Of a stretch of DNA of 64,000 bases, positions 1 through 64,000 are shown one piece after another; the stretch's first letter is position 1; every line of letters starts with the position of its first letter. The notes below the pieces were generated by a model, which worked only from the letters and a program-made list of their open reading frames with translations, did not search any database and was not told the origin of the DNA. The position numbers were made by a program, and so were the translations under genes. The DNA is from Salinibaculum litoreum. Lineage in GTDB: Archaea; Halobacteriota; Halobacteria; Halobacteriales; Haloarculaceae. Where the stretch lies: the NCBI GenBank assembly GCA_009789175.1, contig CP046866.1, forward strand, positions 1,178,001-1,242,000, given 5' to 3'.

Positions 1-872
1 GGGAGGGATTCGATGCCCTGGATGGTCTGCCAGGCGTCGAAGGGTGACTGCTGGTTGCCCATGTCACGCAGACCGCGAGCGATGCCAGCGTAGGTAAACG
101 CAGCCTCGCCGAAGGTCTCCGCGAAGTTGACGCCGTGGTATGCGGGGTTGTCAGCGCCGATCTCGGGGAACTTCTCGGCGTGGTCGCCCCACGGGAACGA
201 GCCGCCGTCGATGACCGCGCCGCCGATAGTCGTCCCCGAGCCGTGAATCCACTTGGTCGTGGAGTTCCAGACGAGGTCCGCGCCGTGGTCGAGCGGATTG
301 CAGAGATACGGGGTGGCGAAGGTGTTGTCGACAAAGACCGGAACATCGTGTTCGTGAGCGATGTCGGCGATGCGCTCCATATCCGGGGTGACGAGCGCGG
401 GGTTGCCGATGGTCTCGTAGTGGACATAGGCGGTGTCCTCGTCGATGGCCTCCTCGTAGGCCTCGTAGTCGAGCGTGTCGACAAAGCGGGCTTCGACACC
501 CTGTCGCGGGGCCGAATGTGTGAAGTAGGTATAGGTACCGCCATACAGCGAAGAGGAGGTGACGACGTTGTCGCCGGCGTCGGCCAGCAGGAACGTGACG
601 AGGTTGAGCGCGGCCATCCCCGAGGATGTGGCGACGGCACCGACACCGCCTTCGAGGGCCGCGAGACGTTCCTGTAGCGTCTCCACGGTCGGGTTCATCA
701 GCCGGGAGTAGATGTATCCGGGCTTTTCCAGTGCGAACTGCGAGGCCGCGTCGTCGGAGTCCTCGAAGACGTACGAGGTTGTCTGATAGAGCGGTGGCGC
801 GCGGGCGCGTGCCTCCGCGTCGGGTTCCTGTCCTGCGTGTAGGCTGTCCGTGTAGATATCGTCGTCTGGCAT
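1..872 (-). CDS. O-acetylhomoserine sulfhydrylase / cystathionine gamma-synthase family enzyme, partial
   Basis: PLP-dependent Cys/Met metabolism enzyme, cytosolic, making homocysteine from an activated homoserine. The reverse strand starts at the ATG at 870-872 and runs off the left edge, so roughly the last third is missing. Visible are the N-terminal substrate-loop region (DSLHAGQEPD), the YSRLMNPT motif that contacts the phosphate of the partner subunit's PLP, the cofactor region with FVDNTFATP, and the Schiff-base lysine in NSTTKWIHGSG. The missing C-terminus and lack of neighbours in the pathway prevent separating MetY from MetB; the extended FPEIGADNPAYHG stretch favours the MetY type. 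Family sure, exact substrate inferred. Confidence 0.88.
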   Translation of the reverse strand, partial: MPDDDIYTDSLHAGQEPDAEARARAPPLYQTTSYVFEDSDDAASQFALEKPGYIYSRLMNPTVETLQERLAALEGGVGAVATSSGMAALNLVTFLLADAGDNVVTSSSLYGGTYTYFTHSAPRQGVEARFVDTLDYEAYEEAIDEDTAYVHYETIGNPALVTPDMERIADIAHEHDVPVFVDNTFATPYLCNPLDHGADLVWNSTTKWIHGSGTTIGGAVIDGGSFPWGDHAEKFPEIGADNPAYHGVNFAETFGEAAFTYAGIARGLRDMGNQQSPFDAWQTIQGIESL

Positions 873-980
873 GCGTTCGCCTTCAATACACTCAATCACA
901 AAGAATCCGCGCACCGACCACGAATATCCCCGGCATCTATGACACGTCTTGAACCGTCGCGTCCTGCCAGACTCACCGGT

Positions 981-1613
981 TCAGGTCTCTAAAAGCTCAT
1001 CCAGCAGTTTTCCCTGTGCCGCAGAGAGGTGTTCGGCGAACGTCGACGGCTGAATATCGAGTGCGTCAGCCACCTCGGTGGCGTTGGAGGTTCGTGGATA
1101 TTCGAAATAGCCCATCTCGTGGGCAGTCTCCAGGACTTCGCGTTGACGGCCAGTGAGCTGCCGTAAATCGACCGGTACGAGGTCGTCTTCCTCCACTTTG
1201 TCGGCGCTTCGGACGAGATACTCCACGCTGACTGAGCCAAAGTCCTCGCGAAGGTCCCCGATGAGGTCACGCAGTCCATCCACACTCGAAGCGTGCAGTG
1301 TCACGTGGAGGTCACCGTCGGCAGCATAGACATCCGTGATGGGACCGAGGTTCATCTGGATGTGTTCACAGATACAGGGCTCGGTCTCGGTGCGCTCGAA
1401 CTCGTAGACAGCCTGCTCACCGTAGTCGAACACTTCGTCGAACTCATCGACCTCGGCATCGCTGTCGACTGTCACCTGCTCGGTGACCGTATCGTCACCG
1501 CCACCCCAGTTGATATCGGTCACCTGCCCGGGTATCTCGGCCGACGCGCCCGCCACTGGGCACCCAGCTGCACGCTCGAAGACGAGTTCCGTCCTGACGC
1601 CTGTCATATCCAT
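981..1613 (-). CDS. Bacterio-opsin activator (HTH_10) family transcriptional regulator
   Basis: A 210-aa DNA-binding regulator of the haloarchaeal Bat-type family. The C-terminal ~55 residues form the HTH_10 domain, with the diagnostic LTGRQREVLETAHEMGYFEYPR and the following recognition-helix region. (quoted in two parts: LTGRQREVLE and MGYFEYPR.) The N-terminal ~140 residues carry a CPVAG motif and a CICEHI motif, so a metal or redox input through cysteines is possible but not shown. The start was placed at 1611-1613 because a TATA-like TATTATT lies 26 nt upstream on the minus strand (about 1631-1638); longer upstream reading has no such support. It is divergent from the halocyanin gene, so control of that gene is a reasonable guess only. 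Confidence 0.82.
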   Translation of the reverse strand: MDMTGVRTELVFERAAGCPVAGASAEIPGQVTDINWGGGDDTVTEQVTVDSDAEVDEFDEVFDYGEQAVYEFERTETEPCICEHIQMNLGPITDVYAADGDLHVTLHASSVDGLRDLIGDLREDFGSVSVEYLVRSADKVEEDDLVPVDLRQLTGRQREVLETAHEMGYFEYPRTSNATEVADALDIQPSTFAEHLSAAQGKLLDELLET

Positions 1614-1890
1614 GTGTGTGCGAGACTCCCCCAATAATACGGGAGGGGATTCCCAAACAGTGAAAACAGCGGGCTCTCCGGACACACAGACACATCTCTT
1701 CTGCTGAGACGAACAGGGTGGACCCTGTCCCTGACGATGCGATAGCACCGGTCAGTTCCAGATGGTTCCGTATCCTCTCACCGATACTACCAGCAATCAA
1801 TCATGAATGAGAGCATAAAAGTTGGCCGAACGTGTTGGGGGAGATGCGCGGGTATTGTGGCTATTCTCAGCCGGTAAGAATGCAAATGAA

Positions 1891-1900
1891 GCCTTTTATG
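1891..1900 (+). promoter_or_regulatory. TATA-like element of the halocyanin gene
   Basis: The sequence CTTTTATG sits about 26 nt before the ATG at 1922, the usual archaeal distance from TATA box to transcription start. It therefore predicts a leaderless transcript and decides the start codon among three in-frame ATGs (1922, 1928, 1937). Confidence 0.5.
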
Positions 1901-1921
1901 CGGTGGTTCCTAAGCCCTAGC

Positions 1922-2437
1922 ATGCCGATGAACAAGATGACGGATGGCGTTAATGTCGACAGGCGTACAGTTCTTCGCGGTGTGGGTGCTCTCGCAGTTA
2001 CGGGCTCGCTCGCCGGGTGTGGTGGCGACGACGGTGGCGATGACGGCGGAGATGGCGACAGCGGCGACGCGGAGGTACCCAGCGAGGTCGACGACTACCT
2101 GTCCGATGCGAACAACTACGGCGGGAATGCCGTCGACGAGACTGGCTCTGACTCCGTTTCCATCGATGTCGGCGCAGCTGAGGGCTACGCCTACGAGCCG
2201 GCAGCAGTAATCGTCGACAGCGGGACGACAGTCACCTGGGAGTGGACTGGCGAAGGTGGCAATCACAACGTCGTCCACGACGTGGATGCCGGGTCACAGA
2301 GTGAAGAGGCATTCAACAGTGGCAGTACCAAGAACTCCGGGACGTTCGAGTACACCTTCGATGAAACGGGCAACTTCCTGTATTACTGCACGCCGCACAA
2401 GGCGCAGGGCATGAAAGCGGCCGTCATCGTCGAGTGA
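1922..2437 (+). CDS. Halocyanin (blue copper lipoprotein)
   Basis: A 171-aa membrane-anchored small copper protein that carries electrons on the outer face of the membrane. Residues ~15-35 hold a Tat motif with lipobox (RRTVLRGVGALAVTG, then SLAGC). A low-complexity Gly/Asp linker follows, then the plastocyanin-like fold, with a His ligand in GGNHNVVHD and the Cys-His-Met cluster in YYCTPHKAQGM near the C-terminus. The start is supported by the TATA-like element above. The stop codon is 3 nt before the radical SAM gene, so the two are probably co-transcribed. Clear family; the redox partner is unknown. Confidence 0.93.
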   Translation: MPMNKMTDGVNVDRRTVLRGVGALAVTGSLAGCGGDDGGDDGGDGDSGDAEVPSEVDDYLSDANNYGGNAVDETGSDSVSIDVGAAEGYAYEPAAVIVDSGTTVTWEWTGEGGNHNVVHDVDAGSQSEEAFNSGSTKNSGTFEYTFDETGNFLYYCTPHKAQGMKAAVIVE

Positions 2438-2440
2438 TGG

Positions 2441-3499
2441 ATGCGCGGGGTCGACACCGCCCAGCGGCCGTTCGTCCTCGTCTGGGAACTCACGCGTGCG
2501 TGTGAACTCACGTGTGACCACTGCCGGGCCGACGCGCAACCGGACCGGCACCCCGAGGAACTCTCCACCGCGGAGGGCAAACGACTACTGGAGGACGTCC
2601 GCGACTTCGGAGAGGGGCAACTCGTGGTTTTCTCCGGTGGCGACCCCTGCAAACGCGACGACTTAATCGAACTCATCGAGTACGGGACAGAGCTCGGTCT
2701 GACAATCACGCTGACCCCCAGCGGGACCGACGCGTTAACCCCCCAGGTCATCGAAGACTTCGCGGAAACTGGCCTCAAGCGCCTCGCGCTCAGCATCGAC
2801 GGCGCGACTGCACAGTCCCACGACGATTTCCGTGGCGAGTCCGGTTCCTTCGAGGGAACGCTGGATGCAGCCCGTGCCGCACGCGACGCCGGGTTGCCCT
2901 TGCAGGTCAATACGACGGTCTGTCAGCGCACTGTCGAGCAACTGCCCAACCTTCGCGAACTCGTCGCCGACCTCGGTGCCGTTCTCTGGAGCGTGTTCTT
3001 CCTCGTCCCTGTGGGCCGGGGTCGCGTGCTCGAACCGGTCACCCCACAGCGTGCCGAGGAAGCCATGCACTGGCTGGGCAATGTGGCCGACGAGGAAGCC
3101 TTTGGTATCAAGACCACCGAAGCACCACACTACAGGCGCGTGTTGCAGCAACGCGACGGCGAGGGTGCCAGCCGTCGCGGTGGAATCACTGCCGGCGATG
3201 GCTTCGCTTTCGTCAGCCACGTCGGCGACGTGTTCCCGTCGGGATTTCTCCCGGAATCGGCGGGGAACGTCCGCGATACCGACGTGGTCGACCTCTATCG
3301 GGACGCGGAACTGTTCGAATCCCTGCGCGATGCAGACGCCCTCAAGGGCAAATGCGGTGCCTGCGAGTTCCGTGCAGTCTGTGGCGGTAGTCGCTCCCGG
3401 GCGTATGCCTACACGGGCGACCCGCTGGAGAGTGACCCGCTGTGTCCCTACGAACCCGACGGCTACGACGGGCCGCTCCCAAAACAGCAGCTACCCTGA
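2441..3499 (+). CDS. Radical SAM/SPASM protein, AhbD/NirJ-like
   Basis: A 352-aa cytosolic [4Fe-4S]-S-adenosylmethionine enzyme. The radical SAM cluster motif CELTCDHC (CX3CX2C) is at residues ~21-28, the GGDPCKR-type GGE motif near 65, and the SAM-binding SIDGA near 118. A C-terminal SPASM-type region contains CGACEFRAVCGGSRSRAY and a last cysteine in PLCPYEP, giving ligands for auxiliary Fe-S clusters. The arrangement is that of the heme-modifying AhbD/NirJ group and related haloarchaeal proteins (TIGR04053-like), so decarboxylation of a heme precursor is the best guess, but a peptide substrate cannot be excluded. It follows halocyanin directly. Its 3' end overlaps the convergent helicase gene by 9 nt. 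Confidence 0.85.
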   Translation: MRGVDTAQRPFVLVWELTRACELTCDHCRADAQPDRHPEELSTAEGKRLLEDVRDFGEGQLVVFSGGDPCKRDDLIELIEYGTELGLTITLTPSGTDALTPQVIEDFAETGLKRLALSIDGATAQSHDDFRGESGSFEGTLDAARAARDAGLPLQVNTTVCQRTVEQLPNLRELVADLGAVLWSVFFLVPVGRGRVLEPVTPQRAEEAMHWLGNVADEEAFGIKTTEAPHYRRVLQQRDGEGASRRGGITAGDGFAFVSHVGDVFPSGFLPESAGNVRDTDVVDLYRDAELFESLRDADALKGKCGACEFRAVCGGSRSRAYAYTGDPLESDPLCPYEPDGYDGPLPKQQLP

Positions 3500-5398
3500 G
3501 TCGGTCGACCGTTCCCCGTCAAGCGTCTCCTCTGTCTCGGCGGACTCGGCTGGGTCACCCGTCTCCTGTCGGGAATCGACACGTTCGGCGTCGCGCTCGG
3601 TGACGCGGACTCCCTTCTCTTGGAGGTGGCGCATTCGCTGGCGAGCGAACTCCTCTTCGCGTGTACCGCGTGTCGCGAGCACGTACATCCGCGCCCGCCC
3701 GGTCGGTCGCATCGTCCGCCCGGCCCGCTGTGCACCCTGGCGTCGCGAGCCACCGAGTCCCGACGCGACGATAGCCAGTTCCGCTCCCGGCAGGTCGATT
3801 CCCTCGTCGCCGACCCGCGAGACGACGAGCGTCCCGAGTGTCCCCGAGCGGAACTGCTCGAAGAGTTTTTCCCGGCGGTGATGGGGTGTCTCGCCGCTGA
3901 TGAAGGGCACGTCGAGCGTCGCCGCGAGTTCCCGGCCCTGGTCGAGATATTCGACGAAGACGAGTGCGTTCTGCTCCGGGTGTTCACGGAGCAGCCGCTC
4001 GATTTCGGTCGTCTTGGCTGGGTTCGTCGCGGCCACCTGTCGACGCTCGTGGCCTTCGGCGCTGACATACTGGTTTTGGGCCTCGTCGGTCCCCCACGGA
4101 ACATAGAGGATGTCGACTTCGGGTTCGGCGACGTATCCCTCGTCGAACAGCGCATCCCAGTCGGTGCCGATAGGCGGGCCGATGAGCGTATAGATGTCCG
4201 CCTCGCGGTCGTCTTCCCGGACTGGTGTCGAGGACAGCCCCAGTCGGTAGCGGCCCTGCAGGTCCGCGCTACGCCGGTACACCGGGCTGGGGATGTGATG
4301 GACCTCGTCGTAGATGATGAGTCCCCACTCCCGGCTGTCGAACAGTTGCCTGTGTCGGTCCATCCCTGCCGTCCGGTAGGTGGCGATAGTGACAGGGCGG
4401 ATGTCTTTCGTTCCGCCGTGGTACTCGCCGACCTGTTCGGGGTCGAGCGTGGTGTGAGCGAGCAGTTCGTCGCGCCACTGGGCGGCCAGTTCCCGTCCGG
4501 GGACCAGTATCAGCGTCTCGCCTTCCACCTCCGAGAAGATGCCCATCGCGGCCACCGTCTTCCCGCTCCCGGGCGGGCCGACGAGGATGCCAGCCTTCCG
4601 TTCGAGGAACTGACTGACCCACTCCTGCTGGTAGCTCCGAAGGTCGAGATGCAAATCGAGAGGTAGGTCCTCCCCCGTTTCGAGGTCACGCTCGTCGCGG
4701 ACCGGATAGCCCGCCTCGAAGAGGATGCGTTTGACCTCCGCGACGGCCTCGGCGGCAACCCAACTCTCCGTCTCTGAGATTGGGGCTCTGAGTTGCCCGT
4801 CGTCGAGTTGCTGGCGAGCGACGTTACCCATCAGGTCCGACGACTCGGCTTCGAGGACGACGTAGCCGTCCTCGTGGGTGCGCAGCGTGAACTGATTGGC
4901 TCGCGTCCACTGTTCGTGGAGCCACTCCTCCAGAGAGTCGGACCGCTGGTCGAGGACATCCCGAACAGTCGACCGAAGCTCATCGAAGGTCTCGTAGGGG
5001 GCCTGCCAGACATCTTCCTTGCGTATCTCGTAGAGATAGGCCCCCTCACCGGTCGTGTCGTCGAGGTGGGCAAACTGCGAAAGCTGTGCGCGTGTGAACT
5101 GCTCGGGCTGGTCGACGACGAGTTGGCGGCGGTCGGGAAAGAGGATGACTCGCTCGCGTTCGCTCAGCCGTTGCCAACTGGCCGGATACCACACGCGCGG
5201 GTCCTCCTCGACATCGACGCGCTCGATGACCCCTTCCGTGGCGAGTCTGTCGAGTGCCGCCGTCGCATCGGCCTGTGTCAGGTCACGCTTGCGGGCGTAC
5301 TCCGATGCTGTGAGCAGTGGTCGACCGATGATGTCAAGCGCAGCGTAAAATGCGTCTGCACTGGCGTCTGGTGTGTCGGTCTCGTCCTCGGAAGTCAC
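3491..5398 (-). CDS. XPB/Rad25-like DEAD/DEAH-box helicase
   Basis: A 635-aa superfamily 2 DNA helicase/translocase. An N-terminal winged-helix-like region (residues ~20-70) is followed by the damage-recognition-like region, then helicase motif I GPPGSGKT (~280), motif II DEVH in YDEVHHIPS, motif III GLSSTPV, and motif VI in QRAGRTMRPT. The C-terminal tail is acidic. XPB family helicases open DNA in repair and transcription; archaeal ones often pair with the nuclease Bax1, which is not next to it here. The start is the GTG at 5396-5398. Convergent with the radical SAM gene. Confidence 0.88.
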   Translation of the reverse strand: MTSEDETDTPDASADAFYAALDIIGRPLLTASEYARKRDLTQADATAALDRLATEGVIERVDVEEDPRVWYPASWQRLSERERVILFPDRRQLVVDQPEQFTRAQLSQFAHLDDTTGEGAYLYEIRKEDVWQAPYETFDELRSTVRDVLDQRSDSLEEWLHEQWTRANQFTLRTHEDGYVVLEAESSDLMGNVARQQLDDGQLRAPISETESWVAAEAVAEVKRILFEAGYPVRDERDLETGEDLPLDLHLDLRSYQQEWVSQFLERKAGILVGPPGSGKTVAAMGIFSEVEGETLILVPGRELAAQWRDELLAHTTLDPEQVGEYHGGTKDIRPVTIATYRTAGMDRHRQLFDSREWGLIIYDEVHHIPSPVYRRSADLQGRYRLGLSSTPVREDDREADIYTLIGPPIGTDWDALFDEGYVAEPEVDILYVPWGTDEAQNQYVSAEGHERRQVAATNPAKTTEIERLLREHPEQNALVFVEYLDQGRELAATLDVPFISGETPHHRREKLFEQFRSGTLGTLVVSRVGDEGIDLPGAELAIVASGLGGSRRQGAQRAGRTMRPTGRARMYVLATRGTREEEFARQRMRHLQEKGVRVTERDAERVDSRQETGDPAESAETEETLDGERSTDSG

Positions 5399-5714
5399 TG
5401 GCCACCCTAGGCGAGGTGGGCACTAACGCGTTGTGCTATCGCCGCCGAGTGTTGCTATCCCGACGAGTCGCGCTGCAAGCAGTCCGGTGCCCACCGGGGC
5501 CCCGAAAGGAGCGAATACCAGTGTTATGCGGAGGCTACCTCGTTACACTATCGGGAACGTATATGGTAACATGGACCATGTCTATTGATATATCAACCCC
5601 TGGCTATTCCCACGATAGAACATAAAGGATTGGTAGTCGCAACAGTTTGCGCGCTGTTGCTCAGACTGACAGGGTGGTCGTCGCAGGGACGACGCCACGA
5701 CACAGGTGACACCA
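5399..5714. promoter_or_regulatory. Intergenic region before the ABC operon, with two dyads
   Basis: 316 nt without a gene. It contains the perfect 12-bp palindrome TTGATATATCAA (5585-5596) and, just upstream, an inverted repeat ATGGT-N7-ACCAT (5563-5579). A TATA-like ATAAAGG lies near 5621, and an AGGTGAC Shine-Dalgarno-like stretch (5704-5710) sits before the ATG at 5715. The dyads are plausible operator sites for the importer operon; no regulator is proven. Confidence 0.4.
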
Positions 5715-7115
5715 ATGACAGACGAAGACACCACGACTGACGAACGAACCGCAGCGGAAAAGCGAAGTGAACGAATCAGTGTCTCCGAGGGGAGTACGAC
5801 CCGCCGGAACGTTCTCAAAGCCGGGGCAGTGGGTGCCGCGACGGCAGCCCTCGCCGGCTGTTCGTCGCTGCTCGGTGGCGACGACGGCGACAGCGTGAAC
5901 ATCGACCAGGACGAGGTATCGGCAGGCCTCCTGACGTTTACCGAGGGTGCAGCGGCGATTTTGGGCCAGCAAGCACAGCGTGGCGCTGAGATGGCCGTCG
6001 AGTGGATAAACGACGCCGGGGGTATCGCAGGCCAGACGACGATGTCCCTGGAGACGCAAGACGAGGGGTCAAACGCCGTCGACAAGTACAACCAGTTCAT
6101 CGACGACGGGAAAGACGTGACCTTCGGTCCCATCTCCAGTGGAACCCACGAAGAACTGTTTCAGGAGATCGAGACCAACCAGGTGGTCAACGTCGGGACT
6201 GATGGGACCGTGACGACACTGTACGAGGGCGAGGACCCGACGTACTCGTTCCGCTTTCAGAACTACGACGTGATGGAGGTGATGGCATCGGTCTTCGAGA
6301 TTCTCGAGCGCGTCGGTGCCGACAACATCGACACCGTCGCGGGCGTCAATCCGGGCTACTCGTTCGGTCAAGACGAGATGGGTATCTTCGAGACAGCCAT
6401 CGACAGGCTGGCCGATGCCGAGACCGTCTATTCCGGGTTCCCGGACCTCGGGTCCGGTGACTACGCGAGCCACATCTCTTCTATCAACAGCGAAGAGCCC
6501 GATGTCGTGTTCTCTAGCCTGTGGGGCGGGGACGCATCGACGTTCCTCGACCAGGCGTTCCAGCGGGACATGTTCGACAACGTCCAAGCCGTCGCCGGGC
6601 CGGTGTTCTATGGCTCTGCCGACGCTATCTCGGAGGATGTCGTCAAAGGGGTCGAGCGCGGCAAGATTCTCTCGGGGTCCCGGAACTACTACTGGGGCAT
6701 CCCCGAACCGGGCCGCTCGCCGGACAGCGACGCGCTGTACGACGCAGCCACGGGCCAGGACGGTATCACGGTGCCGACGGCCCACTACATGAGTGGGTTC
6801 GGTGCTGTCACCGCCTGGGCCACGGCAGTCGAGGCTGCCATCGACATCCTCGGCGAGTTCCCCGACCAGGAACAAATCGCTGCAACCCTGGAGGGCCACG
6901 GCTTCTACACGCCCGGCGGCTACTACACAATGAATGTCGACCACCAGTGCCGCGGGAACGGCTACGCCGGCGTCCTGCAGTGGGACGACAACATCGGTGC
7001 GCCTGTCATCGAGGACGTAAACATCTTCTCGGCCACACAGATTTCGCCGTCGCCGACCGGGGCACTCACCTCGCAGAACGAGCAAACCGGCGAGGGCTGG
7101 GTTGACTCGCTGTGA
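5715..7115 (+). CDS. Branched-chain amino acid-type ABC transporter, solute-binding lipoprotein
   Basis: A 466-aa extracellular binding protein of the LivJ/LivK (type 1 periplasmic-binding) family. The N-terminus has a Tat motif, TTRRNVLKAGAVG, and a lipobox ending LAGCSS, so the mature protein is anchored by its lipidated cysteine. The mature part opens with the family's ligand-lobe sequence around EGAAAILGQQAQRGAEMAVE and has the second-lobe motif PGYSFGQDEM. It is the first gene of a five-gene importer operon. The ATG at 5715 is preferred over the GTG at 5706 because the AGGTGAC ribosome-binding-like motif lies 4 nt upstream. Substrate may be branched-chain amino acids, but amides, urea or other amino acids are also transported by this family. 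Confidence 0.9.
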   Translation: MTDEDTTTDERTAAEKRSERISVSEGSTTRRNVLKAGAVGAATAALAGCSSLLGGDDGDSVNIDQDEVSAGLLTFTEGAAAILGQQAQRGAEMAVEWINDAGGIAGQTTMSLETQDEGSNAVDKYNQFIDDGKDVTFGPISSGTHEELFQEIETNQVVNVGTDGTVTTLYEGEDPTYSFRFQNYDVMEVMASVFEILERVGADNIDTVAGVNPGYSFGQDEMGIFETAIDRLADAETVYSGFPDLGSGDYASHISSINSEEPDVVFSSLWGGDASTFLDQAFQRDMFDNVQAVAGPVFYGSADAISEDVVKGVERGKILSGSRNYYWGIPEPGRSPDSDALYDAATGQDGITVPTAHYMSGFGAVTAWATAVEAAIDILGEFPDQEQIAATLEGHGFYTPGGYYTMNVDHQCRGNGYAGVLQWDDNIGAPVIEDVNIFSATQISPSPTGALTSQNEQTGEGWVDSL

Positions 7116-7180
7116 CGACGGGGTAAGCTTCCTTCTTCACAGTCCAATCGAACGCAAACACTACACGACAGAGACAATTT

Positions 7181-8224
7181 ATGGTAACATCTAGCATTGC
7201 GCTCCTGGAAGCAAACAGTGTCCTGTTGCAAAGCGGCATCATCGAGGGTCTCCAGAACCTCCTGCAACCGGACACGTTCATCGTACAGACCATCAATGGC
7301 ATCAGATTCGGATTCATCCTGTTCCTCATCGCTGCGGGGCTGACCGTCATTCTGGGGATTCTCGACGTGTTGAACCTGGCACACGGCGAACTGTACGCGC
7401 TCGGTGCGTACGTTGCCGCCTCGGTCGGTGGGTTCCTCGTCGGCGAAGGAACGGCGGCCATCATGGCACCGCCGTCGTCGTTCGACCCCGTCACCTCGTT
7501 CGCGTTCGTCGGAGTCCTGATTCTGGCTGCTCTGATTTCGGCACTGATTCTCGTCCCCATCGGGGTCGTCATGGAAACAGTGTTCATCAGACCGATCTAC
7601 GAGCGCGACCAGGTCTATCAACTCGTATTGACGTTTGCATTGTTGCTGATTATCGCGAACATGATAGAGTTCATCTGGGGGTCGAACCCACAGAAACTGG
7701 ACCTGTCGACCAAGACAGCGGTCAACGACATACCCACCTTCGAGTTGCTGGGGCTGAGTGGCGTCCCCTCCATTGTCACGCTCATCATGGTCGTGAGCCT
7801 CGTCGTTGGAGTTGGACTGTTCTACTTCTTCAGCAAGACCAAGACCGGCCGTATCATCCGCGCGACGGCCATCGACCGCGAGATGGCGACGGCTCTGGGC
7901 GTCAGCCCGGACCGGACGTTCACACTCGTGTTCGCACTCGGTGCCTTCCTCGCGGGCTTCGGCGGAGCGATGGAACTGGTTCGGACGGCTGCGAACCCCG
8001 GCATGGGCGAGAGTGCGCTCGTTCTCTCGTTCGTCGTCATCGTCGTCGGCGGCCTCGGCAGTCTGCGCGGTGCCGTGGTCGGTGCACTCGTCATCGGCGT
8101 CTTACAGAACTGGATGACCGTCGTCGAGCCGTCACTGGAGTCGGCGGCTCCGTTCGCGGTGATGGTCATCGTCCTGCTCGTGAAACCGGAGGGTCTCTTC
8201 GGAACGTGGGGTGAGCGTACGTGA
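7181..8224 (+). CDS. livH: LivH-type ABC permease
   Basis: A 347-aa inner-membrane permease of the LivHM family with about eight hydrophobic segments. Family signatures include GLTVILGILDVLNLAHGE near residue 46 and the C-terminal region VVGGLGSLRGAVVGALVIG. It lies 65 nt after the binding-protein gene, and its stop overlaps the start of the next permease by 4 nt (GTGA), showing translational coupling. Confidence 0.9.
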   Translation: MVTSSIALLEANSVLLQSGIIEGLQNLLQPDTFIVQTINGIRFGFILFLIAAGLTVILGILDVLNLAHGELYALGAYVAASVGGFLVGEGTAAIMAPPSSFDPVTSFAFVGVLILAALISALILVPIGVVMETVFIRPIYERDQVYQLVLTFALLLIIANMIEFIWGSNPQKLDLSTKTAVNDIPTFELLGLSGVPSIVTLIMVVSLVVGVGLFYFFSKTKTGRIIRATAIDREMATALGVSPDRTFTLVFALGAFLAGFGGAMELVRTAANPGMGESALVLSFVVIVVGGLGSLRGAVVGALVIGVLQNWMTVVEPSLESAAPFAVMVIVLLVKPEGLFGTWGERT

Positions 8225-9426
8225 CACCAGGAATCTCACGCGAGGATGGCCAGCTCAAGATTCGCATCATGAAAGGGATGGAACTGACCGTCCGCGAGAC
8301 GCTGGGGCTGGTCGCAGGACTGGTCATCCTGTTCAATCTCCCCACGATAACGACCCTGGCCGGTGACCTGCCGATTCGCCAGCGACCGATTTACCGGGGC
8401 ATCGTCTTCGGCCTCGCGGCGGTTGGTCTGAATCTCCTGTTGCGCCACTCCGAACTCGTCTCCTTCGGGCACGCGGCGTTTTTCGGGACAGGCGCGTATA
8501 CGGTGGCTGTTCTCGTCAGCGACTACCAGGTCAAGTCAGCCACCGTCTTGTTGGTGGCCGCCATCGTCGCAGCGACGCTGATGGCGGCACTTATCGGCTA
8601 TTTCACGCTGCCCCACACCGGGCTCTACTTTGCGCTTATCACGCTGGCGTTCGGTCAGTTGCTGTTCTCCATCGTGAAAGGACAGCGGGCGCTGGGTGGC
8701 ACGGACGGCATCAGCGTCCGAACCGGTGAGGCGGGCGTTACAATCCTCGAACAGTTCCCGACGTTGTTCGGCATTCAACTCACCGGACAGGAGGTTCCGA
8801 ACACGATACTGCTGTGGTTCACGCTCGTCGTCGTCATCATCTCCATGCTGGTGATGTACCGCATCGTGAAGTCGCCGTTCGGGCGTGCGCTGGACGCCAT
8901 CGGCCAGGAACGGACGCGTGCGCGGTTCCTCGGACTGCCGGTCAAACGGTACGTCTGGGCGGCCTTTATCATCTCCGGCATCTACGGCGGCATCGGCGGT
9001 GGCCTGTTCGCCCTGTACTTCCGGAGCGTCGCACCCGGCGAAACGCTCCAGGTGTTCGTCTCCGGTGACATCCTGTACATGGCCATTCTGGGTGGGTTTG
9101 GCACGCTCACCGGGCCGCTCATCGGCGGTATCGTCCTCGAGACACTCGCCAACATCGCCAACGAAGTCGTCTTCACCGGACCGGCCGGTGAGACCCAGAT
9201 GGGGCGGTTCATAACGGGCGCGGTCCTGTTGCTCATCGTCTTCGTCTTCCCGAAAGGAATCGTCGGGTCGCTCAAGCCCGGCGGGCGTGTCTTCGAGGGC
9301 GCAAAGACACTCAAAAACGACCCAACTGTCGCCGGACCCTGGTTCAGGCAGTTCGGACAGGTGACCGTCGAAGCGGCGAAACGCTCCGTGAAGAACGTGC
9401 GATACCTGCTCTTCGGGGTGAAATGA
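8221..9426 (+). CDS. livM: LivM-type ABC permease
   Basis: A 401-aa permease, the partner of LivH in the heteromeric channel, with roughly nine to ten membrane spans. The family's VGLNLLLRHSELVSFGHAA stretch is near residue 60, and the ATP-coupling region around GRALDAIGQERTRARFLG is near 220. The N-terminal ~45 residues are longer than in bacterial LivM. The start is the GTG at 8221, overlapping the livH stop codon. The ATPase gene follows after 1 nt. Confidence 0.9.
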   Translation: MTPGISREDGQLKIRIMKGMELTVRETLGLVAGLVILFNLPTITTLAGDLPIRQRPIYRGIVFGLAAVGLNLLLRHSELVSFGHAAFFGTGAYTVAVLVSDYQVKSATVLLVAAIVAATLMAALIGYFTLPHTGLYFALITLAFGQLLFSIVKGQRALGGTDGISVRTGEAGVTILEQFPTLFGIQLTGQEVPNTILLWFTLVVVIISMLVMYRIVKSPFGRALDAIGQERTRARFLGLPVKRYVWAAFIISGIYGGIGGGLFALYFRSVAPGETLQVFVSGDILYMAILGGFGTLTGPLIGGIVLETLANIANEVVFTGPAGETQMGRFITGAVLLLIVFVFPKGIVGSLKPGGRVFEGAKTLKNDPTVAGPWFRQFGQVTVEAAKRSVKNVRYLLFGVK

Positions 9427-9427
9427 C

Positions 9428-10204
9428 ATGTTGGAAGCAGATGGACTCAAGAAATCGTTCGGTAACATCGTCGCCACAGACGATGTCTCGGTACAGTTCG
9501 GCAAGGAAGACGGCGAGATGGTATTCATCGTCGGACCCAACGGCGCAGGCAAGTCGACGCTGGTCAACCTGCTGACCGGGCTGCTCGAACCCGACGAGGG
9601 AGCGGTCACCCTCGACGGACAGGATATCACGACCATGCGCGCAGACCAGCGCGTCCACGAGGGGCTCGTTCGGTCGTTCCAGGTCGTGAAAGTCTTCGAG
9701 GAGATGACCGTCCGCGAGAACATCCGGACGGCGCTGCTGATAAAACGCAAGAAGACCGGGGGGCTCGGCCCGCGTGCCATCTGGGAGGGGCTGTTCTCGC
9801 TGGACGACGAACACGAGGCTATCGAGCGGACCATCGACGACCTCGTCGAGCAGTTCAGACTCGACGACGTGGAAGAAGCCATCGCGGAGGAACTTCCCCA
9901 CGGCGACCGAAAACTGCTCGACGTGGCGATGTCGTTCGCCCTGGACCCGAACTACCTGCTACTGGACGAACCGACCTCGGGAGTCTCCGCGCAGGAGACC
10001 GACTACGTCATCGAGACTATCGTCGAGGTCAGCGAGAGCCAGAACGTTACCACCGTCACTATCGAACACGACATGGACCTTGTCAAAAACCACGCCGACC
10101 GCGTCATCGCACTGCATCAGGGGTCGGTCCACGGTGAAGGACCGCCGACGATGCTTGAAACGGACCAGGAACTCCGCCGCCTCCTGCTGGGGGTGGAAGA
10201 ATGA
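9428..10204 (+). CDS. livG: LivG-type ABC ATPase
   Basis: A 258-aa cytosolic ATPase that energises the importer. Walker A GPNGAGKS is at residues 36-43. The signature region is LPHGDRKLLDVAMS, the LivG variant of LSGGQ, followed by Walker B LLLDEPTSG. The switch histidine is in TIEHDMDLV. The 3' end overlaps livF by 4 nt (ATGA). Confidence 0.92.
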   Translation: MLEADGLKKSFGNIVATDDVSVQFGKEDGEMVFIVGPNGAGKSTLVNLLTGLLEPDEGAVTLDGQDITTMRADQRVHEGLVRSFQVVKVFEEMTVRENIRTALLIKRKKTGGLGPRAIWEGLFSLDDEHEAIERTIDDLVEQFRLDDVEEAIAEELPHGDRKLLDVAMSFALDPNYLLLDEPTSGVSAQETDYVIETIVEVSESQNVTTVTIEHDMDLVKNHADRVIALHQGSVHGEGPPTMLETDQELRRLLLGVEE

Positions 10205-10935
10205 GCGAGACGTTGCTCTCGGTCACCAATCTCGATGCAGCAGTCGAGGGGTTCCAGGTCACCTACGACGTGGACTTTGCCGTCGAGAGAGGCAAAGCAG
10301 TCGGATACGTCGGCCGCAACGGTGCCGGCAAGACCACCACCTTCCGGAGCGTGATGGGACTTGCCGACATTCTCGGTGGCTCTATCAGGTTCAAGGGGAC
10401 CGAGTTGACCGACTTACGTCCCGAACAGATTCCGAAACACGGCATCGGCTATCAGCCCGAGGACAGGAAGCTGTTCACCGGTATGACCATCGACGAGAAC
10501 TTCCGGATGCCTATCTGGACACTCGGCGATGAACGTGGCATCGACGATGAGGATGCAGCCGTCGAGGATGTCTATGACATCTTCGAAGAACTGTCCGAGC
10601 GCCGCCAAGCACAGGTCGAGAACCTGAGCGGGGGACAGGCGAAGATGGTCTCGATTGGGCGCGCACTCGCGCTCAAGCCGGACCTGCTCATCCTCGATGA
10701 ACCACTGGAAGGGCTCGCGCCCATCATCGTCGAGCGGCTGAAAGAGTACATCGAGGAGATCAACGACCGGGGTATCGCCGTCCTCATCGCGGAGTCGAAC
10801 GTACAACACGTTCCCGAGATGGTCGACGAACTATACGTCGTCGAGCGCGGCGAAATCTTCGACTCCGGTGACCCGATGGAGGTTTCCCAAAAGCGGGACG
10901 TTCAGGAACTGATGCAGGGAAGCGGACAGGAGTAG
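10201..10935 (+). CDS. livF: LivF-type ABC ATPase
   Basis: A 244-aa second ATPase of the importer. Walker A GRNGAGKT is at 38-45, the signature LSGGQ in VENLSGGQAKMVSIGRA, and Walker B in LLILDEPLEG. The usual switch histidine position reads IAESNVQHVPE, as in other LivF proteins. Last gene of the operon; 32 nt separate it from a convergent regulator gene. Confidence 0.92.
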   Translation: MSETLLSVTNLDAAVEGFQVTYDVDFAVERGKAVGYVGRNGAGKTTTFRSVMGLADILGGSIRFKGTELTDLRPEQIPKHGIGYQPEDRKLFTGMTIDENFRMPIWTLGDERGIDDEDAAVEDVYDIFEELSERRQAQVENLSGGQAKMVSIGRALALKPDLLILDEPLEGLAPIIVERLKEYIEEINDRGIAVLIAESNVQHVPEMVDELYVVERGEIFDSGDPMEVSQKRDVQELMQGSGQE

Positions 10936-10967
10936 GCACGTCGCTACTTCGAGCGTTTGCCAGCGAC

Positions 10968-11720
10968 TCAGGGTTCCTGGCCGAAGTTCTCTTCCGCTTC
11001 GACCGTCTCGATGGCATCGACGACGTTGTCAAGCACCTTGCGCTGACTCCGTCGCAGATTCTTCGAGACGGCCGTCTTCGAGATGTCGAACTCCTCGGCG
11101 AGCGTCGAGAGGTCGGCATCTCGCGGGCGCGTGAAATACCCCTCCTTGACTGCCTTCGTCAGCGTCTTGCGCTCGACTTCCGAGAGGTCACGGCACTGGT
11201 CGAGGAAGCCACCGGCTACCTCAATGTTCTGAAGCACGTCGTAGTAGTCCTCCAGATTGACCGACTCGCGGGACTCGACGGTGAAATCGTTGTGATGGTC
11301 CAGTTCCGAGAGCGCGGTCTGTGCAACGTCCTCGCTGTCGAACCCGACACGCCACATCTCGCTGCCCGAGCGCACCTCGAAGGGGCCTGTGATGTAGCCG
11401 TTGTTCTCACGAATGGCCTGCATGGCGTCCGTCTCGCCGATTTGTGAGCGGATGAGCGCCTTCTCACCCTTCCGGCGCAGCAGTTCGAAGTTCTTCATGT
11501 TCGGGTGCGAGCGGAGCGCATCCAACCCCCTGTCGAGTTCCTGTGGCATCGCTCCTGTCGCCATGATGCGCGTCTCCAGGATTTCCTTGGCCGCGTTGAA
11601 ATCCCACTGCTTGGTGAAGAACGTGATGTCGTACTCCGAAGTCGTGTCAATATATGGACAATCGTATTGTACCATGTCCACTTCCATCGATAGCATCTTT
11701 GAATCCCTTGTGTTGGACAT
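10968..11720 (-). CDS. HTH_10 family regulator (paralog 1)
   Basis: A 250-aa Bat-type transcriptional regulator. The N-terminal ~170 residues form a sensor-like domain that begins with a conserved DCPYIDT motif. The C-terminal HTH_10 domain shows SEVERKTLTKAV and EEFDISKTAVSKNLRR, the recognition helix. It is clearly paralogous over its full length to the protein at 31592-32299. The ATG at 11718-11720 is supported by a TTAAAC TATA-like element centred 24-26 nt upstream (about 11740-11745), implying a leaderless transcript. Convergent with the amino acid importer; control of that operon is possible but unproven. Confidence 0.85.
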   Translation of the reverse strand: MSNTRDSKMLSMEVDMVQYDCPYIDTTSEYDITFFTKQWDFNAAKEILETRIMATGAMPQELDRGLDALRSHPNMKNFELLRRKGEKALIRSQIGETDAMQAIRENNGYITGPFEVRSGSEMWRVGFDSEDVAQTALSELDHHNDFTVESRESVNLEDYYDVLQNIEVAGGFLDQCRDLSEVERKTLTKAVKEGYFTRPRDADLSTLAEEFDISKTAVSKNLRRSQRKVLDNVVDAIETVEAEENFGQEP

Positions 11721-12031
11721 CCACTAGCGTGCCACCATGTTAAACGTTGCCCCCTCAACAACCCGAAATCTCCGGTGAAATATCGCTCGTAGGCAAGAAT
11801 TGGAATGCACAAAACCGCAAGACAACGCGGTGATAATTCGATTCGGTTCACATACCAACCCACCTGTACAAACACACTTCCGACCGTACACATCAGGTAT
11901 TTGACCATGGCGCATAATGATTATTTAGGTGGTTTGTTCCCACATTTCTGTCTGGCCCTGGATAGGACGGCTCACTCCTGTGCGCCTCCAATCACGTAGC
12001 TTTTTGCGGGGTAGTGGCGTAGGGGTCGGTG
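11721..12031. promoter_or_regulatory. Divergent promoter region between regulator and aglJ
   Basis: 311 nt without a supported gene, more AT-rich than its flanks. It holds the TTAAAC element of the minus-strand regulator (about 11740) and a CTTTTTGCG element (about 12000-12008) that is 26-30 nt before the aglJ start. I see no other feature in it. Confidence 0.5.
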
Positions 12032-13069
12032 ATGGGAAACCCGGGAGACGTCTGCGTGCTCGTCCCAACGTACAACGAGGTCGAGACCATCAGTACGGTC
12101 GTCTCGTCGTACAGCGAGGAGGGATTCGACGACGTGCTGGTCATCGACGGCGGTTCGACCGATGGGACGCGTGAAGCCGCACGCGAGCACGGTGCTCGCG
12201 TCGTCACACAGTCGGGCTCGGGGAAAGGGCAGGCCGTCCGGGAAGCGATGGAGTACATCGACCGGCCGTACGTGTTGCTCATCGACGGCGACGCGACCTA
12301 CCGTGCCGACGACGCCGAGCAGATGCTCCAGCCACTGTTCGACGGCGAGGCCGACCACGTCATCGGGAACCGGTTTGCCAACATGCAACCGGGCGCGATG
12401 TCCCGGCTGAACCAGGTCGGGAATCGCATCATCAACCGGACTTTTCGGGTTGTCCACGGCCGAAATTTACAGGACATCCTCAGCGGGTACCGTGCATTCA
12501 CGTACCGCTCGTTCAAGCGGCTGAACCTCTCCGCCGATGGTTTCGGCATCGAGACGGAGATGGCCGTCGAGTGTGTCAAACACAACGTCCGGACGGAGGT
12601 CGTGCCGATTACCTACCAGCCGCGACCGGACGAATCAGAGACCAACCTCCGACCGTTCAGGGACGGCGCTGTCATCCTCCTCACGCTGTACCAGATGGCC
12701 AAAACCAACAATCCCCTCTTTTATTTCGGGAGCGTTGGCCTGCTTAGCTCGCTCGTCGGCGCCGTCCTCGCAGGATACGTGGCCGTCGAGTGGATCACAC
12801 AAGGTGTCTCACACGAGGTCATCGCAGTCGTGGCTGGCGTGGCCGTCCTCTTTGGCGTCCAGTTGCTGATGTTTGGCGTCCTCTCGGATTTGCTCGTGAC
12901 GCTCAACCGCGAGCAGACGCATCAGATGCGCCAGCTAGCTCGCCAGTTGAGCGATGATACCACCCACCCAGACGCCGTGGGTCAGACGCCAGAAGAAGCG
13001 GCTGTAGGTGTCGACGAGGAGCCCACTTCGCATACCGGGGCCGACGGCAGCCAGTCAGAAGGGGAGTAA
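12032..13069 (+). CDS. aglJ: Polyprenol-phosphate glycosyltransferase, AglJ-like
   Basis: A 345-aa membrane-anchored family 2 glycosyltransferase. By analogy with Haloferax AglJ it would add the first sugar to dolichol phosphate in S-layer protein N-glycosylation. The GT-A domain has VPTYNEVETI near residue 11, the nucleotide-sugar DGGSTDGT motif near 36 and the metal-binding DGD in LLIDGDATYRAD. Two C-terminal membrane helices (FGSVGLLSSLVGAVLAGYV region and the VVAGVAVLFGVQLLMFGVL region) follow, then a charged tail. The ATG at 12032 (or the adjacent GTG at 12029) fits a leaderless start from the TATA-like element near 12003. Confidence 0.87.
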   Translation: MGNPGDVCVLVPTYNEVETISTVVSSYSEEGFDDVLVIDGGSTDGTREAAREHGARVVTQSGSGKGQAVREAMEYIDRPYVLLIDGDATYRADDAEQMLQPLFDGEADHVIGNRFANMQPGAMSRLNQVGNRIINRTFRVVHGRNLQDILSGYRAFTYRSFKRLNLSADGFGIETEMAVECVKHNVRTEVVPITYQPRPDESETNLRPFRDGAVILLTLYQMAKTNNPLFYFGSVGLLSSLVGAVLAGYVAVEWITQGVSHEVIAVVAGVAVLFGVQLLMFGVLSDLLVTLNREQTHQMRQLARQLSDDTTHPDAVGQTPEEAAVGVDEEPTSHTGADGSQSEGE

Positions 13070-13387
13070 CCCACGCAATTGCCGGAGAATACCCCGGGAG
13101 GTTTCCTGGCGCTGTTGTTCGAAAACCGGATGAAGCACGTCGAGGAGTTCCCGCTCTGTCTCGAAGCGCTCGACGGCCGTCCTGTCGAGTGCGTCCGCGA
13201 GCGTTATCTCCGTCCCTGCGGCGTCGATAGGCACTGTTAGGTCCCCATGCTCCCGGCGGAGCGACTCCGTATCCGTCGGGAACTCAAGGTCTCGCTGGTC
13301 GAGTTCCGCGTCCAGCGCTGCGATGCCGAACTCGACGATATCGGGACCCTCCTCAATGTCGTCGTTGTTGGGTGGCCGCACTCCCAT
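13055..13387 (-). CDS. Small acidic haloarchaeal protein (DUF5789-like)
   Basis: A 110-aa soluble acidic protein opening with MGVRPPNNDDIEEGPDIVE. I recognise it as a conserved haloarchaeal family resembling DUF5789, without known function. It has alternating charged helices and no Cys or obvious catalytic motif. The start at 13385-13387 was chosen because upstream codons have the composition of non-coding or opposite-strand sequence. The 3' end overlaps that of aglJ by 15 nt (convergent). Confidence 0.65.
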   Translation of the reverse strand: MGVRPPNNDDIEEGPDIVEFGIAALDAELDQRDLEFPTDTESLRREHGDLTVPIDAAGTEITLADALDRTAVERFETERELLDVLHPVFEQQRQETSRGILRQLRGLLPF

Positions 13388-13478
13388 CGTCCGTGCAATA
13401 GACAGTCGGCCCCGAAAAACCATCGAGTCGTTCCCACCAGCCGACAGACATAATCCGGACCAGGACGACCTCACCTGC

Positions 13479-15113
13479 ATGGCTCCGGAGGTCCCCGTCG
13501 ATATCCTCGAACCTCTCAGTCTGGTTTGTCTCCTCGCCGGCGCTCTCCTCTCGGTGTATTTCCTCCGAGGTGGTCCCGGGGACGGTCGGCTCACCGACAG
13601 TCTCAGACGGCGATTCGTCCTCGGCGTGCCGTGGGGAACGCTCATCGCTGTGGTCGGCGTTCTCGCCGTGTACTTCTTCTTGCAGGGCGGCGGCGAACCC
13701 GGCGGTCCCGTCGTCGTCGGCTTTCGCTCGTGGGGCTTTGGCTATCCCTTCGGCATGCTCACTGCGGCGTTCGCCCACGCCAGTGAGGGACACATTACGG
13801 GGAACCTGCTGGGTACGGTCGTGTTTGCCCCCATCGCGGAGTACGCGTGGAGTCACTACCCGACGGGGCGAGGCGACCACTCATTTGGTGGCTGGCGGCA
13901 GAATCCCTTCGTCCGAATCGGCCTGTTCGTACTGGGTGTGTTCCTCGTCGGACTGGCGACCAGCCTGTTTACACCCGGTGCGCTCATCGGCTTCAGCGGG
14001 GTCGTCTTCGCGTTTGGCGGGTTCGCCATCGTTACGCGGCCACTGCTTGCCATCGTCGGCCTTCTGGCCGAGCGTGTGGTTCGATTGACCTACAGTGCGC
14101 TGTTGGACCCGATTTCGTTTGCCCGTGCCAGCGAACAGTTCGTCTCCCCGAGCTGGGCCGATATCGCGATTCAGGGCCACGCACTCGGGTTGTTTCTCGG
14201 GATACTCCTCGGATTCTGGGTGGTGCGGTCACGGGACACCTGGCCGGCCTTTCGCCGTGTCTGGTTTGCGACGCTGGTCTTTGCCGCCTCGAAGTCCCTG
14301 TACGCTCTGTACTGGTATCTCAGCGGCAGCGAGTACGTCCTCTTTCGAGGCTTCGGGCTCGCGGCTATCGTCGTCCTCGCCGGGGTTGTCGCACTGGCGG
14401 TGACGGAACAGGACCGACTCCTCGTCGCACGAATCGACCTCTCCCGGCGAGAGCTGGCTGTCGGAACCGTCCTCGCCCTCGTGCTTGCCATCTCCATCGT
14501 CGCCGTTCCGTACAACCTCGTGGACCCAGAACCGGGACCCGAGACGGCAGAAGGTGTCGAGGTCCGGGATTACACGGTGACGTACGCGGAGCAGGTCCCC
14601 GACAGATATGTCGGGGGCATCGAACTCCCCTACATCCGGGATTCACTGACGGTCAACACGAGCGGCGTCATCGTGACCAGCGACCGGCGCAACGCCTGGG
14701 AGCGGGTCGTTCCCGCCGGCAGACTCGCCAGCAACGGCCGCGCGACCGTCGCACTCGGTGGTGCTGGCTGGCGCGAGACGGTCACCGTTCACCGGTCGGG
14801 CTGGTCCGTCCTCGACGGGGAGAGTACCTACAAGGTGTTCATCGAGCGCGAGAACGCACGGCAAAAACAGGTGTTCGCCAGTGACCCGGCTGTCGTCCAG
14901 GCAGTCCTCAACGACAGTTACGTCCAGATTCGTCCGACAGACGAGGACTATGCAATCGATGTCGCACGCAACGACTCGGACACAGTCACAGGTCCGGTCC
15001 CTGACCCCAGCGGGTCGACAGTGGTTGCAGGTATTACGTTCAACAGAACCGACGGAGCTCTTAGAGCGGAGGTCGACGGGACACGCGTGACCATCGCGAA
15101 ACGGGAGACGTAG
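13479..15113 (+). CDS. Rhomboid family intramembrane serine protease with extra C-terminal domain
   Basis: A 544-aa multi-span membrane protease. The rhomboid core is visible: the HITGN motif near residue 110 (helix 2 His-Asn), the catalytic serine in GFSGVVFAFGG, and the catalytic histidine with HALGLFLGILLGF helix packing motif. After a last helix near residue 345 there is a ~190-residue non-hydrophobic domain of predicted beta character with no cysteine, placed outside the cell if the topology follows the core. It includes LAVTEQDRLL before the final helix and ends TRVTIAKRET. Standard rhomboids lack this tail. Substrates unknown. Confidence 0.85.
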   Translation: MAPEVPVDILEPLSLVCLLAGALLSVYFLRGGPGDGRLTDSLRRRFVLGVPWGTLIAVVGVLAVYFFLQGGGEPGGPVVVGFRSWGFGYPFGMLTAAFAHASEGHITGNLLGTVVFAPIAEYAWSHYPTGRGDHSFGGWRQNPFVRIGLFVLGVFLVGLATSLFTPGALIGFSGVVFAFGGFAIVTRPLLAIVGLLAERVVRLTYSALLDPISFARASEQFVSPSWADIAIQGHALGLFLGILLGFWVVRSRDTWPAFRRVWFATLVFAASKSLYALYWYLSGSEYVLFRGFGLAAIVVLAGVVALAVTEQDRLLVARIDLSRRELAVGTVLALVLAISIVAVPYNLVDPEPGPETAEGVEVRDYTVTYAEQVPDRYVGGIELPYIRDSLTVNTSGVIVTSDRRNAWERVVPAGRLASNGRATVALGGAGWRETVTVHRSGWSVLDGESTYKVFIERENARQKQVFASDPAVVQAVLNDSYVQIRPTDEDYAIDVARNDSDTVTGPVPDPSGSTVVAGITFNRTDGALRAEVDGTRVTIAKRET

Positions 15114-15230
15114 TTACGAGTCGCCCTGTCGGCTGTCAAGACATGGAGAGAACAGTCGAAAGTTCTCTGCCGAGTTATAGAAACACCAGGAGGACGCCAG
15201 AGTAAAGTAAAATAAAGAGCGCCGGCAGTA

Positions 15231-15854
15231 TCAGTCCCAGCGGACGCGGAACACTTCGACATCGATGTGCCGACGCTCCTCGTCGTGAAAGTCGAAGGTT
15301 CGGGGCAGGTCGAAGTCTGCCTGGAATGCGTGGGTGACGGTGCCGTCGTTGTCCGCAGCGAAGGACTCGACGAAGTCGGCGCTGTCGGCGTTGTGAATCG
15401 AGTAGGAGACATCGGCAATCTCGGCAGCCGTAGCGAGAAACGCGCGGTCTGCGTGTTCGTTCCCGCGCTGTGCGCCAAACGGCGGGTTCATGATGACCGT
15501 CGTCTCGCCAGCAGGGCACACCCCTGGAGCCGCCGCGTCGGCCCGCACCCACGAGACGCCGCTGCTGGTGCCGACCCGGCGCTGATTCTCCCGCGCGGTC
15601 GACAGCGGTGCGGGGTCGATGTCGACGCCGACCACGTGTTCCGGGCCACGGAGGGCAGCAGCGAGTGCAAGCATCCCCGTCCCACACCCCAAATCGACCA
15701 CCGTCCGGCCCTCAACGTCCCCCTGCAGGTCCGCCGTGTGGACCAGATGTGCAGCCAGTTCCGGCGGCGTCCGGTACTGTTCGAGGTCCACACGCGGGTC
15801 GTCAAACCCCGCCACCACGCCGAGTTGCTGGGTCAAAGCGCTCTTCGTTGCCAT
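15231..15854 (-). CDS. METTL5-like N6-adenine RNA methyltransferase
   Basis: A 207-aa class I SAM-dependent methyltransferase. SAM-binding motif I is VVDLGCGTGML near residue 48, the acidic motif is VVGVDIDP, and the catalytic NPPF tetrad is in VIMNPPFGAQRG. NPPF plus the N-terminal YRTPPELAAHLV stretch is the METTL5 pattern, whose members methylate small-subunit rRNA. The start at 15852-15854 is supported by a minus-strand TATA-like T6 stretch within the hairpin GAAGC-A6-GCTTC at about 15874-15890. Confidence 0.8.
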   Translation of the reverse strand: MATKSALTQQLGVVAGFDDPRVDLEQYRTPPELAAHLVHTADLQGDVEGRTVVDLGCGTGMLALAAALRGPEHVVGVDIDPAPLSTARENQRRVGTSSGVSWVRADAAAPGVCPAGETTVIMNPPFGAQRGNEHADRAFLATAAEIADVSYSIHNADSADFVESFAADNDGTVTHAFQADFDLPRTFDFHDEERRHIDVEVFRVRWD

Positions 15855-15976
15855 CACTCTCAGTTCCCCGAGTTGAAGCAAAAAAGCTTCGTGAATGACT
15901 GATAGTAATTCCCTACCGCACCGGTGACAGGATATTGATTCGAGTGTTCTAATCGTCCTCGGGTACAACCGTCCGC

Positions 15977-16366
15977 ATGGTCACGTATCTCGTCGGCACG
16001 GACGGTGTCGAAGCCAGCACAGCGGTACGGGAGGAACTACAGGATACCGTCGAAGCCGGAGATAGCGTTCACGCCGTCTACGTCGCAACCGAGACCGACG
16101 CCGAGGAGGTCCAGACCGGGAACGATGCGCTGGAACTGTTCAGAGGGGCGTTCCCGGAGAAGGTACGAGTCGACGCCAGACTGCTGAACCGTGAGCGAGA
16201 GCCCGCCGGTGAGTTACTCGTCGAAGCCGAGGAAGTGGATGCGGACAGAATCGTTATCGCTGCTCGGCCACACTCCCGCACCGAGCGGTTCGTCTTCGGC
16301 AGCGTCTCGCATAACCTGCTCGAACGGACGACGTGCCCAGTGACACTGGTCCCCCTCGGTGAGTAG
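15977..16366 (+). CDS. Universal stress protein (UspA fold)
   Basis: A 129-aa single-domain Usp protein, cytosolic. It begins YLVGTDGVEAS and ends with the nucleotide-loop type signature FVFGSVSHNLLERTTCPVTL, the G-2x-G-9x-(S/T) region in near-canonical form. A weak TATA-like element TTCTAATC lies about 26 nt upstream. Function in stress tolerance is inferred from the family. Confidence 0.85.
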   Translation: MVTYLVGTDGVEASTAVREELQDTVEAGDSVHAVYVATETDAEEVQTGNDALELFRGAFPEKVRVDARLLNREREPAGELLVEAEEVDADRIVIAARPHSRTERFVFGSVSHNLLERTTCPVTLVPLGE

Positions 16367-16368
16367 TG

Positions 16369-16923
16369 CTAGGCCCTGGCGACTACGGCGAAGGTTTCGG
16401 ACCGTTCGGCTGCGTGTTCGACTGTGAAGCCGGCGGCAGCGAGACGGTCCTGGGCCTGTGTTGCGTCGAACCGTTCCTCCAGTGGTGGACCGGACTCCCC
16501 GCTGCCTGCCTTCGACCAGTCGACGACGACGAAGGGACTGTCCGTACTGAGGGCTCGCTGTAACTCCGACAGCGAAGCGGGCGTCGTCGACTCGTGGAAC
16601 GTCATCGTCGACACCGCACCGTCGGCTGCACCGTCTGCGAAGGGCAAGGAGTCGGCGTCAGCAGCGAGCAGCCACACGTTCTCCGGCACCCCCTTCTCGC
16701 GGTACAGTTCGTGCATCTGTGGCTGGACATCGACGCCGACCACCCGGTCGAAAAACGGTGCGAGTTCGTCGGTGTAAAACCCGGTTCCGCTGCCGATATC
16801 CAGTACCGTAGCGTCGGCCTCGCCGGGCAGGTGTTGCAGTAGCTCCTCTCGGGAGCAAAAGCGAAACCGCGTAGGGTCATCCAGCCGTTCGGCACGCGCC
16901 GGGTCGAAGGTGTGAAATCCCAT
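16369..16923 (-). CDS. Class I SAM-dependent methyltransferase
   Basis: A 184-aa methyltransferase of the UbiE/Methyltransf_11 type. It has motif I in VLDIGSGTGFYTDELA near residue 41 and the acidic end of strand 2 in RVVGVDVQPQ. No substrate-specific domain can be seen. It lies 2 nt from the dph2 gene start side in the same direction (downstream of dph2), so the two are likely one transcript. Confidence 0.8.
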   Translation of the reverse strand: MGFHTFDPARAERLDDPTRFRFCSREELLQHLPGEADATVLDIGSGTGFYTDELAPFFDRVVGVDVQPQMHELYREKGVPENVWLLAADADSLPFADGAADGAVSTMTFHESTTPASLSELQRALSTDSPFVVVDWSKAGSGESGPPLEERFDATQAQDRLAAAGFTVEHAAERSETFAVVARA

Positions 16924-16925
16924 CC

Positions 16926-17981
16926 TTACCAGGTCCCGTGGAACGTGTCGAAGGAAAGGTCTTCGAGTGGTTTCTCGCCGATAGCGATTTCGTACTCGCC
17001 GGGGGTGAGCATCGGCTTCTTGAACTGTGGGCCGTCGTCAGTCGTAATCCGGGGACAGCCGGTGTTGACGTAGGCGTCCATGCCGAAGTTGGTCAGCCGG
17101 TCCGGCGTCACCTCGTCCATGGTGATGAGATAGGCGTCGTCGTTGTTCTGGACGATTTCCTGGGCCTGGTCCCAGCGACCCTGCCCGATTTTCGTACAGA
17201 AGATGACCCCCCAGTTCTTGGCGTCCATCGCCTTGTGAACGGTGGCGTAGCGCTGTTTCATGAACTTCTCTGCGTCGGCGACCGTCACCACGTTGTTGAC
17301 GGGGTCGGCGATGACGACGTGTTTGTCGGGGTGTTCCATCGCCAGCCCCATCGGGTGGAATTTGCCGCCGCCGACGTAGAGAATCTGGTCGGCGTCGACA
17401 TCGGCTGACGCGTAATTGCAGCCAAGCACCTGCCCCTCGTGGGTGAGGCGGTCGTCACCGCGACGGGTGTGGACCTCGTAGCCGTCGTCTTCGAGACGCT
17501 CGCGCATCTCGTCGAACTTGTTCATGTGCTGGGCTGTCGTCACCAGCCCCACGTCTGGGTCCTCGTCCGGTGGGGCGATTTCCTCCTCCAGGGCCTGCTC
17601 GACGATGGGGAAGACATCGACGTTGGAGAACAGCGGGACGTAGATGATGCTATCGGACTGCTTCATCGGGGAGTGCCCGAAGTGGACGAACACGTCCGTC
17701 CGGCGCATCAGATAGGTGTCAAGGTCACAGGCACCATAGCAGGGCTGACCGGAAATCATGACGGAGACAGCTTCGGGCAGCAGTTCACGGAGGTCGTCTG
17801 CTACACCCGGGCCGCGGCGTTTCAGGCCCTCGGGGAACTGCAACCCGACCGTCTCGGCGTCGCGTTCGTCGACGGCCTCGACGATACGGTCGAGTTCGTA
17901 ATCCCACTCTCGGTCGTGACGGAGACTCATCCCCGTGTTTCGGAGGTCACCCTCGGGTCGGTTCGGGGAATCCTGACTCAT
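16926..17981 (-). CDS. dph2: Diphthamide biosynthesis radical enzyme Dph2
   Basis: A 351-aa 2-(3-amino-3-carboxypropyl)histidine synthase. It transfers the aminocarboxypropyl group of SAM to a histidine of elongation factor 2, the first step of diphthamide formation. Three separated cysteines that bind the unusual [4Fe-4S] cluster are present in QPCYGACD, VLGCNYA and NTGCPRI. The family motif QFPEGLKRRG is near residue 45. The start at 17979-17981 is followed by an acidic leader of ~20 residues. A methyltransferase follows immediately. Confidence 0.9.
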   Translation of the reverse strand: MSQDSPNRPEGDLRNTGMSLRHDREWDYELDRIVEAVDERDAETVGLQFPEGLKRRGPGVADDLRELLPEAVSVMISGQPCYGACDLDTYLMRRTDVFVHFGHSPMKQSDSIIYVPLFSNVDVFPIVEQALEEEIAPPDEDPDVGLVTTAQHMNKFDEMRERLEDDGYEVHTRRGDDRLTHEGQVLGCNYASADVDADQILYVGGGKFHPMGLAMEHPDKHVVIADPVNNVVTVADAEKFMKQRYATVHKAMDAKNWGVIFCTKIGQGRWDQAQEIVQNNDDAYLITMDEVTPDRLTNFGMDAYVNTGCPRITTDDGPQFKKPMLTPGEYEIAIGEKPLEDLSFDTFHGTW

Positions 17982-18072
17982 TGCACCCCTGTAGCCGCTG
18001 GGCGCGTATAACGACGGCGTTCCTGTTCCCGCCATCGGCAGGCCTATAGGCGTACGCACCAACAACCGAACA

Positions 18073-18468
18073 ATGAGTGTCGAGACCGAACCGACGGCCG
18101 ACAGCGAACAGACAGTCGAAGACCTCGCCACCCAGCTGGGCGAGGCCATCACCGAGATGCCGGCATACGAGGAGTTCCTCGACAAGAAGGAGGCAGTCGA
18201 AGCCGACGAGGAAGCCCAGGAGCAGATCGAGGAGTTCGAGCAGATTCGCGAGGAGTACATGCTTGCACGCCAGACCGGCCAGGCCGACGAAGACGACCTC
18301 CGTCAGCTTCAGGATGCTCAGGAGGAACTGCACTCCATCCCCGTCATGAGTGAGTTCCTGCAGGCCCAGAACGACCTCGAACTCCGACTGCAGGCTCTCA
18401 ACGAGCACATCAGCGAGCCACTCGCAGTCGACTTCGGCGAGAAGGCCGGCGGCTGCTGTAACGACTGA
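18073..18468 (+). CDS. YlbF/YmcA family protein with terminal di-cysteine
   Basis: A 131-aa, almost wholly helical, highly acidic protein of the YlbF (Com_YlbF) family. Its central helical pairs include EEFEQIREEYMLARQTGQ and LHSIPVMSEFLQAQNDLE. It ends GGCCND. In Bacillus the YlbF-YmcA-YaaT complex acts in RNA maturation and binds Fe-S clusters through C-terminal cysteines, so the CC tail may be a metal or Fe-S site; this is an inference. A TATA-like CCTATAGG centred 26 nt upstream predicts a leaderless start at 18073. Confidence 0.78.
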   Translation: MSVETEPTADSEQTVEDLATQLGEAITEMPAYEEFLDKKEAVEADEEAQEQIEEFEQIREEYMLARQTGQADEDDLRQLQDAQEELHSIPVMSEFLQAQNDLELRLQALNEHISEPLAVDFGEKAGGCCND

Positions 18469-18527
18469 CTCCCCCTTTCCTGCCGTCGTTCGAAACCCCT
18501 TAGCCCCGCCCACGTCCACGCACACAC

Positions 18528-19355
18528 ATGATACACTCCGACTGGGGTGACTGGCTGCCACGAGCCGTCGAAGACGCTGACCCGGACGGTCTGACCGCGT
18601 GGTATCTCGGCTGTAACGGCTTCATCCTGAAGAGTTCGAGTGGCACTACGGTGTTCATCGACCCGTACCTGAACACCGGCGACCCGCCGCGGACGATTCG
18701 GATGGTGCCGGTCCCCTTCGACCCGGCCGATGTGGAAGAAGCCGACGCTGTGCTGGCGACACACGAGCACTCGGACCACGTTGACGGTCCCAGCCAGGCA
18801 CCGATTCTGGCGGGGACCGGGGCTAGCTTCTACGGGCCCGACGCCAGCATCGATGTCGTCCGTAACGAGGGGTGGCTCGAAGAGTGGGACGTTTCGTCGG
18901 GCCAACTCGAACGGGTCAGCGAGGAGGACTCCATCCGAATCGGGGACCTCACCGTCCACGTGGAACCGGCCAACGACCCGGATGCCGACCATCCCGTCTC
19001 CTACGTCATCGAACACCAGTCCGGGACGTTCTTCCACGGCGGTGACGCCAGGCCCGGTGCCTTCGAAGACGTCGGTGAGGATTACGATATAGACGTGGGC
19101 GTGCTGGCGTTCGGCAGTGCAGGGATGATTCCGGACAAACAGACACGAGAGCCGAAATACACCCAGTGGTACAACGACGAGAACATGATTATCGAGGCGG
19201 CCAACGAACTGCAACTCGACACGCTCGTCCCGACCCACTGGGATATGTGGAAAGGGCTGGGTGCGGACCCCACAGCGTTGCACAACCACGTGAACAGCTT
19301 CACGTATCCACACACCCTCGATGTGGTCGAAATCGGGGACAAGTTCGAAATCTGA
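18528..19355 (+). CDS. MBL-fold metallo-hydrolase, UlaG-like
   Basis: A 275-aa zinc-dependent hydrolase. The metallo-beta-lactamase motif is THEHSDHVD near residue 83, the middle-metal histidine is in FFHGGDARPG, and the late histidine in VPTHWDMWKG. The spacing resembles L-ascorbate-6-phosphate lactonase UlaG, but no ascorbate genes are nearby, so the substrate is unknown. A TTAG TATA-like element lies ~26 nt upstream. Confidence 0.82.
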   Translation: MIHSDWGDWLPRAVEDADPDGLTAWYLGCNGFILKSSSGTTVFIDPYLNTGDPPRTIRMVPVPFDPADVEEADAVLATHEHSDHVDGPSQAPILAGTGASFYGPDASIDVVRNEGWLEEWDVSSGQLERVSEEDSIRIGDLTVHVEPANDPDADHPVSYVIEHQSGTFFHGGDARPGAFEDVGEDYDIDVGVLAFGSAGMIPDKQTREPKYTQWYNDENMIIEAANELQLDTLVPTHWDMWKGLGADPTALHNHVNSFTYPHTLDVVEIGDKFEI

Positions 19356-19450
19356 TTGCACGACGGCAGTCCGTATCCCAGGCTACGCCCACTCTATTGG
19401 TTTGGGAACAGTAAATAGCTTTAATACCGTCGCAGAAAGGATTTAGGAAT

Positions 19451-20677
19451 ATGAGTGACTCACAGGCCTACGAGGAGGTCCGTATCTCCTCGGATGGGGT
19501 GACGGTGGTCAAACGGTTCGAGGAGGACGAATTTCCCGTGCCGGCTATTGCATTCGAATTCGCCTCGAACCGCGACGAGTCCATCACAGTTACGCTGACG
19601 GACGAGGTACCGGAGGGGGTGGCCGTCGAGGACCTGGGCTTTCACCCGGAATACGGCAGCGAATACTGGACTATCGACAACGAGCAGATTACCTTCGAGA
19701 AAGAACTCGACGCGAACGCGGAGTACACGACTGTCTACGGCATCCGCGCGACCGGAACCGACGATGTCGAGCAGTTCCTGACGCAGCCACAGATTGACGA
19801 GGTGGACCCACCACTACCCGAGGGCGCGGAGGGAAAACTGGAGGAGGGTGAAACTGACGGGGAAGGCGAGGACGACCTGATTCCGGAAACGGACGACGAT
19901 ATCGTCAAGGATGTCATCGCCGGCGATGGGGAAGTGCCGGGCCTGGAAGACGAGGAAGAAGCCGACGACGAGGAAATCGAGACCCTGAATCTCAAAGACC
20001 CCAACGAGCCCGAGAGTACGCAGACCGGCAGTAGTACCGCCGACGGCGATGACGGCGACGCACCAGCGGTGGACCTCGACGGTGAGTCAATTGTCGGTGC
20101 GATTGCGGAGGAAATCCGTCAGAACAACGTCTCCGTCGACGATATGAAGCTGCTCACCCGTGCCATCGAGAAGCTCTCCGAGCGCGAGGAGACCACCAAC
20201 GGGAGTGGGGACGGCGTACAAGACGCACGGGTCGACAAGCTCCAGAAGGATATCGCGGACCTGCGGGCGTACACCGACGCCCTCGAAGAGTTCCTCGAAG
20301 AAAACGGCACCGGCGACCAGCTCATCCAAGACTTCAGAGACCAGCTAGACGAGGTCAACACCTCACTGGACAATGTCGAAGCCGAACTCGCTGAAACGAC
20401 CGAGACTGTCGACGATGTCCGCGAGGAGGTCACCGATGTCTCGAACGAAGTCGAGGCTATCAGTGACGAGGTCGATACCGTGGCCGGGGAAGTTGATGAC
20501 GTGGAGTCGAGCGTCGACGACCTCGAAGGCTCGCTTGCCGAGGTCGAAACAGCAGTCGACGAGCTCGAAGAGGAGGTCACCGACGGCGACGTGTCTGCTC
20601 GCCTCGAAGAGATAGAGGACGAGCTAGAGGACCTGCGGGAGTGGCAGGACCAGATCAAGAACACGTTCGGCGGGTAA
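19451..20677 (+). CDS. Acidic coiled-coil protein of unknown function
   Basis: A 408-aa, very acidic protein. Residues ~1-115 form a compact beta-rich region (SDGVTVVKRFEEDEFPVPA) that resembles a surface-protein-like domain. Residues ~125-220 are a disordered Glu/Asp linker. Residues ~225-400 are a long coiled coil with strong heptads such as VEAELAETTETVDDVREEV. No signal peptide or membrane segment, so cytosolic. A TATA-like CTTTAATACC at 19420-19430 serves it. The HisG-like gene follows 57 nt later on the same strand. I do not know its function. Confidence 0.75.
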   Translation: MSDSQAYEEVRISSDGVTVVKRFEEDEFPVPAIAFEFASNRDESITVTLTDEVPEGVAVEDLGFHPEYGSEYWTIDNEQITFEKELDANAEYTTVYGIRATGTDDVEQFLTQPQIDEVDPPLPEGAEGKLEEGETDGEGEDDLIPETDDDIVKDVIAGDGEVPGLEDEEEADDEEIETLNLKDPNEPESTQTGSSTADGDDGDAPAVDLDGESIVGAIAEEIRQNNVSVDDMKLLTRAIEKLSEREETTNGSGDGVQDARVDKLQKDIADLRAYTDALEEFLEENGTGDQLIQDFRDQLDEVNTSLDNVEAELAETTETVDDVREEVTDVSNEVEAISDEVDTVAGEVDDVESSVDDLEGSLAEVETAVDELEEEVTDGDVSARLEEIEDELEDLREWQDQIKNTFGG

Positions 20678-20734
20678 GACCAAACTCGGCGGAAACCGGT
20701 TGCGTTTTGTCTCCGGGTATCGAGGTGTCGGGCA

Positions 20735-21625
20735 ATGAGTACCGTGCGGGTTGCCGTCCCGAGGAAAGGTCGCCCACTCGAGAGCGTCCTCGAACTGTTC
20801 GCAGACAGGGCCGACTTTGCCGAGACGGCCGACAGTATCAGCTCGACGCTGCGGTTCGAGAAGGCGGTCACCAAGGACAAACAACAGGCCGACCGTGATG
20901 TGTACGACCGACTGACCGAGTACAGTACCCTCACGGAGCCCCAGGCACCGGAGTACACACTCCTTCGGGACGACCGTAGCGGGAAACCCCGCCGCATCGT
21001 CTTCGACAGTGTAACCGTCCCGACGCCGGCAGGGGATATACAACTCGTCGGGCGTGAGGAACCGTTCCGGGCACTGCGAACCCACGAGTTCGCACTCGGC
21101 TTCGACAGTGCAGACCTCGTTTTGGAGGAAGTCGCCCAGTTGCGCGATGCCCCGATTGACGGGCTGGCGGCGCTCAACGAGCGTATCGATCCACTGGATA
21201 CGGACGTTCGTGTGGTTGATGGGCTGGGCGATACCGTCTCTCATACGCTGCTGGCGACGCCAGAGGTGCTATCCGGGACCGGGAGTGACCTCGACCGCTC
21301 GTTCGTCGACGAGTACGAGGGCGAACTCTGTATCTCCCCCCGGTACGAGCGTCTCGTCGAGGCCGTTCTCGGCACCGGAAATCTGGACGGTATCGAGTTC
21401 ACCTACCCCCGGGAAGGCATCGAAGAGGAGGCGTCGATAGCTGACACCGGCATGGGGGTCTATCTGACAGTCACCGGGTCGACTGCCCGCGACCACGGTC
21501 TCATAGTGGGGGAGGAACTGTTTCCCAGTGAGACGGTCCTGCTCGAAAACACCGCTGAGCTTGACGAGACCACCTGGTCTGTCCGGACGTTGCTCGACCG
21601 TGGTACTGAACAGACCGTTTACTGA
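20735..21625 (+). CDS. HisG-like (ATP phosphoribosyltransferase fold) protein
   Basis: A 296-aa cytosolic protein that resembles HisG but is diverged. The N-terminus RVAVPRKGRPLESVLELF matches the first strand and loop of HisG. A DADLG-like stretch is at FALGFDSADLVLEEV. The second-lobe signature of HisG, (A/V)D-x-V-E-T-G-x-T-(L/A)-x-x-N-G-L, appears here as ADTGMGVYLTVTGSTARDHGL followed by EELFPSETVLLEN. (The first part ends at STARDHGL.) Insertions around residues 50-95 are not HisG-like. Whether it binds PRPP/ATP is unknown; histidine genes are not nearby. Confidence 0.6.
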   Translation: MSTVRVAVPRKGRPLESVLELFADRADFAETADSISSTLRFEKAVTKDKQQADRDVYDRLTEYSTLTEPQAPEYTLLRDDRSGKPRRIVFDSVTVPTPAGDIQLVGREEPFRALRTHEFALGFDSADLVLEEVAQLRDAPIDGLAALNERIDPLDTDVRVVDGLGDTVSHTLLATPEVLSGTGSDLDRSFVDEYEGELCISPRYERLVEAVLGTGNLDGIEFTYPREGIEEEASIADTGMGVYLTVTGSTARDHGLIVGEELFPSETVLLENTAELDETTWSVRTLLDRGTEQTVY

Positions 21626-21667
21626 CACGATAGGAAGCTTTTAGCCGGCCTGTGACGATTGGCAGGT

Positions 21668-22678
21668 GTGGCAACCGAACGACGGACCGTCCTGGTGGGC
21701 ACCGGCCTGGTCGTCGCCGCCATCGCTGCGTTTGTCCTCTCACACGTCATCGGGACGATAGCAATCGCTATCGCAGCCAGTTACGTGTTGCTGCCCTTGC
21801 ACAAGTGGTTCAACCGGCATGGGGTGCCGGCGTACTGGAGTGCCATCCTGACGACGTTGGCTGGTGTCGTCGTGAGCCTCGTGTTACTCCTTCCGTTTGC
21901 GTTCGTGCTGTACGTTCGCCGCCGAGCGCTGGTACAGGCTATCGATGCGCTCGACGCGTCGGTACCTATCGAGGTTGGAGAGACCAGCTACGTCATCTCC
22001 CTGGCACCCGTTCAGGAGGCGCTGACACCGAACGTGTCTCAGTTTGCCGTTGAACTCGGACAGCGCCTGTCGGTACTCTCGGCGAAGTTCATCGTGTATG
22101 CTTTCGTCGTGTTTGCGCTACTGTACTATCACAGCAAGCTCAGGTCGCTGGTCTTCGGACCGGTGCCGCCGACGTACCATTTCATCATCGACGAGATACA
22201 CACCCGCCTGCGCGAAGTCATCTTCGGCCACTACGTGCTCGTGCTGGTCGGTGGGGCAGTGACCTACACGACGGGGTTGGGAGTGTTTTTCCTGTTGGGC
22301 TACAACCTGCCCTTTGCCCTCGCTCTGGTCGGCGCTGTCCTGTGGATTCTACCGTTCGTGAGTGCCGCTCCGCTCGTCTTCGGGTTGGCTGTCTGGCACC
22401 TGCTCAACGGTGAGCTACTGATGATGCTTTTGATTACGGCGCTGGGTGCGATATTCCTCGTCGCAATACCGAACCTGTTCGTCGATGCCGTCCGGTTTCG
22501 CTTTGGCGACCCCGAACGGCTCTCGCAGACGATGTACTTCGTCGGCTTCGTCGGTGGCGGGCTCACTATCGGGCTCGTCGGTTTCATCGTTGGCCCGCTA
22601 CTGCTGACCATACTGGTCACGCTGGTGGGGCTCCTCGCGAAAGCCAGCGCGACGGAACCCACGGGCCAGTTCGGATGA
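21668..22678 (+). CDS. AI-2E family transporter (UPF0118)
   Basis: A 336-aa integral membrane protein with about eight helices, arranged 3+1+4 as in the AI-2E/PerM exporter family. Family marks are PFAFVLYVRRR after helix 3, the amphipathic helix region near residue 130, and the late FVSAAPLVFGLAVW and FIVGPLLLTILVTL helices. The GTG at 21668 is preferred because a CTTTTAG element at 21636-21642 is ~26 nt upstream; a TTG at 21659 is the alternative. Members export small metabolites or act as Na+/H+ antiporters; the substrate here is unknown. Confidence 0.83.
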   Translation: MATERRTVLVGTGLVVAAIAAFVLSHVIGTIAIAIAASYVLLPLHKWFNRHGVPAYWSAILTTLAGVVVSLVLLLPFAFVLYVRRRALVQAIDALDASVPIEVGETSYVISLAPVQEALTPNVSQFAVELGQRLSVLSAKFIVYAFVVFALLYYHSKLRSLVFGPVPPTYHFIIDEIHTRLREVIFGHYVLVLVGGAVTYTTGLGVFFLLGYNLPFALALVGAVLWILPFVSAAPLVFGLAVWHLLNGELLMMLLITALGAIFLVAIPNLFVDAVRFRFGDPERLSQTMYFVGFVGGGLTIGLVGFIVGPLLLTILVTLVGLLAKASATEPTGQFG

Positions 22679-22697
22679 GCGTCTCTCTCGGGGATTG

Positions 22698-23570
22698 CTA
22701 CGAATTCACACGTTCGAGATAGTGATTGACGACGACCTGCCCTTTCGAGGTCAGTACTGGTCCCTCTTCCCCGGATTCGATAAGTCCCTTCTCGTGTAAC
22801 GAATGAAGGATTCGTTTGACCAGTTTCGGTTCGATACCGAGGACACTCGACAGGGACACTCCCATATCGCCTGCGGAGTAGATGGTGGCCAGTGTCTCCG
22901 TCTCGGGATCAGAGAGTTCGATGTTCTCCAGTGAAGCCATAAGCTTGCGGTACTCCCGACGGAGATACCGACCGAGAATCGAGAGCTTTCGATTCGATTT
23001 GGTCGCTGCCACCGTCGTCATTGCTTCGTTGTTCTGCATGTGACTGACCACGACGACAGGTCGGTCCGTGCCATCGATTGCCCGCGAGTCACGGCTGAAA
23101 TCAACGACCGAATCCAGAGCGATACTCACCGGGCCTTCGTTCGTATCGAAGGCGACTTTCCCCGATTGAAGACTGAGAATCCCACCCTGAAACGGCGTAT
23201 CCAGCACACGCCCGCCGAGTTTCTCCGGGTGTTTGATCGTCGCAGACGACCCGTTGAGAACGGCCTTGAACAAAACGGTAGAGAACTTTCGGATGGTATC
23301 CTCGTCGGCGGCAACCAGCGCCACCGAGTGCCTGCCACCTTCCTCGAAGGCGACTGTCACCGGTGACCCCGGCAACGCGTCGAACACCTGCGGGACCGAA
23401 CCGACATTGATATCGACCACGCTGTCCAAAGGAATTTTCACTTTCTTATCGTCGCTTGCAGCGAGAACTAACTGCGCTTCTCCGAGGAGTACACGGCCCT
23501 CTGCTGGTCCGTCGAACTGCTCAGACTCGGCATCGAATCGGGCCTGGAAATCAGCGAGAACCGATGGCAT
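22698..23570 (-). CDS. cheF: Taxis adaptor protein CheF
   Basis: A 290-aa cytosolic protein of the archaeal CheF family (DUF439), which links phospho-CheY to the archaellum. The N-terminal two thirds are two repeated beta-rich halves (EGRVLLGEAQLVLAAS and GGILSLQSGKVAFDT), and the C-terminal ~75 residues are a winged-helix-like domain (VSLSSVLGIEPKLVKRIL, KGLIESGEEG). Full length for the family. It stands alone: no che or archaellin genes are visible on either side. A TATA-like GGCTATAAACC on the minus strand near 23672-23682 would give an ~80-nt leader. Confidence 0.85.
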   Translation of the reverse strand: MPSVLADFQARFDAESEQFDGPAEGRVLLGEAQLVLAASDDKKVKIPLDSVVDINVGSVPQVFDALPGSPVTVAFEEGGRHSVALVAADEDTIRKFSTVLFKAVLNGSSATIKHPEKLGGRVLDTPFQGGILSLQSGKVAFDTNEGPVSIALDSVVDFSRDSRAIDGTDRPVVVVSHMQNNEAMTTVAATKSNRKLSILGRYLRREYRKLMASLENIELSDPETETLATIYSAGDMGVSLSSVLGIEPKLVKRILHSLHEKGLIESGEEGPVLTSKGQVVVNHYLERVNS

Positions 23571-23708
23571 GCAGGGAATGTATCAGTCCCTTTAGCCGGA
23601 ACAGTATTGAGCGTTGCTGTTGTGCAACCGTCCTGTCCGGACACTCCGAAGTTAGATATAGCGCCATGTGGTTTATAGCCCCGTTCCCGGTAACCAAATA
23701 CTGTGTTA
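23571..23708. terminator. AT-rich spacer with likely integrase terminator
   Basis: 138 nt between cheF and the recombinase gene. The stretch at about 23700-23735, overlapping the recombinase 3' end, is almost pure A/T on both strands and would give T-rich transcript ends for the minus-strand recombinase. The promoter of cheF also lies here. Confidence 0.35.
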
Positions 23709-24731
23709 TTATAATATATTATATATGTTTTCTTTGTAGACACCCCTGACGCGAGAGCCCCAGTCATGTGTGTACGTATCGATAACATCCTGTGCAACAT
23801 CTCCTCGCAGGTACTTCACGACCCCCCGGTCGCCTGTTCGGTCACGCAGATGTGTCGTGAAAAAGTGTCGGAAGTAATGCGGGGTTACGTTCTCTTCGGG
23901 CCCACCGCCATCGCTGTACCAGCCCGCATCACGGGCGTGGGATTCCACCATGTGGTGAACCATATCCGGCGTGAGGCGCTTGCCCCACTCGCCCGCAGTG
24001 CTAACGAACAGTGGCCGTGTCTCTGTGCGTCCATCCGGCCGGATTGCGAGCCAGCGCCGGATGAGATAGGCGAGTTCGTCGTCGACGGGAATCGTGGTCG
24101 CCCGCTTTCGCTTGCTCGAAGCAGTCCGTTCCTGTCCGTTGTACACTTCCCCCTGCGTTGGCTCAGAGTCCACGTAGAACGATGGTGCTCGACCGTCGAG
24201 GTTCGCACGGGAGTTCAACGCGACGGGAGATGTGTCGAGTGTCAGGTCTCGCAAGTCGAGGTTACAGAGTTCCCCCGCACGAATCCCCGTCTTCAGCAGC
24301 GTGCCGATAACCGCAGCGTCGAGTGGGTGGTCGATAGTTCCAAAGAAATCCCGCATCTCGATGATGGAGATATCCCGTCTTGCAGGGTCTGTGTTAATCG
24401 ACTCGTCGATTTCTTCCAGAACCAGAGACATCGGATTGTCGTCGAACCGCCCGACCTGGACCATATACTCGTAGAATCGGTGGAGATAGGAGGCGTATGT
24501 TGCAACAGTACTCTCCGCGACTGACCCACGAAGGCCGTGAATGTACGCCATACAGTCCCGGTGGTTTGCCTCCCCCAGAGACAGGCCGCGGGAGTCGAGA
24601 TACGACTCAAAGTCCGTGAGGACACGACGGTAGGCATCTCTGGTTCGTGGCTTTTTACCCTGGTAGGTAATGTCTTCGAGGAAGTACTCGATAGCGGGCT
24701 GACTGTCCTTATCGGCGGTATCGCTGCTCAT
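23709..24731 (-). CDS. Tyrosine recombinase (phage integrase/XerA-like)
   Basis: A 340-aa site-specific recombinase. The N-terminal SAM-like core-binding domain spans ~15-110 (TRDAYRRVLTDFESYLDSRG). The catalytic domain shows the first arginine in LLKTGIRAGELCNLDLRDL, a lysine in the beta-hairpin region, the HxxR box HYFRHFFTTHLR and the nucleophile region VIDTYTHDW. All expected catalytic positions seem present, so it is probably active. The start at 24729-24731 overlaps the stop of the upstream DUF5805-like gene by 4 nt. It could be an element integrase or a host recombinase; no tRNA lies next to it. Confidence 0.85.
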   Translation of the reverse strand: MSSDTADKDSQPAIEYFLEDITYQGKKPRTRDAYRRVLTDFESYLDSRGLSLGEANHRDCMAYIHGLRGSVAESTVATYASYLHRFYEYMVQVGRFDDNPMSLVLEEIDESINTDPARRDISIIEMRDFFGTIDHPLDAAVIGTLLKTGIRAGELCNLDLRDLTLDTSPVALNSRANLDGRAPSFYVDSEPTQGEVYNGQERTASSKRKRATTIPVDDELAYLIRRWLAIRPDGRTETRPLFVSTAGEWGKRLTPDMVHHMVESHARDAGWYSDGGGPEENVTPHYFRHFFTTHLRDRTGDRGVVKYLRGDVAQDVIDTYTHDWGSRVRGVYKENIYNIL

Positions 24732-25144
24732 GAGTCGAGTGTGTAACCCCCGTGCCGGCCGCTGTAGCGGATGCGGTTCGCCGACTGGAGTTCTTGGAGT
24801 GTCCCCTCCAGCCGGGATTCGACATCTTCGGTCACAGCGGCCAGCAACTCGTCCCACGAGAGGTGGTCGTCGGTCGACAGCGTTTCGAGAACGGTCTCCT
24901 CCAGCGACGGACTGGACTGTGGTGTCGGTTCCGGCCCGCCCTCCGACTCGGGTGGAGCCGCCGACGGTTCCGGTGGTGCCTCCCCTTCGAACCCCGACCG
25001 GCCAGCCTGTACCATGGTCTTGACGAACTCGCTTCGACTCATGCCGAGTTCGTCAGCATGGTCGTCCCACTCTGCCCGCTGGTAGGCCGGGAGGTATGTC
25101 TTCACCACCGTCCGCGAAGTATCCTTCTCGCTCTCGGATGCCAT
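24728..25144 (-). CDS. DUF5805-type putative DNA-binding partner of the recombinase
   Basis: A 138-aa protein with three parts. Residues ~8-45 (RTVVKTYLPAYQRAEWDDHA, then LGMSRSEFVKTMVQAGR) look like a ribbon-helix-helix-type DNA-binding unit. A Pro/Glu-rich linker follows (~50-85). The C-terminal ~50 residues (EETVLETLSTDDHLSWDELL, then LQSANRIRYSGRHGGY) look like a winged helix. This matches the haloarchaeal DUF5805 family, usually found with this recombinase. Overlap by 4 nt implies translational coupling and a joint job, such as regulating or directing recombination. Confidence 0.75.
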   Translation of the reverse strand: MASESEKDTSRTVVKTYLPAYQRAEWDDHADELGMSRSEFVKTMVQAGRSGFEGEAPPEPSAAPPESEGGPEPTPQSSPSLEETVLETLSTDDHLSWDELLAAVTEDVESRLEGTLQELQSANRIRYSGRHGGYTLDS

Positions 25145-26359
25145 ACACGGCCCCTCGACCGCCCATCACATCAATCTATCCCCACACTCACGGCTAAAGA
25201 CCCTTATTTGTGGGTGTGGATACTCAAACCTGCGAGAAGTGTGATGCAGAAGGGACATAATAGTACTACTGACACAGCTAAAAAACATATTTGTGTGCGT
25301 GGTACCACTAGTTGCAAGAGGTCATTGTCGGGATGGCGGTATCCGTGAATCCCATTTCCAGCACCACCTGGAATAGTGGACATCCGTGAACTGCCCTCTT
25401 CAGGTGTTTGACCCCTGGAGTCGCACCTCTCAGATGGTGTTCCCGCGGGCTTTTATGTGCCCCCAAGGATACATGCGGGAATGGGAGCAGAACACTCGGG
25501 AAGATCTATGACTGATGCTTTCGGGTACCAGATTGGACAGAGCGTCGTACGTGGCGATAGGAGTTTGCATCGGGCCGGACCTGGTTGCCTGATTTCCCGA
25601 GGCGGCATCTGTCTGCCAAGGCTGTCCAGGGTGAAAAGTACACACGTAGGCACTGGCGACAGATAGCTGGTGAGTATAACACAGCATACCCTCTGGCAAC
25701 GCCCTTTTGAAACGTGGCCGTGGCACAGGCGTGTCGCGACTGCCGATGCTGAAATTCTATGGCGACCGACCCAGGTGTTGTTTCTGTAGCGTTGGCCTAA
25801 GAGAGTCCGTGCCTGTGTGACTACATTGCCCATATCCTGTAGATTCCAGGACACATTTGTCGGAGACTTGGGTTGGTGCAGGCAGGAACGATCGATTCTT
25901 CCGATTAGTCGTGGACACCCTTGGTAGCGCACAGCGTTCGTTCCCGGCACACCTCGAAATCCCCAAAATGACGCTTCACAGCGGCCCCCGTCTCTCGATG
26001 TCCGAAAGAGAACGGCGCATCAGCCATTTTCAGCGAACGAGCATCGGAACAGTATCAATCTCGGCGAGCCGTCTGGGTGTCAGCTCTGAGCGAGGCGTAT
26101 GACAGGCCAGACATGGCTGCTTGGCGAACCCTCCGGGCCCCCTGTGTCAGACCGACGGATTTTATCACGGGGATGGAAGACCCATGCATAAGCGAAATTC
26201 CGCCCCGAAAAGCGACACGACGCTGAAACGGTTTATGATGTAGCCGCCAATCACGCTATTGGTCGGTGTGAGTCCCTACGACCAGCAGTACCGTGAATGC
26301 GCGCTTGCTGCTTCAGCCACAGACACGACGATTATGTCAGCAGCAGTATGTGAAGGTAG
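25145..26359. other. Gene-free decay zone
   Basis: About 1.2 kb without a reading frame that looks coding in composition or in any family I recognise. Short frames on both strands have frequent Cys/Arg/Ser and no continuity. TATA-like stretches occur (for example CTTTTATG near 25450 and TTTTATCACGG near 26160) but lead only to short frames. It lies between the recombinase pair and a clear pseudogene, which suggests decayed genes whose identity is lost. Confidence 0.55.
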
Positions 26360-27072
26360 TTACCGGTCGGTGTCTTTCCATTCGTCCGAGTTACCCTCGT
26401 GGAATCCACCTTTGGCATGTCGTTCGTGGGGCCAGAGGGTGACGCCCGAGAGTCGACGTAGCATGCACCCACAATGGCACCACCGCGACGCCGGGGATGC
26501 GAGCGATTCCAGCAGTTGTCAGCCAGTCCTGGCGCGGCGTGAACCCAGTCATCCTGAAGACCCATAGCCAGTAGGATACTGAGTAGAGCAAGGTACACAC
26601 GCCGCAATCGATTCGTGAGGGCTTCGTATACGGGACTTTCAGTGTTGACCTGATTGTCCCTGCTCAGTTCGACCCGCCGGTCGTGTCGTTCAATCCCCTC
26701 GGACGGGTCCAGGGCGTTTGCAAACAGATTCTGTTGACTGACCCGAACTCGGGAGCGGAAGACATCGTAGTCCCGGTACCGCCGTGTCCCGATACCCAGG
26801 AAGATGGTAACGACCACAATGCCAGTTAGCAAAATGTAGTGCGGGTTGTCGGGGCTCGAAAACGCACATGTCAGAATTGCTGCCATCAGCGTCACTGCCC
26901 ACGTCGTCGTCTCGTCGAGGCACTGGCGCCACGTTCCCACTCGGTCGGCCTCTCCGCGATAGGCATGGGCAGCATCGAACCGAGTCCCGTACTATCGTCG
27001 ACCATTTCGCGGCCAATCTCCCGTCGGTCTGGTGCTGTTGGGTCGAACTCATCACCACTCGAATCGTCATGA
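26360..27072 (-). pseudogene. DUF2270 membrane protein pseudogene, three frame changes
   Basis: Reading the minus strand, homologous segments of one haloarchaeal DUF2270 protein follow each other in different frames. Segment 1 (about 27065-26975) gives EFDPTAPDRREIGREMVDD. After a frame change near 26975, segment 2 gives AHAYRGEADRVGTWRQCLDE, then AFSSPDNPHYILL and the RRYRDYDVFRSRVRVSQQN region, then LRRVYLALLSILLA. After a change near 26565, segment 3 gives VFRMTGFTPRQDW and IARIPGVAVVP. After a change near 26450, segment 4 gives GVTLWPHERHAKGGFHEGN and ends at the TAA at 26360-26362. Intact members have ~220-240 residues; this one cannot make a full product. Confidence 0.82.
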
Positions 27073-27502
27073 CGAAGAGAGAGCCTCTCACTAGATGAAT
27101 AGTTATGCTGATTGTACAGTCTAGCACGTCACGTCTGGAGAATCGTTGTCCCGCTGGCAGTGCACCGGGTGAACAAAGAAAAGAAAATCTCCGGAGTGTC
27201 ATTTTCTAGTCATTGGGTGGAATTGTATTCTAGACCGAATACATGCAACCATAGGCAAAATAAACCATATGGCGATATATCAATACACACGACGTGCGAC
27301 TACCGCTGGCAGGTCGTTTCGCGGTCACCGTCGCAGTGCAGATTGCTGAGGTGTATTGGCCCAGATACACTCTGCGCTGAAACTGCCGGGCTTCCCCTCT
27401 CACGGATTCACCAGAATTCACAGCATACTCTGCCGACAACATTCTTCACCGGGTGGGGTGTAGAGGGCGTATGGTCATGCTGTTTTCCCGAGGTGGTAGC
27501 TG
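27073..27502. other. Spacer upstream of pyruvate kinase
   Basis: 430 nt without a gene. It is AT-richer than the surroundings between about 27110 and 27300. The last part carries the ribosome-binding-like GAGGTGG at 27490-27496 before the GTG start of pyruvate kinase. I see no repeat or RNA gene in it; it continues the decay zone. Confidence 0.5.
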
Positions 27503-29248
27503 GTGACGAGAAACGCGAAAATCGTCTGTACGCTCGGTCCTGCATCTGCTGACAGCGAGACTATTACCGAACTGGCACAGGCAGGGATGTCGGTCGCTCG
27601 GTTCAACGCCAGCCACGGGTCGACGGCCCAGCGTCGGGAGCTGATAGAGGCGGTGCGAACAATCGACGAGCGGGTCGACCGGACCGTTGCGACTCTGCTC
27701 GACATGCCGGGGCCAGAGGTTCGGACAGCGACACTTGAAACCCCAATCGAACTCGTCGACGGACAGACTGTCGCCTTCTATGAGGGGACGGAAGCGACCA
27801 GCGAGCGCATCGGTCTCTCGCGCTCGATAGCCGGGGCAAGTGCCGGCGATAGTATCCTGCTTGACGACGGCCGCATCGAAGCGACGGTCACAGCAACGGA
27901 CGGCGACACCGTCACCGCCGAAGTCGACTCCGGGGGGGAGTTGGCCAGCAGGGCTGGAGTGAATCTCCCGGGCGTCGACCTGGATTTGCCCACCATCACA
28001 GCGGCAGACGAGGCGGAGCTAGACCTCGCTGCGGAGATGAACGTAGATTTCGTCGCTGCCAGTTTCGTTCGGAGCGGGGAGGATGTCTACGAAGTCAGCG
28101 CAGCGCTGGAGGCTCGCGATGCCGACATTCCCATCATTGCCAAAATCGAACGTGCTGATGCCGTCGAGAATATCGAGGAGATCGTCGAGGCGGCCTACGG
28201 CGTCATGGTTGCACGGGGGGACCTCGGCGTCGAGTGCCCGCTCGAGGATGTCCCGATAATCCAGAAGCGAATCGTCCGACACTGCCACCGCGAGGGCGTG
28301 CCCGTCATCACCGCGACGGAGATGCTCGACTCGATGATACACGAGCGCCGCCCGACCCGTGCCGAGGCCTCGGACGTTGCCAATGCAGTGCTGGACGGGA
28401 CCGATGCAGTGATGCTCTCCGGCGAGACGGCCGTCGGAGACCATCCGGTTCGCGTCGTGGAGACGATGTGTCGAATCATCGAGGATGTCGAGGACAGCGA
28501 GGAGTACGACGAACTGCTCGAACAGCGCGTGCCGCCGGCAGACGACACCAAAACGGGCGCACTCGCCCGGTCCGCACGCTTTCTTGCACGCGATGTGGAT
28601 GCGTCGGCGGTCGTCGCAGCGAGCGAATCGGGCTATACGGCACGCAAGGCGGCGAAGTTCCGACCGAACATCCCAGTCGTTGCGTGGACCCCTACCGAAC
28701 GGGTCTGTCGACAGCTCGCACTCTCGTGGGGCATCATCCCACAGCAAGCGAGCCACACCGCCGAGAGTGCCGACGCAGTCATCCAGAGTTCAGTCCAGTC
28801 AGCCAAAGAAGCCGGTGCTATCGAGAGCGGGGACACCGCCGTCGTCATCTCGGGGATGATGACGGAACTGGAAGGGATGGACACGGCGAACATGCTGAAA
28901 GTCCACGTCGCGTCGGAGACGCTGGCATCGGGGCGAGCAATCGTCGCCGGTTACACAGCCGGGCCACTGCACCGCGTCGGAGACGGGGACCTCTCGGACG
29001 CCCCGGACGGAGCTATCCTGGTCGTCCCCGCCGGCTTCGACGGTGAATTCCGGGGCGATGTCTCGAAACTCGGCGGCATCATCAGCGCATACGAGGGCAT
29101 GACCGGCTACGCTGCCATCGTCGCCCGGGAACTCGATGTACCCATGGTCGGTGATGCCACGATTCCCGACGAGGTACCGGCAGGAACGTCGATTACTGTC
29201 GACGGCGAACACGGAGTTATCTACGCGACGGCGAACACCGAGCGATGA
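27503..29248 (+). CDS. pyk: Pyruvate kinase with C-terminal PEP-utilizer mobile domain
   Basis: A 581-aa glycolytic enzyme converting phosphoenolpyruvate and ADP to pyruvate and ATP. It has [10 protein letters not shown] at the N-terminus, RFNASHG, the catalytic lysine in [17 protein letters not shown], the metal-binding region in [13 protein letters not shown], and the [19 protein letters not shown] motif. After the usual C-terminal domain (~residue 470), about 100 residues match the phosphohistidine 'PEP-utilizers' mobile domain ([20 protein letters not shown]), as in the fused pyruvate kinases of some bacilli. The GTG start at 27503 has GAGGTGG 6-7 nt upstream. Its stop overlaps the next gene by 4 nt. 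Confidence 0.93.
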
Positions 29249-30177
29249 CACACGTCGCCGGTCTCGACATCGGTGCATCGACAGTGCGTGCCGGTGTCGC
29301 CGACACTGATGGGTCCCTTCTGGATAGTTACCAGGAGGCCTTCGCGCCGACTGACGCTAGTGACGCGACTGCGACAATCACCGGGGTTTTGTTGGAAACA
29401 ATTGCACAGGCAGGTGTCGACGAGGATGGTATCGAGGCCGTTGGTATCGGTTCGATGGGGCCACTCGACAGGTCGGCCGGCGCAATCAGTGACCCGCCGA
29501 ACGTGCCGGATATCGACCGTCTCCGGATTGTTGAGCCGGTCTCCACGGCGCTTGACTGTCCAGTGACGCTGTACAACGATGCGGTGGCTGGGGTCATCGG
29601 TGAGCGATACTACGGAGACGGACACCGACAGAACATCAGTTATGTGACGATATCGACTGGCATCGGCGTCGGCGCTATCGTCGATGGGACCGTCCTCCAC
29701 GGCGAGGGTGGCAATGCCGGTGAACTCGGCCATCTCACGCTCGAACCCGACTCGTCGCGTCAGTGTGGTTGCGGTGGAACTGGCCACTGGGAGGCACTCT
29801 GCTCGGGCGAGAACGTGGGTGCAACGGCCCGACAGCTGGCGGCGGCAACCGACCATGAGACGACGCTAGACCTCTCGACGGTGGACGCGCCGACACTGTT
29901 CGCAGCAGCGGGGTCGGACCCACTCGCAGAGTACGTTCTCGACAGAGTCGGAGCGTGGAACGCCCGCGGTATCGCAGCGGTCACTCATGCGTATGACCCC
30001 TCTGCAATCCATATCGGTGGGGGTGTCGCTATCAACAATCAGGACAGAGTTATCGGGGATATCCGTAGCTATCTTCCAGACCACGTCATCGGAAATGTGC
30101 CGGCTGTCGAACCGGCGACGAAAGGGCGGGACGCTGTCTTATGCGGTGCCATCGCAGGGGTCCTCGACGAGCGTTGA
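29245..30177 (+). CDS. ROK family sugar kinase (glucokinase-like)
   Basis: A 310-aa cytosolic kinase of the ROK family, probably phosphorylating glucose or another hexose with ATP. The phosphate-1 motif GLDIGASTVRAGV is at the N-terminus. The catalytic Asp is in LYNDAVAGVIGE, phosphate-2 is ISTGIGVGAIVDG, and the zinc site is GELGHLTLEP followed by CGCGGTGHWEALCSG. It overlaps the pyk stop by 4 nt (ATGA), so the two ends of glycolysis are co-translated. Confidence 0.88.
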   Translation: MTHVAGLDIGASTVRAGVADTDGSLLDSYQEAFAPTDASDATATITGVLLETIAQAGVDEDGIEAVGIGSMGPLDRSAGAISDPPNVPDIDRLRIVEPVSTALDCPVTLYNDAVAGVIGERYYGDGHRQNISYVTISTGIGVGAIVDGTVLHGEGGNAGELGHLTLEPDSSRQCGCGGTGHWEALCSGENVGATARQLAAATDHETTLDLSTVDAPTLFAAAGSDPLAEYVLDRVGAWNARGIAAVTHAYDPSAIHIGGGVAINNQDRVIGDIRSYLPDHVIGNVPAVEPATKGRDAVLCGAIAGVLDER

Positions 30178-30231
30178 AAACGGAGGCGGCCAACTATTAT
30201 GAAGCCTGCTCGCCCACATACAGCCGAACTG

Positions 30232-31464
30232 ATGGCATCGACACCACACGTGGTGGTCATCGGCGGCGGGGCGACTGGGACAGCCATCGCACGCGACCTG
30301 GCGATGCGCGGGCTTGCTGTCACGCTCTGTGAACGGACCGGTCTGGCAAGCGGTGCCACCGGTCGAATGCACGGGATGTTACACTCCGGTGCGCGGTACG
30401 CCGATACCGACCCCGAGAGCGCACGGGCCTGCATCCAGGAAAACGAGGTTCTCCGACACATCGCAGGCCAGTTCGTCACCGATACTGGGGGCTTGTTCGT
30501 GGAACACCCGTCGGACCCGCAGGCATACATCGACGAGAAACAGACGGCCTGTGAGGCATGTGCGATTCCTGTCGAGCGCATCGACGGCGAGCGCGCCCGC
30601 CAGCGCGAGCCGGGGTTGACCGAAGAGATAACACAGGCGCTGACCGTTCCGGACGGAGTCGTGGACCCATGTGGAGTCGTTGCCGCGACAGCACTCTCCG
30701 CAAAGCGCCATAGCGCGACGATAGAGACAGGCGTCAGGGTCACCGGAGTCACCCGAACGGACAATACAGTCGACGGCGTGACTATCTCCCGGGAGGGCGG
30801 GGCTGGACGTACCACATTGGACGCCGATTACGTCATCAACGCCGCCGGGGCGTGGGCTGATACCGTTGCACGCGCTGCCGGCATCGACCTCTCGGTCCGA
30901 CAGTCACAGGGGGCACTGGCAGTCGTCGACACTGACGCCGTCGACTCGATAGTCAATCGGTGTCGGCCACGAACAGCAGGTGATATCGCGGTTCCATACG
31001 GCGACACCACCCTGTTGGGTGCGACCGATGTCGAAATCGACTCCGCTGATGACGTGGACCCCTCACAAGAGGAGATATCGCTCCTGGTCGACGAACTCGC
31101 GCCAGTCGTTCCCGCAGTCGAGACAGCAGAGATACTCAGCACGTACTGGGGGGTGCGGCCGCTGTTCGCCCCCGAGGATGGGGCGACATCGACCGGTGAC
31201 GTGACGCGTGGGTTCAGCGTACTCGACCACGAGTCCAAGGACAACCTCGCGGGACTCACGACTGTCATCGGCGGGAAGTTCACGACCCATCGGCTGATGG
31301 CGGAGAACGTGACGGACCACGTCTGTGAGAAATTCGGCATCGACAGCCAGTGTCGGACCCACGAGACCCCCCTTCCCGGTAACGGTGACGACCCACTGCC
31401 GGAGGGAACCCTCGATAGGTACGCAGTGGACTCACCGATGCGAGGGCTGAGTGACGCCGGTTGA
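30232..31464 (+). CDS. FAD-dependent oxidoreductase, GlpA (glycerol-3-phosphate dehydrogenase)-like
   Basis: A 410-aa FAD enzyme with the Rossmann motif VVVIGGGATGTAIARDLA at its N-terminus and the GlpA/GlpD signature SGATGRMHGMLHSGARYA. The late YWGVRPLFAPEDG and the FAD-contact GLTTVIGGKFTTHRLMAE are also present. It lacks the ~130-residue C-terminal [2Fe-2S]-type domain of full anaerobic GlpA, and no glpB, glpC or glycerol kinase is nearby, so glycerol 3-phosphate is only the nearest guess. The ATG at 30232 is preferred to 30199 because ACTATTATG near 30193-30201 is a TATA-like element at the right distance. Confidence 0.8.
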   Translation: MASTPHVVVIGGGATGTAIARDLAMRGLAVTLCERTGLASGATGRMHGMLHSGARYADTDPESARACIQENEVLRHIAGQFVTDTGGLFVEHPSDPQAYIDEKQTACEACAIPVERIDGERARQREPGLTEEITQALTVPDGVVDPCGVVAATALSAKRHSATIETGVRVTGVTRTDNTVDGVTISREGGAGRTTLDADYVINAAGAWADTVARAAGIDLSVRQSQGALAVVDTDAVDSIVNRCRPRTAGDIAVPYGDTTLLGATDVEIDSADDVDPSQEEISLLVDELAPVVPAVETAEILSTYWGVRPLFAPEDGATSTGDVTRGFSVLDHESKDNLAGLTTVIGGKFTTHRLMAENVTDHVCEKFGIDSQCRTHETPLPGNGDDPLPEGTLDRYAVDSPMRGLSDAG

Positions 31465-31591
31465 CCCGATGTTGTGTACCGACCAGCGAGGGACGTTCTC
31501 AGGGCGGACACAGGAATTGCCAGACGGCGCGGTTGCTGGGAAGCACTTAATAGCGCTGGTCAGTGAATATGGTGGAGAGGGGCCGCTGGAT

Positions 31592-32299
31592 ATGATAGAC
31601 ATCTCCATGGAAATGGAACAACAGGACTGTCCGTTCATCGATACGACAGCGGACCACAACGTGTCGTTCTCGTCGTTCCAGTGGGAGTTCGACGAGTCGA
31701 CACGGGAACTGGAGACGCGAATGGTGGTACAAGCCGACGAGCGTGGGGCGCTTGACAGCGGATTGCGGGCGCTGAAAGACCACTCGAACACACACGAGTA
31801 CCACCTGTTGAAGCGGTGGGACGACATCGCTCACATTCGGACGACCGTCGACGAGACGGACGCAATGCGGACTATCAGAACCAACGACGGCTACATCACC
31901 GGGCCGTTCTACATCGAGAGCGGGTCGGAACTCTGGCACGTGGGCTTCGACAGCGAGGAGTGTGCCGACCGGACGCTGTCGGAACTCGAAGAGAACAACG
32001 AGTACGCCGTCCTGACCCGACAGCAAAACAGCATGCCGGACCTGCAGGAGCTGGTCATGAACGCAAACCCGGCGATGCACCTCATCGAGGGTGGCCGCGA
32101 ACTCTCCGATGTCGAGCGTAAAACCCTGGAGGCTGCGGTGGAAGACGGCTACTTCGAGTCGCCGCGGGAGACGACACTGGGGGCTCTCGCGGAGGAGTTC
32201 GATATCTCCAAACCCGCCGTCTCGAAGAATCTCCGTCGAGGGCAACAGAAGGTCATCGGACGAATGGTCGACGTGCTGGACGACATCAACCGGGCCTGA
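31592..32299 (+). CDS. HTH_10 family regulator (paralog 2)
   Basis: A 235-aa Bat-type regulator paralogous over its length to the one at 10968-11720. The two share DCP(Y/F)IDT at the N-terminus, a NxGYITGPF(E/Y) block, an S-E-x-W-x-V-G-F-D-S-E block and the C-terminal EEFDISK(T/P)AVSKNLRR recognition helix. The ATG at 31592 has GGAGAGG about 12 nt upstream and a CTTAATAG TATA-like element near 31547-31553. It is followed by the iron-box glycosyltransferase gene and preceded by the GlpA-like gene; its target is unknown. Confidence 0.84.
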   Translation: MIDISMEMEQQDCPFIDTTADHNVSFSSFQWEFDESTRELETRMVVQADERGALDSGLRALKDHSNTHEYHLLKRWDDIAHIRTTVDETDAMRTIRTNDGYITGPFYIESGSELWHVGFDSEECADRTLSELEENNEYAVLTRQQNSMPDLQELVMNANPAMHLIEGGRELSDVERKTLEAAVEDGYFESPRETTLGALAEEFDISKPAVSKNLRRGQQKVIGRMVDVLDDINRA

Positions 32300-32353
32300 A
32301 CGCCTCGCGAGACCAATCTTCCACCGGCGATACCCACTTTTCCGGACCCTGTT

Positions 32354-32367
32354 TTTGGCGAACCTAA
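32354..32367 (+). promoter_or_regulatory. Iron-box-like dyad, single copy (TTTGGCGAACCTAA)
   Basis: A 14-bp imperfect dyad of the form TTNGG-N4-CCNAA, 35 nt before the ATG of the glycosyltransferase gene at 32402. Its right half (CCTAAAAA) overlaps the probable TATA element, so a bound repressor would block TBP. It matches six other boxes in this window. The resemblance to DtxR-family iron-regulator sites is from general knowledge; binding is inferred. Confidence 0.65.
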
Positions 32368-32401
32368 AAACTCAAGGTGGTCAAGCATCGACAACGTGGT
32401 A

Positions 32402-33115
32402 ATGGGACTAACGGAGACGGAGACGAGCGAGGACAGGGAGTACACGTTCGAGGACCTCAGTGTCGTCATGGGCACGTACAACGAGGCGGAAGCCATCGGA
32501 ACGGTGCTTGCAGATATCGACGACGTGACTGATGGTGCGGCGGAGGTCGTCTGTGTTGACGGGTCGACCGACGCGACACCGGAGATTGCCCGCGAGCATG
32601 GCGCTCGCGTCATCGAGCAGGAACCACAGGGCTACGGCGTCGCGGTCAGGGAAGCAGTTCTGTCGGCGTCCCGGCCGATTGTCGTCACGACGGACTGTGA
32701 CGACACCTATCCGATGGACCGGTTGCCCGACTTCTTGGCAGCTATCAACCGCGGTTACGACGTGGTCAGTGGCGACCGGCTCTATCACGGGGCCGAGACG
32801 ATGCCGGCACTGAACCGGTTCGGGAACGAGGCGTTCGCGGTGATGGCGTCGGCTCTGATGGGAAAACGGGTCCACGATACGACGACTGGCATGCGCGCCT
32901 ACCGGTCGGAGGTCGTCGAGAAAATCGAGTGGACCGAGAACACGGGGCTCTCCGCGGAGTTGCTCATCCGCCCGCTGATGCGGGGCTACGACGTGCGTGA
33001 ACTCCCCATCGAGTACCGTGAACGGAAAGGCGAGACGAAACTCGACCCGTTCAAAGGCGGGGCCGAGATAGCGAAATCAATCATCAAAGTCTCACTCGAA
33101 GAGCGGTTCCGCTAG
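32402..33115 (+). CDS. Family 2 glycosyltransferase, polyprenol-phosphate sugar synthase-like
   Basis: A 237-aa GT-A enzyme. It has VVMGTYNEAEAIGTVLADID near residue 21, VCVDGSTDATPEIA near 51, the metal-binding TDCDDTYP near 100, and the acceptor-side TTTGMRAYRSEVVEKIEW with IEYRERKGETKLDPFKGG, as in dolichol-phosphate mannose/glucose synthases. No membrane helix is visible, unlike the AglJ-like enzyme at 12032. Its promoter carries an iron-box. It is convergent (9-nt gap) with the iron-uptake/glycosylation operon, whose GT39-like enzyme could use a lipid-phosphate sugar made here. The ATG at 32402 was chosen over GTG at 32396. Confidence 0.83.
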   Translation: MGLTETETSEDREYTFEDLSVVMGTYNEAEAIGTVLADIDDVTDGAAEVVCVDGSTDATPEIAREHGARVIEQEPQGYGVAVREAVLSASRPIVVTTDCDDTYPMDRLPDFLAAINRGYDVVSGDRLYHGAETMPALNRFGNEAFAVMASALMGKRVHDTTTGMRAYRSEVVEKIEWTENTGLSAELLIRPLMRGYDVRELPIEYRERKGETKLDPFKGGAEIAKSIIKVSLEERFR

Positions 33116-33124
33116 CTTCGCTGC

Positions 33125-33676
33125 TCATTCGCGTCCGGGCGGACGCTGGTAACTGTCGGTCCCGCCGGGGTAGCCCTGTGGGTTCTCCAGACCGAGTAAT
33201 TCGCCACCGGTCGGCGAGCTATAGAGTGCGTACAGCAACTCGTTGATAACATAGAACCGGAACTGGAAGACATCACCGCCCTCCGGGTCGGGGTCGACGA
33301 CATCCGCACCCATCGATGTCAGGACAGTCTCGCGTTGCTCGGGGCCGAGTTCGAGGAAGGGGTCGTCGTGCCATCGCTGTGCATACCCGTCCAGATACGC
33401 CAGCGAGTCGGCCATGCCACGCAGGCGTTCCGGGTCCTCACTGTGGCGACCGACGACGTACGTCTCGACGAACGCGGGAATGCCGGAGACGGCCGACGGA
33501 AAGACCACGGCCGCAACGGCCTCTAGCAGGTCACGGTGGTGGTCCGTCAGTGGGACCTGGTCGCCGCCCTCGTCGTCGAGTGCCCCCCAGGTCAGGTTGG
33601 TTGCACTCAAGCCTGCGATACCTGCTGTCGACAGCGCTACTATCGCGTCCCGTCGGGTCAATTCGTACTCGGTCAC
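33125..33676 (-). CDS. Gluconate 2-dehydrogenase subunit 3-like Tat-exported protein
   Basis: A 183-aa protein with a Tat motif at the N-terminus (TRRDAIVALSTAGIAGL) and the gluconate-2-dehydrogenase subunit 3 family fold: LLEAVAAVVFPSAVSGIPAF, LAYLDGYAQRW, and the C-terminal YALYSSPTGGELLGLENPQG. In bacteria this small subunit accompanies a GMC oxidoreductase and a cytochrome c subunit; neither is present here. It is the last gene of the operon, and its GTG start overlaps the stop of the GT39-like gene by 4 nt. Its role with iron uptake or glycosylation is unknown. Confidence 0.75.
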   Translation of the reverse strand: MTEYELTRRDAIVALSTAGIAGLSATNLTWGALDDEGGDQVPLTDHHRDLLEAVAAVVFPSAVSGIPAFVETYVVGRHSEDPERLRGMADSLAYLDGYAQRWHDDPFLELGPEQRETVLTSMGADVVDPDPEGGDVFQFRFYVINELLYALYSSPTGGELLGLENPQGYPGGTDSYQRPPGRE

Positions 33677-35754
33677 GAGTCAGTGGCCTCCAGTGTGGTA
33701 TTCAGATAGACGCCATCCCGGGACTCACCCGGGATGTAGGCGGCCTCGCCACCACAGCGTTTCGGTCGCTCACAGACCTCTAGATAGGGAGTCAGCGAGC
33801 GATAGTCGCCGGCGTCGTCGCGAAGCGGCAGGCGGACGACGTACTCGAACCCGCCGAGTGCGCCGTAGTCGACGAACGCGACGAATTTCAGGTCGCTTTC
33901 GCCGTCGTGGGGAACGGTCAGGTTCTCCACGAACGACGGTGACGTGACCGTCACCGTTCCATTTGACGCCTCGATTGTCGCGTCGATACCGTCGTTGGGA
34001 AGCGACGCTGCAGTGCTGTTCCCGGTACCGTTGACACTCGCCCGTACTTCCAGTATCTCGACAGCCTCGGGAACGCCAAGCGAGAGGTCGAGAACGACTC
34101 GCTCCCCGCGCACGTGGTCGATTTCACGGAGGCGTGGCGTCACCGCGTCGCCGGAATAGGGGACCCACTCGCCACGGAACGTGTAGCGATACAGCGTCCG
34201 GTCGGGATAGGCATCGACGACCGCGAACTCCCGGTGCTGGAGCGCGTAGACGGCGTCGCCCTCGAAGTCGGGGTCGTTGCGGAGCGCCTGAAAGGGATGA
34301 TTGAGCCACTGGCCGTACGGGTCTGGCATAAAGACCACCGCGTTCTCGAACTCGCGGTCCTCGAATGGTTCGTACGCCTGTTCGTAGCGTTCGGTCGTCT
34401 CGTAGTTGTCCTGTAGTGGGGCCACGAGCGCGCCGGCGGTGACGCCAGTCGTGACCACGGCAACGGCAAGTATCACGACAGTCGTGGCGTGGGCAACGCG
34501 ACGGTTCGCAGCCCTGGACCGGAGGCGTCGGGTCACTGCGACGACCCGTCTCGCACCGAGTGCACCGAGTGTCACCGTCGGGAGCAACAGACCGAGGTGG
34601 TAGTACGGCCCCAGATAGGAGATGAGTCCGTCACTGGGGTCCGAGAGGTCACCGAGAACGTTCAGCGTCCCCCAGAAATAGAGGTTACCGACGGGTATCG
34701 TCACGACCAGGGCGAGTACGGCGAGCACACGCGGGTCCCTCCGCAAGCGGGGCCGTCTGAGGACGGTCAAAAGCCCCCCGCCCGCCAACGCCGTCCCGAC
34801 GATACCAGCCGGAGTCCAGTCGGTCACGTAGGTGGCCAGATTACGTGCAGTGGCCTCCAGCGCAAGCGTCGGTGTGTAGGTCCGCTCGTAGCCTGCGATT
34901 TCCCTGTGTCCGAACCCCGGCCCGTCAAGCGGTGCGAACGCCTGATACGGAAAGACCAGGGGGTCACCGGTGATGACGGCGTTGTACCCGAGTGCGGCGG
35001 CGACACCAGCCAGCCCGAGAGCTGCGGTGGTGCTCTGTCGGACGAGGGCTTGACTATCGAGGCCCCGCAGGGTCCAGAGCGCGTGACAGATAAACGGTGT
35101 CGCGAACAGGACGGCCGTGTACGGACGCGCCCAGAAGGCGAGACCGATGGCAGTGCCGGCAAGGGCAGCGAAGCGACGGCTTCCGGTTCGGTCCGCCCGC
35201 AGGTACGCCCAGGCGAATAGCACGTTCAGCGTGAACGCCGGGACATACGAGAGAAAGACCGACGCCTGAACGAGAAACAGCGGCGAGAGGACGAGCAGGC
35301 AGGCGGCGACCACGCCCGTCTCGCCGTCGAACAGTTCCGAGACGACGGCGTAGGTCAGCGCGACAGCGAGGGCAGCCACGCCGGCGAGTGCAAACCTGAA
35401 AGCGCCCAGCAGGCCGCCGACAGCGAAGATGGCTGCGGTCACCGGCGTATACTTCGGGTACAGGTCGCCGCCGTCGACGACGAAAAACCACGGTCGAAAC
35501 GACTCCGCGACCGGCGGCGAGAGCGTGAGGTGCCCCTCCAGCAACATCGCAGCCTGCTGCAGGTAGACCGCCTCGTCGTGGTTCGAGGTGTAGTACGGAA
35601 AGATGCCTTCGCCGATACTGTAGACGAGCACGGCAGTCAACACGGAGAGCAACAGCGCCAGCCGGCGTGGTCGAGACCAGACGTGGCCTAGCCGTGTGGC
35701 GACGGTGCCGACCCACCAGCGCCAGCCCGCGTCGTGTGGGTCGTCGCCAGCCAT
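33673..35754 (-). CDS. GT39/ArnT-like polytopic glycosyltransferase
   Basis: A 693-aa membrane protein. About ten to twelve hydrophobic segments fill residues ~30-440, and a ~250-residue soluble domain follows. The first loop has SNHDEAVYLQQAAML, the Asp-Glu motif of the PMT/ArnT GT-C fold that uses a lipid-phosphate sugar. YPKYTPVTAAIFAVGGL and FWARPYTAVLFATPF are further family-like parts. The extracellular tail includes VVFMPDPYGQWLNHPFQAL. It sits 1 nt after the iron-transport ATPase in the operon and overlaps the next gene, so it should be iron-regulated with them. Acceptor and sugar are unknown. Confidence 0.78.
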   Translation of the reverse strand: MAGDDPHDAGWRWWVGTVATRLGHVWSRPRRLALLLSVLTAVLVYSIGEGIFPYYTSNHDEAVYLQQAAMLLEGHLTLSPPVAESFRPWFFVVDGGDLYPKYTPVTAAIFAVGGLLGAFRFALAGVAALAVALTYAVVSELFDGETGVVAACLLVLSPLFLVQASVFLSYVPAFTLNVLFAWAYLRADRTGSRRFAALAGTAIGLAFWARPYTAVLFATPFICHALWTLRGLDSQALVRQSTTAALGLAGVAAALGYNAVITGDPLVFPYQAFAPLDGPGFGHREIAGYERTYTPTLALEATARNLATYVTDWTPAGIVGTALAGGGLLTVLRRPRLRRDPRVLAVLALVVTIPVGNLYFWGTLNVLGDLSDPSDGLISYLGPYYHLGLLLPTVTLGALGARRVVAVTRRLRSRAANRRVAHATTVVILAVAVVTTGVTAGALVAPLQDNYETTERYEQAYEPFEDREFENAVVFMPDPYGQWLNHPFQALRNDPDFEGDAVYALQHREFAVVDAYPDRTLYRYTFRGEWVPYSGDAVTPRLREIDHVRGERVVLDLSLGVPEAVEILEVRASVNGTGNSTAASLPNDGIDATIEASNGTVTVTSPSFVENLTVPHDGESDLKFVAFVDYGALGGFEYVVRLPLRDDAGDYRSLTPYLEVCERPKRCGGEAAYIPGESRDGVYLNTTLEATDS

Positions 35755-35755
35755 C

Positions 35756-36880
35756 TCACTCCACGGGGTACCAGGCCAGTGGGTGGTCAGCCACGATTTT
35801 CACACTGACTTCCTGGCCGTGTTCGAACGTCTCGACGTGGTTGTGGAGACAGCGGACGACGCCCCCGCTCTCTAGTTCCACCCGGTAGACGAAGCTCGGG
35901 CCGTTGTACTGTCTGTGGACGACCCGCCCGTCTGCGAGACCGTCGGTGGGACCCGTCGCTTCGAGGTCGTCCGGTCGGACGAGGACATCTATCTGTGCGC
36001 CGTCGTAGGCACTCACGGGGCCGTTTATCTGGTCGGTCGAGAGTGTCCCGAGCGGTGTCTCGACGATGTCGCCGCGGACGCGGCCGCTGATGAAACTTGC
36101 TCGCCCCAGAAAGCTCGCGACGAACTTCGATTCGGGGTTCTCGAAGACCACTTCGGGCTTTCCGATCTGTTCCAGTTCGCCGTCGTTGATGATTGCGACG
36201 CGGTCGCTGATGGAGAGGGCTTCCTCCTGGTCGTGCGTGACGGAGATGGCCGTGACGCCGGCTTCTTTGAGGATACGACGGACCTCCTCGCGCATCTCCA
36301 CGCGCAGACGGACATCCAGATTCGAGAAGGGCTCGTCCAACAGGAGCACTTCGGGTTCGGGTGCCAGCGAGCGTGCGAGCGCGACCCGCTGTTGCTGGCC
36401 GCCCGAGAGCTGTGCCGGCATCTTGTCGCGGTGGGCCTCCAGACCAACCAGTTCCAGCAGTTCGTCGACGCGCCGTTCCCGCTCGTCGGCCGGCCAGTCG
36501 TCGATACCGAAGGCGACGTTTTCGGCCACGTCGAGGTGGGGAAAGAGTGCGAAGTTCTGGAAGACTAGCCCAACGTCGCGCTTCTCCGGCGGCCGGAACG
36601 CTCCGTCGCCGGCGACTGCCTCACCGCGGATCGAGACTGTCCCCCCAGTTGGCTGGGTGAGCCCGGCGATGAGCCGCAGCGTCGTCGTCTTCCCGCATCC
36701 CGACGGGCCGAGCAGGGTCAGGAGTTCCCCCTCGGTGACCGACAGCGACAGGTCTTCGACGGCGGCTTCTTCGCCGAAGGCTTTTGTCACGCCATCGAGT
36801 TCGAGGACCGTCTCTCCGTCTTCGGGCGTTGCTGGTTCCTCGTCCGTCGTCGACTCTGAGAGTGTCTTATTGTGTGCCAT
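35756..36880 (-). CDS. Ferric-iron ABC transporter ATPase (FbpC-like)
   Basis: A 374-aa ATPase. Walker A GPSGCGKT is near residue 56, the Q-loop is in GLVFQNFALFPHL, the signature LSGGQQQRVALARSLA, Walker B LLLDEPFSNLD, and the switch histidine in SVTHDQEEAL. A C-terminal TOBE-type domain (~260-374) follows. This is the CUT1/FbpC type. The start at 36878-36880 lies within the 3' end of the permease gene (14-nt overlap), showing coupling. One nucleotide separates it from the GT39-like gene. Confidence 0.88.
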   Translation of the reverse strand: MAHNKTLSESTTDEEPATPEDGETVLELDGVTKAFGEEAAVEDLSLSVTEGELLTLLGPSGCGKTTTLRLIAGLTQPTGGTVSIRGEAVAGDGAFRPPEKRDVGLVFQNFALFPHLDVAENVAFGIDDWPADERERRVDELLELVGLEAHRDKMPAQLSGGQQQRVALARSLAPEPEVLLLDEPFSNLDVRLRVEMREEVRRILKEAGVTAISVTHDQEEALSISDRVAIINDGELEQIGKPEVVFENPESKFVASFLGRASFISGRVRGDIVETPLGTLSTDQINGPVSAYDGAQIDVLVRPDDLEATGPTDGLADGRVVHRQYNGPSFVYRVELESGGVVRCLHNHVETFEHGQEVSVKIVADHPLAWYPVE

Positions 36881-38534
36881 CGTATGCATCCTGTCGGAGT
36901 ATGATGAGCATCGAGAGTGCGGAGACGCCGACAAGTATCAGCGCCGGCACGGCTGCTTGCCCGTAGTATGCTGCTTCTTGGACCTGCCAGATGTAAGTAA
37001 CAATCGTCTCTCCACCGAGGGGCTTCAACAGCAGTGTCGCCGGTAGCTCCTTCATCGTCGTCAGGAAGACGAGGGCTCCCCCAGAGATGACTCCCGGGGC
37101 TATCTGTGGAAGGACGACCCGCCGGAACGACCGGAACGACCCGTCGCCCATCGACCGGGCGGCCTCGACGTGTTTGGGGTCGACCTGCAGTATCGACGAC
37201 TCCATCGTCCCCACGGCCTGTGGGACGAAGCGGACCACGTAGGCGAAGACGAGGAGGAACACCGTTCCATAGAGCACGCCCGCAAAGCGCAGTCCGACGA
37301 AGATGAGTGCGAGACCGACGACGACGCCAGGCATCGCATAGCCGACGTAACTCGCCCGCTCGGGCAAAGACCCCAGCCGTGAATCACTCCGTGCGGCGAG
37401 ATACGCCAACGGTAGCCCGACGATGACTGCCAGGATAGCTGCGGCAAAGGAGACGCTCACCGAGTTCATCACGTAGGCAAACTGGAACTCGAAGCCACCT
37501 TCGGCATAGCCCGGCGAGGGTCGCTCCAGCCACATCACCAGGATTGCGATGGGCACGGCCAGCGCGAGACCGGCAATCAGCAGACAGAAGCCGACGGCCG
37601 GCCATTTCCAGGAGCCGAGTTGAATCCGGCCCGGCCGTCTGCTGCCACTTGAGACGTGTGCCCCTTCGCGGCTCGCGGAGATGCGGGACTCCCAGACGAG
37701 GATACCGACCGTCATCACGAGCAACAGCAGCGACATCAGCGCCGCCCGCCCGAGGAAGAAGTTGTCGTACCAGATGTATATCATCCGCGTGAATACGTCA
37801 TAGCGCATTATCTGTGGCGTCCCGAAATCCGACAGCGTGTACAGCGCCACGAGCAACGACCCTGCTGCGATGCCGGGCTTTATCTGGGGAAGCGTTACCC
37901 GCCGGAAAGCCTTCCAGCGGGAGTGATTGAGCGTGCGTGCAGCCTCGACGACAGTCCCGTCGAAAGACAGCAGCGAGGCCCGCGTCGTCAGGTAGACGTA
38001 GGGATACGTGTACAGCGTCAACACGAGGACTGAGCCGACGAGCCCGTATATCTCAGGGAGCTGTTCGACCCCAAGCGGGGAGAGGATGTCTTGTAACACG
38101 CCCCGCGGGCCAAAGGCAGAGACGAACGCGAACGCGCCGATGTAGCTCGGAATCACGAGCGGGAGGGCCGCAACGACCGTCCAGAACCGCCGGAACGGCA
38201 GGTTCGTCTGGACCGTGAGGATTGCCAGCGGGACGCCGATGAGTATCGAACAGAGCGTGACCCCGGCCGTGAGCAGAAACGAGTTGACGATGATGTCGAA
38301 CGTACCGGCGCTGAACACCATCGAGATGGCACGCTCGCGGCCAACTGTCGTTGCTTCACGGACAATCCAGAAGACAGGCGACAACAACAGGAGCGCGATG
38401 AGTGTCGCACTGACCGGGAGCAGCGACCGGCGGATTCTGGTGACAAGCTGTCGGATGTTCGCGAGGGAACCCCTAATCGTGCCGGGACTGTCCCGGGATG
38501 TACTGTCGTCGGTCGTCTCGGCTGTGCCGTCCAT
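36867..38534 (-). CDS. Ferric-iron ABC transporter permease (FbpB-like, fused)
   Basis: A 555-aa permease containing two homologous transport halves, each with about six helices and an EAA-type loop: EAARTLNHSRWKAFRRVTLP in the first half and EAARSMGDGSFRSFRRVVLP in the second. These contact the ATPase. This two-in-one layout is usual for the FbpB family. It begins 20 nt after the binding protein stop and overlaps the ATPase gene. The first ~35 residues are a polar cytosolic leader. Confidence 0.9.
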   Translation of the reverse strand: MDGTAETTDDSTSRDSPGTIRGSLANIRQLVTRIRRSLLPVSATLIALLLLSPVFWIVREATTVGRERAISMVFSAGTFDIIVNSFLLTAGVTLCSILIGVPLAILTVQTNLPFRRFWTVVAALPLVIPSYIGAFAFVSAFGPRGVLQDILSPLGVEQLPEIYGLVGSVLVLTLYTYPYVYLTTRASLLSFDGTVVEAARTLNHSRWKAFRRVTLPQIKPGIAAGSLLVALYTLSDFGTPQIMRYDVFTRMIYIWYDNFFLGRAALMSLLLLVMTVGILVWESRISASREGAHVSSGSRRPGRIQLGSWKWPAVGFCLLIAGLALAVPIAILVMWLERPSPGYAEGGFEFQFAYVMNSVSVSFAAAILAVIVGLPLAYLAARSDSRLGSLPERASYVGYAMPGVVVGLALIFVGLRFAGVLYGTVFLLVFAYVVRFVPQAVGTMESSILQVDPKHVEAARSMGDGSFRSFRRVVLPQIAPGVISGGALVFLTTMKELPATLLLKPLGGETIVTYIWQVQEAAYYGQAAVPALILVGVSALSMLIILRQDAYDGTQ

Positions 38535-38554
38535 TCGTGTGTGTCTCAGTCCCG

Positions 38555-39745
38555 TCAGAGGACGCCGGTTTCATCCAGCAAGTCGAGCGTCGGACCCGTC
38601 TCGGCGAGGTCCCCGAGGTCGACGTTTGGCGGGTTCAGTTCGTCGATGGAGGGGAGGCCGCCGACGGGGTCGACGCCTGCGATGGTCGGATACGCGAATG
38701 TCTTCGTCGCAAAAAACTCCTGTGCTTCAGCCGAGAGCAGGTGCCGGATGAAGTTCTGTGCGAGTTCCTCGTCGTTGACGCCTTTGATAATCTGTGCCCC
38801 GGAGACGTTGATAAGCGCGCCCGCGTCGCCGCTGGTAAAGGCCAGTTCGATTGGTGCGTTCTGGCGCTGGTTGCGAACACGAAGCGCGTAGTAGTGGTTC
38901 GCGAACCCACCCGTCAGGGCACCGTTTGCCACTTCGTTGGAGACGCGGAACTCGTTGGGGAACGTCTCGACGCCTGCGGCCTGCATGTCGTTGAGCCACT
39001 GGCGTGTGGTGTCTTCCCCCTGGATGAGTCGCATCGCGGTGACGAAAGACTGGAAGGCCCCGTAAGTGGGAGCCCAGCCGATGCTGTTCTGGAACGCGCC
39101 AGTGTCGGGGAAGGCCTGAACCGTATCGGGCACGTCGCTCTCGCTCAACTCGTTGCTGTTGTAGGGGACGGCGCGCGCGCGGCCAGCGAAGCCGACCCAG
39201 CCGTCGGACCGTAGCTCGGAGGGCACCTCGTCCGTGACCTCCGAGGAAAGCGGGACTGCCGCACCGTTGTTAGAGACGTTCCCGAGCGAACCGGCATCGA
39301 CTGCGAGGAAGACATCTGCCTCGCGTGCGCCCGCGTCAACTTCCTCGGTGATGCGATTCGAAAGCTGGCTCGAAGAAGCCCGTGTGTGCTCGGTCGTGAA
39401 GTCTCCGTAAATGTCAGTCAGTAGATTGATGAGTTCGAGGTAGAGACCGCTCTCGCCACCGCCGAGGTAGAAGGTCAATTCGCCTTCGAGGTCCGGAAGG
39501 TCCTCGATGGAGGTTCCGCCGGGTTCGGGACGGTCGGCGACCAGCGGACCCGAGCCACGGAAATTGGCGAGTTTGACGGCACTGTCCTTGCCGCCACCGC
39601 TATCGCTGAACCAGCCAAAACAGCCAGCCAGTGAGCCGGCACCAGCCAACCCCGTGGCGGCGAGTACGCGTCGCCGGGAGACCGTGCGGTGGCCAGTCGT
39701 TTTGCTGTCAGTGCGCCTCGTCTCGGTGTCGTCGTGTCCTGTCAT
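38555..39745 (-). CDS. Ferric-iron-binding lipoprotein (FbpA-like)
   Basis: A 396-aa extracellular binding protein. The N-terminus has a Tat motif, SRRRVLAATGLAGAG, and a lipobox SLAGC. The mature domain shows the FbpA-type features LTFYLGGGESGLYLELIN and the tandem tyrosines in GGFANHYYALRV that coordinate Fe(III) in this family. The gene starts 2 nt after the upstream RGP-like gene, so both share one iron-box promoter. It might bind iron alone or with a carboxylate chelator. Confidence 0.87.
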   Translation of the reverse strand: MTGHDDTETRRTDSKTTGHRTVSRRRVLAATGLAGAGSLAGCFGWFSDSGGGKDSAVKLANFRGSGPLVADRPEPGGTSIEDLPDLEGELTFYLGGGESGLYLELINLLTDIYGDFTTEHTRASSSQLSNRITEEVDAGAREADVFLAVDAGSLGNVSNNGAAVPLSSEVTDEVPSELRSDGWVGFAGRARAVPYNSNELSESDVPDTVQAFPDTGAFQNSIGWAPTYGAFQSFVTAMRLIQGEDTTRQWLNDMQAAGVETFPNEFRVSNEVANGALTGGFANHYYALRVRNQRQNAPIELAFTSGDAGALINVSGAQIIKGVNDEELAQNFIRHLLSAEAQEFFATKTFAYPTIAGVDPVGGLPSIDELNPPNVDLGDLAETGPTLDLLDETGVL

Positions 39746-39747
39746 CG

Positions 39748-40926
39748 TCAGTCGTCTCCTGGAGTCGGAACAGTCTGTTGAGCGGGCTCTGCCGTCGTAA
39801 TCGCGTCAAGACAACCCAGCCAGTCGAGCATGTACTCGCCGACGTGGTTGAGGAAGGCTCCGTTCTCGTAGTCCGTGAAATCACCGTTTACGAGTTCCTG
39901 TGCCATCGCCTCGAAGACGCCGGCATACGTTTCGGCGTCGGCACCGGCGTCGTCGATAATCTCCCAGACGTGTTCGTTGAGTTCGAGGCCGTGAACCTCG
40001 TTTGTCAGGTCCGAAAACGTCGAGCGGGGTGCCTTGTTGTGCTCACAGAGCGGGTCGCCGTTGTAAATCTGCTTGCCCAGCACGTCACAGGCACGTTTGA
40101 GGAAGACGCCCGACCAGATGTCGTCGAACCGGCCCACGTCCCACTCGTTGTCGTCCATGGGCAACTGGTAGAACGCCGGGATGACTTCCCGGCGGAAGGC
40201 GAGGTTCATCGAACAGACCGTGAGGTAGTTCCCCTCACGCGCGACGAAGTCCTCGCCGAAGTCTGCGGCGCTGGTACGAGTCTGTGCCTGGCCATCGAGG
40301 TCACCGTCCATCAGAATGCGGACGGCATCGAGGTCGGGGACGTTCGTCCAGAGTCCCTGCGAGGCCACCACGTCGTCGACGTGGACTGGCTCCGTCTCGA
40401 CCGTCTCGTCCATCGCGGCGTACGGATAGCCGCGCGGGTAGAGCCCGTGTTCGTCTTCGTTCTGGTAGAGGACGTTCACCCACTGCTCGTCGGAACTGAC
40501 GCCAGTGACCTCTCCCTCGTATTGGAGGTTTCGCAGGTGCCGGCCGAAGAAGTCGTACTCGTCGTGTGGCAGCGTGTCGTCGTCGATGAAGACGCCGTAC
40601 TCGAAGTCGTTGGCCCACATGTACAACAGCCCGAACGAGGTCTGTGCGTGGCTCGCCTCGGGAATCAGGTGGCTGTACTCGCCGAGTCCATGCCGCTCGA
40701 ACCACGCCTCACGGGCTGTGCCGTCGAAGACCTCGCCCGAGACATCCTCCGTCGCTAGCATCTCCGCCATCGCCTCCGTCTCACAGAAGTCCTCGGTCAC
40801 GAGGACGACGTGAAGCCGGTCCAGATCGAAATCGTGCTTGCGAGCGTTGTCGAAGTACGCCCGCATGCACTCGTACTCCCGGATGGTAGGGACGATGACG
40901 CAGACATCCTGGGTTACCTCTGTCAT
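39748..40926 (-). CDS. Reversibly glycosylated polypeptide / UDP-arabinopyranose mutase family protein
   Basis: A 392-aa cytosolic GT-A-fold protein whose motifs follow those of plant RGP/UAM proteins in the same order: IVPTIR (residues 11-16), the metal-binding FIDDD (113-117), RGYP (164-167, containing the arginine that is reversibly glycosylated in plants), QGLWTNVPDLDA (HGLWLNIPDYDA in plants), CSMNLAFRREVIP, VGRFDDIWSG and HNKAP. The second plant arginine, seven residues after the first, is Met here. Plant enzymes interconvert UDP-arabinopyranose and -furanose; the archaeal sugar is unknown. First gene of the iron-box operon, leading fbpA by 2 nt. Confidence 0.8.
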   Translation of the reverse strand: MTEVTQDVCVIVPTIREYECMRAYFDNARKHDFDLDRLHVVLVTEDFCETEAMAEMLATEDVSGEVFDGTAREAWFERHGLGEYSHLIPEASHAQTSFGLLYMWANDFEYGVFIDDDTLPHDEYDFFGRHLRNLQYEGEVTGVSSDEQWVNVLYQNEDEHGLYPRGYPYAAMDETVETEPVHVDDVVASQGLWTNVPDLDAVRILMDGDLDGQAQTRTSAADFGEDFVAREGNYLTVCSMNLAFRREVIPAFYQLPMDDNEWDVGRFDDIWSGVFLKRACDVLGKQIYNGDPLCEHNKAPRSTFSDLTNEVHGLELNEHVWEIIDDAGADAETYAGVFEAMAQELVNGDFTDYENGAFLNHVGEYMLDWLGCLDAITTAEPAQQTVPTPGDD

Positions 40927-40946
40927 TCGTCGTGTTGCATACGTCT

Positions 40947-40960
40947 TTAGGGAACCCTAA
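40947..40960 (-). promoter_or_regulatory. Iron-box-like dyad A (TTAGGGAACCCTAA)
   Basis: A perfect 14-bp palindrome 20 nt before the start of the RGP-iron transport operon. On the minus strand it overlaps a TTTTAG TATA-like element, so a bound repressor would close the operon promoter. Its partner box starts 27 bp away. Confidence 0.72.
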
Positions 40961-40973
40961 AATGGCTTCCGGT

Positions 40974-40987
40974 TTAGGACGACCTAA
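40974..40987 (+). promoter_or_regulatory. Iron-box-like dyad B (TTAGGACGACCTAA)
   Basis: A second 14-bp dyad with perfect arms in the same divergent intergenic region, 61 nt before the thiolase start. It could serve the thiolase gene or act together with dyad A on the iron operon. Confidence 0.68.
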
Positions 40988-41047
40988 TCCAGGGTCGACA
41001 AACACGGTGACCGAAACCAAGACGGGGACGGGCGGAGAGAAGGCGGT

Positions 41048-42199
41048 ATGGACGTAGCCATCATCGGCGCGGCGATGACCGACTTCGGCGACCGCGACGG
41101 CTGGATACGAGAGTTGCTGGCGGAGGCCGGACGGGCCTGTCTCGACGACGCGCCCGTCGGGGGTGAGGCTGTCGAGCACTGCTACGTAGCGAACATGGCC
41201 AGTGGGGAGCTAGAGGGTCAGACGGGCGTGATGAACGCACTGGCTCACGACCTCGACCTTCTACCGGCCTACGCCGAACGGGTCGACCAGACCTCCGCCT
41301 CCGGTGCGGCGGGCGTTTTCGAAGCCTACCAGTCCGTCGCCTCGGGTGCCAGTGAGATGACCTTGCTCGTCGGCGGCGAGAAGATGACCCACCGCGAGAC
41401 AGCCGAAACCGCTGACCTCGTGGCCTCGGTCACCCATCCCGTGGAGTATCGCCACGGCGTCACGCTGCCCGCGTTCGGTGCGATGGCTGCCCGATTGTAC
41501 ATGGCTGAGTACGACGCCCCACGCGAGAGTCTCGCGGAGGTGGCCGTGAAAAATCACCACAACGCAACGCACAATCCATACGCACAGTTCCAGACCGAAA
41601 TCGACGTGGAGACGGTCCTCGACTCGCCGATGGTCAACGACCCGCTCCGGCTGTACGACTACTGCCCCGTATCGGACGGCAGTGCTGCGCTCCTGTTCTG
41701 TCCCGTCGAGGAGGCACGGAAGTACACCGACGAGTACGTCCGCGTCGCAGGCGTCGCCGGTGCGACTGATACACACGTCGTCCACGAACGCCCGGACCCG
41801 CTGGCCATGGAGGCCGTCGCCGAAAGCGGCGAGCAGGCCTTCGAGATGGCCGGCTGGGAACCCGCGGATATCGACGTGGCGGAGCTTCACGACATGGTAA
41901 GCGTTCTCGAACCCCTCCAGCTAGAAGCGCTCGGGTTCAGCGAGCGCGGCCAGGGGTGGCAGGCTGCAGTCGAGGGCCGAACGGCTCTCGATGGCTCGCT
42001 CCCGGTCAACCCATCCGGCGGGCTGAAAGCGCGGGGCCATCCACTCGGAGCGACCGGCGTCGCGCAGGTCGCGGAGTTGTACTGGCAGTTGCTCGGGGAC
42101 GCCGGCAGCAGACAGGTCACAGCCGACCGTGGGCTGGCCTGCAACGTCGGCGGGTTCGGGAACTGTGTCATCACCTCGCTACTGGAGGTGGCAGGATGA
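41048..42199 (+). CDS. Thiolase-fold protein with Ser in place of the nucleophilic Cys
   Basis: A 383-aa thiolase superfamily protein. The usual nucleophile block of archaeal thiolases (ACASG) reads TSASG at residues 82-86, so Ser83 replaces the reactive cysteine. The active-site histidine block GGLKARGHPLGATGVAQVAE is intact, and the last block is CNVGGFGNCVITSLL. The HNATHNPYAQF stretch near 165-180 is typical of archaeal and SCP2-like thiolases. It is coupled by a 4-nt overlap to a DUF35 protein, the standard partner. It may be a low-activity or non-condensing acyl-CoA-binding form. Its upstream region is shared with the iron operon and contains two iron-boxes. Confidence 0.85.
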   Translation: MDVAIIGAAMTDFGDRDGWIRELLAEAGRACLDDAPVGGEAVEHCYVANMASGELEGQTGVMNALAHDLDLLPAYAERVDQTSASGAAGVFEAYQSVASGASEMTLLVGGEKMTHRETAETADLVASVTHPVEYRHGVTLPAFGAMAARLYMAEYDAPRESLAEVAVKNHHNATHNPYAQFQTEIDVETVLDSPMVNDPLRLYDYCPVSDGSAALLFCPVEEARKYTDEYVRVAGVAGATDTHVVHERPDPLAMEAVAESGEQAFEMAGWEPADIDVAELHDMVSVLEPLQLEALGFSERGQGWQAAVEGRTALDGSLPVNPSGGLKARGHPLGATGVAQVAELYWQLLGDAGSRQVTADRGLACNVGGFGNCVITSLLEVAG

Positions 42200-42594
42200 G
42201 CGCCGGAGAACGGAGTGACGCTCGTGACTCCGACCGTGACCTGCTCGCCCACCGCTGTCCGGAGGGCCATCTCGCGTACCCCGGCCATACTGTCTGTTCG
42301 GAGTGTGGCGAGGAGCAATCGGAGACTGTCGACCTCTCGGGACGAACTGCCGAGGTACTCACCTGGACAGAAAGCGTCGCGTCGCCCTCGGGGGTGCGTG
42401 CGCCGAATACGCTCGCTATCGTCGAGTTTACCGTCGATGGGAGTTCGGTACGGGCACTCGGGCAGACCACCGAGCCGGTAGCTATCGGCGAGACAGTCGA
42501 GCCGGTGCCGGTCGAACAGCTCCGGGACCCCGAGGAGAGCCTGCGAAGCGTAGCGAGCCAATCCTGGGACGGCTACCGGTTTGCGCCGGTCTAG
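42196..42594 (+). CDS. DUF35 zinc-ribbon/OB-fold acyl-CoA-binding protein
   Basis: A 132-aa partner of thiolase. The rubredoxin-like zinc ribbon is at residues ~17-38 (HRCPEGHLAYPGHTVCSECG; the second half of the first knuckle is His rather than Cys). The OB-fold follows with TAEVLTWTESV, VEFTVDGSSVRALGQTTEP and PVPVEQL. In archaea such proteins bridge thiolase and HMG-CoA synthase and hold the CoA chain. The ATGA overlap with the thiolase gene supports a complex. Its 3' end overlaps the convergent HTH gene by 4 nt. Confidence 0.85.
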   Translation: MSAGERSDARDSDRDLLAHRCPEGHLAYPGHTVCSECGEEQSETVDLSGRTAEVLTWTESVASPSGVRAPNTLAIVEFTVDGSSVRALGQTTEPVAIGETVEPVPVEQLRDPEESLRSVASQSWDGYRFAPV

Positions 42595-43064
42595 TCGGCC
42601 GCGAGCGGTTCCGGAGTTGTGTCCCCGGACGCCTCGTCGAGCAAGGCCTGTAGCCCGTCTTCGACGGTCTGTGTGTCGTTGCCGTCAGCGTGTGGGTAGA
42701 CAGCCGAAAGGTCCGTCTCCGCATAGACGGCGACGCAGAACGCAGGCATGACCAACCAGTCGGTGTGTTCACCTTCCGACGGCGTGAAACACTCCCGCGT
42801 CTGGAAAAACGGCTGCAGACTAACCCCGGTCTCCTCGGCCCATGACTCGAAGGACAGATACGTGTCCCGCAGGTCACCGTCGCAATCGTCCAGCGGCGTT
42901 CGTTTGACCCACGTCTCACGACTCACGCTATCGATGTGGCCGGCTTCGACGAGCGACTCCAGGCGCTCGTAGACCGCTGTGGCCTGTCTCTCGGCAGGTG
43001 GCGGGAGTTCCCCCCGCTCGAACAGCACGACTTCGATATCCCCCTCGTAGGTATTTGTGTGCAT
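42591..43064 (-). CDS. Haloarchaeal HTH-domain protein, function unknown
   Basis: A 157-aa acidic protein. The N-terminal ~55 residues include VLFERGELPPPAERQATAVY and LVEAGHIDSVSRETWVKR, which looks like a winged-helix-type domain of a family common in haloarchaea. The rest (SFESWAEETGVSLQPFFQTR, then VMPAFCVAVYAETDLSAVYP) is a separate domain of unknown role. The start at 43062-43064 has a minus-strand TATA-like ATAAAAACG near 43100-43110. No iron-box is near it. Confidence 0.65.
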   Translation of the reverse strand: MHTNTYEGDIEVVLFERGELPPPAERQATAVYERLESLVEAGHIDSVSRETWVKRTPLDDCDGDLRDTYLSFESWAEETGVSLQPFFQTRECFTPSEGEHTDWLVMPAFCVAVYAETDLSAVYPHADGNDTQTVEDGLQALLDEASGDTTPEPLAAD

Positions 43065-43230
43065 ACTGACTCGTCCGTTGATGCAACCCACTGGTAGTAA
43101 AACGTTTTTATCAACTTACATATTGAGCCGTCTTCTCACGGGATGCATGGTACCATATCTCTCAGTTTCCACACGGTAAGCGAACTGCTCGGTTAGGATT
43201 CAGATGGACGGAGTAAATCGCTGTCTGTCT

Positions 43231-43809
43231 CTATTCGCTGTCGTCGGTGCCGTCGCGGACAGAATCGTCGAGGTCGTCTTTCAGTGCATCGAGTTCGGCG
43301 TCTACGTCGACCTCTACGCGTGTGGGGGTGTCTGCACTATCTGTCCCAGAGGCGTCGTCGGAGTGGTCTGTTGCTGTTGTCGAGTCCCGGTCGAGTTCTG
43401 TTTTGATGTCTGCCTGCAGGTCCTGTGCCCGGTCCAGTAGCTCGCGGGCATCGTCGTCGGGGGGCCGGCCCTCCAGTGCATCCTGCAAGTCGGTCAGGGC
43501 GTCGTCCAGTCGGTCGACGGTCGCACGGCCGAGTGCCGTCGCCCGTTCTCGGGTTGCCGAGCCTGACCGGTCCGTCTCACGTCCGTCTGCAAGCCGGAGG
43601 GCGCGCTGGACGAGTCGCAAGGCGCGGACGTTGGTCTCCAGTGCGAGGACGATAGCCGGAATCGTCACCTCGCTGGTGAACCGGGCCAGTTCCCGCGGTG
43701 TCGGCGGACGGAGCGGTCCCCGGGATGGCTCCAGTTCCGACTGCAGTTCATCGATAGCACCCACCAGGTCCCCGATGAGCCGTGTCAACTCCCTGTCGGC
43801 CTCGCTCAT
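43231..43809 (-). CDS. DUF7547-like helical protein
   Basis: A 192-aa protein, mostly helical. It has a PPTPRELARFTSEVTIPAIV segment followed by two helices rich in Leu/Ala/Arg (ALRLVQRALRLADG, then RLDDALTDLQDALEG) and an acidic C-terminal tail. I recognise a conserved haloarchaeal family (DUF7547-like) with no known function. The start at 43807-43809 has CTTTTGTAG on the minus strand ~26 nt upstream. The adjacent iron-box at 43857 lies 15-25 nt farther upstream, so it might also be iron-responsive. Confidence 0.6.
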   Translation of the reverse strand: MSEADRELTRLIGDLVGAIDELQSELEPSRGPLRPPTPRELARFTSEVTIPAIVLALETNVRALRLVQRALRLADGRETDRSGSATRERATALGRATVDRLDDALTDLQDALEGRPPDDDARELLDRAQDLQADIKTELDRDSTTATDHSDDASGTDSADTPTRVEVDVDAELDALKDDLDDSVRDGTDDSE

Positions 43810-43856
43810 ATCCCCGCTTGGAGGCCAGGCTACAAAAGCCCCTGCCGACATCGTTC

Positions 43857-43870
43857 TTAGGCTAACCAAA
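43857..43870. promoter_or_regulatory. Iron-box-like dyad C (TTAGGCTAACCAAA)
   Basis: A 14-bp dyad with one imperfect arm in the divergent region between the DUF7547-like gene and the 59-aa gene. Its partner starts 26 bp away, as in the other two pairs. Confidence 0.62.
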
Positions 43871-43882
43871 ACCCTTTTAATT

Positions 43883-43896
43883 TTAGGGTGGCCTAA
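43883..43896 (+). promoter_or_regulatory. Iron-box-like dyad D (TTAGGGTGGCCTAA)
   Basis: A 14-bp dyad with perfect arms. It lies between the TATA-like TTTTAATT (43875-43882) and the ATG at 43906 of the 59-aa gene, the position expected for a repressor site. Confidence 0.7.
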
Positions 43897-43905
43897 GTTC
43901 ACTCG

Positions 43906-44085
43906 ATGACGACCGCAGAGGATGTTCGAACGGTCTCGCCCGCTGACGGTACTGAGGAGGCTGCAGTCGGGCCAGAAGTCGATGTGACTGCCCACTGCTG
44001 CTCGCCGGAGCGGACTGTATTCACTGAAAAAGACAACACCGACGGGTGGATTGCGACCGATACGACCGTCAAGCTTCGACGGTAG
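43906..44085 (+). CDS. Small 59-aa CC-motif protein with iron-box promoter
   Basis: A short intact frame, ATG at 43906 to TAG at 44083-44085. It is acidic at the N-terminus (MTTAEDVRTVSPADGTEEA) and has AHCCSPERTVFTEKDNTDGW in the middle. The vicinal CC after His could bind a metal or be redox-active. The ATG is ~26 nt after TTTTAATT, so a leaderless transcript is predicted, and two iron-boxes flank the TATA element. Haloarchaea have similar small proteins, but I know no function. The promoter logic makes it a strong candidate for an iron-response protein. Confidence 0.68.
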   Translation: MTTAEDVRTVSPADGTEEAAVGPEVDVTAHCCSPERTVFTEKDNTDGWIATDTTVKLRR

Positions 44086-44110
44086 CTACCTGAACGCGAC
44101 GCTTTCGTCT

Positions 44111-44659
44111 CTACTGCATTGCGCCCTCGTAGACGAGGGTGTCGTCTTCGAGGTAGTGCTCGATGTGGTGAGCGTCGTCTTCGGTCTCGACGAGGATTTC
44201 ACGGAGGAGTTGGGCCGTCGCGTGGTCGCCAAGATTCTCGGCGAGTTCGATGTGGTCCCGCAGGCTCTCGATGACATCGCCGTACATCTCCATATCGTTC
44301 TCGAGCGAGGCGCGGATGTCGTAGACGTCCTCGTCTTCCGCCTCGATGGTGGCGTACTCCTGTAGCTTGCCCATGCTTGCAACGGGCGTACCACCGAGGG
44401 CCTGTGCGCGCTCGGCGATTGCATCGGCTGCCTCTTCCGTGTTCTCCGCGGCGTCGCCGAGGAAGATGTGCAGGTCACGGAACTCCGCACCCTCTACGTT
44501 CCAGTGGTGCTTTCGGAGCTGGTGGTAGAGGACATACGCGTCGGCAAGGTCCGTGTTCAGCGCCTCGATAATCTGTTCTGCTTTCTCCTCGTCGAGCCTG
44601 AGGGCGTCGCTTTCGTCAACTGTACCGAATTCCTGCTGGACGGTCTTCTGAGTACTCAT
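44111..44659 (-). CDS. dpsA: DpsA ferritin-like iron-storage/DNA-protection protein
   Basis: A 182-aa Dps-family ferritin. It oxidises Fe(II) and stores the mineral inside a dodecamer, removing peroxide. The ferroxidase residues between subunits are in LYHQLRKHHWNVEGAEFRDL (His) and LGDAAENTEEAADAIAERA (Asp/Glu). The family's helix C/D region is QLLREILVETEDDAHHIEHY. Full length for haloarchaeal DpsA. A TATA-like CTTTATAGG on the minus strand (44686-44694) lies 26-30 nt upstream, and two iron-boxes lie above it at 44717-44756, an arrangement more like activation than repression. Confidence 0.93.
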   Translation of the reverse strand: MSTQKTVQQEFGTVDESDALRLDEEKAEQIIEALNTDLADAYVLYHQLRKHHWNVEGAEFRDLHIFLGDAAENTEEAADAIAERAQALGGTPVASMGKLQEYATIEAEDEDVYDIRASLENDMEMYGDVIESLRDHIELAENLGDHATAQLLREILVETEDDAHHIEHYLEDDTLVYEGAMQ

Positions 44660-44716
44660 TGCGTTCCACTGTTGGTTCCGTCACCCTATAAAGGCCAGTG
44701 TTGCGGAAATTTATTT

Positions 44717-44730
44717 TTTGGAAAGCCAAA
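44717..44730. promoter_or_regulatory. Iron-box-like dyad E (TTTGGAAAGCCAAA)
   Basis: A 14-bp dyad with perfect arms (extendable to 16 bp, 44716-44731), about 23-36 bp upstream of the dpsA TATA element. It uses the TTTGG/CCAAA variant of the box. Confidence 0.65.
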
Positions 44731-44742
44731 AAAGAATCCGTT

Positions 44743-44756
44743 TTAGGCAATCCGAA
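44743..44756. promoter_or_regulatory. Iron-box-like dyad F (TTAGGCAATCCGAA)
   Basis: A weaker 14-bp dyad (one mismatch between arms) that starts 26 bp from dyad E. It completes the third pair with the same spacing. It is close to the 3' end of the hypothetical gene at 44783, so it most likely serves dpsA. Confidence 0.58.
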
Positions 44757-44782
44757 ATCACGGTTCGAGTAAGATGTGACGG

Positions 44783-45163
44783 TCAGGGCCGGGTCAACAC
44801 CAGTGCGTCGTCGGCGTCGAGTCGGCCAGTCCCGTCGATGATGTCGCGGGCCTGTCCGTCGTGTAGCGCCTGGAGCGCATCGAGGTCCGTCTCCGTCAGG
44901 TCGAGGCTGTCGCCGAACTCCTCCCAGACGTGGTCCTGGAGCGCGAGGACGTAGACGGCGTCCGTTCGGTAGACCAGCGGGTCTTGGTGGAACTGGTTGC
45001 GCCATTCGTAGACGATGTCGTCGACGCCGGGGAGGTCCCGGACCCCTTGCTGGTGGGAGCGAGCGATTTCGCGGAGTCTCGCCTCGTCGACAGCCACCTC
45101 GCTGGCCGTCTTCTCGATTCTCTCATCGTCGAACGCCGCCAGCGGGTCGCGTACTGAAGCCAT
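44783..45163 (-). CDS. Conserved hypothetical acidic protein
   Basis: A 126-aa, mostly helical soluble protein (IEKTASEVAVDEARLREIAR, HQQGVRDLPGVDDIVYEWRN). The LQDHVWEEFGDSLDLTETD region and the absence of cysteines are notable. I do not recognise the family. The ATG at 45161-45163 is supported by a minus-strand TTTATC element near 45186-45192, implying a leaderless transcript, divergent from the acyl-CoA synthetase gene. Confidence 0.65.
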   Translation of the reverse strand: MASVRDPLAAFDDERIEKTASEVAVDEARLREIARSHQQGVRDLPGVDDIVYEWRNQFHQDPLVYRTDAVYVLALQDHVWEEFGDSLDLTETDLDALQALHDGQARDIIDGTGRLDADDALVLTRP

Positions 45164-45274
45164 GCAGACCGTACGGTCGAGAAGGTGATAAATACTGGTC
45201 ACATACATGCCAACGCGGGGTGTGCGTTGCCGCGGACAGTACCTACTTGGGTGGGTGGTGAGAACCGTCGAGTG

Positions 45275-47371
45275 ATGGGAACGCTTGGGACACTCTTTGC
45301 CCCCGAACGTGTCGCCGTGGTGGGTGCCTCCGCTCGGGAGGGGTCGGTCGGCTATGCCGTCACCCACAATCTGGTCGAGTCCTTCGACGGGGAGGTACTG
45401 GCAGTCAACCCCAACAGCGACGAGGTACTGGGGCTGGACTGCCATGACTCGCTGGCGGGACTTGCTGACGTGGATGTAGCAGTCGTCGTCGTACCGCCCG
45501 ATGTCGCCGTCGAGGCTGTCCGCGAGGCCGGTGAGACGGGTATCGAAAACGTCGTCGTCATCACAGCTGGCTTCTCCGAAGCCGGCAGCGAAGGTGCAGC
45601 ACGGGAACGCGAACTGGTCGCTATCGCCGAGGAGTACGATATCAACCTCGTCGGCCCCAACTGCGTCGGGGTGATGTCTACCGGTGTCGGACTCAACGCC
45701 ACCTTCGCCCCGATGGATGCCCAACCCGGCAACGTCTCCATGATGAGCCAGTCCGGTGCGTTCATCACGGCCGTTCTGGACTGGGCCAGTGACCGCTCGC
45801 TGGGGTTCAAAGACGTGGTCTCCCTCGGAAACAAGGCCGTCCTCGACGAGAGTGACTTCGTCCGCGAGTGGGGTGAGGACCCCGAGACCGACGTAGTACT
45901 GGGCTATCTGGAGGACATCGACGACGGCCGGGCGTTCATGGAGACAGCACGGGAGGTGGGTCGGGAGACACCAATCGTGGTCGTCAAATCGGGCCGCACG
46001 GAGGCCGGCGCGTCCGCCGCTGCCTCCCACACGGGAGCCATCGCCGGGAGCGACCGCGCCTACGAGGCGGGGCTGGCACAGTCCGGTGTCATCCGCGTCG
46101 ACTCCGTCCAGGAACTGTTCGACGCCGCCTCGATTCTCGCAGGGCAGCCGGTCCCCGACTCCGAGGAGGTGGCCATCGTCACCAACGCCGGCGGTCCCGG
46201 CGTGATGACGACCGACGCCGTCGGCGACGCCGACCTGTCGCTGGCGGAGTTCTCGGACGGCACCATCGACGAACTGGGTGAGTTTCTCCCCGACGGCGCG
46301 AACGTCTATAATCCGGTCGATATCATCGGCGACGCGCCGTCCGAGCGCTTCGAGCGCACGCTGGATGTCGTCCTCTCCGACGACAACGTCGGGACCGCTA
46401 TCGTCCTCGCGTGTCCGACCGCGACGCTTTCGTTCGAGGACCTCGCTGAGGCCACCGTCGAGATGCAGGAAGCCCACGACGTGCCAGTCGCTGCCGTCCT
46501 GATGGGTGGCACCTCGACGCGTGAGGCCGCCGAAACCATGTCCGAAGCGGGGATACCCTCCTACTTCGACCCGGCGCGGGCTGTCAGGAGTCTGGATATC
46601 CTCGCCGAGTACGCCGACAGTCGGACAGCCGAGTACACCGAACCGACGACGTTCGACGTAGACCACGAACGCGTCGACGCGATTCTCGACCGCGCTCGTG
46701 AGCGCAACAGTTCGCGACTGGGCGTCGAGGCGATGGGACTGCTCGACGCCTACGGCATCCCGACGCCCGAGGGGGAAGTCGTCGACGACCCCGCGGAGGC
46801 ACAGGCCATCGCCGAGGACATCGGCGACGAAGTCGTGATGAAAATCGTCAGCCCGGACATCCTGCACAAATCAGACATCGGCGGCGTCGAAGTCGGCGTC
46901 GGCCCCGAGGAAGTGTGGGATACCTACGAGGACCTCGTGGCCCGCGCCAGGCAGTACCAGCCCGATGCGACGATTATCGGCGTCCAGGTCCAGGAGATGG
47001 TCGACATCGACGCGGGAACGGAGACCATCGTCGGCGTCACGCGGGACCCGCAGTTCGGCCCGCTGGTGATGTTTGGCCTCGGCGGCATCTTCGTCGAAAT
47101 CCTCGAAGACACCGCCTTCCGGGTGGCACCCGTCTCCGAACCGGAGGCGAGCGAGATGGTAGACGACATCGAGGCCTCGCCGCTGCTACACGGTGCGCGG
47201 GGTCGCGAGCCGGTCGATACTGACGCACTGGTCGAGACGATACAGCGCATCTCACAACTGGTCACGGACGTGCCGGCGATAACTGAACTGGACATCAACC
47301 CCGCTGTCGCGACGCCGGACGGCGTCTCGGCGGTGGACCTGCGACTAACTCTCGATACGGAGGAGCTATGA
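45275..47371 (+). CDS. acd: ADP-forming acyl-CoA/acetyl-CoA synthetase, fused subunits
   Basis: A 698-aa enzyme that converts acetyl-CoA (or another acyl-CoA), ADP and phosphate to acid, ATP and CoA. The alpha part (residues ~1-460) has the CoA-binding Rossmann domain (VAVVGASAREGSVGYAV), the ligase domains and a phosphohistidine in AASHTGAIAGSDRAYEAGL. The beta part (~480-698) is the ATP-grasp domain (VVMKIVSPDILHKSDIGGVE, GLGGIFVEILEDTAFRV). Haloarchaea use this enzyme for acetate overflow. The start at 45275 was chosen over a 90-nt upstream GTG. A 4-nt overlap joins it to the Pta-like gene. Confidence 0.9.
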   Translation: MGTLGTLFAPERVAVVGASAREGSVGYAVTHNLVESFDGEVLAVNPNSDEVLGLDCHDSLAGLADVDVAVVVVPPDVAVEAVREAGETGIENVVVITAGFSEAGSEGAARERELVAIAEEYDINLVGPNCVGVMSTGVGLNATFAPMDAQPGNVSMMSQSGAFITAVLDWASDRSLGFKDVVSLGNKAVLDESDFVREWGEDPETDVVLGYLEDIDDGRAFMETAREVGRETPIVVVKSGRTEAGASAAASHTGAIAGSDRAYEAGLAQSGVIRVDSVQELFDAASILAGQPVPDSEEVAIVTNAGGPGVMTTDAVGDADLSLAEFSDGTIDELGEFLPDGANVYNPVDIIGDAPSERFERTLDVVLSDDNVGTAIVLACPTATLSFEDLAEATVEMQEAHDVPVAAVLMGGTSTREAAETMSEAGIPSYFDPARAVRSLDILAEYADSRTAEYTEPTTFDVDHERVDAILDRARERNSSRLGVEAMGLLDAYGIPTPEGEVVDDPAEAQAIAEDIGDEVVMKIVSPDILHKSDIGGVEVGVGPEEVWDTYEDLVARARQYQPDATIIGVQVQEMVDIDAGTETIVGVTRDPQFGPLVMFGLGGIFVEILEDTAFRVAPVSEPEASEMVDDIEASPLLHGARGREPVDTDALVETIQRISQLVTDVPAITELDINPAVATPDGVSAVDLRLTLDTEEL

Positions 47372-48426
47372 AACGGATACTCGTCACCTCGACGGAACCG
47401 AGCACAGGCAAAACGGCTATTACCATCGCGCTCGCCCGCCGCGCACAGCAAGCGGGCAACGCCGTCGGCTACATGAAGCCAAAGGGCACCAGACTGGAGA
47501 GTGCAGTCGGCAAGACCCGCGACGAAGACCCGATGCTTGCCCGGGAGTTGCTCGACCTCGATGCGGAGATGCACGAACTCGAACCGGTCGTCTACTCGCC
47601 GACGTTCGTCCAGGAGATGCTCCGTGGCCGGGAAGACGCCACAGCGCTCCGTGAGCGCATCACCGAGAACTTCGAGACCCTTGCCGAGGGACAGGACGCG
47701 ATGTTCCTCGAAGGCGGCGGGCAACTCTGGACCGGCGGCATCGCCGAGTTGACCGACGCCGACGTGGCGGAGGTACTCGATGCGGAAGTCGTCCTCGTGA
47801 GTCGCTACAGCGATGCCGGGGACCTCGACGACGTGCTCGCAGCGGCGGAGACACTCGGTGACAGGCTGACCGGTGTGTTGTTCAACGCCGTCGACGGTGT
47901 GACACTCGACGAACTCAACGAGGACGCTATCCCGTTCCTCCGGGGACGTGGCATCGAGACGCTGGGTGTCGTCGAGCGCGACGAGCAACTGGCAAGCATC
48001 AGCGTCGCCGAACTCGGGGACGGGATTGGCGGGACGCTCGTGACGAGCGACGCCCCGACCGACGGCAGGGTAGAGCGGTTCGCCGTCGGCGCGATGGGGT
48101 CGGGCAGCGCGCTCGAACAGTTCAGGCGCACGCGTAACGCGGCAGTCATCACCGGCGGCGACCGCTCGGACATCCAGACCACGGCGCTGGAAGCCTCCGG
48201 TGTCGAGTGTCTCGTCCTCACTGGGGGCTACCGCCCGTCCCAGGCCGTCGTCGGCAAGGCCGAAGACCGCGGCGTCCCTATCCTGCTGGTCCAGTCCGAC
48301 ACCAGCACGACTATCGACCGCGTCGAGGAAGCACTCCGTACCGGCCGGACGCGTTCTGAGGCGACAATCGAGCGGATGGAGGCGTTGCTGGGTGACAGCG
48401 TGGATATCGACACCCTGCTGTCCTGA
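47368..48426 (+). CDS. Phosphotransacetylase N-terminal-type (BioD-like/DRTGG) protein
   Basis: A 352-aa protein lacking the catalytic Pta domain. Residues 1-210 form a P-loop BioD/CobB-like domain with VTSTEPSTGKTAITIALARR at the N-terminus and EGGGQLWTGG. Residues ~215-345 form a DRTGG domain (AVITGGDRSDIQTTAL, CLVLTGGYRPSQAVV). In bacterial long Pta proteins these domains regulate the C-terminal transferase; alone they may regulate a partner. Four-nt overlap with the acyl-CoA synthetase gene suggests it tunes that enzyme. Confidence 0.83.
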   Translation: MKRILVTSTEPSTGKTAITIALARRAQQAGNAVGYMKPKGTRLESAVGKTRDEDPMLARELLDLDAEMHELEPVVYSPTFVQEMLRGREDATALRERITENFETLAEGQDAMFLEGGGQLWTGGIAELTDADVAEVLDAEVVLVSRYSDAGDLDDVLAAAETLGDRLTGVLFNAVDGVTLDELNEDAIPFLRGRGIETLGVVERDEQLASISVAELGDGIGGTLVTSDAPTDGRVERFAVGAMGSGSALEQFRRTRNAAVITGGDRSDIQTTALEASGVECLVLTGGYRPSQAVVGKAEDRGVPILLVQSDTSTTIDRVEEALRTGRTRSEATIERMEALLGDSVDIDTLLS

Positions 48427-48618
48427 CGCTTCCTTGCGGTTCAGTTACCAAATCTGATAGTCGTCAGACACACTTATTTTGTCCGAGACGTTACGAAGAC
48501 GTGGAGCCATTTGGCTCCGTAGTGTCACACGCAGGGGCTCCCCGCCCCTACGTTTCCCTTTGTGTCTCTGTTGCTCCCAGAGACGAATGTCCGCACCGGA
48601 AAAGACACACGGCCCGCT

Positions 48619-49740
48619 TCAATCGTCGCCGGGTTCGGCGTTGCTGGTCGCTGACCCGGCTGCCGTCTCCAGGTCCGAGTCGTCCTCCGCACCGCATCGC
48701 TTGACCGCCTCGGGGTCAAAGTCGTTTGCGTCCATGTTCGGTTCCATCCCCGCCCGCTCCATCACCTCGATGTCGTCACCGGGTGACTGTCCGCTCGTCG
48801 TGAGATAATCGCCGGTGAGGATGCCGTCTGCTCCGGCCTCGAAAGGCAAGTGTTGTTCTTCCGCGTCGAGGTTGACCTCGCGCCCGCCAGTCAACCGGAC
48901 GCGGGCGTCCGGATGGAGGAGACGGTAGACGGCGATTGTCTGGATGATTTCCGCGGTCGTAATCGGTGGGGAGTCACCGAACTTCTCACCAAGCGGCGTC
49001 CCCGCGACGGGATTGAGAATGTTGACCGGCAGCGAGGAGATGCCGATGTCCTGGAGGGCTATCGCGGCGTCGACACGGTCAGTCGGGGACTCACCCATTC
49101 CGAGGATGACGCCGGCACAGAGGTCCATGCCGACGTCTTTGGCCAGTTCGAGCGTCTCGACGCGGTCCTCGAAAGAGTGGGTGTCGACGACCTCGGGGAA
49201 GTAGTTGGGCGATGTCTCGATGTTGTGATTGTAGTGGTTGATACCCTCCTCGACGAGGATTTCGGCCTCCTCGCGGGTGAGGATGCCCAGACTGGCGTCG
49301 ACTTCCACGTCGGTTTCCTCGCGGACGAGTCGGATGGCCCGCAGGACCTCCGCCCACTCCTCGGGCCTGTTCTCTTTGGAGACGCCTTTCTCGGCGACGA
49401 CGATACCGAACCGCTGTGCGCCGTCGCGTTCGGCCCGTCTGGCCGCTTCGAGGATTTCCTCGGGGTCGAGAAAGCCGTAGGTGTCGATACCAGCATCGAA
49501 GTAGACCGACTGTGCACAGAAGCCACAGTCCTCGGCGCAGTCGCCCGCCTTCGCGTTGACGATGGAACACGCGTCGACGGTGTCATCCCCGAACTGTGCG
49601 CGTACGTAGTCGGCCGCCGGTGCGAGGTCTTCGACCGGCTGGGCGATGAGCGCCAGTCCGTCGCGTCTGGTCAGGGTCTCGCCAGCCAGGACGCGCTCGA
49701 CTGCGTCGTCGACCGTCCTGTTTCCCGTTTCGTAAACCAC
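48619..49740 (-). CDS. bioB: Biotin synthase
   Basis: A 373-aa radical SAM enzyme that inserts sulfur into dethiobiotin. The [4Fe-4S] motif CAEDCGFC is in AKAGDCAEDCGFCAQS near residue 64. The tyrosine/asparagine-rich HYNHNIETSPNYF motif and GMGESPTDRVD follow, and the C-terminal part contains VRLTGGREVNL with the arginine that binds the [2Fe-2S] cluster. The first ~25 residues and a final acidic tail beyond ~340 are extra relative to Escherichia coli BioB. Other biotin genes are not visible. Confidence 0.92.
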   Translation of the reverse strand: MVYETGNRTVDDAVERVLAGETLTRRDGLALIAQPVEDLAPAADYVRAQFGDDTVDACSIVNAKAGDCAEDCGFCAQSVYFDAGIDTYGFLDPEEILEAARRAERDGAQRFGIVVAEKGVSKENRPEEWAEVLRAIRLVREETDVEVDASLGILTREEAEILVEEGINHYNHNIETSPNYFPEVVDTHSFEDRVETLELAKDVGMDLCAGVILGMGESPTDRVDAAIALQDIGISSLPVNILNPVAGTPLGEKFGDSPPITTAEIIQTIAVYRLLHPDARVRLTGGREVNLDAEEQHLPFEAGADGILTGDYLTTSGQSPGDDIEVMERAGMEPNMDANDFDPEAVKRCGAEDDSDLETAAGSATSNAEPGDD

Positions 49741-49805
49741 AGCTAGCGGGTGCGTTGACGGGCCAATAAAGATGGGGGGTGCAAACTTCGACGCTGGTCG
49801 AACAG

Positions 49806-50411
49806 TCAGGCCAGTTCAGCCCGGACGAACGGGACAGTGCTGCCAAGCGGGTCGTCCACGCGGCGCTGCCACTCGATGTCGAAACCGGCGGACTCCAGTT
49901 GACGAACGGTCGTCCGTTTCCCGGGTGTGCTGAAATACATCGACTCGCCGGTCGAGAGCCAGTCCCGGCGGACGGTCTGGTACGCCGAGGAGCCGACAGT
50001 CATCAGAACCTTCCCGCCGGGTCGGAGCACGCGGGCGAACTCCTCGTATATATCCGGGTGTGCGTCGCGGTCGACGTGGAAGACGGCGTGATACGCAGTG
50101 ATTGCGTCAACCGTGTCCGCCGCCAGGGGCAACGAGAGCATATCCCCCTGCACGACGCGAGCATCGGGAACGTTATCGTCCGCAAGCGTGGCCTGTGTTC
50201 GGGCGACATCCACCCCGATGGCAGTGAGACCGTCCATCCGAGCCAGCGTGCGTTTGCCATCGCCACAGCCGACATCCAGTACTGTCGCATCCGACGGGAG
50301 GTCGGCGACGAGGTCATCGACGAGTTCGGCATCGGGGCCGTCGGGGTCGCGATTTCGGGCGTAGGGCTCGGCGAGGTGCTCCCAGGCCTGTTTCACCTGT
50401 CTGCGATTCAT
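49806..50411 (-). CDS. Class I SAM-dependent methyltransferase
   Basis: A 201-aa methyltransferase of the Methyltransf_11 type. It has AWEHLAEPYARNRDPDGPDA at the N-terminus, motif I in VLDVGCGDGKRTLARM, the AIGVDVARTQ strand-2 region, and DAITAYHAVFHVDR as post-I. It resembles tRNA-modifying (Trm9-like) methyltransferases in layout, but the residues are not decisive. Confidence 0.78.
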   Translation of the reverse strand: MNRRQVKQAWEHLAEPYARNRDPDGPDAELVDDLVADLPSDATVLDVGCGDGKRTLARMDGLTAIGVDVARTQATLADDNVPDARVVQGDMLSLPLAADTVDAITAYHAVFHVDRDAHPDIYEEFARVLRPGGKVLMTVGSSAYQTVRRDWLSTGESMYFSTPGKRTTVRQLESAGFDIEWQRRVDDPLGSTVPFVRAELA

Positions 50412-50451
50412 ATCGTCGTGTTGGGCGCGAGAAGAATGGTTCTTTGGGCGG

Positions 50452-51579
50452 TCACGGCGCGAAGACGATGGGAACCGGTGCGAAACACAGCGCCCCGAGT
50501 ATCAGGGTAACGGCAGCGATGGCCTGTCGCTTGCGGTCGACCGGCGACTTGTCGACCGGCGTGGCGCTCCCGACCCGCGTGAACACGAGCGTCAGCAGCG
50601 CCCAGATGACCCACAGGGTCGCACCCCGCCCGTTTTCGAAGGCCACGAGATACCCCGCGAGCGCGAGCAACGCACCGGGGACGAGTATCTGGACGCGGTC
50701 GATGTGGTCACCGATGACCGCGCGAGTCACGTGGGCACCGTCGAGTTGGCCGACGGGCAACAGGTTCAGGAACGTGACGAAGGCACCGACCCACCCGCCG
50801 ATGACCACCGGGTTGGGGATGACACCGGGGTCGCTGTAGGTGAGCGATTCGCCCATGGCCGCCGCGATGGCCTGGATGAGCAGGGGCCAGCCGAGTTCGA
50901 TCTGTGCGACCAGGGAGTCGGTCCCCACTTCGACCGGCGGGAGCGAGACGCCGATGATGGTGACGACGACAGTCACCACAAGCCCCGCCAGCGGGCCGGC
51001 GACGCCGATGTCGAACAGCGCCTTTCGGCTGGGGATGTTGTCTTTCATCCTGATGACCGCCCCGAGCGTCCCCAGGACGTTCGGGATGGGGATGAAGTAC
51101 GGAAGCGTGGCCTGCACCCGGTGGTACCGGCTCAGGACGTAGTGACCCAGTTCGTGGACGGCGAGGACCCCCATCACGGAGGCCGCGAAGGGCCAGGCCG
51201 ATAACAGCGAGGCGGGTTCGGACAGCGGTGTGGCACCATACCACCGTGCACCGGCAAAGAGTGTCGTGAGGACAGTCGCCAGGACGAGGATGACGTTCAT
51301 CCATGGAATGCCGTCGACGGTCATCGACCGCTCGGAGGCGACGAGGACGAACTCGCCAGTCTCGCGCTGGAGTGTGACGCGGTAGCCCTGCTGTCGGAAG
51401 ACGGGCGCGAGTCGCTGTAGTACCTCCTCCCGGTCGGCGAGTGGTTCGCCGTAGTAGCGGATACCCTCGTCGTGAGTCTCAATCTCGTAGACACTGAACG
51501 TGTCCGCAAGCGTGTCCGGGTCGGGCACGTCCGGCGGTACGGCAACGGTCCCGTCAGTCGACACCGGGGGCGTAGCCAT
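50452..51579 (-). CDS. Site-2 protease family (M50) intramembrane metalloprotease
   Basis: A 375-aa membrane zinc protease. The N-terminal ~90 residues are soluble and resemble the haloarchaeal leader domain. About six membrane helices follow. The zinc motif HELGH is in LAVHELGHYVLSRYHR near residue 145, and the third ligand is in LNLLPVGQLDGAHV. It probably cleaves membrane-anchored regulators, but no partner gene is next to it. Confidence 0.87.
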   Translation of the reverse strand: MATPPVSTDGTVAVPPDVPDPDTLADTFSVYEIETHDEGIRYYGEPLADREEVLQRLAPVFRQQGYRVTLQRETGEFVLVASERSMTVDGIPWMNVILVLATVLTTLFAGARWYGATPLSEPASLLSAWPFAASVMGVLAVHELGHYVLSRYHRVQATLPYFIPIPNVLGTLGAVIRMKDNIPSRKALFDIGVAGPLAGLVVTVVVTIIGVSLPPVEVGTDSLVAQIELGWPLLIQAIAAAMGESLTYSDPGVIPNPVVIGGWVGAFVTFLNLLPVGQLDGAHVTRAVIGDHIDRVQILVPGALLALAGYLVAFENGRGATLWVIWALLTLVFTRVGSATPVDKSPVDRKRQAIAAVTLILGALCFAPVPIVFAP

Positions 51580-51659
51580 TTGTCACTAATAGGGTTCTCA
51601 CCCTTTTATCTCTGTATGCAAACGAGTGTGGTAACCGACAGGCGGAGTCACACCCCCAA

Positions 51660-52364
51660 TCAGTCAGCCCAGTAGTACCGTGGCGCGAGCGTCATATAGG
51701 CCAGCGCGGCCACGAGCAGTGCCCGCGGGAACACACGCGCTGCGAGTTCCGGGCGAAGGATTGCGCCGGCCTGGACGAGTCCCATCACCATCGCATCTCG
51801 TGCGGTTAGCTTCGGATAAGGGACGGGTGCAACCATCAGCACCGAGAGGACGGCCCCGCCGACCAGAAGGGCTGGAACCATCGTGACGCCAGCGAGAAAG
51901 GCCGCTACGAGGACGGAAGCGGCGAGTGTGTTCTGGATGCCCGGGCGGTTCTCGCCCTCGCCGACGTAGACGGTGTACAGCGCCGTCCGAACGAGCGAGA
52001 AGACGACAAACAGTGCCGGGACGGCCGAGACGGCGAGGATAGCGACCGTCTCCGTAAGCGGGATACTGGCAGGGACAGCCCCGGAGACCACGTCGCGGGT
52101 GGCGACGTAGAGAAAGAGGGCGGGGGCCGCACCGAACGAGACGAGGTCGGCAATCGAGTCCAGCAGCGGGCCGACCTCCGACCCGCCACGGGACCGGGCG
52201 ATGATGCCATCCAGCGCGTCGGTGACGGCGGCCAGCAGGATGAGGCGAGCGGCGGCGGTCGGGCCGACGCTGACGGCGACGACCATCGCGACCACGCCAA
52301 GCGTCGCGTTCAGAAGCGTCATCACGTCCGCGACACCGAGCCGGCGGCGCACCTGCAGCGACAT
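51660..52364 (-). CDS. pssA: CDP-alcohol phosphatidyltransferase, phosphatidylserine synthase-like (PssA)
   Basis: A 234-aa membrane enzyme of phospholipid synthesis that transfers serine to a CDP-diether lipid. The CDP-alcohol signature DG-(x)2-AR-(x)8-G-(x)3-D-(x)3-D is present as DALDGIIARSRGG followed by LLDSIADLVSFG. About seven hydrophobic segments are visible. The start at 52362-52364 was chosen because upstream codons are unlike coding sequence. No phosphatidylserine decarboxylase gene is adjacent. Confidence 0.82.
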   Translation of the reverse strand: MSLQVRRRLGVADVMTLLNATLGVVAMVVAVSVGPTAAARLILLAAVTDALDGIIARSRGGSEVGPLLDSIADLVSFGAAPALFLYVATRDVVSGAVPASIPLTETVAILAVSAVPALFVVFSLVRTALYTVYVGEGENRPGIQNTLAASVLVAAFLAGVTMVPALLVGGAVLSVLMVAPVPYPKLTARDAMVMGLVQAGAILRPELAARVFPRALLVAALAYMTLAPRYYWAD

Positions 52365-52471
52365 ATGCCCACGGAGGGGGACTGCCCACAAGAATGGCAG
52401 GGAATCGTCCCAGGGCGAGCGCAGTCGCCGACAGTCGTCCCGGAAGACATATACCCACGCCAGCGGAGAGT

Positions 52472-53689
52472 ATGCCTGACGAGTCGGAGATGGACCAAGC
52501 GACAGCATTCGTCTGCTCTGCGTGTGGCAACTACCTCGATGAGCCGGGTCGACACGACTGTGGGTCGGCTGCCGATGTCGACCTGGTCCACGACGAGGAG
52601 CGGGTTCGGTCCCTGCTGTCCGACGCTGCCACCGAGCCCGGTGACATCCGCCGCTACGAACCACTGCTGCCCGTGGAGACACTCGATGGCGTCTCGCTCG
52701 GTGAGGGTGGTACCGCACTCGCGTCGGCCCCCACGCTCGGTGCGGAACTGGGCGTCCAGTTGGAACTCAAACTCGACGGGTCGAATCCCACCGGGTCGAC
52801 GAAAGACCGGGGCAGTAGCGTGGTCGTCGCACACGCGCTCGAACGCGGCGACGACGTCGTAGCCTGTGCCTCGACCGGGAACGCAGCGGCCTCACTCGCC
52901 GCCTACGCGGCACGGAGTTCGCTCTCCTGTTGTCTGTTCGTCCCGCAGCGGGCGCCGGATGCCAAGACCGTCCAGCCACTGGTCTACGGCGCGGACGTAC
53001 TCGCCGTCGACGGGACCTACGACGATGCCCACGCGCTCTGTCAGCGCGTGACCAGCGAGAGCGGGTGGCTCGACCGCTCTGCCGGTGCGACCCCCTACAC
53101 TGACGCCGGGACGCGGACGCTGGGCTACGAGATCGCGGAGGAAACGGAGTCCGTCCCGGACTGGGTAGTCGTTCCGATGGGCAACGGCGGGACGCTGGCC
53201 AGTACGTGGGCGGGACTGGAGACGTTCGCAGACCTCGGTCTGGTCGAGGGAACGCCGCGCATGCTCGGTGTGCAGGCCGAAGGGACGAGTCCGATCCACG
53301 ACGCAGTTGCCGGTACATCGTCGACAGACGCAACCGACACCTGTGCGGACAGTATCGACGTGGGGACGCCACAGCACCTCGAAGACGCCCGCGACGCGAT
53401 TACGGCAAGCGGTGGGACGACGGTGACCGTCACCGACGACGCGATTACCGAGGCGACCGCGACGCTCGGCCGAACCGAGGGCGTCTTCGTCGAACCTGCC
53501 TGTGCAGCGGCGGTTGCCGGCATCCGGCGGGCCAGAGCAGCCGGCTCCATCGACGGCGGCGACCACGTCGTTGCCGTGATGACTGGCAGCGGGTTGAAAG
53601 ACACTGGAACGGCCCGGGCCGCAGTCGGCGAACCGGAACAGGTGTCGGCAGCGACAGACGCCACAGCCATTCTCCAACGCTACGAGTGA
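52472..53689 (+). CDS. Threonine synthase-like PLP-dependent enzyme
   Basis: A 405-aa fold-type II PLP enzyme. An N-terminal zinc-ribbon-like stretch has CSACGNYLDEPGRHDCG. The Schiff-base lysine is in NPTGSTKDRGSSVVVAHALE near residue 115, the phosphate-binding/serine region is CASTGNAAASLAAYAA, and the PLP phosphate cradle is VVPMGNGGTLAST. This matches archaeal threonine synthase; cysteate synthase-like roles are also possible. The ATG at 52472 follows an ACATATACC TATA-like element by about 26 nt. Confidence 0.84.
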   Translation: MPDESEMDQATAFVCSACGNYLDEPGRHDCGSAADVDLVHDEERVRSLLSDAATEPGDIRRYEPLLPVETLDGVSLGEGGTALASAPTLGAELGVQLELKLDGSNPTGSTKDRGSSVVVAHALERGDDVVACASTGNAAASLAAYAARSSLSCCLFVPQRAPDAKTVQPLVYGADVLAVDGTYDDAHALCQRVTSESGWLDRSAGATPYTDAGTRTLGYEIAEETESVPDWVVVPMGNGGTLASTWAGLETFADLGLVEGTPRMLGVQAEGTSPIHDAVAGTSSTDATDTCADSIDVGTPQHLEDARDAITASGGTTVTVTDDAITEATATLGRTEGVFVEPACAAAVAGIRRARAAGSIDGGDHVVAVMTGSGLKDTGTARAAVGEPEQVSAATDATAILQRYE

Positions 53690-53697
53690 AGCCCCAC

Positions 53698-54366
53698 TCA
53701 ATCTCCAGGAAGGGACTGTGACACCCGGAATCTGGCGAGCGTGACCCCCGTTCCGACGAGCAAGACGACCAGTTGCCACCCTTCGCGGACGATAGGGAAG
53801 ATACGCTCCGGGTCCGTCGTCTCGGCAGTCCCGTCGGGGTCGGGGTCTACACCCGTCGACAGATTCACCTCCTTCGACGAGCCCTGTGGTTCGGGTGCGG
53901 GTACGGCTGTCGAGCCCGAATCGCCTCCGGTCTCGACGAACGTCTGGACGATGCCGCGCTGGTCCGAGATAACGAGTTTCCCTTCCAGCGTGTAGAACTG
54001 GTCGTGAATCGGGTACAGCGGGTTGACGTAGCCACTGACCATATCCAGCCCGACGGCGGCGGCCGCGTAGGCGAGGACGCCGACCCACGCGATGCGCACG
54101 CCGCGGGCACCCCACTGCTGGCGGAGCCACGACTGCTCCCGGAATCGGAGGTCTGCAATGAGTGCAAGCGCGGCGATAGCGGGGATAACGAAGTTGTGTA
54201 GCACTGTCCGGTGTCCAGCCGTCGAGACGAGCGCGATGAAAGAATCGATGTCAGGCAGCGCCGCTATCCCGAGGACGATAGCGACTGCCCGCCAGTCATA
54301 GATGTCGCCGAGGAAAGCCGCTGCCAGCATTCCGGCAAAGGCCATGTGGACGACTGTCCCGGCCAT
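53698..54366 (-). CDS. YdjM-type (DUF457) membrane metal-dependent hydrolase
   Basis: A 222-aa membrane protein. The N-terminal half has four to five helices with metal-ligand candidates in VVHMAFAGMLAAAF, AALPDIDSFIAL and AGHRTVLHNFVIPA, the DUF457/YdjM pattern. Residues ~145-190 are a polar Ser/Pro/Glu-rich loop, and a last helix follows (WQLVVLLVGTGVTL). The start at 54364-54366 was chosen because the longer alternative adds hydrophilic residues without support. Function unknown. Confidence 0.72.
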   Translation of the reverse strand: MAGTVVHMAFAGMLAAAFLGDIYDWRAVAIVLGIAALPDIDSFIALVSTAGHRTVLHNFVIPAIAALALIADLRFREQSWLRQQWGARGVRIAWVGVLAYAAAAVGLDMVSGYVNPLYPIHDQFYTLEGKLVISDQRGIVQTFVETGGDSGSTAVPAPEPQGSSKEVNLSTGVDPDPDGTAETTDPERIFPIVREGWQLVVLLVGTGVTLARFRVSQSLPGD

Positions 54367-54539
54367 GTGCGCCCATCCGGGAGATGCCGCATCAGCCTTG
54401 TGGTGTGTGAACTGCAAGCTCTGGCTGAGAACTCCCAGTCTGGCGATGCCTGCTTCGGACCGGCCACGTCCGCAGAAGCGTCCTCAGCAACGAACGTCCG
54501 ATACCGTCGGACACGCCTTCGCCGGAGTTGGCTCCAGGT

Positions 54540-54929
54540 TCAGGCGTACTGTGCGATGAGGTCCCGCAGCGTGTCCTCGTCCTGTACGCCGACCAGTTCC
54601 TCGACTGGCTCACCGTCGGCGAACAGATACAGCGTGGGCACGCCCTGCACGTTGTAACTGGCAGCCACGTCCTGGTTGGCGTCGACATCCAGTTTGGCCA
54701 CGGCTGCGTCCGTCTCGGCAGCGAGCGTTTCGATGACGGGAGCGAGCATCTTGCAGGGACCACACCAGTCCGCGTAGAAATCCACCAGCACGACATCGTG
54801 GTCGGCAACGAGTTCGTCGAGGTGGGCCTGTCCGTCCACGTGGATGGGGTCGTCCGGAACCGTCACCTGCTCTTTCAGCTGTTCGCGTTTCCGCTCGCGA
54901 ATCTCGTCGAGGTCGTCTGTATCGCTCAT
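54540..54929 (-). CDS. Thioredoxin
   Basis: A 129-aa disulfide-exchange protein. The active site WCGPC is in YADWCGPCKMLAPVIETLA near residue 60, and the cis-proline is in VQGVPTLYLFADG. The N-terminal ~35 residues (DLDEIRERKREQLKEQV) are an extra charged helix common in haloarchaeal thioredoxins. The start at 54927-54929 was chosen for that reason. Confidence 0.9.
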   Translation of the reverse strand: MSDTDDLDEIRERKREQLKEQVTVPDDPIHVDGQAHLDELVADHDVVLVDFYADWCGPCKMLAPVIETLAAETDAAVAKLDVDANQDVAASYNVQGVPTLYLFADGEPVEELVGVQDEDTLRDLIAQYA

Positions 54930-55111
54930 ACTCGTCCTACGGGCTCGGACAGTTAATCCTGTCTGCGGTCGTGTCCGGGTCGAACACGACCGGGAAAGTG
55001 TGTCGATGTATCCACCGGACAGCGGCAGGTGGGGACGACTCTCTGTGCCGTCGGTTGCCTGCACGTCTGACGCCCCGCCAAAATTAAGAGGCCGCCCTGC
55101 CAGCCTTGTGT

Positions 55112-55420
55112 ATGGACAGAGACTCCGCGCCACAGGAGATTACGACGCTTGTCGGCCGAGAGGTATACACGAACAACGGTGTGTTCATCGGGGAGGTCGA
55201 AGACCTCCGGCTGGAACTCGATGCCGAGGAAGTAACCGGCTTGGCCCTGCACGAACTCAACACGGAACTGTTCGGAACGGAAGCAACCTCGGCCCGTGGC
55301 GTCATCGTGCCTTACCGATGGGTACAAGCGGTCGGTGATGTCGTCATCGTCAACGATATCGTCGAGCGCATCCAGCGACAGAAAGCCGAAGACGACAGCG
55401 AAGACGAAGTCGCAGCGTAG
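55112..55420 (+). CDS. PRC-barrel domain protein
   Basis: A 102-aa protein made of one PRC-barrel (REVYTNNGVFIGEVEDLRLE, then GVIVPYRWVQAVGDVVIVND) with a charged C-terminus. Haloarchaea have small PRC-barrel proteins resembling the CdvA/CdpB-type cell-division factors; whether this is one cannot be decided. The ATG at 55112 follows an AAATTAAGAG TATA-like element by ~26 nt. Confidence 0.75.
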   Translation: MDRDSAPQEITTLVGREVYTNNGVFIGEVEDLRLELDAEEVTGLALHELNTELFGTEATSARGVIVPYRWVQAVGDVVIVNDIVERIQRQKAEDDSEDEVAA

Positions 55421-55436
55421 CGTTCTCCCGGGTTCA

Positions 55437-56894
55437 CTAACTGCCGTTACTTCCGTCGCTACTCTCGACACCCATCGCTTCGAACAGTTTCGTCTTGACT
55501 GCTTCTTCGGTCAACTGCAACAACGTGTCGCGGTTGTCGTCGCCGACTTCGATGCCGGTGAAGATACCGAGTGGAATCTCGACGCTCGCATCCGTGGAGT
55601 GACCTGCCGTCTCGCCCATCTCACCGAATGCCTCCTCGAGGACGCGCCCGATGTCCATCCGGATGTCCTTCGAGCGGGCCGCGAGGTAGATGGTGTCCTC
55701 CGCGATGGCGAAGACTGCAGTGGTGGTGATACCCTCCAGATTGAGGAGGTGCTGGGCAGCCTGCGTGAGCGCATCACGGTCCCGGATGAACCCGGCATTC
55801 GAGACGAGATGAGAGCCCTGTACCTCCCGATTCCGGATGGCCTCGGCGAGGACATCCAGCGTCTCGGGTGACATCGACGGCGATTCGACCTGTTCGAGCG
55901 TGTCGTGGTCGGCGAACGGATAGAGATAGGCCGCAGCGGTGAGGTCGGCCGGCGTCGTGTCGCGTTTGAAATCCAGCGTCTCGGCGCGAATCCCATACAG
56001 CAACGCCGTCGCGACGTTCTCGCCGAGACTCAAATCGAGTTCCTGAATGTACTTCGTCAGGATTGTCGACGTCGAGGAGACGTTCGTGCGGATGTCGGTA
56101 AAGTCGGCGTCGTGGTCGTGTTCGTGCTCGTAGTGGTCGATGATGATGTCGGCGTCGGCTTCGGATTCGGGTTCGCCGGACTTGGCGTGGTCGACCAGCG
56201 CAATCGTGTCGTACTCCTCGATGTCGATGTCGTCCCGTGAGACGAGTTCGATACCGAGCAGGTTCACGAACGCGCGGTTTTCCTGGTGGCCGATTTCACC
56301 CTCGTAGACGATGTCTGCCTCCACGTCACGGCTTTCGGCGATGGCTCGCAGTGCTGCCGCGCTCGCGATTGAGTCGGGGTCGGGGCTGCGGTGAATGCGA
56401 ATCGCGATTTTCCGGTCGGTGTCGTCGATGACATCGGCAAGCTGTCGTGCCTTGTATTCCAGTTCCCCCGTCTCCAGGGCCCGCATGGCCGAGTCTGCGA
56501 TGACCGCGGAGGGGTTTATTACTACGTCCGCACCGACGGAGGAGAGTTCGTCGGCAGAGACTGGGTCGGAGGCACGAGCGACGATGAACTGGTCGTCACC
56601 GCGGGCCCTGATGTGTTCGACGGCCGTCGCGTTGGCCTCGACATCGGAGGAGAGGATAAGAATGACATCGCGGTCCGCGACGTCCTCGGCGACAGACTGG
56701 TCCTCGATGTCTGCTTGGCGGGCGTCGAGGTCCTGGTCTCGGAGTGCTTCGACGCGACCCTCGTCGGCGTCGATGATGAGCACGTCCTTGTCTGCTGTGA
56801 CGAGTTCCTCGGCGACGGCGTGGCCGACGCTGCCACAGCCAAGGATGGCATATGTCGACATCGAGGCCATCATGATTCCCGTACCGGCGCTCAT
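55437..56894 (-). CDS. DHH phosphoesterase fused to a TrkA-N domain
   Basis: A 485-aa cytosolic protein. The N-terminal ~125 residues form an NAD-binding TrkA-N domain (YAILGCGSVGHAVAEEL, VLIIDADEGRVEAL). The rest is a DHH/DHHA1 phosphoesterase with HRSPDPDSIASAAALRAIAE, DTIALVDHAKSG, and IIIDHYEHEHD in place of DHH. Related archaeal proteins may act on small nucleotides such as cyclic di-AMP products, but this is unproven. The ATG at 56892-56894 lies 26 nt after a minus-strand TTATAAG (56917-56923). Downstream and convergent with the PRC-barrel gene. Confidence 0.82.
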   Translation of the reverse strand: MSAGTGIMMASMSTYAILGCGSVGHAVAEELVTADKDVLIIDADEGRVEALRDQDLDARQADIEDQSVAEDVADRDVILILSSDVEANATAVEHIRARGDDQFIVARASDPVSADELSSVGADVVINPSAVIADSAMRALETGELEYKARQLADVIDDTDRKIAIRIHRSPDPDSIASAAALRAIAESRDVEADIVYEGEIGHQENRAFVNLLGIELVSRDDIDIEEYDTIALVDHAKSGEPESEADADIIIDHYEHEHDHDADFTDIRTNVSSTSTILTKYIQELDLSLGENVATALLYGIRAETLDFKRDTTPADLTAAAYLYPFADHDTLEQVESPSMSPETLDVLAEAIRNREVQGSHLVSNAGFIRDRDALTQAAQHLLNLEGITTTAVFAIAEDTIYLAARSKDIRMDIGRVLEEAFGEMGETAGHSTDASVEIPLGIFTGIEVGDDNRDTLLQLTEEAVKTKLFEAMGVESSDGSNGS

Positions 56895-57027
56895 GGACGG
56901 CTGGAAGGTTCCCAGACTCTTATAACACCAAGATTCGGCCGCCATCCGCAATTTTAGCCTGCTGACCGCTATAGCGGTCGAAATTCACGGACAGATTTTT
57001 GTAGGGGGATTCCGTCAGTAATCCGTG

Positions 57028-57702
57028 ATGTCAGATACACCAGATAATGGATCGGACAACGGTGGGCACGACGGACAGCCACAGGGAGGGCACCCTCAGG
57101 GCGGACAGGGCGGTCAGCCCCGAGGAGGACAACCGCAGGGAGGGCACCCCCAGGGCGGACAAGGCAGCAAGCCACAGGCTGGGCAGCCACCCGGTGGACA
57201 ACCGCAGGGCCAGCGTACCCCGGTGAATACGGGACCGGGTGTCGGCGATATCTTCAGCCGCCAGGATACGATGGCCGAAATCAAGCGTGGCGCAGCCATG
57301 TTTGCACTCGTCGCAGTCGGTATCGGAGTGTCGATACTACTGAGCGGTGCGTTATCGAACACGACTGACGCCGGGTACGTCATCGCACTCCTGATGTATC
57401 TCGGCTCGTTTGCACTGCCACCCATAGTCGGATTTGTCGTTGCCAACGGTCAGTCGGCGAGGTTGACCGCACCACCGGAAAATCTCAGGTATGCCACAGC
57501 CGCCGTCACTGGCGCAGCAGGTACCGTTGCCTTCATCCTCATCACGACGATTTTGGCGCTCGTCGGCCTGGACAGCGGGGCGGGAGGGGGCGGCGGTTTC
57601 TCCACACCGGATTTCGGTGAAATCCTTCTGCCGCTTATCATCATCGCCATCGGGACGGCAATCACCGCCGCCGGCGTCATCTGGGCACACGACAATCTGT
57701 AG
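57028..57702 (+). CDS. Membrane protein with Gly/Gln/Pro-rich N-terminal repeats
   Basis: A 224-aa protein. Residues ~10-70 are a low-complexity region with repeats of GGQPQGGHPQGGQ type, probably disordered. Four to five hydrophobic helices follow (AAMFALVAVGIGVSILLSG, IALLMYLGSFALPPIVGFVV, AAVTGAAGTVAFILITTILA, ILLPLIIIAIGTAITAAGVI). No catalytic motif. Haloarchaea have several proteins of this design; the function is unknown. The start follows an ATTTTTGTAG TATA-like element by ~26 nt. Confidence 0.75.
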   Translation: MSDTPDNGSDNGGHDGQPQGGHPQGGQGGQPRGGQPQGGHPQGGQGSKPQAGQPPGGQPQGQRTPVNTGPGVGDIFSRQDTMAEIKRGAAMFALVAVGIGVSILLSGALSNTTDAGYVIALLMYLGSFALPPIVGFVVANGQSARLTAPPENLRYATAAVTGAAGTVAFILITTILALVGLDSGAGGGGGFSTPDFGEILLPLIIIAIGTAITAAGVIWAHDNL

Positions 57703-57762
57703 ACAGCAGGGGAATCGCGAAAGGAAACGTATTTTACCCGGCCACAGTTATCGGGATGTGCT

Positions 57763-57836
57763 GGGCCGGTAGCTCAGTCTGGCAGAGCGACGGCCTCTTA
57801 AGCCGTCGGTCAGGGGTTCAAATCCCTTCCGGCCCG
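57763..57836 (+). tRNA. tRNA-Lys (CTT)
   Basis: A 74-nt cloverleaf. The acceptor GGGCCGG pairs with CCGGCCC plus a discriminator G. The anticodon stem ACGGC/GCCGT encloses the loop CTCTTAA with anticodon CTT, and the T-loop is TTCAAAT. No intron. Its 3' end is duplicated 111 nt downstream. Confidence 0.92.
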
Positions 57837-57839
57837 CTT
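57815..57839 (+). repeat. Direct repeat copy 1 (tRNA-Lys 3' end)
   Basis: A 25-bp sequence spanning the T-arm and acceptor 3' half of tRNA-Lys, starting GGTTCAAATCCCTTCC. It recurs exactly at 57926-57950. Such a repeat of a tRNA 3' end is the usual form of an integrase attachment site. Confidence 0.75.
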
Positions 57840-57925
57840 CTGCGAGAAACAGACCTGACGAGCGAAGCGGCAACTGATGGATTTGAACTACGGCACGAGC
57901 GAAGCGACGCGAGCGAAGTGCAGGT

Positions 57926-57950
57926 GGTTCAAATCCCTTCCGGCCCGCTT
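57926..57950 (+). repeat. Direct repeat copy 2 (putative att scar)
   Basis: Exact 25-bp copy of the tRNA-Lys 3' end. The 86 bp between the copies hold GAGCGAAGCG-type short repeats and no gene. It may be a scar of a lost element or a small duplication. Confidence 0.65.
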
Positions 57951-58053
57951 TTGCTGCAACCAGCCACGAACAGCAGATGAGCCAGACAGCGGACCCCGTA
58001 TTGCGTCGACCGCACGTCTGACGCAGGTTTTTGAACCCGTATGGCGTTACCAC

Positions 58054-58218
58054 ATGGGTATGGACGAGGTTCTCTGTGACATGGAAGAGATAACACTGGA
58101 ATTCGACGAGGAGACGTTGGAAGCCATCGACAGCAAGGCCTTCCGTGACCACCGTGAGAACCGCGAGGCCGCGATTCGGACACTGCTCGATGACTATCTG
58201 AAAGAGCGTTCGGATTAG
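58054..58218 (+). CDS. Small ribbon-helix-helix (CopG/Arc-type) protein
   Basis: A 54-aa acidic protein with MEEITLEFDEETLEAIDSKA and then NREAAIRTLLDDYLKERSD, the beta strand and two helices of an RHH DNA-binding dimer. The start may be 58054 or 58060; a GTTTTTGAAC TATA-like element near 58026-58034 favours the earlier one. It could be a regulator or an antitoxin; no toxin gene is adjacent. It overlaps the stop of the convergent GNAT gene by 4 nt. Confidence 0.72.
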   Translation: MGMDEVLCDMEEITLEFDEETLEAIDSKAFRDHRENREAAIRTLLDDYLKERSD

Positions 58219-58655
58219 AGTTCTTTGACCATCTCGACGTGTGGGATACCGGCCTCTTCGAACTCGTCGCTGACAGTCCGGTAGCCGAGGTCCTGATAGA
58301 ACTTCTCGACAGTCGTCTGTCCGTGGAGTTCGACACGCGAACACCCTGCTGAACGGGCTTCCTCTTCGAGCAGTTCCATCAGCCGCGTTCCTAACCCCTC
58401 GCCACGGTAGTCGGCGTGGACAGCGACACGTTCGGCCTTGGCAGTCTCCTCGTCACTGTCCCGGAGTCTGGCCGTCGCCACCGGATGCTCGGCCTCGGCG
58501 TCATAGATGACGAAATGAGTCGCCTCGCCGTCCTGGTCATCCATCTCGATGTCTTCGGGGACACCCTGCTCGTCGATAAAGACGGCTCGCCGGACGGCAT
58601 GTGCATGAAAGAGTGTCGCGTCCCCGTCGACACGGCGGACCTCGTAATCGGTCAT
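58215..58655 (-). CDS. GNAT family N-acetyltransferase
   Basis: A 146-aa acetyltransferase. It has AVFIDEQGVPEDIEMDDQDG in the N-terminal half, the acetyl-CoA-binding motif A in VAVHADYRGEGLGTRLMELL, and the C-terminal Tyr in EKFYQDLGYRTV. It is the ElaA/YjdJ-like size class. The acceptor is unknown. Confidence 0.83.
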   Translation of the reverse strand: MTDYEVRRVDGDATLFHAHAVRRAVFIDEQGVPEDIEMDDQDGEATHFVIYDAEAEHPVATARLRDSDEETAKAERVAVHADYRGEGLGTRLMELLEEEARSAGCSRVELHGQTTVEKFYQDLGYRTVSDEFEEAGIPHVEMVKEL

Positions 58656-58770
58656 ATTTGCTCTCTTACGCGCTGGCCTATCTGAAGATTGTGGCTTGTC
58701 GACCGACCGAATCCGCGGATGCTGCCGCGAGAATAACGCATTTAGACCAGGCTCTAGAATTGTGTTGTGT

Positions 58771-58899
58771 ATGTCAGACCTCGATAGCTTCACCTGTGAG
58801 ACCTGTGGTGACGAGTTCAAAGCATACGAGGACGCCGCGGCTGCAACACGGGGGTACTGTAGCCCGGCGTGTCAGACAGAGGGCGAAGGACTCGCGTAA
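58771..58899 (+). CDS. Small zinc-finger protein (42 aa)
   Basis: A 42-aa protein with four cysteines, CETCG near residue 9 and GYCSPACQ near 30, a CX2C...CX3C zinc-ribbon of the mini zinc-finger type. A CATTTAGACC TATA-like element lies ~26 nt before the ATG, so leaderless translation is likely. Regulator or protein-protein adaptor by family; no target known. Confidence 0.7.
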   Translation: MSDLDSFTCETCGDEFKAYEDAAAATRGYCSPACQTEGEGLA

Positions 58900-58922
58900 C
58901 GCGGCCAGAAACGGCCGATTGC

Positions 58923-60404
58923 TTAGCTTTCCGGGCTGTAGTTGGGTGCTTCGTCAGTGATGACCACGTCGTGGGGGTGACTCTCTTGCTGGCCGGCCGA
59001 AGAGACGCGGACGAACTCCGCGCGCTCTTTGAACTCGGGGATGGACTCGGCACCGACATAGCCCATGCCGGATTGCATGCCACCGACGAGCTGGTGGAGT
59101 TCGGACTCCAGCGTGCCCTTGTAGGGAGTCGCAGCCTCGACACCTTCAGGGACGAACTCCTCGCCGTCTTCGTCGTCCTTGAGATACCGGTCGCCACCGC
59201 CGGATTTCATCGCACCGACCGAGCCCATGCCACGGTACTGCTTGTACTTCTTGCCGTTCATCGTGATGACGCGGCCGGGGGCTTCGTCGGTCCCTGCGAA
59301 GTACGAGCCGAGCATGACAGCGTCGGCACCAGCCGCGATTGCCTTGATTGCGTCACCGGAGTAGCGGATACCGCCGTCTGCGATGACGGGGACACCGTGC
59401 TGGGAAGCCACGTCAGCGACCTGAGCGATGGCCGTAATCTGGGGCATACCGGCACCGGTAACGACGCGTGTCGTACAGATGGAGCCAGGGCCGATACCGA
59501 CCTTGACACCATCTGCGAAGTCGATAACGTCGCGTGCGGCCTCGCGAGTGCCGATGTTCCCGACGACGACATCTGCGTCGACTTCGTCTTTGATTTCGCG
59601 AGCGCTGTCGATAACATCGCGGTTGTGCGCGTGTGCGCAGTCGATAAAGAGTACGTCGGCACCGGCCTCGTCGGCCGCACGCGCACGGTCGAGTTCGAAG
59701 GGTCCGACGGCGACGCCGGCCCGGAGATGGCCGTCCTCGTCACGGGCTGCACTGTCGTACTCGCGGCGCTGAAGGATGCCGGCCATCGTGACGAGGCCGA
59801 CGAGACGGTTCTCGTCGTCCACGACAGGGACACGCTCGATTTTGTGTTCGTACATGAGTTCGAGCGCCTCGCGAGGAGTGACATCCTCGTTTGCGGTAAT
59901 GACCTCGTCGGTCATGGCCTCGCGGACGGCGTCGGATTCGCCGACCTCCAGATACGGACGGATGTCGGTGCCGGAGATGATGCCAAGCACTTCGCCGTCA
60001 TCACTGACGACGGGTGCACCGGAGACACCCTGTCTGCCCATCATCTCGTCGACTTCGCGGACGGTCTGGTCCGGCGACGCGGTGACGACATCGCGGATGA
60101 TGAGCTCGTCGGCCTGTTTGACGCGCTCGATTTCGGAGACCATCTCGTCGACAGTCATATTGCGGTGCATGACGCCGAGGCCGCCGTGACGGGCCATCGC
60201 TATCGCCATGTCGCTCTCGGTGACTGTGTCCATCGCCGCTGTCAGCACCGGGACGTTCACCTCGACGTTTTTCGACACGTGTGACGCTGTGTTCGCTTCG
60301 TCGGGTTCGACGTGGCTCTCCTTCGGTCGGAGGAGTACATCGTCGAACGTCAGCGCCTCGGGTACGCGGAGTTTCTCTGAGAAAGGCTCGGACTCGTTCG
60401 CCAT
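58923..60404 (-). CDS. guaB: IMP dehydrogenase
   Basis: A 493-aa enzyme oxidising IMP to XMP with NAD+, the committed step to GMP. The N-terminal FDDVLLRP motif is present. The CBS pair spans ~95-215 ([36 protein letters not shown]). The catalytic loop has [13 protein letters not shown] with the nucleophilic cysteine, then [20 protein letters not shown], and the flap region [10 protein letters not shown]. The ATG at 60402-60404 is supported by a minus-strand CTTTTAATC ~26 nt upstream. Confidence 0.93.
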
Positions 60405-60810
60405 GTAAGCCGTCATCGGGCACCGATTAAAAGCGTTGTGAGATTGGACTCCCTGGCTCCGTGTGTGGGAAGTTCAGGGCTGGCAGCACGTCACAACCGA
60501 CCCGTTCGAGTCCCCGACCAACGGGCCTCGGTCTCATGTGATTCGGGGGTAGTGTGGTCGACAACCGACGTGGATGACCACATCTCTCACACAATTCTTT
60601 TCATCGACAGAGCCACTAATTACGGATATGCGCTCTGTCAGTCCCACCTGCGGACGGAGTGACTTCGAGAAGTCGTGTGCTGCCGTGAACACGGCGTATA
60701 CATGTTTTGTGGGGCTGAATTCGGCCTGTAAATCCGTCGTGGGCGACCGGCGGGCAGAGCATCTGAGACACCACCCACTGGCCACGGGGGACGGCCATCG
60801 CTGACACGCG
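60405..60810. other. Intergenic region guaB / DUF5794 gene
   Basis: 406 nt without a supported gene. It contains the guaB promoter at its left end. A short frame near 60627 has several cysteines but no family match and is not called. I see no RNA gene or repeat. Confidence 0.5.
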
Positions 60811-61689
60811 ATGAGTAGTTCCAGACATCCGGTCGCTCTCACCATCGAGCAGCAGGTGGATGATGCGACCAAGTTGCTTGCCACAGTGATGTGTCTCCCG
60901 CTGGTCGATGGCCTCTTCCCGGCGCTCGTTCTCGCTGGTGCACTCGATACTGCGATGGGTATCCTCGAAGTCGGCTTGCTCGTCTTCGGCGGGAGTGCCA
61001 TGGTCGCGGTCATCATCGCGGAGATGAACGCCAGCCCACGGCAACAGGCGAAGGTTGTCCTCGCAGTGGGGTCGCTTGTCGTCGCGCTCGCTGTCGTCGA
61101 GGCAGCGCTCGCGCCGACGGTCGCCGGCCTCCTGAACCTCCACATCTTCGAGCGCTTCGCCGGCGTGGTCATCATCGCAGTCGCGGCCTCGACCGCCAGC
61201 GCGCGCATCGGGGAGTACCTCCCGCGTCCGGCCGTCATCATCGGACTGGGTCTCGTCGCGTCCCTCGACCCTGCGGGAGCAGCACTCGTCGTCGACGTTC
61301 GTCCCGAGTTACTGCTGCGGGCTGTCGCAGCCAGTGGCGTCGGCGTTGCCTTCGCGCTGGTCGTCGCGCTCACGAGTCCGTACCTTCGCAATGCGGTCGA
61401 CCTCGACCGCTTCCGGTTCGGAAGCGCCGTTGCTCTCGGTGTGCTCGCGCTCTCGATTTACGGACTCGTGCCCGAGAACGCGCCGCTGGCACTCGCCGTA
61501 CTGGTCGTGACCGCGCTCTTTGCGTTCGACCCCGGGCGCGCCCGCGACCGTGACCTGGAGTACGAACCCGACGACATCGACATCACCGCGGCGCTGTCCG
61601 ACGGCGGGACCACCGGACCACAGCGCGTCGAGAACCCCATCGGTGGCGACGAACCCGACTGCGACGACGACCACGTCCCCTGCCAGTAA
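60811..61689 (+). CDS. DUF5794 membrane protein
   Basis: A 292-aa protein with about eight hydrophobic helices between residues ~20 and 245 and an acidic tail ending GGDEPDCDDDHVPCQ with two cysteines. N-terminal polar region PVALTIEQQVDDATKLLATV. It matches the haloarchaeal DUF5794 family, commonly next to a DUF5795 zinc-ribbon gene as here. Function unknown; transport-like topology. Confidence 0.75.
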   Translation: MSSSRHPVALTIEQQVDDATKLLATVMCLPLVDGLFPALVLAGALDTAMGILEVGLLVFGGSAMVAVIIAEMNASPRQQAKVVLAVGSLVVALAVVEAALAPTVAGLLNLHIFERFAGVVIIAVAASTASARIGEYLPRPAVIIGLGLVASLDPAGAALVVDVRPELLLRAVAASGVGVAFALVVALTSPYLRNAVDLDRFRFGSAVALGVLALSIYGLVPENAPLALAVLVVTALFAFDPGRARDRDLEYEPDDIDITAALSDGGTTGPQRVENPIGGDEPDCDDDHVPCQ

Positions 61690-61727
61690 GGCGAAGCTTT
61701 CGAGGGGATACCCACACAAGACGGGTT

Positions 61728-61955
61728 ATGGCAGACAATCGCGTCGTTCAGGGCCGGATGGTCACCCCCGAGAGCCTCGCCGAGCGTATCGAAGGTGAGG
61801 ACGTGATGGATGCAGAGCCGATTGAGGACGCAGACCGTGAGTGTCCGGAGTGTGGCGGTAACGTGTTGACGGTCGGTTACATGCCGTCGGCACTGGAATT
61901 CGTTACCGGCTGGAAGTGCCAGGACTGTGACTGGCAGGACGCCGACCGCGAGTAG
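61728..61955 (+). CDS. DUF5795 zinc-ribbon protein
   Basis: A 75-aa protein with a four-cysteine zinc ribbon, CPECGGN near residue 38 and WKCQDCDWQ near 64. It follows the DUF5794 gene by 38 nt in the same direction, so the two probably form one transcript and act together. Confidence 0.78.
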   Translation: MADNRVVQGRMVTPESLAERIEGEDVMDAEPIEDADRECPECGGNVLTVGYMPSALEFVTGWKCQDCDWQDADRE

Positions 61956-62005
61956 TCCGTCACAATCGAAATCCCTTTAGGGTAATTCTCCCAACGGAGG
62001 AGTGC

Positions 62006-62182
62006 GGGCTCGTGGCCTAGTCCGGGAAGGCGGCTGACTCCAGAGGCTACGCGCCTGGGACGAGACTCCAGCTGATATACTGAGCGGTCCGGCTGATCAC
62101 CGGCCGTGTTGATGACCCTCTGGAGTTCCGAGGCGCAACCGGAGATATCAGCCGATCGGGGGTTCAAATCCCTCCGAGCCCA
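62006..62182 (+). tRNA. tRNA-Trp (CCA) with 103-nt intron
   Basis: The acceptor GGGCTCG pairs with CGAGCCC (62175-62181) plus discriminator A. The D-stem GCC/GGC and anticodon stem GCTGA/TCAGC are intact, the loop CTCCAGA carries anticodon CCA at 62040-62042, and the T-loop is TTCAAAT. The intron lies at the canonical 37/38 position. Confidence 0.93.
62044..62146 (+). ncRNA. tRNA-Trp intron with C/D-box-like guide sequence
   Basis: 103 nt, the length known for haloarchaeal tRNA-Trp introns. It has a box C-like TGATGA (62110-62115) and several CTGA box D-like motifs (62072, 62080, 62093). In haloarchaea this intron guides 2'-O-methylation of the anticodon region of its own tRNA, C34 and U39; that role is inferred from the known case. 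Confidence 0.8.
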
Positions 62183-62251
62183 TTCCGTCCTTCAAGCTTT
62201 CTCTGGGTTATTTACGGGAGAATTCCTTGCGGTCCACAGGGGGTGGTCTGC

Positions 62252-62368
62252 GTGATTTCTGACACTCCCGAAGCAGTTGAGACGGACATCTGCGAGTTCT
62301 GCGGTGGCATCATCGAGTCGCCCGCTCAGGACTGCCCTGCGCTCACTGACGGGTGGTGTCGGCCGTGA
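62252..62368 (+). CDS. Small 38-aa zinc-finger-like protein
   Basis: A 38-aa frame, GTG at 62252 to TGA at 62366-62368, with CEFCGG near residue 14 and two later cysteines in AQDCPALTDGWCRP. The pattern suggests a small zinc knuckle. It overlaps the SWIM protein gene by 4 nt (GTGA), which supports real translation. Short overlapping genes with GTG starts are typical of haloarchaeal viruses and plasmids. Confidence 0.6.
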   Translation: MISDTPEAVETDICEFCGGIIESPAQDCPALTDGWCRP

Positions 62369-62931
62369 GCACTGGACCAGCACAGGCGGCCGACTGGGAG
62401 CCGTCTGACGCGCTCGACGAACGCCTCACCGACCCCGAGCGGCTGGCGTTCCCCGAGGACTACACGCACACCGAGTCGTGGCAGCGGGCCATCACCGAGC
62501 GCAACGAGCACGGCGGCCCCATCAACGAGGCCGAGCGCATGGTCTGGTTGGAGGACAGCGACAAACCGAAGCGCGTGCTCTTCGCGCTCATCGAGGACGA
62601 CCTCCACGCCGAGTGTGGCTGTGCGTCGTGGCAGTATCGGGACTGGTGCGCCCACGTCGCTTGGTGCTGGTGGAAGTGGGTGCGCGGTCACATCATCGTC
62701 CACCACATGGACACTGGCCGGGACTACCGCCACCCGCCGGCATGGCTTCAGTTCAGTGGCGACCGAGACCGCGACGTGAGTGGGCTGACGCCAGCCGAAC
62801 TCGACGCCTATCTCACCTGCGACCTGGCCGGCGTCGGCGTCACTGAGTACGCCGACGCCACTGACCGAGTAAAAGGCACCGTCGGTAACCTTCTGTCCCG
62901 AGCGAGGGTGAAGGTGGAGGGCGAGCGATGA
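62365..62931 (+). CDS. SWIM zinc-finger domain protein
   Basis: A 188-aa protein. The SWIM motif CXCXnCXH is ECGCASWQYRDWCAHV near residue 90, followed by an aromatic cluster AWCWWKWVRG. The C-terminal half (LTPAELDAYLTCDLAGVGV) is helical. SWIM domains bind DNA or proteins; haloarchaeal mobile elements often carry such proteins. It starts with a GTG coupled to the upstream small gene and overlaps the next gene by 4 nt (ATGA). Confidence 0.74.
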   Translation: MSTGPAQAADWEPSDALDERLTDPERLAFPEDYTHTESWQRAITERNEHGGPINEAERMVWLEDSDKPKRVLFALIEDDLHAECGCASWQYRDWCAHVAWCWWKWVRGHIIVHHMDTGRDYRHPPAWLQFSGDRDRDVSGLTPAELDAYLTCDLAGVGVTEYADATDRVKGTVGNLLSRARVKVEGER

Positions 62932-63101
62932 CGGCCAACGCGCGTGCGGAAATCGGCCGCGGGCGCGAAGCGGGGGCTACCCCTGGGAGGGGTGTGTACC
63001 CCACGTTGCACAGCGCGGGCAAATCGCAAGACGTGGCCGCTTCGGATGTGTGTACACACGACCCCGATTTGTGTACACACGGAGGTGGTCGACGTGAGTA
63101 A
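62928..63101 (+). CDS. Short 57-aa frame overlapping the operator region
   Basis: A 57-aa frame, ATG at 62928 and TAA at 63099-63101, starting in a 4-nt overlap with the SWIM gene and ending inside the next gene. It encodes two CTH repeats (CTHDPDLCTHG) because it reads through the two palindromes at 63048-63079. Overlap on both sides supports translation, but the palindromes may constrain the sequence rather than the protein. Confidence 0.4.
   Translation: MTANARAEIGRGREAGATPGRGVYPTLHSAGKSQDVAASDVCTHDPDLCTHGGGRRE
63048..63079. promoter_or_regulatory. Twin palindromic operators TGTGTACACA
   Basis: Two perfect palindromes, 63049-63058 (12 bp if extended to 63048-63059) and 63070-63079, starting 21 bp apart, about two helical turns. 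They lie 15-45 nt before the GTG of an RHH protein, with the ribosome-binding-like GGAGGTG at 63081-63087 between. This layout fits autoregulation by the RHH dimer. Confidence 0.6.
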
Positions 63102-63525
63102 GCAGATTCACGACGAAGGTCGGCGCGAGTCCAGCCGGTCGACACAGGTGCGCTTTCGCGCTTCCGAGGAACTCGTCGAGACGTACGACGACGCTGTAGA
63201 AGAATCCGACTTCGGGAGTCGGAGTGAAGCCCTGCGCTCAGGGATGCGGGAGTTCATCGGGGCAGACTACGGCGGCTCGACGCCGCTCGAACCGCCGAAA
63301 GAGGAGCCGCTTCGGACTGCGTACATCAAACTCTGCGAACTGGCGAATGCCGACGGCGTGATTCGGCACGACATCGCGGAAAACGAGTTATCGACGATGC
63401 TCGGGAAGCGAAAACGCACCGTCAACCACTCAGTTCTCGGGAAGCTCCGAAGCCGGGGCTACCTGCACCACGTTGCGAACGTCTACGGAGACCGTAGCTG
63501 GGGACTCACGGGGTACGAGTCATGA
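63094..63525 (+). CDS. Ribbon-helix-helix regulator with C-terminal winged helix
   Basis: A 143-aa regulator. The N-terminal RHH unit has SSRSTQVRFRASEELVETYD and then SEALRSGMREFIG. The C-terminal ~75 residues (RTAYIKLCELANADGVIRHD, NHSVLGKLRSRGYLHHVANV) resemble a winged helix. The GTG start has GGAGGTG 6 nt upstream, a clear ribosome-binding site. The twin palindromes in front suggest it represses its own operon, as repressors of haloarchaeal elements do. Confidence 0.77.
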   Translation: MSKQIHDEGRRESSRSTQVRFRASEELVETYDDAVEESDFGSRSEALRSGMREFIGADYGGSTPLEPPKEEPLRTAYIKLCELANADGVIRHDIAENELSTMLGKRKRTVNHSVLGKLRSRGYLHHVANVYGDRSWGLTGYES

Positions 63526-63579
63526 GCGACGACAGTACTCAATCTGTGGACGGTACTGTCCAGTTCAGAACAGATGCTG

Positions 63580-63675
63580 TCAGAACGACCCGCCGACCGC
63601 GATATACGCGAAAATCCCGACTACAGTTGCTATTACGTCAAGCACGAATAACACCGCGTAATCTTTTGCTTCCAT
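63580..63675 (-). CDS. Putative small membrane protein (31 aa)
   Basis: A 31-aa frame on the minus strand, ATG at 63673-63675, TGA at 63580-63582. A short charged start (MEAKDYAV) is followed by one hydrophobic helix (FVLDVIATVVGIFAYIAVGG). The design is that of small membrane proteins of haloarchaeal viruses. No promoter stands out, so this is tentative. Confidence 0.4.
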   Translation of the reverse strand: MEAKDYAVLFVLDVIATVVGIFAYIAVGGSF

Positions 63676-63767
63676 GGATACATGAGCGTTGGCTGACTAC
63701 TAAGACTCCCCGGAACGGGTACCGCTCAGTACTCACGACTACTGAGTAGCAAAAGTAGCGCTCTTCT

Positions 63768-64000
63768 CTACCCTATCCGCCGTCTGAGAATCCCACCAGC
63801 GCCGCCGCTCGGGACTTCGAGCAGCAGGTCTGTATCCGGCTGGCTCTCCCCATCTGCAAGCGACACGTCCACCGTCACGGTGTCGAGCAGTGGGTGCCGC
63901 GCTTCGACAGTGTACTCGCCGCCCCCGCCCACTGGCAGCTTGTACTCGCCGCTCGACGGGTCGGCACTGGCGGTGAAGTCGTTCTCCCCGTCCGTCGTGT
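63768..64000 (-). CDS. C-terminal part of an Ig-like/carboxypeptidase-regulatory-like protein
   Basis: The last 77 residues of a protein entering from the right edge, stop TAG at 63768-63770. The sequence has beta-sandwich repeats: SSGEYKLPVGGGGEYTVEAR, then HPLLDTVTVDVSLADGES, the motif order of carboxypeptidase-regulatory-like or SpaA-type domains. Such domains occur in surface, fibre and tail proteins. It may be a structural protein of the element that starts at tRNA-Trp. Confidence 0.62.
   Translation of the reverse strand, partial: TTDGENDFTASADPSSGEYKLPVGGGGEYTVEARHPLLDTVTVDVSLADGESQPDTDLLLEVPSGGAGGILRRRIG

Follow-up and report, generated by a model that had tools for sequence, protein, structure and literature searches.

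The window, by which we mean the whole stretch of 64,000 nucleotides of Salinibaculum litoreum DNA that was analyzed, includes near its end a tRNA gene, the beginning of an integrated element, and a regulator gene preceded by a set of repeated palindromes. These features are located as follows.

62006-62182, plus strand: intron-containing tRNA-Trp gene, the integration site (found by Rfam, missed by default ARAGORN)
62169-62184: attL repeat TCCCTCCGAGCCCATT; the attR copy is at 83112-83127, beyond the window
62353-62931, plus strand: upstream gene coding for a SWIM zinc finger and a sigma70-region-4-like HTH, related to NVIV1 ORF16
62979-63002: G-run or imperfect hairpin ACCCCTGGGAGGGGT, abutting the distal site
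62993-63002: putative operator site 1 (distal, degenerate), TGTGTACCCC; offset of 56-57 bp kept in 11/11 loci
63020-63034, minus strand: spacer element ACGTCTTGCGATTTG, conserved in the regulator family
63048-63059: putative operator site 2, perfect 12-bp palindrome GTGTGTACACAC with core TGTGTACACA at 63049-63058; position conserved in 11 loci
63070-63079: putative operator site 3, perfect palindrome TGTGTACACA; position conserved in 11 loci
63081-63087, plus strand: Shine-Dalgarno sequence GGAGGTG of the regulator gene
63094-63525, plus strand: regulator gene, GTG start at 63094, 143 amino acids; RHH strand at about residues 17-21, helices at 25-37 and 43-56, winged helix at 73-138

Both major capsid proteins of SNJ1 (tblastn, 3e-60 and 1e-44) and its packaging ATPase (2e-68) have relatives, by homology only, in the element that includes the regulator gene. 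VP2 and VP5 are also recognizable among the element genes and, on account of the capsid, VP2, and packaging ATPase relatives, the element can be considered a simulovirus-like provirus (62169-83127) integrated at the tRNA-Trp gene. The final 14 nucleotides of this tRNA gene are repeated inside the 16-nucleotide repeat at 83112, which comes just after a tyrosine integrase gene whose end is at 83049, and the element is therefore bounded at 20.96 kb. The recognizable pair of major capsid proteins, VP2, VP5, and the packaging ATPase are shared with the Simuloviridae (SNJ1, NVIV1, HJIV1), whose described members, in contrast, reside as episomes (PMC12642351). The known members have in addition a MazE-type ORF4 switch, whereas tblastn found no match to SNJ1 ORF4 or NVIV1 ORF14 in the element, an absence that is weak evidence for such short proteins. 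Instead of the extrachromosomal circular genome of 16-19 kb that is characteristic of that family, we found an integrated element of 20.96 kb with a tyrosine integrase gene and a transposase-like gene. The latter (79044-80510, beyond the window) was judged from sequence only, and because of it the provirus may be partly disrupted. The gene at 62353-62931 resembles a fusion of an NVIV1 ORF18-like N-terminal portion and an ORF16-like sigma70-region-4 C-terminal portion, although the ORF18 match was seen in the relatives and not in the window copy.

The two copies of TGTGTACACA are 21 bp apart, and the second one stops 1 nucleotide short of the Shine-Dalgarno sequence of the regulator gene. Each is part of a 16-nucleotide repeat unit, GATGTGTGTACACACG and GATTTGTGTACACACG, with an identity of 15/16 (one mismatch). 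No other copies of TGTGTACACA are present in the complete 3.73-Mb genome, where the reversed pattern, a control of equal composition, occurs once, and a scan of the provirus for further exact sites found none beyond the twin pair. Sites separated by 21 bp, that is, two helical turns, share one face of the helix. The imperfect site TGTGTACCCC, which adjoins the G-run, is 56 bp upstream of site 2; this distance does not correspond to whole helical turns, and the distal site may therefore act differently. The sequence-only reading had described twin palindromes 21 bp apart before the ribosome-binding site of an RHH protein, and the pair was found exactly so, but its count of two sites falls short by the degenerate third one.

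The 143-amino acid protein by itself showed no significant match in Pfam, including none to RHH. Pfam RHH_1 was matched by six of the seven aligned family members (best 3e-6), and a profile of seven family members matched the RHH domain of NikR (1q5v) at 2e-4. A nearly full-length match of the regulator was found with phrog_22505 (6e-20), a family to which PHROGs gives no function. The AlphaFold model (mean pLDDT 75.7) includes both RHH helices and the well-predicted winged helix; the RHH strand forms in the dimer, whereas the model is that of a monomer. The search of PDB structures with the regulator returned weak generic winged-helix matches only, none at E<=0.001, and no solved structure with an RHH-winged-helix fusion came up in the PDB or profile searches. 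The regulator joins an N-terminal RHH domain to a C-terminal winged helix: the earlier assignment to the RHH class holds through the family matches and has to be completed with the winged helix, which had been overlooked. By alignment with NikR, residues Q17, R19, and R21 of the RHH strand are the expected base-contacting positions.

Relatives of the regulator were recovered by whole-genome search, while neither peptide-seeded scans of genome and viral contigs nor tblastn searches of phages and plasmids recovered any. Six close homologs (loci L006-L011) have identities of 43-52%. All six adjoin a tRNA gene, that for Pro in three of them and those for Trp, Gly, and Ala in one each, and in the 20 kb examined around them clear simulovirus capsid and ATPase genes were found in four. 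The sequence-only reading had named the absence of the palindromes from close homologs that keep the protein as evidence that would speak against it; all six have paired sites 20-22 bp apart before the regulator or its operon. The sites are GTGGTACCAC-like in L006, L009, and L010, they are TGTGTACACA and TGTGTACCCA in L011, and L007 has CTAGTACCAC twice. In L008, which is nested in the same clade and has the residues S-S-S at the strand positions, ATTAAT is found twice in the same layout, 21 bp apart. Other genes separate the sites from the regulator in L009 and L007, and there the sites precede the first of those genes; since they head the operon, an operon operator is favored and a coding repeat disfavored. 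A reading of the palindromes as a 7-codon repeat (VCTHDPD/LCTHGGG) of a small overlapping ORF (62928-63101) was rejected because relatives have spacings of 20 and 22 bp, which disrupt the reading frame.

The strand triad Q-K-R or Q-R-R is present in 11 of the 75 family members having loci, namely the window, five close homologs, and five distant ones. Each of these 11 loci includes three GTAC-centered sites, mostly GTGGTACCAC, with 56-57 bp between the distal and second sites and 20-22 bp between the second and third. At least two GTAC-centered sites in the operon leader are found in 11/11 members with the Q-K/R-R triad versus 0/64 of the others, an association for which the Fisher test gives 2e-13 uncorrected for kinship. 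In a tree built without the triad columns the triad and the operator each change four times, and the three well-supported independent contrasts are all concordant, three pairs being too few to reach significance (sign test, p=0.25). Other subfamilies have, by eye, different repeated sites in the same layout; for K-T-R and R-A-R the automatic test found no clear repeated site. Over the wider family, the distal site fits its own proximal region above those of other subfamilies (p=2e-5 over loci and 0.003 over triad groups), in a test weakened by its automatic misplacement of the distal site in several loci. As judged from these comparisons, the sequence of the sites co-varies with the predicted contact residues. 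The triad leaves the difference between TGTACA and GGTACC unaccounted for, as L011 is Q-K-R but carries TGTGTACACA.

When the search was reversed, starting from the sites, pairs of TGGTACCA with a gap of 12-14 nucleotides were found 10 times among 394 haloarchaeal genomes, and pairs of the reversed control ACCATGGT never. Eight of these 10 pairs lie directly upstream of a member of the regulator family or of its operon, and the remaining two precede an Era-like GTPase gene. Pairs of GTGTACAC at about the spacing of the window were present in only 2 of the 394 genomes, here and at one unrelated place. A chance origin of the palindromes was rejected in view of their uniqueness in the genome and of these pair searches.

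Taken with the conserved geometry, these data make it quite probable (about 0.82) that the sites are operators to which an autoregulatory RHH-winged-helix repressor binds cooperatively. One RHH dimer would occupy each palindrome and read its half-sites through the strand residues Q17, R19, and R21; two dimers 21 bp apart would lie along one face of the helix and could bind cooperatively. The bound dimers would cover the stretch immediately before the ribosome-binding site, which probably includes the transcription start. Transcription would be blocked in the Shine-Dalgarno region or slightly upstream of it, the operon of the regulator being autorepressed, with the distal site serving as an auxiliary one. 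This autorepression would form part of the lysogeny control of the tRNA-Trp provirus. We infer binding, repression rather than activation, and the role in lysogeny, as well as cooperativity, the latter because of the two-turn spacing and the known behavior of RHH proteins. The autorepression layout proposed from the sequence is thus supported by the sites of the six close homologs and by the eight TGGTACCA pairs that lead back to the family. The further proposal of a control switch can be kept for a local autoregulatory operator but not for control of the element as a whole. Since the provirus has no further exact site, control of other promoters would be indirect or exerted through weak sites.

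The repeated palindromes before the protein's own gene, at a two-turn spacing that suits cooperativity, are what is found in RHH repressors with tandem operators, and dyad repeats in helical phase before their own gene or operon are typical of autoregulatory RHH repressors. The present locus departs from them in having three sites, at 56 and 21 bp. Within the group of CopG, MetJ, Arc, and NikR, the N-terminal RHH domain is homologous to that of NikR, but a winged helix takes the C-terminal place of the ACT domain. Viral RHH proteins are known from hyperthermophiles, such as SvtR, AvtR, and F55 of SSV1, the last of which maintains lysogeny; RHH factors of archaeal viruses are reported to bind several sites, their own promoters included (PMC5569661). 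The regulator is like SvtR, AvtR, and F55 in being virus encoded and in having several sites, here predicted ones, including its own promoter. SvtR and F55 have sites at other viral promoters too, while no other was found in the present provirus.

Several other functions of the repeats were considered. The G-run hairpin and the palindromes could be a replication origin, bipartite as that of the betapleolipovirus SNJ2, with a hairpin for the nick site and repeats bound by an initiator; SNJ2-type origins are reported to have such a hairpin beside a variable palindrome near one end of the element (PMC13107129). No replication protein was identified in the element, a fact that can be cited in favor of such an origin. 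An SNJ2-type rolling-circle origin, however, has an essential conserved hairpin and an initiator gene, and no initiator was recognized among the element proteins scanned. Although the G-run is common across the regulator family, the hairpin ACCCCTGGGAGGGGT is not: L007 loses it yet keeps the sites, and its fold is no better than that of shuffled sequences. As the sites, moreover, co-vary with the RHH residues and stand directly in front of the leading gene of the operon to which the regulator belongs, we regard an origin as very improbable.

At the RNA level, the two copies can pair into a stem of 11 bp immediately ahead of the Shine-Dalgarno sequence, and the repeats could be a hairpin of the mRNA that hides or exposes it. 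This is very improbable: the fold is not above shuffles (z -0.37), and the degenerate distal site, at a distance of 56 bp, plays no part in it. Furthermore, the variants in L009 (TGTGGTACCACA and AGTGGTACCACT) and L069 (GTGGTACCAC and ATGGTACCAT) keep the symmetry within the site and not that between sites, although over all variants the count is just 44/66 within sites versus 39/66 between them. The palindromes could also be bound by another protein, either the upstream HTH protein (62353-62931), whose gene has homologs upstream of the regulator in all six close relatives, or a host regulator, and the TGGTACCA pairs before the Era-like GTPase gene in two genomes would agree with another binder. 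Against this, the site sequence tracks the RHH triad, and a host regulator would be expected to have sites elsewhere in the genome, where there are none, so that we give it hardly any weight. Plasmid partition systems also have RHH proteins that act on phased repeats adjacent to the gene encoding them, and TubR and AspA are among the weak winged-helix matches of the structure search, but a partition centromere with an RHH centromere-binding protein is extremely improbable given that there are only three sites, that no partition ATPase or GTPase was recognized among the element proteins scanned, and that an integrated element needs no partition. A pleolipovirus gene found after an HTH gene was considered as a homolog of the regulator and rejected, as the two are not similar by eye.

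RHH regulators with tandem operators are a known kind; the present variant is undescribed, with an unusually clean comparative signal, and our search of the open-access literature found no report of this three-site operator. Operators are known for few of the proteins that regulate lysogeny in haloarchaeal viruses. It is conceivable, though we hold the idea only tentatively, that an undescribed and widespread haloarchaeal family of RHH-winged-helix proteins acts on integrated simulovirus-like proviruses as their control system, by way of a fixed three-site operator whose sequence co-evolves with the strand triad, a natural specificity code that would set immunity groups and replace the ORF4 switch. 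Because the geometry is fixed while the operator sequence and the predicted contact residues vary across relatives, both an RHH recognition rule and the immunity grouping of archaeal proviruses become directly testable.

No convincing TATA/BRE was identified near the operator sites, and we infer the placement of the operators relative to the promoter. The spacer element ACGTCTTGCGATTTG, which could be the core promoter or a site for another factor, has a single occurrence in the genome at zero mismatches. It is also found on the minus strand in L006, L009, L010, L057, and L061, and on the plus strand in L008 and in many other subfamilies, relative to which it is inverted in most of the clade of the window.

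The two TGGTACCA pairs that precede the Era-like GTPase gene (L121 1501-1530 and L123 1501-1530) have a spacing of 22 bp, belong to haloarchaeal genomes of different families, and are unrelated to the provirus gene. Among the distant members of the regulator family, L016, L031 (G019), and L103 (G418) are each present in their genome as three or four copies of equal score, which suggests that they are recently moving elements.
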